From Lachnospiraceae bacterium (lineage in GTDB: Bacteria; Bacillota; Clostridia; Lachnospirales; Lachnospiraceae): 41,706 bases of DNA. Below are positions 1 through 41,706 of the stretch, in pieces. Made by a program: the position numbers and the translations under genes. The stretch is taken from contig JAILLI010000127.1 in assembly GCA_024693225.1 (NCBI GenBank), forward strand, positions 1 through 41,706, in the 5' to 3' direction. Every line of letters starts with the position of its first letter. The stretch's first letter is position 1. Below the pieces are notes generated by a model. The model was not told where the DNA came from and ran no database searches. It saw only the letters and a list, made by a program, of their open reading frames with translations.

Positions 1-1086
1 TATATCCGGCATATGCTCCGGCGCAAGATAGATGCTGTCCCTGAAGGATATGATGCGGTCACTGCCTCCGGCCGCAAGGATCCTGACCGGGCATGTATCC
101 TTGAGGGTACGGGACAGAAAATCATCAAGAAGGTCTGCGGGATATGAGGGCTTTGGCGAAGATGCACGGCCCTTTTTCTTTTTGGACAAGGAGTTTCCCC
201 CTGCTTCATCTTCCGCGGCACCTGCATCATCTCCTGTAGCTGTAAGGACGGCCGCAAAGTGTCCTTCACCGGCTCCTTCGTGGGGCCATATGCGGTAAGG
301 CCCGTCACAGACGGTAAAGGCCGGGTGGCTTTTAAGGAAACGGTCAAGGGTCCCTTCATCCTCATCGGGTGAAAAGGTGCAGGTACTGTAGACTATCTTT
401 CCGCCGGGCGCGAGCATGCGGGAGGCACAGTCAAGTATCATGTCCTGACGTACGGCACATTTTTTTACATTTTCTTTGCTCCATTCAAGGACGGCTTCGG
501 GATTTTTGCGGAACATCCCCTCACCGGAGCAGGGAGCGTCAACAAGTATCCTGTCAAAGAAGCGGCCGAACCTTCCGGCAAGGTCTTTGGGATCTGCGCA
601 GGTCACAAGAGTGTTTGTTATCCCCATACGTTCTATGTTGCCCGAAAGGGTAAGGGCCCGGGAGGGTATTATCTCGTTTGCCACTAAAAGGCCGGTATCA
701 TTCATACAGTCGGCTATCTGAGTAGTCTTGCCTCCGGGCGATGCGCACAGGTCAAGGACCTTGAGACTCCCTTCGTGTGCGTCGAGAAGGCCGGCCGGGA
801 TCATGGCGGAAGGCTCCTGGATGTAGTAGGCCCCCGCATCATGAAGGGGATTTTTTCCCGGAAGGGCATCCTCATAGTAGTATGCTCCCGTAAGGCCCGC
901 CACCTTTCTAGGATGGCAGCAGAGCGTTGCCATCCGGGCAAACCGCAAAAAGTCTTCCTGTGCGATCTTTCTGCGGTTGAGGCGGAGGGCCTTGAAAGGG
1001 GGCTGATCCATACATCTGATAAAGTCTTCGTATCTGTCCCCCAGCTGTCCCTTTATTCTTTTCAGATAATCTTCCGGCAGGTTCAT
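1..1086 (-). CDS. RsmB/NOP-family RNA m5C methyltransferase (3' end outside window)
   Basis: A SAM-dependent RNA cytosine-5 methyltransferase of the NOL1/NOP2/Sun class (RsmF/YebU-like), expected to modify rRNA or tRNA in the cytoplasm. It starts at ATG 1086 (MNLPEDYLKRIKG) and stays open to position 1, so 362 codons are visible and the C-terminus is missing. Motifs seen in order: SAM-binding VLDLCASPGGKTTQ; the DAPCSGEGMFRK motif with one of the two cysteines; and YSTCTFSPDEDEG with the second cysteine, which is the catalytic pair of the family. The last ~90 visible residues begin a Lys/Ala-rich linker and an RsmF-like C-terminal region (GSDRIISFRDSIYLAPE). The DEDEG form after the cysteine resembles RsmF more than RsmB. 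It diverges from uraA across a 224 bp gap. The exact RNA target cannot be read from sequence. Confidence 0.9.
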   Translation of the reverse strand, partial: MNLPEDYLKRIKGQLGDRYEDFIRCMDQPPFKALRLNRRKIAQEDFLRFARMATLCCHPRKVAGLTGAYYYEDALPGKNPLHDAGAYYIQEPSAMIPAGLLDAHEGSLKVLDLCASPGGKTTQIADCMNDTGLLVANEIIPSRALTLSGNIERMGITNTLVTCADPKDLAGRFGRFFDRILVDAPCSGEGMFRKNPEAVLEWSKENVKKCAVRQDMILDCASRMLAPGGKIVYSTCTFSPDEDEGTLDRFLKSHPAFTVCDGPYRIWPHEGAGEGHFAAVLTATGDDAGAAEDEAGGNSLSKKKKGRASSPKPSYPADLLDDFLSRTLKDTCPVRILAAGGSDRIISFRDSIYLAPEHMPDI

Positions 1087-1147
1087 GGTTGGTATTATAG
1101 CACAATCCGGTCCCTTTCTTTTATATATTTTGACTAATAAAAAAGAG

Positions 1148-1176
1148 TTTACACAGGCTCTTTCCTGTGATATTAT
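1148..1176 (+). promoter_or_regulatory. sigma-A promoter of uraA with an inverted repeat in its spacer
   Basis: TTTACA (1148-1153) and TATTAT (1171-1176) are separated by 17 bp. A perfect inverted repeat, CACAGG (1152-1157) and CCTGTG (1164-1169), overlaps the -35 and fills the spacer, where a bound repressor would block RNA polymerase. The predicted transcript start is about 1183, giving a leader of ~128 nt before the uraA ATG. Confidence 0.7.
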
Positions 1177-1209
1177 CTTTCAAGAACTTGTGGGGGACCC
1201 GGTTCAAAA

Positions 1210-1223
1210 CACAATATATTGTG
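1210..1223. promoter_or_regulatory. 14-bp perfect palindrome in the uraA leader
   Basis: CACAATATATTGTG is its own reverse complement and lies ~30 nt after the predicted transcript start. It may be an operator or an RNA stem. A GC-rich palindrome CCGGATCCGG (1249-1258) follows. I see no PyrR-binding consensus or known purine riboswitch core in the leader. Confidence 0.5.
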
Positions 1224-1310
1224 GAAACAGCACCTTTAACGGGACGGCCCGGATCCGGATACCGGGGTATGGCTGTAAAGGAGCGGGTTTTTGGGATTAA
1301 GGAGGATATT

Positions 1311-2672
1311 ATGAAACTGATCTATCAGGTGGAAGACAAGGTCAAGACAGGACCGCTTCTGGTATTTGCACTCCAGCAGCTGCTGGCTATCATGACGGCA
1401 ACGCTGGTGGTACCCATCATCATCGGTAATGACATGAGTCCTGCGGCTGCCCTTTTCGGTGCGGGCTGCGGTACACTTATCTATATTTTGTTCACACAGA
1501 AGAAGAGCCCTGTGTTCCTGGGCTCCTCATTTGCGTTTATCGGCAGCATGACGGCCGCTTTCGCAGGCGGTGTATCCATGTCCCTTGGATATCTTGGGAT
1601 GATAATCGGTGCCATATTCGCAGGTCTTGTATATGTTGTCATCGCGGTCATAGTCAATGCGGTAGGTGTTGACTGGATCAACAGGCTTATGCCGGCGGTC
1701 GTTATAGGACCGACGGTTGCCATCATCGGACTTTCGCTTGCGGGTAATGCGGTAGGCGATATCACCACAGGCGGCGTCAAGGTTGACGGAGCGGCTGTTG
1801 CCAGTCCTTTTGCGGCTCTTCTTGCCGGTCTCGTCACGCTCAGCGTTACCATGGTATGCAGTGCCTACGGCAAAAAGAGCGGCAGGCTCATACCCTTCAT
1901 TTACGGAATACTTGCAGGATATGCATTCTGCCTGATACTGACCCTTATAGGAAATGCTTCCGGGATAGACCAGTTAAAGCTTTTAAGCTTTGACTCCTTT
2001 AAGGCTCTTACGGCAGACGGCGTGGGACTGTCAACATTCTTTGCTGTTCCCTCCTTTACCTTCCTTACGGCAACGGGAGGCTTCTCCGAGCTTTCGGGGA
2101 CATATGTGGGGACCATTTTTGCGGCCTATGTTCCCGTCGCATTCGTTGTTTTTGCAGAGCATATAGCTGACCATAAGAACATATCCTCCATCATCGAGAG
2201 AGACCTTCTCAAGGAGCCCGGTCTTCACAGGACCCTTCTCGGAGACGGTGTCGGATCCATGGTAGGAGCTTTCTTCGGCGGATGTCCCAACACAACATAC
2301 GGTGAATCGATAGGCTGTGTTGCCATCACCAAGAACGCAAGCGTATATACCATAATAGCCGCAGCCATCGGTGCGATCATAATCTCATTCCTGTCGCCCT
2401 TTATCGCCTTCGTCAATTCGATACCTTCATGTGTCATGGGAGGTGTATGTATGGCTCTCTACGGCTTCATCGCCGTATCGGGCCTCAAGATGGTACAGAA
2501 CGTTGATCTTAACAAGAACAAGAACCTCTTTGTCGTATCGGTGATACTTATAACGGGTATCGGCGGCCTGACCCTTAATTTCGGTGCCGTTACCATCACA
2601 AGCGTTGCATGCGCCCTTATCCTTGGCATACTTGCCAATCTTCTCCTAAAGAACGCTCCGGAGAACGATTAA
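1311..2672 (+). CDS. uraA: NCS2 uracil/xanthine permease
   Basis: A nucleobase transporter of the NCS2 (nucleobase-ascorbate) family, 453 residues, probably a proton symporter for uracil or xanthine in the cytoplasmic membrane. The start is ATG 1311 (MKLIYQVEDKVKTGP) because AAGGAGG lies just upstream; the frame is open further back to 1167, but that stretch is leader sequence. About 14 hydrophobic segments are visible. Family motifs include QQLLAIMTATLVVP in TM1 and the substrate-site region GGCPNTTYGESIG, the counterpart of the TTYGENIG motif of UraA. It is a single-gene unit between its own promoter and a terminator at 2701-2734. Uracil and xanthine members cannot be separated with certainty here. 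UraA is favoured by the NTTYGESIG form. Confidence 0.9.
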   Translation: MKLIYQVEDKVKTGPLLVFALQQLLAIMTATLVVPIIIGNDMSPAAALFGAGCGTLIYILFTQKKSPVFLGSSFAFIGSMTAAFAGGVSMSLGYLGMIIGAIFAGLVYVVIAVIVNAVGVDWINRLMPAVVIGPTVAIIGLSLAGNAVGDITTGGVKVDGAAVASPFAALLAGLVTLSVTMVCSAYGKKSGRLIPFIYGILAGYAFCLILTLIGNASGIDQLKLLSFDSFKALTADGVGLSTFFAVPSFTFLTATGGFSELSGTYVGTIFAAYVPVAFVVFAEHIADHKNISSIIERDLLKEPGLHRTLLGDGVGSMVGAFFGGCPNTTYGESIGCVAITKNASVYTIIAAAIGAIIISFLSPFIAFVNSIPSCVMGGVCMALYGFIAVSGLKMVQNVDLNKNKNLFVVSVILITGIGGLTLNFGAVTITSVACALILGILANLLLKNAPEND

Positions 2673-2700
2673 GGCAGGCAGTCAAAGGTTTTTCGTACAA

Positions 2701-2734
2701 ACGGCCTCCGCTTTTGCCATGAAGCGGGGGTCGT
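2701..2734 (+). terminator. Terminator hairpin after uraA
   Basis: A 13-bp stem (2701-2713 with 2722-2734, several G:U pairs) encloses an 8-nt loop. Only a weak T run (TTATT) follows, so termination may be partial or Rho-assisted. Confidence 0.65.
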
Positions 2735-2736
2735 TA

Positions 2737-2765
2737 TTGACAAATCAGGATTTTGAATGTATAGT
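2737..2765 (+). promoter_or_regulatory. Promoter of the beta-mannosidase gene
   Basis: A consensus TTGACA (2737-2742) is followed after 17 bp by TATAGT (2760-2765). The -35 begins 3 bp after the uraA terminator stem. The predicted start is near 2772, giving a ~90 nt leader. Confidence 0.75.
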
Positions 2766-2863
2766 TGTCTTAAAATTTGGTACAGATTCTATATTTCGAC
2801 TCTTTTTTATTAAATCCCCATATACTAAGAAAGCAGCGAACGGTAATTTGAGGTAGTATTCAT

Positions 2864-5359
2864 ATGATTTTTCAGACATTAAACGGAAAGTGGGTTATGA
2901 ACGAGCGGGGCTCGGAGGCTTTTGCGGAAGCACAGGTTCCCGGTTCGGTACTTTCCGCACTGCTTGTGGGGCACAGGACAAACGATCCCTTTTTCGGCAC
3001 CAACGAGGAAGAGGCAAGAGAACTTTTCAGAAAGGATTATTTCTTTTCGACCGAGTTCGAGCTGATCCCGGAGCTCTATGAGCAGGAGAAGATCGTACTG
3101 TGCTGCAAGGGAATAGATACACTTTCACGTGTGTACGTCAACAACATGCTTGTCGGGACCACCTCCAACATGCACAGGACTTATAACTTCGATGTCAAGC
3201 AGTATCTGCGGCCGGGCGTCAATATGGTCATGGTCGAGATCCTTTCCCCCATAAACTATGTGGAAGGAAGAATGCCCACATCCGGCAAGGAGATAGATTA
3301 TGTTCCGGAAGGATGCACGAAGGGAAACCAGTACCTGCGCAAGGCCCACAGCATGTTCGGCTGGGACTGGGCCGCAAACATACCCGACTGCGGGATCTGG
3401 CGCAGCATCGACCTTATAGGATACAGCCTTATCAGGATCGAGGATGTCCTGATCACCCAGCGCCATGACAAGAAGAAGGTTACTCTTGATATAGACGTGA
3501 AGGCAGAGCTCATCCGTAATGATCACTATATCATCCAGGCGGAGCTGGTAACACCTGACGGAAAGGTTTCAGCAATCACCGAGACCCTGACGGGGGATGA
3601 AGTAGAGCTTTCCATGGAGATAGACAACCCCAAGCTGTGGTGGCCCCGCGGCTTCGGAGACCAGCCCCTTTATACGGTGAGTATCTTTGCCCTTGACATG
3701 AACGGCAACCAGTGGGATTCCAAATCCTACAGGATAGGTCTTCGTACCATGACGGTGAGCACGGACAAGGATGAGTTCGGAAAGGAATTCTGCTTTGTCG
3801 TAAACAGCATCCCCATCTTTTCCATGGGTGCCAACTACGTGCCGGAAGACACTATCTATTCCTTCATAACCAAGGAGAAGATCGATTACCTCTTAAAGTC
3901 TGCGGTCAAGTGTAATTTCAATACGATAAGGGTATGGGGAGGGGGCTATTATCCTTCCGACACCTTCTATGACCTGTGCGATGAGTACGGCCTCATAGTG
4001 TGGCAGGATATGATGTTTGCCTGCAATATATATGACCTTAACGATGACCTTGCAAGGGATATATCGGCCGAGGCCGAGGACAATATCAGGAGGATAAGGC
4101 ACCACGCCTGTCTGGGCCTTATATGCGGAAACAACGAACTTGAGAATGCCTGGGTGGAATGGCCTAAGTTCCGTGAGCATTCCGATGAGCTTCGAAGGGA
4201 TTATCTGAAGATGTTCGAGGATATCATCCCGGGTATAGCCAAAGAGGTTGCACCCCAGGTCTTCTACTGGCCATCATCCCCTTCTTCGGGAGGAAGGTTC
4301 GACAAGCCTTCCGACGAAACGAGAGGTGATGCCCATTTCTGGGACGTATGGCACGGTCTTAAGGATTTTGAGGAATACGACAAGCACACCATGCGTTTTA
4401 TTTCGGAGTTCGGCTTCCAGTCTTTTCCTTCCATCAAGACGGTCAAGACCTTTACGACCGAGAGCGACAGGAATGTTTTTTCAAAGGTCATGGAGAGCCA
4501 TCAGAAGAACCTTGACGCCAACGGCAAACTCATATTTTATCTGTCCCACAATTTCCTTTTTCCCAGGGATTTTGAAAGCCTCCTCTATCTGACACAGATA
4601 CTGCAGGCTATCGCGGTAAAGCACGGTGTCGAGCACTGGAGAAGGAACCGCGGCAATGTCATGGGGACCCTTTTCTGGCAGTTCAATGACAGCTGGCCGG
4701 TAGCATCCTGGTCCAGCATAGACTATTTCGGCAGATGGAAACCCCTTCAGTATTTTTCCAAATACTTTTTTGCCCAGATCGCCGGATCCATAGAGAGGCA
4801 CGGAAACGTTGTATGCCCCTATGTTGTGAACGAGACAAGGGATTTTGAGACCAGAAGGGTAAGGATATCCCTTCAGACCATGGAATTTCGGCTCCTTCAT
4901 GAGGAAGAGCACGAAGTTGACCTTGCGCCTTTTTCGGCCATGAAGGTCTGTGAGATAGATTATACCGATCTGATAGCCGGGATGGAGAACAGCGTTTTCG
5001 TCGAAGCGGAATTCTTTGACGAGGAAGGCAACATCCAGTCATCCGAGATAGATGTGTTCGTCAAGTACAAGTACCTAAACCTTGAGGGGTCATCCATTTC
5101 ATATTCGGTCATAGAGCTTGCGGATGAATATGTCATAAGGATGATGTCAGGCGGCTTTGCGGCCTTCGTGGAGCTGGATCTTCTGCAGGCGGATGCCATA
5201 TTCTCGGACAACTACTTCCATCTTACCAGTAAGAGGGAGAAGACGGTACGCCTTAAAAAGAGCGACATACGCTATCTTGATCCCAACGTTTCGGAGATAC
5301 AGAACAGATACGAGTTAGAGCAGCAGCTTGTGATAAGATCACTGAAGGATACTTTCTGA
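2864..5359 (+). CDS. GH2 beta-mannosidase
   Basis: A family 2 glycoside hydrolase, 831 residues, that removes terminal beta-mannose from manno-oligosaccharides. It has no signal peptide, so it should act in the cytoplasm on imported mannan or N-glycan fragments. Order: N-terminal sugar-binding beta domain (1-~180), Ig-like beta-sandwich (~190-290), and TIM barrel from ~295. The catalytic acid/base is E425 in CGNNELENAW and the nucleophile is E515 in SEFGFQSFP. The beta-mannosidase signature NTIRVWGGGYY and the tryptophan-rich motif LFWQFNDSWPVASW are present. About 830 residues is the normal family length. It starts at ATG 2864 with a GAGG-type ribosome site and overlaps the following DUF4250 gene by one base (TGATG). 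No sugar transporter lies beside it. Confidence 0.93.
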   Translation: MIFQTLNGKWVMNERGSEAFAEAQVPGSVLSALLVGHRTNDPFFGTNEEEARELFRKDYFFSTEFELIPELYEQEKIVLCCKGIDTLSRVYVNNMLVGTTSNMHRTYNFDVKQYLRPGVNMVMVEILSPINYVEGRMPTSGKEIDYVPEGCTKGNQYLRKAHSMFGWDWAANIPDCGIWRSIDLIGYSLIRIEDVLITQRHDKKKVTLDIDVKAELIRNDHYIIQAELVTPDGKVSAITETLTGDEVELSMEIDNPKLWWPRGFGDQPLYTVSIFALDMNGNQWDSKSYRIGLRTMTVSTDKDEFGKEFCFVVNSIPIFSMGANYVPEDTIYSFITKEKIDYLLKSAVKCNFNTIRVWGGGYYPSDTFYDLCDEYGLIVWQDMMFACNIYDLNDDLARDISAEAEDNIRRIRHHACLGLICGNNELENAWVEWPKFREHSDELRRDYLKMFEDIIPGIAKEVAPQVFYWPSSPSSGGRFDKPSDETRGDAHFWDVWHGLKDFEEYDKHTMRFISEFGFQSFPSIKTVKTFTTESDRNVFSKVMESHQKNLDANGKLIFYLSHNFLFPRDFESLLYLTQILQAIAVKHGVEHWRRNRGNVMGTLFWQFNDSWPVASWSSIDYFGRWKPLQYFSKYFFAQIAGSIERHGNVVCPYVVNETRDFETRRVRISLQTMEFRLLHEEEHEVDLAPFSAMKVCEIDYTDLIAGMENSVFVEAEFFDEEGNIQSSEIDVFVKYKYLNLEGSSISYSVIELADEYVIRMMSGGFAAFVELDLLQADAIFSDNYFHLTSKREKTVRLKKSDIRYLDPNVSEIQNRYELEQQLVIRSLKDTF

Positions 5360-5535
5360 TGGAACTGCCCAAAGATGAAGCCATGCTTTTGAGCTTTGTG
5401 AATATGAAGCTGAGAGATCAATATGCAAGTCTTGATGACCTGTGCCGGGATCTGGGAGCTGATAAGGATGACATAGTAAAGAAGCTGGCTTCGATCGATT
5501 ACGAATATGACAGCATACAGAACCGCTTTGTGTAG
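5359..5535 (+). CDS. DUF4250 small protein
   Basis: A 58-residue protein (MELPKDEAMLLSFVNMKL...) matching the DUF4250 pattern of clostridia: a conserved PKD start, an N-x-KLRD-x-Y core, then a short helical region ending in the N-x-F-V terminus. The ATG overlaps the beta-mannosidase stop by one base, so the two are translationally coupled. The acidic LDDLCRDLG stretch suggests a small helix-turn-helix fold. The biochemical role of the family is unknown. Its stop codon ends at 5535, and the stop codon of the convergent DUF4364 gene begins at the very next base. Confidence 0.85.
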   Translation: MELPKDEAMLLSFVNMKLRDQYASLDDLCRDLGADKDDIVKKLASIDYEYDSIQNRFV

Positions 5536-6048
5536 TCAGAGCAGGTTCTCAAGGATGTGGGAATAGATCTCGGAGGACTTTTCGCGCCAGTGTTCACAGG
5601 CCCTGACGGCACTTTCCTCGGTGGGCATGTTGATGCTGATCTTTATAAGATCCTCGGACTTGTCCCGCGCCGAGAGCTCGGCAATGTAGTCGCCAGATGA
5701 AGACCGGTAATAGTTGGTCATGACAGACAGGTCATTGGCTATCTCAAGGCTGTTTTCCTCACAGTATCTGTCGATATCGGACCTGATGCCTTCGGATATC
5801 CTGTTCTTGAAAAAGGATAGAGACTCGCGCCCCTTGTCAGTCAGGGAGATAAGGGTTGATGAATGAGTTGAAGAGCTTTCTATGAGGTCATCCTCGGTAA
5901 GCTCGAATATTGCTGATGTAAAAGTCCAGTAATTTGAGTATTCCTTTTTGAGGACAAGTTCAAGTATCTTTGCCTTGGTAAGCGGATAATCGAATTTGTC
6001 CAGCATATAAAGGATTATCAGTTTTGTAAGGGTCCGTGGATCTGTCAT
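5536..6048 (-). CDS. DUF4364 winged-helix-like protein (leaderless start)
   Basis: A 170-residue DUF4364 protein, a clostridial family thought to act as a transcription factor through an N-terminal winged helix (LTKLIILYMLDKFDYPLT... to ...SLTDKGRESL, residues ~5-75). The C-terminal half is a mixed alpha/beta domain of unknown ligand. The start chosen is ATG 6048 (MTDPRTLTKL), matching the family's N-terminus. An upstream in-frame TTG at 6084 is the -35 hexamer of the gene's own promoter, so it is not a start. No Shine-Dalgarno precedes ATG 6048, and the -10 box ends only 7 bases before it. The gene is divergent from rho. The role is inferred from family only. Confidence 0.82.
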   Translation of the reverse strand: MTDPRTLTKLIILYMLDKFDYPLTKAKILELVLKKEYSNYWTFTSAIFELTEDDLIESSSTHSSTLISLTDKGRESLSFFKNRISEGIRSDIDRYCEENSLEIANDLSVMTNYYRSSSGDYIAELSARDKSEDLIKISINMPTEESAVRACEHWREKSSEIYSHILENLL

Positions 6049-6055
6049 AGATATA

Positions 6056-6084
6056 ATAATAATGATTACCGTATAAAAAGTCAA
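6056..6084 (-). promoter_or_regulatory. Promoter of the DUF4364 gene abutting its start codon
   Basis: On the minus strand TTGACT (6084-6079), a 17-bp spacer and TATTAT (6061-6056) are followed by seven bases and then the ATG at 6048. Transcription would begin at or next to the A of the ATG, which predicts a leaderless mRNA. The 66-bp divergent gap must also serve rho; I could not place a convincing rho promoter in it. Confidence 0.65.
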
Positions 6085-6114
6085 AACAGTTTTTGCAGTC
6101 GTAAAGGAGGAGTT

Positions 6115-7503
6115 ATGACGCGAGAAAAGTATGAATCATTAGCGCTTTCAGCCTTGAAGGATCTGGCCAAGGCGCGAAACATCAAGGGTACATCACTGAT
6201 GAAAAAAAGTGAGATAGTAGAAGCCATGCTGGCCCTTGATGCCAAGGAGGCTGCCGCCGCCAGCAAACCTGCCAAGGAGAGCGATGCGGAGGAAAAGCCC
6301 AGAAAGCCCCTGTCGGATGAGGACAGGAGAATGGCCGTCGGAGAGGAAGCCGAGCTGCCCGAAGAGAAGAAGATGCTTGACTCGGGAGAGGAAGCAAGGG
6401 GCATACTCGAGGTCATGTCAGACGGTTACGGCTTTATCCGGAGTGAGAACTACCTTCCGGGAGATGATGATGTATATGTTGCTCCGAGCCAGATCAGAAG
6501 ATTCGGCCTCAAGACCGGTGATATAGTATCCGGTAATATGAGGGTCAAGAACCCTACCGACAAGTTCGGTGCCCTTCTCTTCGTCAAGACCATCAACGGC
6601 CTGCCTCCCCAGGAAGCGTGCAAGCGCAAGAACTTCGAGGACCTCACTCCCATATTCCCGGATGAAAAGCTCAGGCTTGAGACACCCGGAGGCAGCATTG
6701 CCATGCGTATCATGGATCTTATGTGTCCGGTTGGTAAGGGACAGCGTGGTATGATCGTATCACCGCCCAAGGCAGGTAAGACGACCCTCCTTAAGGATGT
6801 CGCCAAGTCCATCACCAAGAACAATCCGGAGATGCACCTTCTGATCCTGCTCATAGATGAGCGCCCCGAGGAAGTAACGGACATAAAGGAATCCATTGAA
6901 GGGGATCAGGTTGAAGTCATCTATTCGACTTTTGACGAACTTCCCGAGCATCATAAGAGGGTTTCCGAAATGGTCATCGAACGTGCCAAGAGACTTGTCG
7001 AGCACGGTGAAGATGTTATCATTCTCCTTGATTCCATAACAAGACTGACAAGAGCATATAACCTTACCGTCCAGCCCAGCGGACGTACCCTTTCGGGAGG
7101 TCTTGATCCGGCAGCCCTTCATATGCCCAAGAGGTTCTTCGGTGCAGCCAGGAACATGCGTGAGGGCGGAAGTCTTACAATACTTGCGACCGCACTCATA
7201 GATACGGGCTCCAAGATGGATGATGTTGTATACGAAGAATTCAAGGGTACCGGTAACATGGAAATGGTACTGGATCGTAAGCTGTCAGAGAAGAGAGTCT
7301 TCCCTGCGATAGATATACCCAAGTCGGGTACCAGAAGGGATGATCTTCTCATAGAGCCCTATGAGCTTGAGGCCATCAATCTTATGCGCAAGGCCTTTAA
7401 CGGTCTCAAGCCCGAAGAGGCGGTAGAGAAGTGCCTGGATATATTTGTCAGGACCAGGAACAACGTTGAGTTCATTGAGATGATCAAAAAGATCAGGCTG
7501 TAA
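6115..7503 (+). CDS. rho: Transcription termination factor Rho
   Basis: The hexameric RNA-dependent ATPase/helicase that terminates transcription, 462 residues. Order: an N-terminal SAP-like helical domain (~1-45, [20 protein letters not shown]), a charged Glu/Lys/Ala insert (~45-95) typical of several Gram-positive Rho proteins, a cold-shock RNA-binding domain ([21 protein letters not shown]), and the RecA-like ATPase. Walker A is SPPKAGKT with K222; Walker B is [11 protein letters not shown]; the Q-loop/R-loop region and the arginine finger segment ([21 protein letters not shown]) are intact. It starts at ATG 6115 after AAAGGAGGA. It is convergent with the DUF4153 gene, with only two bases between stop codons, so neither mRNA has room for an intrinsic terminator there. 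Confidence 0.97.
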
Positions 7504-7505
7504 GC

Positions 7506-9365
7506 TTATTTTTCAAGCAGATAGCCGTTTATATCCACTCTGACCGGTTCGCCGGCAGCGTTTTGCGAAATGTCCGCAGTTGTTATATAAAGGCGGGCAT
7601 TTTCGTTTATGTCGATAGCGCTCATGGACCTGATCCGGTCACGGAAGTCTTCAAATTCAATTGTGCCCTCATTGTTCCTATGGCTGATATCCGCAAATTC
7701 CGTGCAGTAGTCCGACAGGTCGACTGTCATGTAAGGTGAGGCTCCTGAACTTATCTCGATCCTCTTGTCATAGATGAAGACCGGCAGGGCCGATGCATCG
7801 ACAGGTGTGTTCTTTTCGGAAGTATCATCGGGGTCGTGGGAGCGGATATTTACGTATGTCATTTTGGAATAATCGGAGATATCAAGGGTGCCGTCATTCG
7901 TATATTCTACGAGCTCACAGGCAAACCATCCGCTCTCCGGCCCGTCTTCCGCCCCGTTACCGTCCGGGGAGTCTTTTGCAATAGCCTTTGCGGCATCCGA
8001 TGCATCCTTATGCAGTTTGTCGATCATGTCCTTATCCATGCCTGAAAAATATCTTCTCAGACGGTCTTTTCCGAAGTCATCATCAGACAGATAACCGGCT
8101 GCGGCATTTGCTCTCGTATATTCCCTGTCGGTAAAGGTCCCTCCTGCCTCAAGCTTTTCAAGGTATGCAGAAAGAGTATGCTTTGCAAGGGTCGTTGACA
8201 GGGCCCTTGAGTTGATGCCGGGAAAGAAAACGGTAACTATGATGATGGCACATATTACCAGGATCAGGTTCCGGCCTATGATCTCGCCGTCGCGCCTGTA
8301 TTCGACGGTATAGTAAACGATATAGATTATCTCGAAGATGATGAAGGCGATCCCGAAGTACCTCTTGGGAGTGAGCCCGTACTGGCCTATACGGACAATG
8401 ACCGTATAGCACTGCATCAGTATAAAGGGCGCGAAGATCAGAGGACTGTTATAGGCAAACTTCTGCAGCAGGCCCTTGTTCTCGAAGATCGTGCAGGTGT
8501 AGGAGATGAACATTGATATTGTAAAGAGTGCCGTCAGTATGGCGTATACCGAATTGGACGGGACTGACCGTGTGATGATCAGCTTACCTATATATATGTA
8601 GATTATGATGTAGGCAAGCAGCGATATGGTCAACATGACATACCGGACAAGGATCTGATAGAACTTTACAGCCTTCTCGTTTTTCCTGATAAGTGCACAT
8701 ACCACGGCCGGTATATAGAAGAGGCCGTTTATCAGTATGATGATGGGTAGGATAAATTCAAAAGCATCATCATAGAGGAGGACGGAAACTATGATGGTAA
8801 GGAGCAGGACTCCAAGCTGTATGACCCCGTAGATTATGGCCGAAAAGAAGACAGAGCTCTGGCAGTTCATGACATGGTCGTTAAAGGGCTCGTCTATATC
8901 GTGACTGTATGAGAAATATATGGCCATAAGGACGGATATGACCAGAAGCCCCCCTGTATAGAGGGCGATCGTTCCCGTACCAAGGCTGTCGCGGACAGTT
9001 CTGAAAAGACCCCAGAACTTCATATGGGAATTCTCAGCCATATCGGAAAATAAGAAGCTTAAGAAAAGGGAGAGGAGGCCCGTAAGTGCGAATATGGCGT
9101 ATTTAACGGGGGCCTTCAATTTTGCCCTTATGCTCTCGAGGCAGAGAGAAAATACGGCAAAGAATGAGACAGCTACGCATATGTGAAAAAATATGTCCAT
9201 GGGGACCATTCCGATCTTTTCATGACCGAGCCCGATGGTGATATAGTTATGTATCGCGTAGAGTATGGTGGCTGCGATAATGCTGACCGTGGTGACCGGA
9301 TGGCTTGTAAGGAGCAGCCTGGGATATGAAAAGGCACTTTTGATAAATGATCTGATCTGTTCCAT
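7506..9365 (-). CDS. DUF4153 polytopic membrane protein
   Basis: A 619-residue integral membrane protein with about 12 hydrophobic segments in residues 1-~400, including the family-like stretch YGLTPKRYFGIAFIIFE. It ends in a soluble ~210-residue C-terminal domain (from ~LEAGGTFTDREY). This matches DUF4153, a family of unknown function, often with 8-13 TM helices. It starts at ATG 9365 after AAAGAAGAAAGGAATT. A ~170 nt leader with several stems lies upstream, so expression may be controlled at RNA level. It is a single gene, convergent with rho. Codon use resembles its neighbours. No catalytic motif is recognised; the soluble tail might be an extracytoplasmic sensor or binding domain, which is inference. 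Confidence 0.8.
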   Translation of the reverse strand: MEQIRSFIKSAFSYPRLLLTSHPVTTVSIIAATILYAIHNYITIGLGHEKIGMVPMDIFFHICVAVSFFAVFSLCLESIRAKLKAPVKYAIFALTGLLSLFLSFLFSDMAENSHMKFWGLFRTVRDSLGTGTIALYTGGLLVISVLMAIYFSYSHDIDEPFNDHVMNCQSSVFFSAIIYGVIQLGVLLLTIIVSVLLYDDAFEFILPIIILINGLFYIPAVVCALIRKNEKAVKFYQILVRYVMLTISLLAYIIIYIYIGKLIITRSVPSNSVYAILTALFTISMFISYTCTIFENKGLLQKFAYNSPLIFAPFILMQCYTVIVRIGQYGLTPKRYFGIAFIIFEIIYIVYYTVEYRRDGEIIGRNLILVICAIIIVTVFFPGINSRALSTTLAKHTLSAYLEKLEAGGTFTDREYTRANAAAGYLSDDDFGKDRLRRYFSGMDKDMIDKLHKDASDAAKAIAKDSPDGNGAEDGPESGWFACELVEYTNDGTLDISDYSKMTYVNIRSHDPDDTSEKNTPVDASALPVFIYDKRIEISSGASPYMTVDLSDYCTEFADISHRNNEGTIEFEDFRDRIRSMSAIDINENARLYITTADISQNAAGEPVRVDINGYLLEK

Positions 9366-9533
9366 GTTAATTCCTTTCTTCTTTAACCTCAGCCCATTTA
9401 CAACTGCCTTCGGCAGGGGCTGAGGCTATATATCAGGTTTTTGCAAAAAAACTGACGCGATCTTCCATATGATCGTTCGGCCGGAAAATCCTTACCACAT
9501 CAGTCGTTTACGGGCAACCGGCCATATCAACAA
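9366..9533 (-). promoter_or_regulatory. Structured leader of the DUF4153 gene
   Basis: The predicted minus-strand leader contains several stems. One is a 9-bp stem CCTCAGCCC/GGGCTGAGG (9425-9417 with 9395-9387) enclosing a 5-bp CTGCC/GGCAG hairpin plus an 8-nt one-sided bulge. Others are CGATC/GATCG (9475-9471 with 9462-9458) and GGCCGG/CCGGCC (9523-9518 with 9484-9479) closing a 33-nt loop. A palindrome TTTTTGCAAAAA lies at 9438-9449. It does not match a riboswitch class I can name. The large stem ends ~20 bases before the start codon, close enough to affect ribosome access. Confidence 0.5.
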
Positions 9534-9539
9534 TTTATA

Positions 9540-9569
9540 ATTATACAATATGTGCAATGATAATATCAA
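9540..9569 (-). promoter_or_regulatory. Promoter of the DUF4153 gene
   Basis: On the minus strand TTGATA (9569-9564) is followed after 18 bp by a perfect TATAAT (9545-9540). The predicted start is near 9533, which defines the ~170 nt structured leader. Confidence 0.65.
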
Positions 9570-9592
9570 GCAGGTGCGATATGTGGTATGTA

Positions 9593-9622
9593 TTGCCCAA
9601 ATGCCGGGCAGGATAGTATAAT
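9593..9622 (+). promoter_or_regulatory. Promoter of the lipoprotein gene
   Basis: TTGCCC (9593-9598) and TATAAT (9617-9622) are 18 bp apart. The inverted repeat TGCCC/GGGCA (9594-9598 and 9606-9610) overlaps the -35 and spacer. The ~140 nt leader holds a near-palindrome around 9651-9671 (CGATC-ATGC/GCAT-GATCG arms). Confidence 0.55.
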
Positions 9623-9771
9623 ATGATGACAGGGTCAAAAGGTCATGAATCGATCATGCTTGCATGGATCGCTTTATGGACCTGGGACCCGCAAAATACG
9701 AGTAAGTAGCGCTGTTGCACGGCTGTCTAAAAACTCATATAACGGGAAGAACATACAAAGAAAGGGAGATC

Positions 9772-11262
9772 ATGACAAGGAAAAATCATAATTTGTTAAG
9801 GCTCAGATCGATATTTACGACAGCTGCTGTATCTGCCTGCTTGACGGCTCTTCTTTGCGCCTGTGCGGGAAGCCATGTGGAGGATGCACCCGCGGCCGGT
9901 GGTAAGCCTAAGGTGGAGAATGAGACCGGGCCGGTCTCTTCTGATGATCCGGCCGCTGAGGACAGGGTAAAAGTGGAAAAAGAGGATGACCGCACAGATC
10001 CGACCCGCATCTTTGAACTGTCAAAAACAATGGATATCGAGGAAATGCTAAAAGCGTATTCCATCGGCTTTTCCCTTGAGAATGAACCGGATTTTGACAG
10101 GATCCTCTATAACGGCGACATTGGTGACCTTATCGGTCAATACAAGGATATAGACCTTAACGGGGACAAGGTGTCCGATCCCATAATCCGTACGGCCAAA
10201 GAGAAGGATGGTGAGATAAGCGTCAGTTACAGGATAGCCATAACAGACGGTCCCGCCATTGAGACCCCGACTGTAGTCGACGCACTGGGCATGTACAGGT
10301 CCGGCGGAGATGTTTTTGAGTTCAATGATATAGATGATGACGGGATCGATGAGGTATTGCATACCAGGTATTACCTGTCCACGGCCGGCTTTCACGTGGC
10401 GGAATGTAACATATACCATGTGACCGGAAACGAATGGAAAGGCCGCGCGCTGACGGAGGAGGTATATGATGCCGTGGGCGCGGAACTGACCGGTGACGGT
10501 GCGGCAGTCCTTGTTGACTATTCCGATAAATGGTCCCACTGTTATGATGTCTTTCTTTATAAAAAGGATGGTGACGACTTTAAATGCACCGGGAACGGGA
10601 CCGAATATGTAAAAGAATTCTGGCCCGTAAAATATTCCAATTCGTTCTCGCTTGCAAGCGACCTTACGGATGAGGAAAGGGGAGCCCTTTCGGACTTTGT
10701 GAACACAGTAGCCATGACGGGTAAGCTTCCTGACGGAACAGATGTGTCTGACTTTGTCGAAGCGACGGGAAAAAAGCTTGAGGGCGGGTTTTCGGCCGGT
10801 GTCTTCTGGTTTACGATCGTCGATCTGGGGCAGGATGACCAGTTTGGTATAAGGGTATGGGCTTCCATGCGTGAAGAAGGTGACGGGCTTCTCGGAGGCA
10901 GTGAGACGGACAGGCTGTACGGGTTTGATATGAAGGATAAGAAAGCTTTTTTCATAAGCGATCAGAGCGTATTCAGATATTATAAGGGCGGATATTTTGT
11001 TATGAGCTCGGCCGACGGGAACGAGTACAGCGCATGCAGATACGATCCGGCAGGACGGACCCTTGAGGTCCTTGCCACATCTGATGACATGTGGTCGGAT
11101 GAGATCGAAGGCGCCCTTAAGGACTGTGAGATCGTTTCGCCTCCGGAATTTAGCATTAACGGTAATTTCTTCCTCTACAGGCAGCTGGGAACCGGCCTGG
11201 AGATAGTAAACAACGGTCAGGCCTCCCCTGATGAGTCCGATATGCATAATGAATTCTACTAG
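9772..11262 (+). CDS. Secreted lipoprotein of unknown function
   Basis: A 496-residue lipoprotein. The start is ATG 9772 (MTRKNHNLLRLRSIF) because GAAAGGGAG precedes it; an in-frame TTG at 9715 lacks such a site. The signal peptide ends in the lipobox LCAC with the lipidated cysteine at C31, followed by an acidic, low-complexity linker to ~residue 80. The body contains two Asp-rich loops, DIDLNGDKVSD and DIDDDGIDE, that look like EF-hand or FG-GAP type calcium loops in a beta-rich fold. No family is recognised with confidence. The second lipoprotein at 39789 has the same LCAC lipobox and a similar DMNSDGIDE loop. A pseudogene begins nine bases downstream with AGGAGG between, so the two were probably co-transcribed. 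Confidence 0.75.
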   Translation: MTRKNHNLLRLRSIFTTAAVSACLTALLCACAGSHVEDAPAAGGKPKVENETGPVSSDDPAAEDRVKVEKEDDRTDPTRIFELSKTMDIEEMLKAYSIGFSLENEPDFDRILYNGDIGDLIGQYKDIDLNGDKVSDPIIRTAKEKDGEISVSYRIAITDGPAIETPTVVDALGMYRSGGDVFEFNDIDDDGIDEVLHTRYYLSTAGFHVAECNIYHVTGNEWKGRALTEEVYDAVGAELTGDGAAVLVDYSDKWSHCYDVFLYKKDGDDFKCTGNGTEYVKEFWPVKYSNSFSLASDLTDEERGALSDFVNTVAMTGKLPDGTDVSDFVEATGKKLEGGFSAGVFWFTIVDLGQDDQFGIRVWASMREEGDGLLGGSETDRLYGFDMKDKKAFFISDQSVFRYYKGGYFVMSSADGNEYSACRYDPAGRTLEVLATSDDMWSDEIEGALKDCEIVSPPEFSINGNFFLYRQLGTGLEIVNNGQASPDESDMHNEFY

Positions 11263-11271
11263 GAGGAAAAC

Positions 11272-11624
11272 ATGAAAAGACCGATCGCTTTTATATTGAC
11301 AATTATCCTGACCATGTCACAGTCTGCCATGACCGCATATGGCATGGAAGGTGTACCCCTTGACAGTATGGCATCGGAGGAAGGTGCGGCTTCTGATGCG
11401 GCAGGGATTGAAGAAGCGGGAGAGTATGAGAGGGTAACTGAAAAGCTGTGATAAGCCCGAAAAATGCTACCGACAAGACGGTCACCTGGAAATCATCAAA
11501 TAAAAAGATTGCCACGGTCAGCAAAAAAGGCAGGGTCAAAGGCCTTAAAAAGGGAAAGGTAAAGATAACCGTTACCACCAGGGACCAAAAGAAAAAGGCA
11601 ACCTGCACAGTCACTGTAAAATAA
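11272..11624 (+). pseudogene. Frameshifted secreted Big_2 (Ig-like) protein
   Basis: ATG 11272, after AGGAGGAAAAC, opens a 59-residue frame: a signal peptide (MKRPIAFILTIILTMSQS...AYG) and an acidic linker, ending at TGA 11449-11451. Immediately after, another frame encodes the body of a bacterial Ig-like group 2 domain: ISPKNATDKTVTWKSSN, KKIATVSKKGRVKGLKKG and the CTVTVK terminus at 11624. The Big_2 domain lacks its first strands, and the frames differ by a net loss of 1 mod 3 bases. The junction GAAAAGCTG/TGATAAGC would be explained by loss of one copy of a short AAAGCTG repeat, which is inference. The remnant is probably not functional unless the frame is corrected. Confidence 0.75.
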
Positions 11625-11642
11625 ATCTCCCGACAGGGGTAA

Positions 11643-11671
11643 TTGATTTTGGGTGGAAATGCCGATATAAT
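11643..11671 (+). promoter_or_regulatory. Promoter of the HD-GYP gene
   Basis: TTGATT (11643-11648), a 17-bp spacer and a perfect TATAAT (11666-11671) lie 40 bp before the start codon. Confidence 0.75.
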
Positions 11672-11710
11672 GTTTGTTACATTGTTATGAACCATTTCAT
11701 GGGAGGTTCC

Positions 11711-12973
11711 ATGTCGATAAGGAATAAAAGAGACAAAAGAGGTGTAGCCATACTGGTCATCATCTTTATCATACTGATGGCAGGCCTTTTCGGTCTTGAG
11801 GCCAAGGTGAGGTATGACATGAACAATCCTTTCCAGTACCATCTCCGCTTTGGAGGGGAAGAAGGAGAGGTGTCGGAAAGTGCGGACGGATCCATAAACG
11901 AGACCGATGAGTACCGGTACTCCGTGGAAATATCCAAGAAGTGGCTCAATGACCCGGATGGCCCCCTGCAGACATACGGTGCACAGTATGACAATTCCCT
12001 TACCAATCTGTCGGAATACGATATAGTCAACTGGAGCCTTGTCATCTATGTTCCGGAGAGGAACATCACCATAGACAGCAGCTGGAACGGGACCTGGGAA
12101 TACAACAAGAAAGAAAATACCATATTCTTTACACCCGATGAGCTCGTCAACGGGACCATCAAGTCGGGTGAGGCAGCCAACTTCGGAGCGGTCATGATCT
12201 CGGAGGAGCTGATGAACTTTACCGACGTATCCTTTACCGGCTGCAGATTCCGTCCCATAACAGGATACTTCCTTTTCTGGATCATCATAATACTTCTGGT
12301 CGCCTGGTTCACGTCTGTGATAGCATTTATCCTCTATCTGCTGAGGGAGGAATACCACAGGAAAAATTCGGAGAAGCTCAATAATGTTATCTCACAGACA
12401 ATGACCACCTTTGTCAATTTTATCGATACAAAGGACAGATATACCAGGGGACACAGCGCCAGGGTATCCTACTATTCCCAGAAGATCGCTGAAAAGCTCG
12501 GAATGAGCGAGGATGAGGTCCGTGATATAGGCTATATAGGACTTATGCATGACTGCGGAAAGCTCTCGATACCCGGCCGCATACTTAACAAGCCCGGAAA
12601 GCTGACACTTGAAGAGTTTAACGAGATGAAGGCTCATACGGTGAACGGAGAGCGGATGCTCAAAGATTTTACCGCCATAGACGGCATCATAGACGGAGCC
12701 CTCTACCATCACGAGAGATATGACGGAACGGGATACATGAAGGGGCTCGCAGGTGAAGACATACCTCTTGTCGCGAGGATAATATGTGTGGCGGATGCTC
12801 TTGATGCCATGAGTTCCGACAGGATATACCGTAACCATCTGACCAGGGATGTGATATTGGCGGAACTTACCAACAACAAGGGTACCCAGTTTGATCCGAG
12901 GATAGCCCAGATCATGATAGATATGATAGAGAGCGGAGAAGTCTTTGTGGGAGAGGATGTGTCAGCCTCTTAG
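11711..12973 (+). CDS. Membrane HD-GYP phosphodiesterase with CBM2-like outside domain
   Basis: A probable c-di-GMP phosphodiesterase, 420 residues. The start is ATG 11711 (MSIRNKRDKRG), four bases after GGGAGG; an in-frame ATG at 11687 has a poorer site. Order: TM1 (~10-30); an extracytoplasmic domain (~60-175); TM2 (~185-212); HD-GYP (~230-415). HD is H280-D281 in MHDCGKL. The second motif is HHERYDGTGYM with H333-H334, where GYP reads GYM (341-343), a mild deviation. The outside domain carries W-S-L-V-I-Y-V-P, SSWNGTW, LVNGTIKSGEAANFG, the pattern of cellulose-binding CBM2 modules. The CBM2 assignment is by eye. It may sense plant polysaccharide or simply share the fold. It is a single gene with its own promoter. 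Confidence 0.85.
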   Translation: MSIRNKRDKRGVAILVIIFIILMAGLFGLEAKVRYDMNNPFQYHLRFGGEEGEVSESADGSINETDEYRYSVEISKKWLNDPDGPLQTYGAQYDNSLTNLSEYDIVNWSLVIYVPERNITIDSSWNGTWEYNKKENTIFFTPDELVNGTIKSGEAANFGAVMISEELMNFTDVSFTGCRFRPITGYFLFWIIIILLVAWFTSVIAFILYLLREEYHRKNSEKLNNVISQTMTTFVNFIDTKDRYTRGHSARVSYYSQKIAEKLGMSEDEVRDIGYIGLMHDCGKLSIPGRILNKPGKLTLEEFNEMKAHTVNGERMLKDFTAIDGIIDGALYHHERYDGTGYMKGLAGEDIPLVARIICVADALDAMSSDRIYRNHLTRDVILAELTNNKGTQFDPRIAQIMIDMIESGEVFVGEDVSAS

Positions 12974-13086
12974 TGAGCTCCGTATTCAGCCGCTTCTCAC
13001 GCCGGGGTTCTCCCATCCAAAGAGGGTATATCCGAGTGGCGAAGGCGAATATGCAAGGGCAGTGCTTTGGTGCAAAGGAGTAAGAT

Positions 13087-14043
13087 ATGAAAAAGATTGC
13101 GGTTTTTTATGATCCACTTACCGAAGAACATCGGAAGATGATAAAAGAAGCGGCGGACAGTAAGGGTTTTTCCGTCGCTTTCTGTTCTGGTGAAGAGGAG
13201 GCAGCCGGTGAGGTGGAGGACGCCGAGGTGATCTTTACCTTAAATGCAAATCTTGCATCCAAAGGTAAAAAGGTCAGATGGATCTGTACACCTTCAGCCG
13301 GAGTGGATCATTTCCTGCCTTACGTTACCGGAACGGATATAATGCTTTCAAACTCATCGGGAGCATACGGGGTCACGATAGCCGAGCATATCGTAACGGT
13401 GACCCTTGAGCTTATGAGGAGAAGATGCGAGTACAGTAAGTTCGTGGAAAAGAGACAGTGGCGCAATGATCTTCCCGTAAGGTCCGTAAAAGGTTCAAGG
13501 ATAGTCATGCTGGGGACCGGGGATATAGGAAGAGAGGCCGCCATAAGGCTGCGGTCATTCGGTCCGGAGAGCATCACGGGAGTAAACCGTCACGGCAGCA
13601 ATCCGTCTGGTATCTTTGATGAGGTGGTAACGTCGGATGATCTTGAGAGAGTACTTCCCGATACGGATCTGCTCATAATGAGCCTTCCGTCAACCGATAA
13701 GACAAAGGCGATCATGTCAAAGGAAAGACTGATGATGCTGCCAAAGACCGCATATATAGTCAACGTCGGACGTGGGAATGCCATCGAAGAGAGGGCACTT
13801 GAGAAGCTGCTGAGGGATGGAGAGCTTGCGGGTGCGGCACTTGATGTATTTGAAAAAGAGCCCCTTGATCCTGCAAGCAGCCTGTGGGACTGCCCCCGCC
13901 TTATCATCACGCCCCATGTTGCGGGGAACTGGACCCTTCCCTATACGGTTGACAGGATCGTGGACCTCTTCCTTGAGGACTTTGACAACTACTGTAACGA
14001 CAGGCCGCTTTGCCGCTTCGTGGATACAAAAGCAGGATATTGA
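13087..14043 (+). CDS. D-isomer 2-hydroxyacid dehydrogenase
   Basis: A cytoplasmic NAD(P)-dependent oxidoreductase of the D-2-hydroxyacid dehydrogenase family (318 residues) that reduces a 2-oxoacid. The start is ATG 13087 after AAAGGAGTAAG. The N-terminal half-domain carries PSAGVDHFLPYV, the substrate loop. The NAD-binding Rossmann fold has GTGDIGREAA. The catalytic triad is visible as Arg in NVGRGNAIEE, Glu in FEKEPLDP and His in TPHVAGN. The substrate cannot be deduced. The PHVAGN form and short length resemble the glyoxylate/hydroxypyruvate-like branch more than PGDH or lactate dehydrogenase. There are no co-operonic metabolic genes. The 113 bp upstream of it hold no clear promoter. Confidence 0.9.
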   Translation: MKKIAVFYDPLTEEHRKMIKEAADSKGFSVAFCSGEEEAAGEVEDAEVIFTLNANLASKGKKVRWICTPSAGVDHFLPYVTGTDIMLSNSSGAYGVTIAEHIVTVTLELMRRRCEYSKFVEKRQWRNDLPVRSVKGSRIVMLGTGDIGREAAIRLRSFGPESITGVNRHGSNPSGIFDEVVTSDDLERVLPDTDLLIMSLPSTDKTKAIMSKERLMMLPKTAYIVNVGRGNAIEERALEKLLRDGELAGAALDVFEKEPLDPASSLWDCPRLIITPHVAGNWTLPYTVDRIVDLFLEDFDNYCNDRPLCRFVDTKAGY

Positions 14044-14055
14044 GCAGTGTGATGC

Positions 14056-14084
14056 TTGTGTGACAGATCAAATGCTAATATAAT
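14056..14084 (+). promoter_or_regulatory. Promoter of the double-glycine peptide gene
   Basis: TTGTGT (14056-14061), 17 bp, then a perfect TATAAT (14079-14084). The leader is ~55 nt and ends in AGGAGG. The peptide is therefore transcribed on its own rather than from the dehydrogenase. Confidence 0.55.
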
Positions 14085-14146
14085 ATCACCAAAGGGTACG
14101 GCAGATATAATAAATATACACCGGTTAAGCAAAGGAGGATATGGAC

Positions 14147-14374
14147 ATGGATAAGAACAAGATGATAAACAGCGAACAGCTTGAACAGATCAGCGGAGGC
14201 TTCCTGGTTGAAGATGCAGCCAATAATAAATTCTGGGTGGCAAGACCTGACGGAACCCTGCTTCCCGCTCCCACTAAGGAAAAGGCCGAAGAGATCGCAA
14301 AGCAGTACAGTGTCAGCACTGATGTAATGTCAGCGGAAGCCTACAAAGAAAAATACGGACGTTATCCCGGATAA
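14147..14374 (+). CDS. Small peptide with double-glycine (bacteriocin-type) leader
   Basis: A 75-residue peptide. The start is ATG 14147 (MDKNKMINSEQLEQISGG), eight bases after AGGAGG; an in-frame ATG at 14141 is only two bases from that site. The first 18 residues fit a class II bacteriocin/RiPP leader: an ELEQISGG-like end with the GG pair expected to be cut by a C39 peptidase of an ABC transporter. The remaining 57 residues (FLVEDAANNKFWVARPDG... to ...YKEKYGRYPG) have no cysteine and are not strongly cationic, so no lanthipeptide or sactipeptide is implied. No maturation enzyme or C39 exporter is in the window. Related families (for example Nif11-like) are possible. The function is unassigned. 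It is a standalone cistron. Confidence 0.7.
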   Translation: MDKNKMINSEQLEQISGGFLVEDAANNKFWVARPDGTLLPAPTKEKAEEIAKQYSVSTDVMSAEAYKEKYGRYPG

Positions 14375-14392
14375 TGACCGGATAAAAAGTGC

Positions 14393-14421
14393 TTGATTAA
14401 ATCCGCAGGTTGCGTTATAAT
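14393..14421 (+). promoter_or_regulatory. Promoter of rpmE
   Basis: TTGATT (14393-14398), 17 bp, and TATAAT (14416-14421), placed 45 bp before the rpmE start. Confidence 0.75.
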
Positions 14422-14466
14422 CTTCGTGCTGTGTCATAAAAGCGGTATTGAAAGAGGTGAATTGAA

Positions 14467-14667
14467 ATGAAGGAAGGATTACATCCCGCATATCATCAGG
14501 CAACAGTTACCTGTAACTGCGGAAATACATTTGTAGTAGGTTCCACAAAAGAAGATATTCACGTGGAGATCTGTTCCAAGTGCCATTCATTCTATACGGG
14601 ACAGCAGAAGGGCGCAAGGACTGACGGACGTATTGATAAGTTCAACAAGAAGTACGGCGTTAAATAA
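14467..14667 (+). CDS. rpmE: Ribosomal protein L31 (zinc type)
   Basis: A 66-residue large-subunit ribosomal protein L31. The zinc-binding cysteines are seen as CNC (16/18) and CSKC (36/39), the C+ form, so a zinc-starvation paralogue may exist elsewhere. The KEGLHPAYH start, FVVGSTK centre and [11 protein letters not shown] end are typical. It starts at ATG 14467 after AGAGGTGAATTGAA. It has its own promoter and a strong terminator at 14676-14702; readthrough would feed the DUF1385 gene. The rpmE-DUF1385-prmC-prfA order is common in clostridia. Confidence 0.97.
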
Positions 14668-14675
14668 GAACTGTA

Positions 14676-14702
14676 ATGAGTGCTTCGGCACTCATTTTTT
14701 TT
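14676..14702 (+). terminator. Intrinsic terminator after rpmE
   Basis: ATGAGTGC and GCACTCAT form an 8-bp stem around a TTCG tetraloop, followed by eight or nine T. This is a textbook Rho-independent terminator that may also attenuate transcription into the next gene. Confidence 0.92.
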
Positions 14703-14720
14703 GTTCGGGAGAGGACGGAT

Positions 14721-15677
14721 ATGCCCAGAGGTAAGAAAAGGAAGAAAACCTGCTATTCGGGGATAGGCGGACAGGCCGTACTCGAAGGGGTCATGATGAA
14801 GAACAAGGACAGGTATTCGGTCGCTGTCCGTACGCCTGAAGGCGATATCGACGTTACGGTCGAGGAATATGAATCCTTCGCGAGGTCCAAGGCGCTTACC
14901 CGCATACCCTTTATAAGGGGCGTCATCAACTTCATTGACTCCCTGATACTGGGGATCAGGACGCTCAACTATTCCGCTTCATTTTATGAGGAGGAGACGG
15001 ATACCCACAAGAAGGACAAGCTGCTTGACCGCATGTTCAAGGACAATGCAGAAAAAGTCCTGTCCACGATAACGGTCATCATCTCCATCGGAGTGGCTGT
15101 CGGACTTTTCATACTGCTGCCTTATTACCTGTCCCAGCTCCTTACAAAATACATAGTCAGCGATACTGCGGTAGCCATCCTTGAGGGCGTGCTCCGTGTG
15201 CTGATCTTTGTGGCTTATATAGTGCTCATATCCTGCATGAAGGACATACGAAGGGTCTTCATGTACCACGGGGCCGAGCATAAGTGTATCAACTGCATAG
15301 AGAACGGTCTTGAGCTTAATGTGGAAAATGTAAGGGGATCGTCCCGTGAGCATAAGAGATGCGGGACCAGCTTTCTTTTCTTTGTGGTCTTTTTGAGCGT
15401 CATCCTTTTCATATTCATCCGTGTGGATGAACCCGTGGCAAGGGTTGTCATAAGGCTCCTGCTGATACCCGTTATCGCCTCGATAGCATATGAGATCATC
15501 AGGCTGGCAGGGTCTACCGACAATATCATAATAAGGATACTGTCTGCACCCGGAATGTGGCTGCAGCGGCTTACGACACGGGAACCCGATGATACCATGA
15601 TAGAGGTCGGTATTGCCGCAGTTGAGGCGGTATTTGACTGGAAGGAGTATTTACGGACAAATTCAGATGAATTATAG
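14721..15677 (+). CDS. DUF1385 membrane protein (YqhQ-like)
   Basis: A 318-residue integral membrane protein of the DUF1385 family. The start is ATG 14721 (MPRGKKRKKTCYSGIGGQAVLEGVMMK), because the frame upstream runs through the rpmE terminator. The family signature GGQAVLEGVMM near the N-terminus, RIPFIRGV, and a central AEHKCINCIENG with conserved His/Cys are present. Four to five TM helices are visible between ~95 and 270. It overlaps prmC by 11 bases. The role is uncertain; DUF1385 proteins are consistently next to prmC/prfA in Firmicutes. The AEHK-x-x-x-C motif could bind metal, which is inference. Confidence 0.88.
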   Translation: MPRGKKRKKTCYSGIGGQAVLEGVMMKNKDRYSVAVRTPEGDIDVTVEEYESFARSKALTRIPFIRGVINFIDSLILGIRTLNYSASFYEEETDTHKKDKLLDRMFKDNAEKVLSTITVIISIGVAVGLFILLPYYLSQLLTKYIVSDTAVAILEGVLRVLIFVAYIVLISCMKDIRRVFMYHGAEHKCINCIENGLELNVENVRGSSREHKRCGTSFLFFVVFLSVILFIFIRVDEPVARVVIRLLLIPVIASIAYEIIRLAGSTDNIIIRILSAPGMWLQRLTTREPDDTMIEVGIAAVEAVFDWKEYLRTNSDEL

Positions 15678-16524
15678 CGGACTATACAGAAACGGCACGC
15701 AGATACTGTCTGCTGCCGGCATACCTGAAGCAGCCTTGGATGCAAGGCTGCTTTTGGAATTTGTAACGGGTTCCGGAACAGATGCTGTCTATACCCATCC
15801 CGACGATCCGGTATACCCCGATGAAGAAAAAAAATTCAATGAAATGGTCGCAAAAAGGGCAGACCATGTGCCTCTAGCATATCTTACGGGAACATGCGGC
15901 TTTATGGGGATCGAATTTAAGGTAAACGACAGTGTGCTGATCCCCAGGCAGGACAGTGAGTGCCTTGTGGAAGAAGCCATGATATACACAGGGGACGGGG
16001 ATCGCATACTGGATATGTGTACCGGAAGCGGCTGCCTGCTCTTATCCCTGATGCACTACAAGAACGGATGCAGGGGAGTGGGTGTGGACATATCGGAGGA
16101 AGCCCTGTCCGTAGCCCGTGATAATGCCCGGATGCTTGAAGAAGAAGGCGGCCTTAACGGCGGAAGCGTAAGCTTTTTAGCCGGGGATATGTTTGAAGCC
16201 TTGAAGGATCATGAAGGAAAGTTTGACATCATCATATTCAATCCGCCTTACATACGAAAAGATGTGATTGATAAGCTCATGCCGGAGGTGAAGGATCACG
16301 AGCCCCGGATAGCTCTTGACGGCGGCCCTGACGGACTGGATTTCTACAGAGGGATAGCTGAAGCTGCCCCGGATCATCTTGCAGGGGGCGGCAGGATCTT
16401 CTGTGAGATCGGATACGACCAGGCGGAAGACGTGGCAGGGATCCTTGCGGATGCCGGATTTACGGACATCGGGACCGTGAAGGACTACGCAGGTAACGAC
16501 AGGGTCGTGCGTGCCCGTATATAA
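15667..16524 (+). CDS. prmC: Release-factor glutamine methyltransferase PrmC
   Basis: A cytoplasmic enzyme that methylates the glutamine of the GGQ motif of release factors, 285 residues. The start is ATG 15667 (MNYSGLYRNGTQIL), which overlaps the DUF1385 stop by 11 bases; its ribosome site is weak, so coupling is likely. An N-terminal helical domain (1-~75) contains DARLLLEFVTG. The SAM-binding Rossmann fold has ILDMCTGSGCLLLSL. The NPPY catalytic motif is FNPPYIRKDV, followed by DGGPDGLDFYRG, both diagnostic of PrmC/HemK. Its substrate gene prfA lies downstream, separated by a 385 bp repeat-rich gap. Confidence 0.95.
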   Translation: MNYSGLYRNGTQILSAAGIPEAALDARLLLEFVTGSGTDAVYTHPDDPVYPDEEKKFNEMVAKRADHVPLAYLTGTCGFMGIEFKVNDSVLIPRQDSECLVEEAMIYTGDGDRILDMCTGSGCLLLSLMHYKNGCRGVGVDISEEALSVARDNARMLEEEGGLNGGSVSFLAGDMFEALKDHEGKFDIIIFNPPYIRKDVIDKLMPEVKDHEPRIALDGGPDGLDFYRGIAEAAPDHLAGGGRIFCEIGYDQAEDVAGILADAGFTDIGTVKDYAGNDRVVRARI

Positions 16525-16541
16525 CTTACAGCTTGTGCAGC

Positions 16542-16591
16542 AGCATACGTGGAAGCTGTCGGTTTTGTGACCTTGGAGCGAGCTTAGAACA
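16542..16591 (+). repeat. Partial first copy of the palindromic element arm
   Basis: The 37-nt run at 16555-16591 matches 16651-16687 with one T/C difference, and similarity extends back to GCATAC at 16542. After an 18-bp unrelated stretch it is followed by AACGACATTAGATGT (16610-16624), which also occurs at 16800-16814. It looks like a shortened copy of the element that follows. Confidence 0.7.
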
Positions 16592-16646
16592 CCTACGGGC
16601 ATCCGATTTAACGACATTAGATGTCATTTGGATTTAGGCATACAGG

Positions 16647-16852
16647 GATAGCTGTCGGTTTTGTGACCTTGGAGCGAGCCTAGAACATCTTATGTCGTTC
16701 GATACAGCAGCAAATCCGCGACCGGATGGAGCGGATAGGCCGCCACCAAAAGGCATGGATGCCGGTTGGCGGCCGGTTGCGGAAATAAAGAATATGTATA
16801 ACGACATTAGATGTTCTTTGCGAGCGGAAACGGAGCAAAACCGACAGTTATC
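16647..16852. repeat. ~206 bp near-perfect palindromic (MITE-like) element before prfA
   Basis: The element folds on itself along almost its full length about a centre near 16749. Matched arms include 16647-16663 with 16836-16852 (one mismatch in 17), 16682-16699 with 16800-16817 (one in 18), 16712-16725 with 16773-16786, and GGCCGCCA/TGGCGGCC at 16738-16745 and 16767-16774. It holds no gene. It fills most of the 385 bp gap between prmC and prfA and would be transcribed into a long hairpin. It may be a non-autonomous mobile element or a processing/regulatory RNA. No target-site duplication was identified. Confidence 0.75.
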
Positions 16853-16909
16853 TATGGATGCCCGGATCATACAACCTTCTGCGTGTCACGGAAAGACGAG
16901 GAATAAAAC

Positions 16910-17986
16910 ATGTTCGACAAACTTGAAGACCTTCTTATCAGATATGAGGAGCTCATGAGTGAGCTCGGTGAGCCCGGCGTGGCTGACGACCAGGCCAGGT
17001 TCAAGCGCCTTATGAAGGAGCAGAGCGATCTGGCCCCCATAGTCGAGGCTTACAGCAAGTACAAAAAGAGCAGGAAGGACATAGAAGACAGCCTGGAGAT
17101 GCTTGAAGCCGAATCCGACGAGGAGATGCGGGAGATGCTCAAGGAGGAGCTTGCAGCTTCAAGAGACGATGTCCAGAAACTGGAGGAAAAGCTCAAGATC
17201 CTCCTCCTGCCCAAGGACCCCAATGACGACAAGAATGTCATCGTGGAGATCCGTGCCGGGGCCGGCGGGGATGAGGCGGCTCTGTTCGCGGCCGAGATCT
17301 ACCGTATGTATGTACATTACGCGGAAGGCCGGGGCTGGAAGGTCGAGACCATGGAAGTCGATGAGATCGGCATAGGGGGCATGAAGGCCGTTACCTTCAT
17401 GATAACAGGCCAGGGTGCATACTCGGTCATGAAGTACGAGAGCGGGGTTCACCGCGTGCAGCGCGTTCCCGAGACCGAGAGCGGAGGAAGGATACATACT
17501 TCCACCATATCGGTCGCGGTCATGCCCGAGGCTGAAGAAGTCGATGTGGTGATAGATGAGAAGGATATCAGGATCGATGTCATGAGGGCATCGGGAAACG
17601 GCGGGCAGTGCGTTAATACGACCGATTCGGCCGTAAGGCTTACCCATTATCCGACCGGGATAGTCATCTACTCACAGACGGAGAAATCCCAGCTGCAGAA
17701 CAAGGCAAAGGCTTTTGCCCTTCTGCGTGCCAAGCTCTATGACATAGAACAGCAGAAAGCCCATGACGCCGAGGCCCAGCTTCGGAAGAGCCAGATCGGT
17801 ACGGGTGACCGGTCCGAGAAGATCAGGACCTATAACTTCCCCCAGGGAAGGGTCACAGATCACAGGATAGGGCTGACACTCTACAAGCTTGACAAGGTAA
17901 TGAACGGAGATATACAGGAGATAATCGATGCCTGCATAGCTGCCGACCAGGCCGCCAAGCTTTTGAAGATGGATAAGGATCAGTAA
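16910..17986 (+). CDS. prfA: Peptide chain release factor 1
   Basis: Release factor 1, 358 residues, which reads UAA and UAG and triggers peptide release. The GGQ motif is G231-G232-Q233 in [14 protein letters not shown]. The codon-recognition PxT motif is PET within [15 protein letters not shown], as in many Firmicutes. The N-terminal coiled region (1-~105) and the domain 2/4 core are intact, with normal length. It starts at ATG 16910 after ACGAGGAATAAAAC, a modest ribosome site. It lies 11 bases before the first ABC exporter gene, so they may share a transcript. Confidence 0.97.
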
Positions 17987-17997
17987 TAGGAGAAAAG

Positions 17998-19782
17998 ATG
18001 GTACTGAAAAAACTAGCCGGATCCATAAGGCAGTATCTTCCCAGCACGATAGCGACACCCCTTCTGGTGTTGGGTGAAGTCGTTCTTGAGTGTACGATAC
18101 CTTTTTATATAGCAGAACTGGTCAACCGCATAAAAGCCGGGGCTGATGTAAAAGAGATAGCGGGCTTTGGCGGGATCCTGACCGTAATGGCCATAGGAAG
18201 CCTCATATTCGGTATGCTGGCGGGCATGACCTGCGCAACGGCAGCCTGCGGCTTCGGGCAGAATCTGCGACTTGATATGTATGATGCCGTCAACGGTTTT
18301 TCATTCGATAATATCGACAGGTTCTCAACGAGCTCACTGGTTACCAGGATGACAACCGATATCACCAACGTTCAGAATGCTTTTATGATGCTGACCAGGA
18401 TAGCCGTGCGGGCACCCTTTATGATGGTGTTTGCCTTTGTAATGGCTTTCCGCCTGGCGGGAAGGATGGCATGGATATTTGCCGCCGTTGTCCCCATACT
18501 GGCGGCGACCCTTATCATGGTGGCAAGCAGGGCTATGCCCCTCTTCAGGCGCATATTCAGGAAATACGACCGCATGAACGAGTCCATAGAGGAGAACATC
18601 ATGGGCATGCGGGTCGTCAAATCCTTTGTGCGGGAAGACTATGAGGAAAAGAAGTTTGACGTCACTTCCGAAGAAGTACGAAAGGACTTTACAAGGGCGG
18701 AAAAGATCCTGGCATGGAACGCACCTGTCATGCAGTTCTGTCTCTATGTGGTAATGGTCTTCGTGCTGACCTTCGGTTCCTATGTGGTCATATCAACGAG
18801 CGGCATGGAATTCGATGTGGGCCAGATCTCTGCATCCCTGACCTACAGCTTTATGATCCTCTCATCCCTCATGATGATGTCCATGATATTTGTCATGATA
18901 ACCCTTGCTTCGGAAAGCGCGGCAAGGATAGCCGAAGTCCTTGACGAGAAGTCAAATATAGTAAGCCCCGATCCGGAAAGCGCGGTTGAGACTGTAGCAG
19001 ACGGTTCGATAGAGTTTAGGGGCGTATCCTTTGCCTATGCCCAGAACCCCGATAATGACGTTCTGACAGATATAGACCTCAGGATAGAGACCGGTATGAC
19101 CGTTGGTATCATAGGATCTACCGGCAGCGGAAAATCATCCCTGGTTCAGCTCATACCAAGGCTTTATGATGCCACGCGAGGGGAAGTATATGTGGGGAAT
19201 GTAAATGTTAAGGATTACGACCTGTCGGTACTTCGTAAAAATGTTGCCATGGTCCTGCAGAAAAATGTCCTCTTTGAAGGGACCATTGCGGACAACCTCC
19301 GGTGGGGAAACCCTGATGCCACCCTTGAAGAGATAAAGGAGGCCTGCCGCCTGTCCTGTGCCGAGGAGTTCATATCCTCAAAGGAAGAAGGATATGATTA
19401 TATGATCGACCACGGCGGCGTCAATATATCGGGAGGACAGAAGCAGAGGCTGTGTATAGCAAGGGCCCTTCTCACAAGGCCGAGGATCATCATATTCGAT
19501 GACTCGACCAGCGCCGTCGATACCAGGACGGACGCCATGATAAGGAAGGGGATGCGCGAATACATACCCGAAACGACCAAGATCATAATAGCCCAGAGGA
19601 CCGCATCTGTGGAAGATGCGGACATGATCGTCGTCATAGACGGAGGGCGTATAGTCAACGTTGGAAACCATGAAGAGCTGTTAAATAACAGTGCTATTTA
19701 TCGTGAGATATATACATCCCAGAATTCCGGCAGGGACAAGGATGCCGGGCAGGAGAAGGGAGGTGATGACAGTGGCAGGTAG
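17998..19782 (+). CDS. ABC exporter half-transporter, degenerate-site subunit
   Basis: A type IV ABC exporter subunit (594 residues) with six TM helices (~15-305) fused to an ATPase domain (~335-580). Walker A is GSTGSGKSS with K379, the signature is ISGGQKQR, and Walker B is IIIFDDSTSAVD. The catalytic glutamate position holds D502, the pattern of the degenerate site in heterodimeric exporters such as TM287/288 and LmrCD. It starts at ATG 17998 after TAGGAGAAAAG. It overlaps the next exporter gene by 17 bases (11 if that gene begins at its GTG). It should pair with that protein to export drugs, lipids or peptides. It has no C39 peptidase domain, so it is not an obvious exporter for the double-glycine peptide at 14147. 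Confidence 0.92.
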   Translation: MVLKKLAGSIRQYLPSTIATPLLVLGEVVLECTIPFYIAELVNRIKAGADVKEIAGFGGILTVMAIGSLIFGMLAGMTCATAACGFGQNLRLDMYDAVNGFSFDNIDRFSTSSLVTRMTTDITNVQNAFMMLTRIAVRAPFMMVFAFVMAFRLAGRMAWIFAAVVPILAATLIMVASRAMPLFRRIFRKYDRMNESIEENIMGMRVVKSFVREDYEEKKFDVTSEEVRKDFTRAEKILAWNAPVMQFCLYVVMVFVLTFGSYVVISTSGMEFDVGQISASLTYSFMILSSLMMMSMIFVMITLASESAARIAEVLDEKSNIVSPDPESAVETVADGSIEFRGVSFAYAQNPDNDVLTDIDLRIETGMTVGIIGSTGSGKSSLVQLIPRLYDATRGEVYVGNVNVKDYDLSVLRKNVAMVLQKNVLFEGTIADNLRWGNPDATLEEIKEACRLSCAEEFISSKEEGYDYMIDHGGVNISGGQKQRLCIARALLTRPRIIIFDDSTSAVDTRTDAMIRKGMREYIPETTKIIIAQRTASVEDADMIVVIDGGRIVNVGNHEELLNNSAIYREIYTSQNSGRDKDAGQEKGGDDSGR

Positions 19783-21709
19783 TCACGGACCCGGTCGCAG
19801 ACGCGGCCCCGGACTTGCTCCCGGAGAAAAGCTTTCAAAGGGTATAGTAAAGCGTGTGTTAAAGGACGTCTTTTCCTTTTACCCCGTGATGCTCCCTGTG
19901 GTCATGGTCTGCATACTGACGTCATCCCTTATATCATCGATGCCCAGCATATTCCAGCAGAAGATGATCGCCGTGATAGAAGCCCACTGGAAGAGTGGGG
20001 ACTGGGCGGGAGCAAGAGGGGAGATATTCCATCTTGCCGGAATACTTGTGATCCTTTATGCCATCTCTTTGGCCGCAACCTTCGCTTATACGCGCATGAT
20101 GGCGACAGTGACCCAGGGTACCCTCAAGCAGATGAGAGGAAAGCTCTTTAACAAGATGGAAACCCTTCCCATCAGCTTCTTTGACAGGAGACCCGTCGGC
20201 GATACCATGAGCCTTTACACAAATGACATAGATGCCCTGCGCCAGATGATATCGCAGAGCTTTCCCCAGATGCTCTCGACCATAGTCATGGTGATAACGG
20301 TCATAAGCATCATGGTCTATTACAGCATTTACATGACTGCCGTGATCATAGCCGGTGTCGCTGCCATGTTTGCCATAACCAGAGTCATAGGCGGAGGGAG
20401 CGCCAGGTTCTTCTTCAAGCAGCAGCAGGCCATAGGAAAGACCGAAGGCTATATACAGGAGACCATAAGCGGGTCCAAGGTGGTCAAGGTGTTCTGCCAT
20501 GAACCCCAGTGCCGGGAAGAGTTTGTGAAGCTGAATACGGAACTCTTTACGGTGGCCAGCCGGGCCAACAGATACGCCAATATATTAGGGCCCATACTCA
20601 ATAACATGGGTAACATCCTCTATGTGGTGGTCGGTATTGTGGGAGGACTTTTTATATCATCACACGTGAAAAACATAGGCCTTGGCGGTATGGATTTTTC
20701 CATAAGCCTCGTGATCCCCTTCCTGGGCATGACCAGGATGTTCTGCGGTCAGATAGGGCAGATATCCATGCAGATAAATGCCATAGTGGCCGGCCTTGCG
20801 GGATGTGAGAGGATATACCGCGTTATGGATCAGGAAAGCGAAGCCGATGAGGGCTACGTCCATCTGGTAAATGTCAGGGAAGAGGGCGGAGAGCTTAAGG
20901 AGACTGATGAGATGACCAGGCTGTGGGCATGGAAGCATCCCCATAAGGACCTTGGCACCGTGACCTATACCCCTCTTCGCGGCCATGTTGTCCTTGACGG
21001 AGTCGACTTTTCATATGACGGGAAAAAGCAGGTCCTTTATGATGTATCGCTCTACGCCAAGCCCGGACAGAAGGTTGCCTTTGTCGGAGCCACGGGAGCC
21101 GGCAAGACCACGGTCACAAACCTTCTGAACAGGTTTTACGATATAGCGGACGGCAAGATAAGATATGACGGGATCAACATCAACAAGATATGCAAGGTGG
21201 ATCTGCGCCATGCTGTGGGTATAGTCCTTCAGGACACCAATCTCTTCACGGGTACCGTCATGGAAAATATCAGGTACGGAAGGCTTGACGCGAGCGATGA
21301 TGACTGCATCGCGGCCGCAAAGCTTGCGGGAGCCCATGATTTCATCTCACATCTTCCCGACGGCTATGATACGATGATCTCCGGGACGGATGCCAACCTG
21401 TCGCAGGGACAGAGGCAGCTGCTCTCCATAGCAAGGGTGGCTGTTGCCGACCCGCCCGTCATGATACTTGACGAGGCAACCTCTTCCATCGATACGAGGA
21501 CCGAGCAGATAGTCCAGGCCGGAATGGATGCCCTGATGAAGGGCAGGACGACTTTTGTCATCGCACACAGGCTGTCGACTGTAAAGAATTCTGATGTTAT
21601 AATAGTCCTTGATCACGGCCGGATCATAGAACGGGGTGATCATGATGAGCTGATCGCTCAAAAAGGACAGTATTACAGACTATATACAGGGGCTTTTGAA
21701 CTTGAATGA
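19766..21709 (+). CDS. ABC exporter half-transporter, canonical-site subunit
   Basis: The partner of the preceding subunit, 647 residues: six TM helices (~40-340) and an ATPase domain (~410-640). Walker A is GATGAGKTT, the signature is LSQGQRQLLSIARV, and Walker B MILDEATSSID keeps the catalytic E570. A ~55-residue insert between the domains (YVHLVNVREEGG... to WAWKHPHKDLG) is common in the larger subunit of clostridial heterodimers. The start is ATG 19766 or GTG 19772; GGAGG at 19759-19763 favours the GTG by spacing. It overlaps both neighbours, which suggests translational coupling of the whole run. The substrate is unknown. Confidence 0.92.
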   Translation: MTVAGSHGPGRRRGPGLAPGEKLSKGIVKRVLKDVFSFYPVMLPVVMVCILTSSLISSMPSIFQQKMIAVIEAHWKSGDWAGARGEIFHLAGILVILYAISLAATFAYTRMMATVTQGTLKQMRGKLFNKMETLPISFFDRRPVGDTMSLYTNDIDALRQMISQSFPQMLSTIVMVITVISIMVYYSIYMTAVIIAGVAAMFAITRVIGGGSARFFFKQQQAIGKTEGYIQETISGSKVVKVFCHEPQCREEFVKLNTELFTVASRANRYANILGPILNNMGNILYVVVGIVGGLFISSHVKNIGLGGMDFSISLVIPFLGMTRMFCGQIGQISMQINAIVAGLAGCERIYRVMDQESEADEGYVHLVNVREEGGELKETDEMTRLWAWKHPHKDLGTVTYTPLRGHVVLDGVDFSYDGKKQVLYDVSLYAKPGQKVAFVGATGAGKTTVTNLLNRFYDIADGKIRYDGININKICKVDLRHAVGIVLQDTNLFTGTVMENIRYGRLDASDDDCIAAAKLAGAHDFISHLPDGYDTMISGTDANLSQGQRQLLSIARVAVADPPVMILDEATSSIDTRTEQIVQAGMDALMKGRTTFVIAHRLSTVKNSDVIIVLDHGRIIERGDHDELIAQKGQYYRLYTGAFELE

Positions 21710-22916
21710 CAACAAACAGGACACCTCTGTAAGGGGTAAGATCTACCGGATAATAAGGATAGGCTACACGGGTGATGTGCCGAGCCGCATCTTTGACATA
21801 GTCATAGCGGCTGCTATCCTTATCAATCTTTTTATCATATTCTTTGAAACCTTTGATGCATCGGAAAAGTATCTTCCGGTGCTTGGTGTCATCGAGCTTG
21901 TCACGGTCGTGATCTTTACCGTGGAGTATATACTCCGGCTTGCCGTTGCCGATATGGCCTTTCCGGAAAAAAAGACAAGACCTGCCGCCATGCTGGCCTT
22001 TGCTCTTTCACTCTACGGAATCATAGACCTTCTTTCCTTCCTGCCATACTGGCTCATGCTTTTCTTCCCGCAGGCTTCCGTGCCCTCGGGCATAATTGCC
22101 TTCAGGATGCTCAGGGTGGTCAGGATTCTCCGCCTTTTCAGGATCAACAGATACTATGATGCCTTCAACGTTATAACCGATGTTATAAAACAGAAGAAAA
22201 ACCAGATACTCTCGGCTCTTTTCATTATACTGATGATGGTCCTGGCATCATCGATAATCATGTACAATCTTGAGCATGAGGCCCAGCCCGATGCATTCAG
22301 GAACGCCTTTTCGGGCATATGGTGGGCGGTGTCGACACTGCTTACCGTAGGCTACGGTGACATCTATCCGGTCACAGCCGCCGGAAGGTTCGTTGGTATA
22401 ATACTTGCTTTCCTGGGGGTGGGTATAGTCGCTATCCCCACAGGTATCATAAGTGCCGGATTTGTTGAGCATTACACCAAGATCAGGGATCTTGAGGGCC
22501 TTAACAACGAAAGGCCTGTGGATCATATACTGGTCCATGTCACCAAAGACCACAGTTGGTGCAACAAAAGGATCGGGGATATCCATATAGCTGACGGCAT
22601 TGTCATGCCGGCAATACTGCGGGGAGACAGTATCATGATCCCCGGAGACGATGCGGTTATGGAGGCGGGCGACAGAGTGGTGCTGGCCTCAAAGGCAGGC
22701 TGTGAAGAGGATGTACAGCTTCTTGATATAGAAATCGGTAAGGGCAGCGACTGGCCCGGAAGGACTGTGTCAGAGTTTGAACGGGACCATAAGCTTGCAT
22801 GCGTATCCCTTATAAGAGGGACAAAGCCTGTGGATATCGACGGTGATACCGTGATCGGAAGGAACGATACGCTGCTTGTCCTTCGAAAACTCCATGACAG
22901 GGGAGGAAAAATGTGA
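21702..22916 (+). CDS. Voltage-gated type potassium channel with TrkA-C/RCK domain
   Basis: A six-TM ion channel (~404 residues). The S4 segment has a regular arginine ladder, FRMLRVVRILRLFR, and the pore has the K+ selectivity filter TVGYGD (~215-220). It is followed by a TM6 and a C-terminal RCK_C-like domain (ADGIVMPAILRGDSIMIPG...AGDRVVLAS), which in this family binds ligands that gate the pore. No ATG is in frame near the start; TTG 21702 with AGGGG upstream is most likely (TTG 21696 possible). It overlaps the exporter gene and overlaps the kinase gene by one base if that starts at ATG 22916. A K+ channel inside an exporter/signalling operon is unusual. Confidence 0.9.
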   Translation: MNDNKQDTSVRGKIYRIIRIGYTGDVPSRIFDIVIAAAILINLFIIFFETFDASEKYLPVLGVIELVTVVIFTVEYILRLAVADMAFPEKKTRPAAMLAFALSLYGIIDLLSFLPYWLMLFFPQASVPSGIIAFRMLRVVRILRLFRINRYYDAFNVITDVIKQKKNQILSALFIILMMVLASSIIMYNLEHEAQPDAFRNAFSGIWWAVSTLLTVGYGDIYPVTAAGRFVGIILAFLGVGIVAIPTGIISAGFVEHYTKIRDLEGLNNERPVDHILVHVTKDHSWCNKRIGDIHIADGIVMPAILRGDSIMIPGDDAVMEAGDRVVLASKAGCEEDVQLLDIEIGKGSDWPGRTVSEFERDHKLACVSLIRGTKPVDIDGDTVIGRNDTLLVLRKLHDRGGKM

Positions 22917-25690
22917 TGAGATCCTGGATCGATTATCTGGCAAAGACACTGTACATATTGATAACCGTATCCTTCCTTGCGGCCGTTGTATATATGATCG
23001 CGTTCATCGTAACGGACAGGGCTCCGCTTATCCACTCATCACCCGTTACGGTCATAAACGAGTGGACATATACGGACCAGCTTGGCGGACAGGAGAAGAT
23101 AAAGACTCCCGCCAGGATCGACAGGGAGGGAAGGGATGAGTTCATATTTGAAGCAAAGCTTCCTGATGTACTTCCCGAGGGTGCTGTCATAGCCTTTTTA
23201 AACCGTGTTGACCTTACGGTCGAGGTGAACGGCCAGGTCATAAAGGAATGGGATACCGATGATGCTCCCATCATAGGAGGCCCTGCAAAGAATTCCTACT
23301 TTATCCTCCCTCTTCGTCACGGAGATGAGGGCGGGACCATTAAGATAAGCCAGAAGAGCGATCAATACGGAGGAAAGTTTTTTGATGCCTTTGTAGGTGA
23401 AAGGAACGAGGTTGTACGGTATCTTGAGGTAAAGAGCGGCGGCTTCCAGTTCATCATGTCCCTGGTCCTTCTGGTCATGTCCCTTGGCATAACCATAGCA
23501 GGCCTTTTCATGAGGTTTGTTATCAGGGAACAGATCAGGCTCATATACATTTCCATGGGTATTTTCGTAACGTCTGCATGGATGGTGGTCGATTCCTTTG
23601 TCTTCCAGTTTGTGTCCCGTTCGCAGTTCATAGACGGCTTTATATCATATATGACCACTCTTACCATTATCTTTCCTTTCGTTGCCTATCTCGATGCGAT
23701 CACGGATCATCGCTACAGAAAATGGTACGTAGGTGTTGTGGCCCTCGAATTTATTAATTTTTATCTCTTTAGCTTCCTTCATGTAACACGGAGGGCAAAC
23801 TTTTCACAGTCACTCCTTCTCATCGATATCATAATAGGGGTCGGGATACTGGTATGCATGTTCCTCCTGATAACAGATATCAGGAAAGGCTTTTATAAAA
23901 GCTACAAGTATGTGTCATACGGCTTCCTGGCTTTCATGATCATGGCTCTTATAGAGATCATCCTGATCAACACCGTCGTTGAGCGTGTTGAAGGCGGTGC
24001 CATGATCGCAGGCCTTTATATCCTCTTTGCCTTTGCCATAATCCAGCAGCTGGCCGAGATCAGGCATGCGCAGATCGAGAGGGACAGGGAAAAAGAGGAG
24101 AGTATCACAAAGACCAAGTTCCTGGCAAGCATGTCCCACGAGATCAGGACACCCATCAATTCCATCCTGGGAATGAACGAGATGATACTCAAGGAGAGCC
24201 GGGATCCCAACATAGTAAGCTATGCGGGCATCATAGGGGATTCGGGATCCATGCTCTTGTCCCTTATCAATGATATACTTGATTTTTCCAAGATAGGAAA
24301 CGACATGGAGGAGATCGTCAATGCCAATTACGATCCCGGGAAGATGTTTGACAATGCAGCCGAGGTCCTCCGTATCCAGACCAGGAAAAAGGGTTTAACT
24401 GCCAAGGTGGGCAAGCCCAAAAATCTGCCGGACCGCCTGTACGGTGATGAAAAGAAGATCAACAGGATCATAGTAAACCTCCTGTCAAATGCCGTTAAAT
24501 ATACGAATGAGGGCACAGTGACCTTTACGGGCGAGTGCTTTGAAAGGGAAGGCAGATATGTACTGTGCTTTTATGTGAGTGATACGGGCATAGGCATCAG
24601 GGAAGAGGATCTGGACGGTATTTTTGATCCTTTCCACAGACTGGATCTTAAGAAGAATCAGAACATACAGGGGACGGGCCTGGGCCTTTCCATAGTAAAG
24701 AGCCTTGTTGAAAAGATGGGCGGCGAGATAAAGGTCGAGAGCGTATACGGCAAGGGAACCACCTTCTCCGTAAGGCTCCCCCAGCAGCCTATGGCGGAGA
24801 TGGAGGATGAGCGGTACAACTCCGGAAACGCCATAGAAGATGACAGGCTGGATGAGATCGATACCAACTACATAGCCCCCGAAGCAAGGCTGCTCGAAGT
24901 TGATGACAATATATCCAATCAGATGGTGGTAAAACAGTTCCTGAAAGAGACCGGGATGATCATAGATACGGCTGCCGACGGCAAGGAGGCCTTGAGGCTG
25001 GCAAAGTCCAACAGGTATGACATCATACTCATGGACCACATGATGCCCGGAATGGACGGCATAGAGACCATGCACAGGATAAGATCGGAAGAGGGAAGCC
25101 TCAATACCGAGACCCCCGTTGTAGTCCTTACGGCAAATGCCATAATGGGGAGCAGGGCCAAATATGAGGCCGAGGGCTTTGATAACTATCTGAGCAAGCC
25201 GGTGGAATCTGTAAGGCTGCTCAAGATGGTCCGCAAGTACCTGCCCGATAACAAGGTTATGTACAAGCCCAAAAAACGACAGACATCCATGATGAGTCCG
25301 GGCGCGGCCCCATCCGCACAGGGATCCCCTGCACACGGCCCCTTCCCTGAAGGGCCTGTGGATTTCGAGGCCCTGTATGCCAGATTTGATAACCGGGCGG
25401 AAACGGTCAATATGATACTTGAGGAGATCGTAAAGGAAGGGAACCGTAAGATCCCCCTCCTGCGGCAGCTTGCCGCCGATGAAGATATAAAACGGTATGC
25501 CGTGGAAGCCCACGGTATAAAGGGCGTAATGTCAAGCTCCTGCATACCGGAGCTTTCTGCAATCGCCAAAGCTCATGAACTGGCGGCAAAGGAAGGAAAG
25601 CTTGATTTCATAAAGGCAAATGTGGAAAGCTTCCTCAAAGAATACGGCGATGTATGTGAATTTATAACCAAATATCTGGAGAATAAGTAA
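22916..25690 (+). CDS. 7TM hybrid histidine kinase with REC and HPt domains
   Basis: A phosphorelay sensor, 924 residues. Order: TM1 (~10-30); an extracytoplasmic beta domain (~40-170); a 7TM-DISM-like block of seven helices (~180-385); HisKA with phosphorylated H408 in SMSHEIRTPINS; HATPase with NLLSNAVKYT, DTGIGI and GTGLGLS; REC (~660-790) with acceptor D707 in LMDHMMPGMDG, acidic pair VDD and K in LSKPV; and HPt with H866 in EAHGIKGVMSS. The start is ATG 22916, overlapping the channel stop as TGATG; GTG 22913 is an alternative. It abuts the HD-GYP gene. The HPt should pass phosphate to a separate response regulator, none of which lies nearby with a complete REC. Confidence 0.93.
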   Translation: MRSWIDYLAKTLYILITVSFLAAVVYMIAFIVTDRAPLIHSSPVTVINEWTYTDQLGGQEKIKTPARIDREGRDEFIFEAKLPDVLPEGAVIAFLNRVDLTVEVNGQVIKEWDTDDAPIIGGPAKNSYFILPLRHGDEGGTIKISQKSDQYGGKFFDAFVGERNEVVRYLEVKSGGFQFIMSLVLLVMSLGITIAGLFMRFVIREQIRLIYISMGIFVTSAWMVVDSFVFQFVSRSQFIDGFISYMTTLTIIFPFVAYLDAITDHRYRKWYVGVVALEFINFYLFSFLHVTRRANFSQSLLLIDIIIGVGILVCMFLLITDIRKGFYKSYKYVSYGFLAFMIMALIEIILINTVVERVEGGAMIAGLYILFAFAIIQQLAEIRHAQIERDREKEESITKTKFLASMSHEIRTPINSILGMNEMILKESRDPNIVSYAGIIGDSGSMLLSLINDILDFSKIGNDMEEIVNANYDPGKMFDNAAEVLRIQTRKKGLTAKVGKPKNLPDRLYGDEKKINRIIVNLLSNAVKYTNEGTVTFTGECFEREGRYVLCFYVSDTGIGIREEDLDGIFDPFHRLDLKKNQNIQGTGLGLSIVKSLVEKMGGEIKVESVYGKGTTFSVRLPQQPMAEMEDERYNSGNAIEDDRLDEIDTNYIAPEARLLEVDDNISNQMVVKQFLKETGMIIDTAADGKEALRLAKSNRYDIILMDHMMPGMDGIETMHRIRSEEGSLNTETPVVVLTANAIMGSRAKYEAEGFDNYLSKPVESVRLLKMVRKYLPDNKVMYKPKKRQTSMMSPGAAPSAQGSPAHGPFPEGPVDFEALYARFDNRAETVNMILEEIVKEGNRKIPLLRQLAADEDIKRYAVEAHGIKGVMSSSCIPELSAIAKAHELAAKEGKLDFIKANVESFLKEYGDVCEFITKYLENK

Positions 25691-26911
25691 ATGAAAAAAA
25701 TCTATATTGTCGACGGAGACGCCGCTGATGAGAAAAGGGTGGCGGATGCCCTTGAAGGTGGCTATGAAGTGGGCTCCATGTCCTATTACGATATAAACAA
25801 CATGGCCCTGTCCACGGTCATAACCCTGGCCAATACCATAGATTCCCTTGACGCTTATGCCGGGGGACATTCCCTCCGTGTCGCGGTCATATCCAGGGAT
25901 ATAGCCGGGAACCTCGGCTGGGATGAAAAAGAATGCCAGAACCTATATTTCGTGGCCCTTCTTCATGACATAGGGATGATAACCATACCGGATTCGATCG
26001 TTCACAAGCCGGCAAGGCTCAATGAGTTCGAATATGACATAGTCAGACAGCATACGGTAAACGGGGCCAAGATACTGCGTGATATCAGCGTGCTGGATCA
26101 CCTTCGGGAAGGTGTGACCTACCACCATGAGAGGTGGAACGGGACAGGCTATCCGGAAGGGCTTGCGGGAGAAGACATTCCTCCCTTTGCCAGGGTCATA
26201 TCCATAGCTGATGCATATGATGCCATGACTTCGGACCGGGTGTACCGCCAGCACCTTTCCCATGAAAAGATCATATCCGAATTCGACAGATGCAAGGGCA
26301 GCCAGTTTGATCCGGACATGACCGATGTGTTCATTTTTATGCTGAAGGGCGGTTACACGGTAAACCCTGACATCGGGCAGACACAGGAGGCAAGTGAGCG
26401 GGCTGTCAGGGACGGGGGCCTTGGAAAGGTCTTTGGCCGCAAAATGGCCATGACATCCGGTGATAACGAAACGGATACCTTAACGGGCATGTTCGCCAGA
26501 TCCTATCTTAACACCAGGGTCGGCAAGATGATCTCGGAAGCTCGGTCAGGGGCCCTTATGCTGATAAGACTTGACGGATATGACAGCCTGTGTGACGCAT
26601 ATGACGGGGACGAGTGCCGGAAGGTCTTAAAGCTCTTCGGCAAAAGGCTGGCAACTTTTTTCCGCGAAGAGGATGTGATCGTAAGGCTTGATGATGAACT
26701 CTTTGCGGTCTTTGTCGGAGGACAGACCGGAAAACAGGTGATAGAAAAGAAAGCACATATCATTGAGGATGTTTTCGCTTCTTATGAGGAGTTTGAAAGA
26801 TACAGCAAGCATCTAAAAGCCGTATGCACCATAGCCAAGTGTATGGAGGACGGAGTGACCTTTGAGGAACTCTATGATGCGGCAATGTCAAGGCAGGAGA
26901 GGCAGCAGTAA
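25691..26911 (+). CDS. HD-GYP phosphodiesterase with REC remnant and degenerate GGDEF
   Basis: A 406-residue probable c-di-GMP phosphodiesterase. Residues 1-~22 (KKIYIVDGDAADEKRVADAL) look like the first strand and helix of a receiver domain, but the phospho-acceptor and the rest are absent. HD-GYP follows (~35-235) with LLHDIGMITIP and HHERWNGTGYPEGL, so the GYP motif is intact. From ~255 a GGDEF-like domain begins (DTLTGMFARSYLNTR), but its active site reads LDDEL (333-337) in VRLDDELFAVF, so cyclase activity is unlikely. It starts at ATG 25691, directly after the kinase stop. It is the last gene before a terminator at 26979. It is probably tied to the upstream kinase or channel. Confidence 0.88.
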   Translation: MKKIYIVDGDAADEKRVADALEGGYEVGSMSYYDINNMALSTVITLANTIDSLDAYAGGHSLRVAVISRDIAGNLGWDEKECQNLYFVALLHDIGMITIPDSIVHKPARLNEFEYDIVRQHTVNGAKILRDISVLDHLREGVTYHHERWNGTGYPEGLAGEDIPPFARVISIADAYDAMTSDRVYRQHLSHEKIISEFDRCKGSQFDPDMTDVFIFMLKGGYTVNPDIGQTQEASERAVRDGGLGKVFGRKMAMTSGDNETDTLTGMFARSYLNTRVGKMISEARSGALMLIRLDGYDSLCDAYDGDECRKVLKLFGKRLATFFREEDVIVRLDDELFAVFVGGQTGKQVIEKKAHIIEDVFASYEEFERYSKHLKAVCTIAKCMEDGVTFEELYDAAMSRQERQQ

Positions 26912-26978
26912 GATGTGAAAGCCCGTATTTGCAGGGTGGGCATATACTGCAAAGTGAATAATAGATACAGGTAACCGG

Positions 26979-27011
26979 CAGGGGCGTCATTTGATGCCCC
27001 TGTCTTTTTTT
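26979..27011 (+). terminator. Intrinsic terminator of the exporter-channel-kinase operon
   Basis: CAGGGGCGTCA pairs with TGATGCCCCTG (11 bp, one G:U) around a 2-nt apex, followed by a T run interrupted by one C (TCTTTTTTT). It lies 68 bp after the HD-GYP stop. Confidence 0.92.
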
Positions 27012-27118
27012 GCGCGATAAGGCCGCAAAATAGCACCACACTTGCGCGAGGGCCCATCTGACGGCAATCGGTCAGGGGTGCGGTTCTCTATCTATTGTGA
27101 AATTTGTGAAATTTAGTG

Positions 27119-27147
27119 TTGACATAACTTATTTCATAAGCTAAAAT
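27119..27147 (+). promoter_or_regulatory. Promoter of the tetR gene
   Basis: Consensus TTGACA (27119-27124), 17 bp, TAAAAT (27142-27147). The spacer holds the inverted repeat CTTAT-TTC-ATAAG, and a direct repeat of GTGAAATTT lies just upstream. The predicted start near 27154 is exactly where the 13-bp tandem array begins. Confidence 0.75.
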
Positions 27148-27156
27148 AACCATGTT

Positions 27157-27254
27157 ATGTAACAAAGATACGTAACATAGATGCGTAACGACGATATGTA
27201 ACAATAATATGTAACAGCGATGTATAACAATGATACGTAACAATGTTATGTAAT
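27157..27254 (+). repeat. 13-bp tandem repeat array in the tetR leader
   Basis: The word TAAC (or TAAT in the last unit) recurs with its T at 27160, 27173, 27186, 27199, 27212, 27225, 27238 and 27251, an exact 13-bp period over eight occurrences. Units read roughly TAACAAtGATAcG, with variation in positions 5-7 and 10-13. Four units contain ATGTAA, an AUG followed at once by a stop. The array lies wholly between the promoter and the likely tetR start (27286). It could be a multi-site operator for the TetR protein or an RNA-level control element. Confidence 0.85.
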
Positions 27255-27285
27255 GTGGCGTCTGCCATGCGGGAAGGGGCTTCGG

Positions 27286-27834
27286 ATGCCTCCAAAGGAG
27301 AAGGTTTCTAAGGTCAGGATAGAGGATACGGCCTTTGAGATGACAAGAGAATACGGGTTTTCCGAAGTTACGGCACGAAAGCTCGCAGAGAGGCTGGGCT
27401 GCTCGACACAGCCAATATTCCGTGCATACGAGAATATGGATGAGCTTCGTGAGGATCTCTTTTACATGAGCACCGACTATTTCATACAGACGATGCTTTC
27501 CAAAAAAGGAAGATCACCGGCATATATGTCACTGGCCCTTTCCTATATCGAATTTGCCAGGCAGGAGAAGAACCTGTTCGAACTCATCGCTTCGGTGGAT
27601 GATTTCGGGACACAGACCATAACGGAATTTCTCAAGACCGATGAAGGGGATCGGCTGCTTGCGAAAATTGCCGGAGACGGTATCCTGCCGGACAAGAAGA
27701 AGGATCTTTTCCTCATGTTCTGGATGTTTGTTCACGGAATGGCAGCGCTCATAGCAGGGAACAGGGTCCAGTTTACGGACAGGGAAGTAAGGGGTTACAT
27801 CACAAAGGCATACGAAGGATTTTTGTCAGTATAG
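27286..27834 (+). CDS. TetR/AcrR-family transcriptional regulator
   Basis: A one-component repressor, 182 residues. The start is ATG 27286 (MPPKEKVSKVRIEDTAF) after GGGAAGGGG; an in-frame ATG at 27253 lies inside the tandem array and lacks a ribosome site. The N-terminal helix-turn-helix is FSEVTARKLAERLGCSTQPIFRAY, followed by YENMDELREDLFYMSTDYF, typical of TetR. The C-terminal ligand domain (~60-180) is helical with an FWMFVHGMAALIAGN segment resembling TetR C-terminal WHG domains. Its own leader holds the repeat array, so autoregulation is likely. The downstream small membrane protein follows after 20 bases and is the probable co-regulated gene. Confidence 0.88.
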   Translation: MPPKEKVSKVRIEDTAFEMTREYGFSEVTARKLAERLGCSTQPIFRAYENMDELREDLFYMSTDYFIQTMLSKKGRSPAYMSLALSYIEFARQEKNLFELIASVDDFGTQTITEFLKTDEGDRLLAKIAGDGILPDKKKDLFLMFWMFVHGMAALIAGNRVQFTDREVRGYITKAYEGFLSV

Positions 27835-27854
27835 CCGCAATTCGGGGGAACACG

Positions 27855-28178
27855 ATGACGGGGAACAGAAAGAGGAATATGGGGTATCCCGGCAGATTCA
27901 GGAGAAGAGTGCGTAAGACCTTTATCAATATCGTTTTTGCACCGGCAAGGATACCGAGGATCACGGTGGAAATGGTGGATATGCTCATGAAGCTTGCCGA
28001 GATAGCGGCAATGTCATTTGTAGTCATACTGATAGCCCATATAGTGTGGCCGGAAGCAGTTGCCACGGGTCTTCTGATCATGATCGGAGCTATTTTTGCA
28101 CTGCTCGCCCTGCTGATAAAGCTGTCAGATTATCAGGAGAAGATCGAACAGTACAGGTACTACGGCTTCAGGTTATAA
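27855..28178 (+). CDS. Small two-TM membrane protein
   Basis: A 107-residue protein with a basic N-terminus (MTGNRKRNMGYPGRFRRRVRK), two hydrophobic helices (~50-68 and ~71-90) separated by a short loop, and a charged C-terminal tail. It starts at ATG 27855 after CGGGGGAACACG. It follows tetR by 20 bases and precedes a terminator, so the two form a small operon. It has no recognised family. It could be a small efflux partner, a membrane-stress protein or a regulator of transport; the sequence alone does not decide. Confidence 0.6.
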   Translation: MTGNRKRNMGYPGRFRRRVRKTFINIVFAPARIPRITVEMVDMLMKLAEIAAMSFVVILIAHIVWPEAVATGLLIMIGAIFALLALLIKLSDYQEKIEQYRYYGFRL

Positions 28179-28196
28179 AAGCTTATTGTCTTCTTG

Positions 28197-28222
28197 AAGC
28201 TCCGGAATAGGGGCCGGAGCTT
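28197..28222 (+). terminator. Hairpin after the tetR operon, no T run
   Basis: AAGCTCCGG (28197-28205) pairs with CCGGAGCTT (28214-28222) around an 8-nt loop. No T run follows, so it may be a processing or stabilising stem rather than a terminator. Confidence 0.45.
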
Positions 28223-28250
28223 GCAGATGAGGGTTCTACATATATGAGGG

Positions 28251-28283
28251 GCGTGACGTAAGGGGTTATCGTCACGCTTTCTT
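28251..28283 (+). terminator. Terminator of the tetR operon
   Basis: GCGTGACG (28251-28258) and CGTCACGC (28270-28277) form an 8-bp stem followed by TTTCTT. Termination is probable. The 28284-28450 leader of the next gene has a TATAAT at 28328-28333 but no clear -35. Confidence 0.7.
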
Positions 28284-28450
28284 CGTATCTTTGCCTTTTT
28301 TCTCTATGAAAATACTCCTAAAAAGTTTATAATATCTATGTTTGTGTAATGCGTCCCATGGATCGATGCAAAATCCGAAGGCAGTGGGAAGGAAAATGCA
28401 CCGGAAAATGAAAATAAGGGAAGATAGATGCAATACAAGAAGGAGATAAA

Positions 28451-29863
28451 ATGGAACATAAGAGTGTCTGGAAGGATTACAGTGCAAAACAGATAAAGGA
28501 ATGCGAGGCTTTTTGCGAAGAATACAAGGATTTTCTCAACAGGGGAAAGACCGAACGTGAATGCGTGGATACCATAGTGAACATGGCCGTAGAGGCCGGC
28601 TATGTCGAGCTGTCCGACCGTCTTAAGGACAAAAAGCCCTTAAAGAGGGGCGACAAGATATATGCCGTTAACATGAACAAGTCCCTGATCATGTTCAATA
28701 TAGGAGCCGGACCCTTATCAGAGGGCATGAACATACTGGGGGCCCATATAGACAGCCCCAGGATGGATATCAAGTCCAATCCCCTTTACGAGGACGGATC
28801 CCTTGCTTATCTTGACACCCATTATTACGGCGGGGTCAAGAAATACCAGTGGGTCGCCATCCCCCTTGCACTTCACGGGGTTGTCGTAAAAAAGGACGGT
28901 AAGACCATAGAACTTGCCATAGGAGAGGATGAGGACGATCCGGTCTTCTTTGTATCGGACCTGCTCATACACCTTGCATCCAAACAGATGGACAAGAAGG
29001 CGTCGGAAGTCATTGAAGGTGAGGCTCTTGACATAATCGTCGGGAACCGGCCCCTCAAGGTCCGAGGTGCTAAGGATACGGATGAAAAGAAGGACAAGGA
29101 TCCTGTCAAGGCCATGATCCTTAAGATATTAAAGGATGAGTATGATATAGAAGAAGAGGATTTCCTTTCGGCGGAGCTTGAAGTGGTTCCTGCGGGCAAG
29201 GCCAGGGACGCCGGATTTGACCGGAGCCTGATACTTTCCTACGGGCAGGATGACAGGGTATGCGCTTTTTCATCCCTCTATGCCTTCCTGGCATGTAGGG
29301 ATGTGGAAAGGACGGCCTGCCTGATACTTACGGACAAGGAGGAGATAGGTTCGGTCGGGGCGACGGGAATGAAATCCCTTTATTTTGAAAACGTGATCGC
29401 TAGACTCGTGACCCTTGAAAAGAACGCGGATCTTCTGGCCGTAAGGGACTGCCTTGAGAGATCCTGCATGCTCTCATCCGATGTCAATGCCGGCTTCGAT
29501 CCAAGCTATTCAAATGTTTTCGATAAAAAGAATGCATCTTACCTGGGCAGAGGCATGGTCCTTATCAAATATACGGGAGCAAGAGGCAAATCGGGCTCAA
29601 ATGATGCCAATGCGGAATACATAGCCTATCTGCGGAGGATATTTGATGAGGCCAAGGTAACATTCCAGATGGCTGAGCTTGGCAAGGTTGACGCAGGCGG
29701 AGGCGGGACCATCGCCTATATCATGGCCGGATACGGTATGAGCGTTATTGATGCGGGAGTTGCCATACTCAACATGCATGCCCCCTATGAGGCATCGAGC
29801 AAGGCGGATGTGTATGAGACGATGAGAGGATACGTGGCATTTTTGGGAGGAGCCGGACTGTAG
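28451..29863 (+). CDS. M18-family aminopeptidase
   Basis: A cytoplasmic metallo-aminopeptidase (470 residues) that removes N-terminal residues from peptides, usually aspartyl or broad neutral ones, as a large oligomer. Metal ligands and catalytic residues visible: His in AHIDSPRMD; Asp in YGQDDRVCA; the Glu pair in TDKEEIGSVGATG; Asp in SSDVNAG; His in NMHAPYEASS. The metal-site order and length match M18 (ApeA/PepD-like). It starts at ATG 28451 (MEHKSVWKDY) after AAGGAGATAAA. It is a single gene between the tetR terminator and the transglutaminase pair. The clostridial branch typically runs ~460-480 residues. Confidence 0.93.
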   Translation: MEHKSVWKDYSAKQIKECEAFCEEYKDFLNRGKTERECVDTIVNMAVEAGYVELSDRLKDKKPLKRGDKIYAVNMNKSLIMFNIGAGPLSEGMNILGAHIDSPRMDIKSNPLYEDGSLAYLDTHYYGGVKKYQWVAIPLALHGVVVKKDGKTIELAIGEDEDDPVFFVSDLLIHLASKQMDKKASEVIEGEALDIIVGNRPLKVRGAKDTDEKKDKDPVKAMILKILKDEYDIEEEDFLSAELEVVPAGKARDAGFDRSLILSYGQDDRVCAFSSLYAFLACRDVERTACLILTDKEEIGSVGATGMKSLYFENVIARLVTLEKNADLLAVRDCLERSCMLSSDVNAGFDPSYSNVFDKKNASYLGRGMVLIKYTGARGKSGSNDANAEYIAYLRRIFDEAKVTFQMAELGKVDAGGGGTIAYIMAGYGMSVIDAGVAILNMHAPYEASSKADVYETMRGYVAFLGGAGL

Positions 29864-30045
29864 GAAGGCTTTTATAATGAACGGATCTGATCCCTTTACT
29901 TGGCGCCGGTCGCGGGGTATCGCAGATGCCCGTCCCAATGAGACTTTGTGCATTGATCAATAATATTTTAGCAGGAAAAACCCATCCGCCGGTTGCGGGA
30001 GGGTCACTATAGAAAATAAGACATGAGAGCGAGACAGACAGTATC

Positions 30046-32073
30046 ATGAAGAAAACAGCACTGCTTTTTGCGGCAGTACTTGCAATAACAGCGGCAGATG
30101 CTGTGAGCATTACGACATCTGCGGCAGAGACGTCCGGATATGAGGTGGGGTACCAAAGCGGCCCCGCTCATGCGGAAGAAGGTCATACGGCTGACCGGAC
30201 CGGAGAAGGACGGGAAGCCGGAGAGGACAGGATAGAAAGGATCGACCTTGATCTGGCAGATGAAGTGGCCCAGTTCGGAGGTTATCCGAGGACTGAGGAA
30301 GAAGCCCCGGGTCCCGACTATGCATCGGATGCCGTTTCCGATAGGATAGCCGCTACCTTGTGCGATACCATCTCTTCTATGGGAGAAGGCGCAGATCTTG
30401 CAAAATACAGGCTTTCTTTTGATGCTGTAAGGCGTGTTGTCATAGACCTTATAAACGATCACCCCGAGTTTTTTAACCTTGTCGGAGTAAGCGCCGACGT
30501 AAGGAGCGGGGACGGAAGAGTTGCCGCCCTGCATTTTTCCTATGCGGCGGATGCTTCCGACCGGACTGCACAATATGAAGAAGAGGTTGAAAAGATCCTT
30601 TCGGGAATGGACGATTCCTGGACTGATGAGGCAAAGCTCCTCTATCTGCACGACTATCTGGTGACGAACTGCCGGTACGACCTGTCATATCAGAGACACT
30701 CGGCATTTGATGCCATAGTGGGCCATCTGTCTGTCTGCCACGGGTATGCCCTTGCCTACATGGATCTTGCCCGCAGGGCCGGGATCCCGGCATGTCTTGT
30801 ATGCAGCCGTGACTGTAATCATGCCTGGAACCTGGTAGAGCTTGACGGCCGGAAATATTACGTGGACTGTACGTGGGATGATCCTCTCAACAATTCCTCA
30901 GGAGGGAAGGAGTATCATCATTACAGGATGTACTGCAACCACACACACTTCCTTTGCAGCGGATCCATGATGGAGGAGCGCGGCCACAGCGGAAGCGACT
31001 GGAACTGTGACGGTGAGAACATAAACGGAAGATATGATGACAGGAAGTATGACAGGGCCCCCTGGAAGGTCACCTCTTCTCCTGCGGCCATCCTGCCGGA
31101 CGGCAGGATCCTGTATATCTCATCGGGCAGGTCTTTCGGCGGATACAGTGCCTTTCTCTATGACTTTGAAAGCGACAGCTTAAAGGAGTTTGAGGGGGAT
31201 TATGAAAAGCTCAGCTGTCCGGCAGCGGCAGACGGGAATGTATACGTAAATGACAGATACAGCATCTATCGCCTCAACATATCAGACGGAAGATGGACCC
31301 TTATATATACTTTAAGTGCAAAAGAACAGAAAAGGGGCAAGATATACGGTATAGAAGGGGAAGGAACCTGTATCAGATATGATCTTGGTTCCGGCAATCT
31401 GGAGAGAAACTTCGTATGGTCAGGAAGCATCGAAGTGGGTGATATTGAAGAGGAAAGCGATGCGTCAGACGTGGCCGGAGAGGACAGCCTGCCGGAGGAA
31501 GAGGACAGGGTGCCGGAAAGCGTTGAAAACCTCACCGCTGTCAATGTGGCGGACGGCGTAAAGCTTAAATGGGATGAAAGTGAAGACGTGGACGGCTACC
31601 TGGTCGCAAGGAACACGGGTTCCGGATATAAGATCATCGCGGATCTTTCGGAAACGGTCTACAGGGACGATACCGCCACAAAGAACGGAAAGAAGTACCT
31701 GTACAGGGTAAGGGCCTACAGGATGGCGGATGGCAGAGCCCGTAAGAGTGAGGCCTCATCCGTTGCAAGGATATACAGGCTGCCTAAGGTCAAAATATCA
31801 AAGGCTGCGAACAAAACCGGGAATAAGCTTGTAATAACCTGGAAGAAGAATTCAAAGTGCAGCGGATATCAGGTAGAATACTCTGCCGATAAGGATTTTG
31901 AAAAGGGGAAGACCATAAATATCCGGTCGGCTTCGACCATATCAAAGAAGATATCCTCCCTTAAGAAGAACGGGACCTATTATGTAAGGGTCCGCGCTTA
32001 CAAAAAGGTAAACGGGCATAAGTATTACGGGCCCTGGAGTACGTATAAGAAGGGCATTAAGATCAGAAAATAG
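30046..32073 (+). CDS. Secreted transglutaminase-like protein with Fn3 tail (copy 1)
   Basis: A 675-residue exported protein. An N-terminal signal peptide (MKKTALLFAAVLAITAADAV, cleaved near residue 28) is followed by an acidic linker. The transglutaminase-like cysteine protease core (~185-300) has the triad C231 in SVCHGYALAY, H259 in NHAWN and D274 in YVDCTWDDP. A beta-propeller-like region (~330-470, repeats such as PDGRILYISSG) follows, then two fibronectin type III-like domains (~495-675). It has no sortase motif or membrane anchor, so it is likely released or held by the Fn3 tail. It starts at ATG 30046, with a weak ribosome site. The downstream paralogue follows after 14 bases. Substrate unknown; members crosslink or cleave cell-wall peptides. 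Confidence 0.85.
   Translation: MKKTALLFAAVLAITAADAVSITTSAAETSGYEVGYQSGPAHAEEGHTADRTGEGREAGEDRIERIDLDLADEVAQFGGYPRTEEEAPGPDYASDAVSDRIAATLCDTISSMGEGADLAKYRLSFDAVRRVVIDLINDHPEFFNLVGVSADVRSGDGRVAALHFSYAADASDRTAQYEEEVEKILSGMDDSWTDEAKLLYLHDYLVTNCRYDLSYQRHSAFDAIVGHLSVCHGYALAYMDLARRAGIPACLVCSRDCNHAWNLVELDGRKYYVDCTWDDPLNNSSGGKEYHHYRMYCNHTHFLCSGSMMEERGHSGSDWNCDGENINGRYDDRKYDRAPWKVTSSPAAILPDGRILYISSGRSFGGYSAFLYDFESDSLKEFEGDYEKLSCPAAADGNVYVNDRYSIYRLNISDGRWTLIYTLSAKEQKRGKIYGIEGEGTCIRYDLGSGNLERNFVWSGSIEVGDIEEESDASDVAGEDSLPEEEDRVPESVENLTAVNVADGVKLKWDESEDVDGYLVARNTGSGYKIIADLSETVYRDDTATKNGKKYLYRVRAYRMADGRARKSEASSVARIYRLPKVKISKAANKTGNKLVITWKKNSKCSGYQVEYSADKDFEKGKTINIRSASTISKKISSLKKNGTYYVRVRAYKKVNGHKYYGPWSTYKKGIKIRK
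32033..32072 (+). repeat. 40-nt identical 3' end shared by the transglutaminase paralogues (copy 1)
   Basis: The last 40 bases before the final stop base are identical to 34573-34612, encoding WSTYKKGIKIRK, while the sequences just upstream differ at many sites. This fits a recent partial conversion or strong constraint on the tail. Confidence 0.85.
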
Positions 32074-32087
32074 GAAGTGGCAAACAG

Positions 32088-34613
32088 ATGATGAAACAGA
32101 AGATCATATTGGTACCAGTGCTGGCACTGGCCTGCACCTGCACATCCGTGTATGGTATGGATGCTGCGAAAGAGCTGCCTTCATATGAAGAGACCCTGTC
32201 GGAAGAGACCGCAGAGTCTCTTTGTTTTGATGAGGGGGCTGCAGATACCCTCCCCGGGGAAGAGACCACGCAGTCTCTTTATTCCGGGACCAAGGACGTC
32301 CTTGCCTCAGAGCCGGGAGAAGAGGCAGGAGATGAAGACGGCCATGTGGCCGAAGCTTATGGTAACATCCTTGAGTTCAACCTTAACGATGAGGTTGCCA
32401 TGTTCGGAGGATACCCCGCAGCCCATATGGGGGCTGCAGATGGTGACCGGGCTTACAGCAACACAGACAATGACCTTTACCGGGCCATAGATGATGCCAT
32501 TGGAAGTTTTGAGGAAAAGATCGACCTTTCATCATACGGCGCAGATCCCGACAGGGTAAAAAGACAGGTGATCAATGTCCTTAATGATAATCCCGCCTAC
32601 TTTACGGTAAGTGCTGCAGGTGCTGATATGGATGCAAATGACGGGACCGTTTCGGCTCTTCGCATTTCCTATATCAAGGATGCTTCAGACAAGGCCGACA
32701 GATATGAAGCCGCGGTGAAAAAGGTCATATCCGGTATCAGGGATGACTGGACCGAGGAAGCCAAGTTCATGTACCTTCACGACTGGCTTGTCACCAACTG
32801 CCAGTATGACCTGTCCCTTAAGAGATATACGGCTTATGATGCCATAGTGGAGCACCTTTCCATATGTAACGGATATTCACTGGCCTATGAGGATCTGGCA
32901 AGGCATGCGGGTCTGTGGGGTTACTATGTATCAAGCGTCGGTATGAACCATGCATGGAATGTGGTTAAGATCGGGGACAAGAAGTATTATGTGGACTGTA
33001 CATATGATGATCCCATTATGGATGGCGGACATTGCTATAAGATGAACTGCAGTCATAATGATTTCCTGTGCAGCCAGACCAGGCTTGCTTCCAACCACGG
33101 GGGTCGTGACTGGCTGTGCAGGGGCGAGGTCATATACGGAAAGTATGATGATAAGACCTTTGATGATGCCCCCTGGAGGAAATTTACGACTTCTCCCGCT
33201 GCCATATGTGATGATGGCAGGATAATATATATCGGAACGTCGGCATCAAGAGAAGGATACACAAGTGCATACGATTATGATCCCGCTACCCGGCAGGAGA
33301 CCGAATACAGAAAATATGCGGGAAGCCTTGATTATTACAGCTGTCCTGTGGCTGTCGGCAATAAGGTATATGTCAGCAATTTCGACAGTCTCTTCCGGTT
33401 GGACCGGGCAGCAGGCAGGCTTTCTTTTGCATATACCCTGACAGATGCAGAGAAGAAAAAAGGGAAGATCTACGGCATAGAATGTTCAGGCAAAAAGATA
33501 AGATATGATATCGGAAAAGGATATACGGAAAAGGATCTTGTAAAGTCCGGATATTATGATCCGTCGGCAGATACAGGTGTAAAGTCCCTAACGGTTGACA
33601 GGACCGAGGTAGAGATCGGCGAAGTCGGGCAGAAGGCTGTGATAACGGCGACTACGGTCCCGGCCAACTCAGCCGTCAGATGGTTTTCATCGGATCCCGG
33701 TGTGGTATCGGTAAAAGACGGCGTGATAGAGGCCAGGTATAGAGGAGAGGCGGTCATCTACGCCGTTTCCGGGGACCGGGAGGCTTCCTGCCTTGTTACC
33801 GTAGGTACAGCTATAAGGCTTGATAAAAGTGAGCTGACACTATTTGACGGGGAATCTGAAAAGCTCATACCCACAGTCATAAATCCGAAGAACAGCAACA
33901 CCAACTCCTTCAGCTGGCTGAGCTTCGATAAGTCGGTTGCAACGGTTGATCCGGACGGAACGGTCCATGCGGTGGCCCCCGGGAGGACATATATAGAGGT
34001 CGACGGGTTTGGCGGATATGCCTTCTGTGATGTTACGGTAAAGGGAGCAAAGCCCGATGCGCCGGCAAACGTACATGTCGAAAATGCTGCAGGGGCTACC
34101 CTGGTTTCCTGGGATCCGGCCGGGGGAGCAACAGGATATATCATTTACCGGAGCACGGGTGGATCCTTCAAAAAAGTCGGAAATGCAGCCGGAAATACAT
34201 ATAAGGACGATAAGGCCACAAAGAAGGGGAAGAAGTATTCGTACAAGGTAAAAGCGGTAAGAAGCGCGGGCGGCAAAAAGTATTACAGTACTTTTTCAAA
34301 GCCGGCAACCATTTACCGTCTGCCGCAGTCTAAGATAAAGAGTGTGGCAAATAAAGCGAAAAGATCCCTTAAGGTCTCCTGGAAGGGTGTAAAGGGATGC
34401 AGCGGCTATCTGATACAGTATTCTTTGGATAAGGATTTTACAGATGCCGGGACCATGGTCACAAACTCGGCAAAGACCCTGTCGAAGACCATAAAGGGCC
34501 TTAAAAAGAACAGGACATACTATGTAAGGGTCTGCCCTTACAAGGCTGTCGGCGGAATGAGGTACTCCGGAGCCTGGAGTACGTATAAGAAGGGCATTAA
34601 GATCAGAAAATAA
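32088..34613 (+). CDS. Secreted transglutaminase-like protein with Big_2 and Fn3 tail (copy 2)
   Basis: A paralogue of the preceding gene, 841 residues. Signal peptide MMKQKIILVPVLALACTCTS, acidic linker, then the conserved LNDEVAMFGGYP segment shared with copy 1. The transglutaminase-like core has C260 in SICNGYSLAY, H288 in NHAWN and D303 in YVDCTYDDP. After a propeller-like region it carries two Big_2 domains (~495-650; SVRWFSSDP-like and SFSWLSFDKSVATVD) that copy 1 lacks, then two Fn3-like domains ending in the same WSTYKKGIKIRK. It starts at ATG 32088 after AGGAAGTGG (ATG 32091 also possible). It is convergent with the Sel1-like gene five bases downstream. Confidence 0.87.
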   Translation: MMKQKIILVPVLALACTCTSVYGMDAAKELPSYEETLSEETAESLCFDEGAADTLPGEETTQSLYSGTKDVLASEPGEEAGDEDGHVAEAYGNILEFNLNDEVAMFGGYPAAHMGAADGDRAYSNTDNDLYRAIDDAIGSFEEKIDLSSYGADPDRVKRQVINVLNDNPAYFTVSAAGADMDANDGTVSALRISYIKDASDKADRYEAAVKKVISGIRDDWTEEAKFMYLHDWLVTNCQYDLSLKRYTAYDAIVEHLSICNGYSLAYEDLARHAGLWGYYVSSVGMNHAWNVVKIGDKKYYVDCTYDDPIMDGGHCYKMNCSHNDFLCSQTRLASNHGGRDWLCRGEVIYGKYDDKTFDDAPWRKFTTSPAAICDDGRIIYIGTSASREGYTSAYDYDPATRQETEYRKYAGSLDYYSCPVAVGNKVYVSNFDSLFRLDRAAGRLSFAYTLTDAEKKKGKIYGIECSGKKIRYDIGKGYTEKDLVKSGYYDPSADTGVKSLTVDRTEVEIGEVGQKAVITATTVPANSAVRWFSSDPGVVSVKDGVIEARYRGEAVIYAVSGDREASCLVTVGTAIRLDKSELTLFDGESEKLIPTVINPKNSNTNSFSWLSFDKSVATVDPDGTVHAVAPGRTYIEVDGFGGYAFCDVTVKGAKPDAPANVHVENAAGATLVSWDPAGGATGYIIYRSTGGSFKKVGNAAGNTYKDDKATKKGKKYSYKVKAVRSAGGKKYYSTFSKPATIYRLPQSKIKSVANKAKRSLKVSWKGVKGCSGYLIQYSLDKDFTDAGTMVTNSAKTLSKTIKGLKKNRTYYVRVCPYKAVGGMRYSGAWSTYKKGIKIRK
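34573..34612 (+). repeat. 40-nt identical 3' end shared by the transglutaminase paralogues (copy 2)
   Basis: Identical to 32033-32072 over 40 bases; the preceding base already differs (G against C). Confidence 0.85.
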
Positions 34614-34618
34614 GCAGC

Positions 34619-35578
34619 CTATAATTCCATGGCTATGTCATATACAGCCGGGTTCAGCTCCTTGATGCAGTCCATATGCTCGTTTAAGAGTTCTATGTTG
34701 GTATCATAGTCCTTATGGAAATACTTGATCAGGTTAAAGTAGGCCCAGGCACTGTTGGTATCGGGATATACCGTCGCCTTTTTGAAGTACTTCTTTGCGA
34801 AGGTGATATTGATGTAATCGTGGAGATAGACCTTATCTCCCGATGATGAGCGGACCTCGCCGGTCATGTAAAAAAGTCCCAGACGGTTGGCGGCGTAGGG
34901 TTCATACCTGTCCGCAGATATGGTCAGGTAGTGGATGAAACTGTTGACGTGTTCGTTTATGTCCCCCGCACCCCGGACAATTATGTCCGCTTCTTTTGCG
35001 GCAAGATTGTTACAGGCGTATACATAACCGCCTTCAGCGGCCTCGTCGAAGCAGTCTTCGGAAGTAGCCGGCTCGTCAAGGCGAGCGGCCAGAGCCGGGG
35101 CCTCATCTATGATCCTTCCGATCAGGTTGACGGCAGCAGGCGATCTTATGGCGGAAAGCGTTGCAAGCGCCAGATCCAGGGCGCAGCTTAAGCGTTCCTG
35201 CCGGGTCATGTTTTCTATCTCATCTATTGTCTCACATTTTTTCAGTATCGATTCGCACTTGTAGTTCACAAGGTAATAGCCTATGAAATAAAAGGAAAGG
35301 GGCGTACCGTCACCCGTACACGTTATCTCGCTCCCGTTAAAGCTTATGCCGGCAGACTGGCAGTACATGGGAAAGGCCTTGCTGTAATTGTTCCTGCAGG
35401 GTATCTTGCGGTAAAAGAGAAGGTCGGCATAGGACTTTAAGGCCGCCTTGTTGCCGGTCTGGGCGAGACATATGATCTCCCTTTCGGCGGAAGGGGAGCT
35501 GTACCCGTATTTTTCAAATACGGTCTCGTTTAATATCTCTTCATCGACTCTGTAGGTGTTGTTGCATGTGATCCTCAT
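34619..35578 (-). CDS. Sel1/TPR-like helical repeat protein
   Basis: A 319-residue protein without signal peptide, so cytoplasmic. The start is ATG 35578 (MRITCNNTYRVDEE) after AAGGAGGACAAA; the open frame extends to 35605 without a better site. The C-terminal half shows Sel1-like helical units (AANRLGLFYMTGEV, FAKKYFKKATVYP, SAWAYFNLIKYF), and the centre has an AAEGGYVYACNNLA repeat unit. Such proteins are scaffolds for other proteins, so a binding role is inferred. It lies 62 bp after the DUF6020 gene on the same strand and has its own strong ribosome site; it may belong to that operon. The repeat count is low and family membership approximate. Confidence 0.65.
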   Translation of the reverse strand: MRITCNNTYRVDEEILNETVFEKYGYSSPSAEREIICLAQTGNKAALKSYADLLFYRKIPCRNNYSKAFPMYCQSAGISFNGSEITCTGDGTPLSFYFIGYYLVNYKCESILKKCETIDEIENMTRQERLSCALDLALATLSAIRSPAAVNLIGRIIDEAPALAARLDEPATSEDCFDEAAEGGYVYACNNLAAKEADIIVRGAGDINEHVNSFIHYLTISADRYEPYAANRLGLFYMTGEVRSSSGDKVYLHDYINITFAKKYFKKATVYPDTNSAWAYFNLIKYFHKDYDTNIELLNEHMDCIKELNPAVYDIAMEL

Positions 35579-35640
35579 TTTGTCCTCCTTGGGCCGTAAG
35601 GTCATTGATCATCTGCCGCCTGTATGTCCGTTCCTTTGTC

Positions 35641-37443
35641 TTAATTATCTTCTTCGGGAGTGTCAACCTCATTCTCCACGGGATCAGCTGCAGCCGCTTT
35701 GGTAAGCTGGGCTGTACTGCCTTTTAAGGTTATCGCAAAGAGGATGGGAAGGGCTGTGAACAGGGGGTACATATATCGGAATTCCGCATATACCGGTGAT
35801 GACACGAGCAGGGATAGGAGTATGGCAAGTATGGGGACGGCGGCAATGATACCGGCCCGGTTTTTTGTCGCTATGTTTCTTACAAAGAGTACCAGTACGA
35901 TCCATACGAACATGCCTATGGCCGTAAAGAGCTGGAAGGCGCGGACATTGTAGAAGAGCCAGAGATATCTGTCCATAAAGCGCAGGACACCCGGGGAGAA
36001 GACCGTGCGGCTTATCCCGAGGTCATTTTCCTCCACGTCCCAGAACCATACCCAGTAATTATAGCCCGAATTCCAGTAGCCGCATGTGCTGTCGACCCAG
36101 GCAAAAACGCACAGGGAAGGATTGTGGATGACCGTTCGCAGGTAGACCTGTGCAAAAGATCCCATGTTCTTTGTAAGATATTCCTCATTCCCGAAGTCGC
36201 GTATGGCATTCTTGATGGGGTCGGATATGTCGGGATCGTATATGTCCTTAATGGATGAAACATCTATGATATTTGAAAGAAAGGCTTCATCCTCCGGGGT
36301 CATGTACCCTCCTTCGGCTACGACCCTTGATATCTGCTGGAGGGGAATGCTCAAGGATTCCACAGTATCGGGCTGGACAACGTTAAGGGAAGAAAGGACG
36401 TTGTGTTTGAGTACGAATGATAAGACGATGACAAGGGGCATCATGACCAGAAGGGATCTGTGCTTTCTCATGAGGAGCACCACTCCCGCAAAGACGAATA
36501 CGTAGGCAAAGAGGCCGTTGCTCCGTATCAGGCATATGAGTACGGAAAAGAGGGCAAAAGCCACATAAGTCCAAAAGCCCGCCATATCCCGTTCTATCCT
36601 TATAAGCAGTATGATCAGTATGGTCACAAAGGCTCCGAAGAATACATCCTTCCAGACCGTGAAGGAAAACATTATATGAAAGGGCATGAGGGCATACCAG
36701 GCGGCAGCAAGCCTTATCATCCACCGGGGCATGCCGAGTGAGGCGATATTATAAGTAACATATGCAAAGCTCGCAGCCATGAAGAGTATCTGGAATACGA
36801 CATATAACATGACTGCCCTGTTGATATCGCCGAAGATCATAAGACCGGCCCGGATAAAAGCCCCGAGTATCATGGTGTGGTAGAAGGGCTGGTGGTTGCT
36901 GTAGGTGCCCGTATAGATCTGACGGACCTGGTCTATGCTGTCGAGCGACATAAGACCGGGAAAATAGGATGAAAAGTAGACCGTAAGGTAGATAAGGGAT
37001 ATCAGGCAGAAGGGGATCAGGAATGAAAGAGTGAGCCTGCGGCGATCGACCTGTACGGTCAATACCGTAAAGGCTTTTTCGACAAATATCGTATATACCA
37101 GTATGCAAAGGGTACATGTGAAAGTTCCCGCCATGATGAAGAAGATCAGCATAAGCTTTACCAGTCGGGAAAAGAGGACGGTGCAGTCCCCGGGAAGTTC
37201 GGGATGCTGCCAGATATCGTAGTTGGCAAGGGTTATGAATATGGCGGATATAAGTGAGGCCGCAAGGGCAAGCCGGTATCCGCGCGTTTTACGGGGGCAG
37301 TCAATGTTTTTGATCTTCAAAAGACAGAAGATGCCAAAGACGGCCGCAAGGAGATAGGGACCGTATAAAGAGCGCGTATCCGTCAGGGTGATCGCACCGG
37401 TCAATATGAAGAATATGCAAAAAAAGAGTGTTCTGTTCTTCAA
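35641..37443 (-). CDS. DUF6020 polytopic GT-C-like membrane protein
   Basis: A 600-residue protein with about 12-13 TM helices. It has the features of DUF6020 / GT-C type glycosyltransferase-like proteins: a large outer loop after early helices with FPGLMSLDSIDQVRQI and SNHQPFYHTMILGAF, then FTVWKDVFFGAF and LIRSNGLFAYVF, then a soluble outside stretch (~370-480) before the last helices. It starts at TTG 37443, eight bases after GGCAGG; the nearest upstream ATG runs into a stop. It follows the GT-C-like gene at 37458 by 14 bases, so the two are an operon. It may transfer or remodel sugars on cell-surface polymers, which is inference from topology. Confidence 0.75.
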   Translation of the reverse strand: MKNRTLFFCIFFILTGAITLTDTRSLYGPYLLAAVFGIFCLLKIKNIDCPRKTRGYRLALAASLISAIFITLANYDIWQHPELPGDCTVLFSRLVKLMLIFFIMAGTFTCTLCILVYTIFVEKAFTVLTVQVDRRRLTLSFLIPFCLISLIYLTVYFSSYFPGLMSLDSIDQVRQIYTGTYSNHQPFYHTMILGAFIRAGLMIFGDINRAVMLYVVFQILFMAASFAYVTYNIASLGMPRWMIRLAAAWYALMPFHIMFSFTVWKDVFFGAFVTILIILLIRIERDMAGFWTYVAFALFSVLICLIRSNGLFAYVFVFAGVVLLMRKHRSLLVMMPLVIVLSFVLKHNVLSSLNVVQPDTVESLSIPLQQISRVVAEGGYMTPEDEAFLSNIIDVSSIKDIYDPDISDPIKNAIRDFGNEEYLTKNMGSFAQVYLRTVIHNPSLCVFAWVDSTCGYWNSGYNYWVWFWDVEENDLGISRTVFSPGVLRFMDRYLWLFYNVRAFQLFTAIGMFVWIVLVLFVRNIATKNRAGIIAAVPILAILLSLLVSSPVYAEFRYMYPLFTALPILFAITLKGSTAQLTKAAAADPVENEVDTPEEDN

Positions 37444-37457
37444 GACATCCTGCCTTT

Positions 37458-39119
37458 TTATTTAGATAAAGGGGTGTATACCGGTTCCAGGTTTTCGAAT
37501 ATGTTGCGGTCAAATACCCATATGTACATGTTGTCCTGATATTTGATCTCTTCGATCTTGTTTTTGCCCAGAGTATCCGCTGCGTAGTCAAGATCCTCGT
37601 CGGCAACGACCACAAAATATCTGTCCGTATCCTGTGCATCCTCATACTCCCACGGCTCAGACTGGTAGCGCCTTACTTCATAGGAGCCGTCAGGGTATAT
37701 GGTGATGGGACTTACGACTATCTTTCCGTCGGAGAGGACGGTCGCGGCATTTGCCGAATTCCAGAAGGAAGATGAATAGCCCCTTGTAAGGCCGTGCTCT
37801 TCAAATATGGCTATGAGCCGGTCGTTCTGGTTGGCATCAGTTGCCGAAGGGATGGATCTTACCGTCAGCATGGAGATAAGGGTGCAGACGGCAAGGACGG
37901 GTATCAGAAGGACGATCCACCGTACATAAAGGCGATTTTTCAGCATATATACCGTATATAAAAGGGTGACCATAAGGGAGGCACAGGCCAGGTGGGCAAG
38001 CCTCCAGTTGGATACAAGAGCATAGCTTACGGAATAGGTCAGAAGCGTTATGGCGAACATGAGCCAGTAGTAGAGTATGAGCAGGCGCAGCAGGCGGTTT
38101 GTTATCTTCTTATATGAGATCGCGGCAAAGACGGGTACTATCAGGAGAATAAGGGCAAATACATACATGACCAGTATCCTGATACCGTCAAAGCTCTGCA
38201 TAAGGACATCATCGGGCGAATCCCCGGTCAGGACCTTGATCCATTCCAGAAGGAAGGGGCTCTGTTTCCATACCCATCCGTCAGAGGGCAGAAGGGCCGT
38301 GATCGAATCCTCGTAGGTGCTTGACGAGAAGAAGACGAACTTGATGATCACGCCAATTAGGCCGCCGGCGGATATTATACCTGTATCGGTTATAAGACCC
38401 TTATCATGTTCAAGGGAAATGGGTGTCTTGTCAAGATAGCGCTCCAGGATCAGGGATGCGACAAAGGGGACAAAAAAGAGCAGGATGGTAGCCACCCCGT
38501 TTGTGGTACACAACAGGCACCATATGGCCGTAAGACAGATGAAGACACGGGATCTTGCGGCTTTTTTTCCGGCTTGCTGTGATGCCCCGTCGCCTGCGCG
38601 CAGGTCCCCGTCAAAGGATGAAGACCTTGACAGAAGACAGAAAGCCACGCACATAAAGACTATGACCAGGCTGTAATGGATTATGTGTCCGTAGAAGATC
38701 ATCCGTGTGATCACAGATGAGCACATGAGTATCAGCGTAATGCCCGACAGGGCGAAGGCGCAGCCGTATGAACACTTTGCCGACCGGAAAAACCATACGA
38801 GGACTGCGGCAAATATGAGGACGAAGATCGTCATCCCCAGCTGGTGGGAAAAATATGTAAGTCCGAAGGCAGCCACTATGGGGATCATCAGGGGAATGCC
38901 CGAAAAAGGCAGGAAATATGCGTACCAGTAATCGGGATTGTAGAATTTGCCGCTTTCCACCGACGCGTTTGCCCATAGCAGGGTGTCGGTAAAATCGGCA
39001 TTGAACTCAGCCCTGCATCTTTTATATATGTAGAAAATGACCACGGCAAGGCCCAGTGCCAGTATGAAGGCACCGGCCGCAGACCATATGATTTTTCGCT
39101 TTCTGTCGGAATTTCCCAT
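37458..39119 (-). CDS. GT-C-like polytopic membrane protein (leaderless start)
   Basis: A 553-residue protein with ~10-11 TM helices. After TM1, an acidic outside loop DFTDTLLWANASVESGK resembles the early Asp-containing loop of GT-C lipid-dependent glycosyltransferases. A ~110-residue soluble C-terminal domain ends the protein (SDGKIVVSPITIYPDGSYE...). It starts at ATG 39119 (MGNSDRKRKIIW). No ribosome site precedes it: the promoter -10 TATAAT is separated from the ATG by six bases, implying a leaderless mRNA. It is the first gene of a minus-strand operon with the DUF6020 gene. No firm family is assigned. Confidence 0.72.
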   Translation of the reverse strand: MGNSDRKRKIIWSAAGAFILALGLAVVIFYIYKRCRAEFNADFTDTLLWANASVESGKFYNPDYWYAYFLPFSGIPLMIPIVAAFGLTYFSHQLGMTIFVLIFAAVLVWFFRSAKCSYGCAFALSGITLILMCSSVITRMIFYGHIIHYSLVIVFMCVAFCLLSRSSSFDGDLRAGDGASQQAGKKAARSRVFICLTAIWCLLCTTNGVATILLFFVPFVASLILERYLDKTPISLEHDKGLITDTGIISAGGLIGVIIKFVFFSSSTYEDSITALLPSDGWVWKQSPFLLEWIKVLTGDSPDDVLMQSFDGIRILVMYVFALILLIVPVFAAISYKKITNRLLRLLILYYWLMFAITLLTYSVSYALVSNWRLAHLACASLMVTLLYTVYMLKNRLYVRWIVLLIPVLAVCTLISMLTVRSIPSATDANQNDRLIAIFEEHGLTRGYSSSFWNSANAATVLSDGKIVVSPITIYPDGSYEVRRYQSEPWEYEDAQDTDRYFVVVADEDLDYAADTLGKNKIEEIKYQDNMYIWVFDRNIFENLEPVYTPLSK

Positions 39120-39125
39120 GGCGCC

Positions 39126-39154
39126 ATTATATAACGAGACGGCCTCTTATTCAA
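39126..39154 (-). promoter_or_regulatory. Promoter abutting the GT-C-like gene
   Basis: On the minus strand TTGAAT (39154-39149), a 17-bp spacer, a perfect TATAAT (39131-39126), then GGCGCC and the ATG. Transcription would begin at or next to the start codon. Confidence 0.68.
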
Positions 39155-39270
39155 CTTAATCCGCCCAAAAGGGCCGGCGGTATTTTGGTCAAGGCTTTTT
39201 AGCCGGAAGGATCCTTGGCCGCCCCAACTGACATTATCATAAGTTAATAATATCACCGACCGCCCGAACT

Positions 39271-39299
39271 TGCTCATAATAGTACCTTCTGCTACAATA
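39271..39299 (+). promoter_or_regulatory. Promoter of the broken PilZ gene
   Basis: TTGCTC (39271-39276), 17 bp, TACAAT (39294-39299). A 7-bp stem GGCAGGA/TCCTGCC lies in the leader around 39342-39371. A stem with GGTCAAGG/CCTTGGCC arms at 39187-39220 lies between this and the divergent promoter. Confidence 0.55.
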
Positions 39300-39394
39300 T
39301 CTCTGTATGCGGATCCATCGAAGATCTGCAAAGTATCGGGGCAGGATATGGTTTTACATGCCCTCCTGCCGTAAGAAGGAGAGTGACCCGTCTT

Positions 39395-39718
39395 ATGGAA
39401 AATAAAAAGGAAAGACGTAATATCTCGCGTGTCGGATATAAGGCAAAGTCTGTGATAGTCGTATGTGATACGGGAGAGAGGTATTATGTTTAAACAAAGA
39501 ATGTAAGCCCGCTCGGTATGGGCATCACCATGCCCGCAGGCTCACCTGATCTTGTTGGGAAGGACATCATAATCGTTGCCAGCACCCTTATAATGTATGC
39601 GGATGTCAACCGTCAGGTGGAAAATGAAGACGGCACATATACCATGGGTATAAGCGCAAGGCAGTTTACGCCCGAGGTACTGCAGTATCTCTTTACGCAT
39701 ATAGCCGGGGAAGAATGA
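39395..39718 (+). pseudogene. PilZ-domain protein with one in-frame stop
   Basis: ATG 39395 opens MENKKERRNISRVGYKA...ERYYV, which contains the c-di-GMP binding RRxxxR motif of PilZ domains (RRNISR). The frame stops at TAA 39491-39493, codon 33. Without any shift it continues as TKNVSPLGMGITMPAG...FTHIAGEE to TGA 39718, giving the second PilZ motif (D/N)xSxxG as NVSPLG. A single base change in codon 33 (for example GAA, CAA or AAA to TAA) accounts for everything; the full protein would be 107 residues. An in-frame GTG at 39383 is an alternative start. A downstream ATG at 39518 would make only a C-terminal piece without RRxxxR. It is probably inactive unless the stop is suppressed or is a sequence error. 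Confidence 0.82.
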
Positions 39719-39788
39719 TTCTCCCGGCGGGGACATCGGTCGCTTATTGGTTGATCGGATCATAAGAATTCATGGAGGAATATAATAT

Positions 39789-40970
39789 ATGAAAAGAAAT
39801 ATCATCGCTCTGATCATGGCGGGATGCATGATCACTCTTTGTGCATGTAACGTGAACATCAATACCGGCGGGACCGCCGCCCCTCAGGCAGAAGACGCAG
39901 GGGATAAGACAGCCGCGGATGACGGGACCGCTCCGGATGAGCAGGTACCGGAAGAGACGGCGGATACGGGAAATGAGGACAGCGTAAAAGAGATAAGTCC
40001 CGATGCAAACGGGGTCCTTGCAGGCGATCTTTTTTCTGTGACCGTACCTGCGGATGTGACCGGCTATATCGCTTTTTCTTCCCCCAATGGTATCGAACTG
40101 TGTGATAAGGAAGCAAGGGATGCCGGCTTCGGAGGCTATGTGTTCAGTATTCAGGCCTATAAGAACCCCGGTGATTACGCCGGAGGCATTGATACCAAGA
40201 AGGGCGAGATCCATTTGCAAGATGAGATATATGATGTGACCATTACCCAGGCTACGGATGTGCAGTGGGACTATGAGAAATATACCGCTATGCCGGAAAG
40301 CTATGAGAAGATATATAAGAGCATGGATGCCATCGTAAACTCCATCAAGCCTGCAGGCGGCGGAGAGTATATAGCCGGTGCCGGAACAAAGGGAGAGGAT
40401 CTCTACGGTGATGTCATAGAGCAGTTTAAGACTGCCATTTCCGAGGGCTGGGATGCCAACAAGCTCGAGGAGAACGGCATGAGCTCCATGTACTATGCCA
40501 TGAGCCAGTATGAAAGCGCGCCTGATGTCATGAAGGTTACGGGCTATGCATATACGGACATGAACAGTGACGGTATTGATGAACTTGCAGTCGGCGAGAT
40601 CACGGAAGGTGAGGATAAGGGTCTGATCTACGACATATATACCATGATCGACAGAAAGCCGGCCCATGTCGTTTCGGGTTACCCGAGAGACCGTTATTAT
40701 GTCTTGAACGGGGGCCTTATCGTTAATGAAGCATCGGGCGGAGCAGACCTTACGGAAGTGGTATCCTACTACATCACTCCCAACAGCACAGAACTCATTC
40801 CGCAGATCGCGGTCAAGTATGATGCATATGAAAACAAGGATAACCCCTGGTTTGTATCTTTTTCCTATGAAGAGGGTGAGTGGGACAAGATAAGCGAGGA
40901 TGAGTTCAACGAGTATCTGGGAAGGATGGACGATATCAAAAGGCTCGATTTTACGCCATTTGCCAATTAA
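39789..40970 (+). CDS. Lipoprotein with EF-hand-like loop, unknown function
   Basis: A 393-residue lipoprotein. The signal peptide MKRNIIALIMAGCMITLCAC has an LCAC lipobox with lipidated C20. An acidic, Ala/Asp-rich linker (~25-75) follows. The middle (~78-185; DLFSVTVPADVTGYIAF...SYEKIYKSMDAIVNSI) looks like a small alpha/beta module. The C-terminal part (~200-393) has the calcium-loop-like DMNSDGIDELAVGE and a predicted beta fold, a layout seen in other clostridial lipoproteins of unknown role. It starts at ATG 39789 after ATGGAGGAATA. It follows the broken PilZ gene by 70 bp and may share its transcript. It resembles the lipoprotein at 9772 in lipobox and Asp loop only. Confidence 0.78.
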   Translation: MKRNIIALIMAGCMITLCACNVNINTGGTAAPQAEDAGDKTAADDGTAPDEQVPEETADTGNEDSVKEISPDANGVLAGDLFSVTVPADVTGYIAFSSPNGIELCDKEARDAGFGGYVFSIQAYKNPGDYAGGIDTKKGEIHLQDEIYDVTITQATDVQWDYEKYTAMPESYEKIYKSMDAIVNSIKPAGGGEYIAGAGTKGEDLYGDVIEQFKTAISEGWDANKLEENGMSSMYYAMSQYESAPDVMKVTGYAYTDMNSDGIDELAVGEITEGEDKGLIYDIYTMIDRKPAHVVSGYPRDRYYVLNGGLIVNEASGGADLTEVVSYYITPNSTELIPQIAVKYDAYENKDNPWFVSFSYEEGEWDKISEDEFNEYLGRMDDIKRLDFTPFAN

Positions 40971-41008
40971 GCCCTGACACAGGCTCTCTCAAGAAGGGGT
41001 GAGGGATC

Positions 41009-41706
41009 ATGTATTTAAGTAAAAAAAAGCATCTGCTTTCATATGCGATAATGTTTTCCGCGGTCATAAGACTGGCGGGATCACTGCTTGAAGCCCTGGT
41101 CAGGATGATCATAAACCATTCTGTCAGTCTCTTTCCGGACATGATGGACGAGGTCCTGTCGATCGTCCAGACCGTATGCTCGCTCCTTGAGATAGTATTG
41201 ATCGCCGCAGTCTTCCTGATTGCATGGAGGAAGCTGAAGCGATATATGGGTCTTATAGAAGAGGATGACAGGGATGAACTCGGACGGCTCCAGCAGGAGA
41301 TATTCGGGGATCATCTTCCGACCCTTCCGGCGGAGACCATCAACCAGCTCCTGCAGATATGGGGCGTTATACTTGCCGGAGTGGAGTGTATATATTATGT
41401 TTCGTCCATGATATACAAGAAGTTCACCATGCAGCTCATGTACCTCATGCTGAACGGGCTCGATTACAATTCGTTTGTCTCGATCTACAACCTTTCGCAT
41501 GGTTTTAAGTATCTGGAGATGTTTACCGCCATAGTCATCGGAGTGATGGTGACTTCCATCATACTCCACGACCATTATCTGAAGGTAGCCGCAGTCCTTA
41601 TAACGGTTTTATTTCTGGTTTCCTTCGGCATATTCCAGATGCAGACCATAGAGCTTCCCGGCAGGCAGATAGGTATAGTATGGACATCCGTGATATACCA
41701 TCTGAC
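41009..41706 (+). CDS. Polytopic membrane protein of unknown family (3' end outside window)
   Basis: ATG 41009 (MYLSKKKHLLSYAIMFSAV), after AAGGGGTGAGGG, opens a frame with no stop to the window end, so at least 232 residues are present. About five hydrophobic segments are seen (near 10-30, 50-72, 115-135, 168-188 and 193-210), with an acidic cytoplasmic-type stretch between the second and third (EEDDRDELGRLQQE). No family is recognised. It lies 38 bp after the lipoprotein gene and could be co-transcribed with it. Its true length and partners lie outside the window. Confidence 0.7.
   Translation, partial: MYLSKKKHLLSYAIMFSAVIRLAGSLLEALVRMIINHSVSLFPDMMDEVLSIVQTVCSLLEIVLIAAVFLIAWRKLKRYMGLIEEDDRDELGRLQQEIFGDHLPTLPAETINQLLQIWGVILAGVECIYYVSSMIYKKFTMQLMYLMLNGLDYNSFVSIYNLSHGFKYLEMFTAIVIGVMVTSIILHDHYLKVAAVLITVLFLVSFGIFQMQTIELPGRQIGIVWTSVIYHL

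Follow-up and report, generated by a model that had tools for sequence, protein, structure and literature searches.

A conserved 13-bp tandem array at a tetR promoter of Lachnospiraceae is probably a multi-dimer operator of the TetR-family protein encoded downstream

In the assembled genome of a Lachnospiraceae bacterium (GenBank assembly GCA_024693225.1), the promoter of a gene for a TetR-family regulator runs into a tandem array of nine TAAC/TAAT words, and this array is probably an autoregulatory operator that would be occupied by several dimers of the downstream protein. A multi-site operator was one of two readings proposed in a first-pass annotation of this DNA, and comparative sequence analysis now backs it: the array is anchored to the promoter, it opens with a strong dyad, similar dyads stand at most promoters of the tetR paralogs and, outside the genus, the array pattern is found beside TetR genes in six of seven genomes. 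Its position, its conservation and its association with TetR genes are read directly from the genomes compared. The window, i.e. the whole stretch of DNA that was analysed, is the 41,706-nt contig JAILLI010000127.1 (G000:C38), which comes from a genome in 224 contigs that is 85.1% complete and 6.8% contaminated. The genus comparison set consists of 37 genomes (labelled G000 onward; loci are labelled L), the window's clade consists of 13 genomes that are 70–99% complete, and the named relatives are Lachnospiraceae MAGs, several of them from rumen samples.

The nine words follow each other at an exact 13-bp period, with the first at 27147 and the last at 27251 (Table 1). The longest equal-period run (periods 6–40) thus has nine members, against a maximum of three in 100 first-order Markov windows and of four in 5000 Markov-generated 200-bp stretches of local composition, and the tandem array is real, far beyond chance. 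Tandem Repeats Finder (TRF) called 27147–27253 with a period of 13 and 8.2 copies, as well as a period of 39. A protein-coding repeat was rejected, since the period is not divisible by 3. The earlier description, eight words from 27160 in an array that starts with the transcript, had the period right and missed one word: the array begins upstream of the predicted transcript start because its first unit overlaps the final base of the -10 hexamer. All four ATGTAA words (27157, 27196, 27209 and 27248) had been placed correctly, and they arise because the unit itself reads ..AYR|TAAC. The operator dyad itself is ambiguous, as the array can be read as GTTA-N2-TAAC or as TAAC-N3-GTTA.

Table 1. Features of the tetR promoter region in the window
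Feature	Position	Strand	Basis
Terminator-like site downstream of the HD/GGDEF gene that lies upstream of the promoter	26977..27004	+	Sequence and Pfam
Promoter, sigma-70-type, TTGACA-N17-TAAAAT	27119..27147	+	11/12 match
Array of nine words TAAC/TAAT, units TAAC NNN GWTA YR, beginning within the -10	27147..27254	+	Sequence, TRF, Markov control
First and strongest dyad, CATGTTATGTAACAAA, spanning the predicted +1	27151..27166	+	Self-complementary at 10/16
Six internal units, asymmetric, in one orientation	27160..27237	+	Information content over 69 internal units, 14 loci
Last unit, GTTA restored (TAACAATGTTATG TAAT)	27238..27254	+	Last-unit GTTA in 7/14 loci per set
Probable ribosome-binding site, GGGAAGGGG	27271..27279	+	Sequence, inferred
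tetR, TetR-family regulator, conserved start MPPKEKVSK	27286..27834	+	TetR_N, ortholog starts, structure model
107-aa basic protein, likely second gene of the tetR operon	27855..28178	+	Small membrane protein by eye

The tetR product matches TetR_N with 25.3 bits (cut-off, 24) and stays below the cut-off for TetR_C_33 (26.0 bits; cut-off, 26.8). With its predicted structure (pLDDT 87.9) as the query, the top Foldseek matches were TetR-family structures, the best being 1zk8_B (E 6.6e-4, TMq 0.72). The ATG at 27253, named in the first-pass annotation, is probably not the start codon of tetR: the orthologs begin with an MPPKEKVSK-like sequence, which corresponds to position 27286 of the window, and GGGAAGGGG lies upstream of that position. 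The 107-aa protein had no Pfam match, and a basic protein of 98–109 aa, its likeness judged by eye, is encoded 3' of tetR in 10 of the 12 loci read.

Orthologs of this TetR (45–86% identity) were found in 35 of the 37 genus genomes, two of them as contig-edge fragments, and none was seen in G017 (98% complete) or G026 (82% complete). Across related genomes, which the first-pass annotation proposed to compare, at least three units stand at the promoters of 29 of the 35 orthologs by our own tally from promoter readings. In the other six (G002, G005, G007, G016, G019 and G024), TetR is present without the array, the case that this annotation had named as a refutation, although a single dyad, imperfect in G016, stays at the same promoter spot. 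A dyad that overlaps the gene's own promoter is therefore kept across the orthologs. The arrays have 6–8 units in the window's clade and 3–8 in the sister set (14 loci each; L016, L027–L030, L047 and L048 are omitted from these sets, and L051, apparently outside the 37 genomes, is included). In 34 parsed loci, the start codon lies 83 to 265 bp downstream of the first TAAC (83–188 bp where there are at least three units), yet the array remains on the -10, as established with a parser that sought the array beside a -10 and that left L027 unanchored, misanchored L030 (eight units visible) and found L016 degenerate. A whole-genome search with a promoter-plus-operator pattern that has an N17 spacer matched tetR without mismatch in 21 of the 37 genomes; the promoters of several others have an 18-bp spacer and so were missed by this pattern. 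Outside the genus, G203 carries a nine-word array, read by eye, before a TetR of 49% identity. In G032, a second tetR-type promoter with an array lies at a contig end (L138, G032:C77:41695-41765), the other copy being on C234.

Tandem units in the same orientation and in variable copy number could also be left by replication slippage. A neutral repeat of this origin is scarcely credible, however, as GATA and TAAC stayed while the spacer bases diverged and the position of the array was kept in orthologs of about 50–80% identity. Over 69 internal units (14 loci, window's clade), the information content is 1.89–2.00 bits for TAAC, which is high partly by construction because an array was read on only as long as TAAC had no more than one mismatch, 1.24–1.81 bits for GATA and 0.49–0.98 bits for the three spacer bases. 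In 137 of 140 units, bases 12 and 13, just before TAAC, are a pyrimidine followed by a purine; CA, TG, TA and CG all occur there, as would be expected for deformability at a dyad centre.

The units of an array are not equivalent. GTTA is invariant in the first unit (14 of 14 loci in either set), and the self-complementarity of the first dyad averages 11.0 of 16 positions (33 loci) vs 5.3–8.8 in the later dyads. The internal units, which all point the same way, carry mostly GATA or GATG, and GTTA reappears in the last unit at half of the loci (7 of 14 per set). In the window's clade, a strong dyad GTTA-YR-TAAC over the -10/+1 region is thus followed by 5–7 weaker units in the same orientation at 13 bp, which looks like a strong first site with weaker ones after it.

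The second reading in the first-pass annotation was an RNA element, in which AUG-UAA start-stop words, or a hairpin in the leader, would stall ribosomes or control the mRNA. The array would lie within the 5' leader, and in the window's clade the first unit has ATG at all 14 loci; what is conserved, however, is TAAC and GWTA-YR and not AUG-UAA. ATG precedes TAA at 25 of 135 junctions (23/83 in the window's clade and 2/52 in the sister set), and a start-stop codon element was rejected because its start and stop codons are not conserved. As ATG in the first unit is fixed only in the window's clade and ATA dominates there in the sister set, ATG-TAA would most simply be a by-product of the unit. 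The leaders do fold better than their dinucleotide shuffles, as palindromic repeats would, with z -1.35 for the window and a mean of -1.94 over 17 leaders. The array can fold on itself, but a specific hairpin was rejected too: folding was no better than in control arrays in which the letters of each column were redistributed among the units of one locus (mean z 0.07, 14 loci). Rows of the unit also occur away from the tetR promoter, including in two convergent gaps, and an RNA element is very improbable.

The tetR paralogs (28–39% identity) keep the helix CSTQPIF or CSTQPV, and a TAAC/GTTA-type dyad was read by eye at 13 of 15 paralog promoters; there is no such dyad at L112 and L113, and a sixteenth promoter, L110, is without upstream DNA and was left out. 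Among the paralogs of the ARKES type, (T)AAC-N4-GTTA is present at 10 of 12 promoters, with an AAAC half in four of these, and the other type has RTTATATAAC at all three promoters. More distant homologs have a TAAC/GTTA-type dyad at 6 of 17 promoters and none at the remaining 11.

These paralogs are also candidates for binding the array. The main binder could be another protein, most likely an ARKES-type paralog with the same recognition helix, and the array would then integrate at least two TetR proteins in place of simple autoregulation. The ARKES type shares TARKLA..CSTQPIFR with the window's TetR, it has the dyad at most of its own promoters and, in G017, it alone of three TetR_N proteins has that helix. 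G017 and G026 both have arrays without a TetR ortholog, so either another protein, perhaps the ARKES-type paralog, must be the binder there or the arrays are unbound. We nevertheless consider a paralog unlikely as the main binder, because the dyad of the ARKES type has a 4-bp spacer and forms no 13-bp array, and because the location of the array tracks the window-type TetR gene, in another genus (G203) too.

A search of 397 genomes of the family with a three-unit pattern (at most one mismatch) found matches in nine, seven of them outside the genus; the match count alone is weak, since a reversed control pattern also matched three (G201, G373 and G409). It is the company of TetR genes, with neighbours read at the pattern matches only, that appears to speak for the association. 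In six of the seven out-of-genus genomes, the site lies 14–52 bp upstream of a TetR_N gene (in G203, TetR_N scores under the Pfam cut-off), and four of these six TetR proteins have a different recognition helix. The seventh genome, G314, has two sites, one of them before a CobA/BtuR-like gene. There, a free-standing row of similar units spans approximately 31350–31470 of contig C47 (L129, another genus).

In 18 of the 37 genus genomes, gaps between other genes, away from the tetR promoter, also hold rows of the array unit at 13 bp. With the same pattern, every match in the 13 genomes of the window's clade lies in the tetR promoter, and no free-standing array was found in that clade. We read 23 free-standing loci of sister species (L082–L101 and L134–L136 among them), which loosely counted have between about 4 and 21 units. 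When adjacent strong 10-mers within these loci are compared, 183 of 194 distances are multiples of 13, a period that was partly selected for because the loci were found with a 13-bp pattern. The neighbouring genes (eight proteins searched) include those for CobW-like, MaoC-like, zinc-ribbon, F420-ligase-like, DJ-1, CYTH and MFS proteins. According to the ORF tables, read by eye, two of the 23 loci (L096 and L101) lie in convergent gaps, and the rest are flanked by genes that run in one direction. Two free-standing loci match the N17 promoter-plus-operator pattern, each only at three mismatches, though promoters with other spacers escape this pattern.

Some free-standing arrays sit inside apparent operons, and their presence differs between relatives. 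Upstream of the MaoC-like gene (start readable at 12 of 30 loci), there is an array in three genomes (G008, G026 and G032) and none in nine (G003, G012, G017, G019, G020, G021, G030, G034 and G036); in addition to these twelve, G035 has a short one. Arrays thus come and go. In G005, G009, G024 and G034, tetR and a free-standing array share a contig, at a distance of roughly 10–24 kb. Genomes with a long tetR array may tend to lack free-standing arrays, but this inverse relation is only a lead, because phylogeny is confounded with the presence of free-standing arrays in a clade and there are exceptions: both kinds are present in G009, G028, G030 and G034, the tetR array only in G012, G013 and G014, and neither in G002, G007 and G019.

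It is conceivable, though rather improbable, that the TetR-fold protein builds a helical nucleoprotein on 13-bp arrays that would act, beyond any operator role, as sites of the chromosome: titration sinks, or sites like those of a centromere or nucleoid. The array at the tetR promoter would then be one such site, the bulk of them having been put by sister lineages in intergenic gaps, including those inside apparent operons. On the preferred reading as a multi-dimer operator, a TetR dimer would take the strong dyad first, shutting out RNA polymerase, and more dimers would then occupy the weaker units, possibly in a cooperative manner. Given a 13-bp step and 10.5 bp per turn, each dimer would be turned by approximately 86 degrees from the previous one, and the protein would wind round the DNA rather than line one face of it. 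Through the number of occupied units, the operon that tetR shares with the small-protein gene would come under steep, titratable repression. The free-standing arrays of sister species could bind the same TetR, or a close paralog that shares its recognition helix, and serve as additional sinks or roadblocks. Several features appear to argue against an operator: G017 and G026 have arrays but no ortholog of this TetR, the dyad can be read in two ways, the internal units are asymmetric and unidirectional, which a symmetric homodimer would not require, no such dyad was seen at 2 of 15 paralog and 11 of 17 distant-homolog promoters, and four paralogs have an AAAC half.

As a rule, a TetR regulator acts at one or two dyads, and few kinds of bacterial switch are commoner. 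TetR itself has two separate tet operators, whose half-sites, TATC-N3-GATA, resemble TAAC-N3-GWTA of the array, but tetO is not an array. The nucleoid-occlusion protein SlmA likewise combines a TetR fold with sites dispersed over the chromosome; these are single palindromes, in contrast to the 13-bp arrays, and we know of no tandem arrays for SlmA. We found no natural TetR operator array in the literature searched by title and abstract opening (one search gave the best 10 of 145 papers, and subscription papers lay largely outside), and the design appears unusual for TetR proteins as far as this search reaches. At QacR-type operators, which include that of FadR of Sulfolobus acidocaldarius, two TetR-family dimers are described on overlapping inverted repeats on opposite sides of the helix (PMC6449355). 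The regulator encoded here is also of the TetR family, but the arrays here reach eight units, one every 13 bp, and the presence of at least three units at 29 of the 35 orthologs does not fit a layout of two overlapping dyads on opposite faces.

Iteron-type centromeres (parC, tubC and parS of pSM19035) are similar in layout: they are contiguous direct repeats at the promoter of their binding protein's gene, and the present array stands at the promoter of the gene for its candidate binder. As outlined in PMC5016525, the omega protein (ParB) of pSM19035 acts at parS rows of short direct repeats, several of which overlap promoters, its affinity as a repressor depends on the repeat number, and it wraps DNA as a protein helix; an iteron-type centromere is described as requiring at least four contiguous repeats (PMC9499535). 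The iteron systems, however, use ribbon-helix-helix or winged-helix proteins with a partner NTPase in plasmid partition, whereas the protein here has a TetR fold and is chromosomal, and the tetR operon has no partner NTPase, its second gene coding for the 107-aa protein. A conserved, naturally occurring row with as many as eight units, accompanied in sister chromosomes by free-standing rows of up to about 20 (loose count), would be a ready-made system in which to measure how the steepness and noise of autoregulation depend on the numbers of operators and of natural decoys, and to learn whether a TetR fold, like the iteron-binding proteins, is able to wind around DNA.

Elsewhere in the window's genome, the exact promoter-plus-operator pattern was matched only at G000:C200:3797. 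This second promoter (L122, 3797–3850) has a tetR-like -35/-10/operator layout with two units, and the genes downstream look mobile by eye; the two that were tested had no Pfam match. A two-unit pattern with up to three mismatches gave 32 rows vs 18 for its reversed control. Five of the places outside the array were read, and only the one on C200 was kept, those at window position 19680 and on C66, C167 and C180 being dropped because they overlap coding frames. A phage origin was rejected, as the promoter-plus-operator pattern was unmatched in IMG/VR and only one contig there matched the array pattern exactly. On a viral contig from IMG/VR (L213:6930-6966), GTTACATAAC-type repeats at 13 bp lie between genes.
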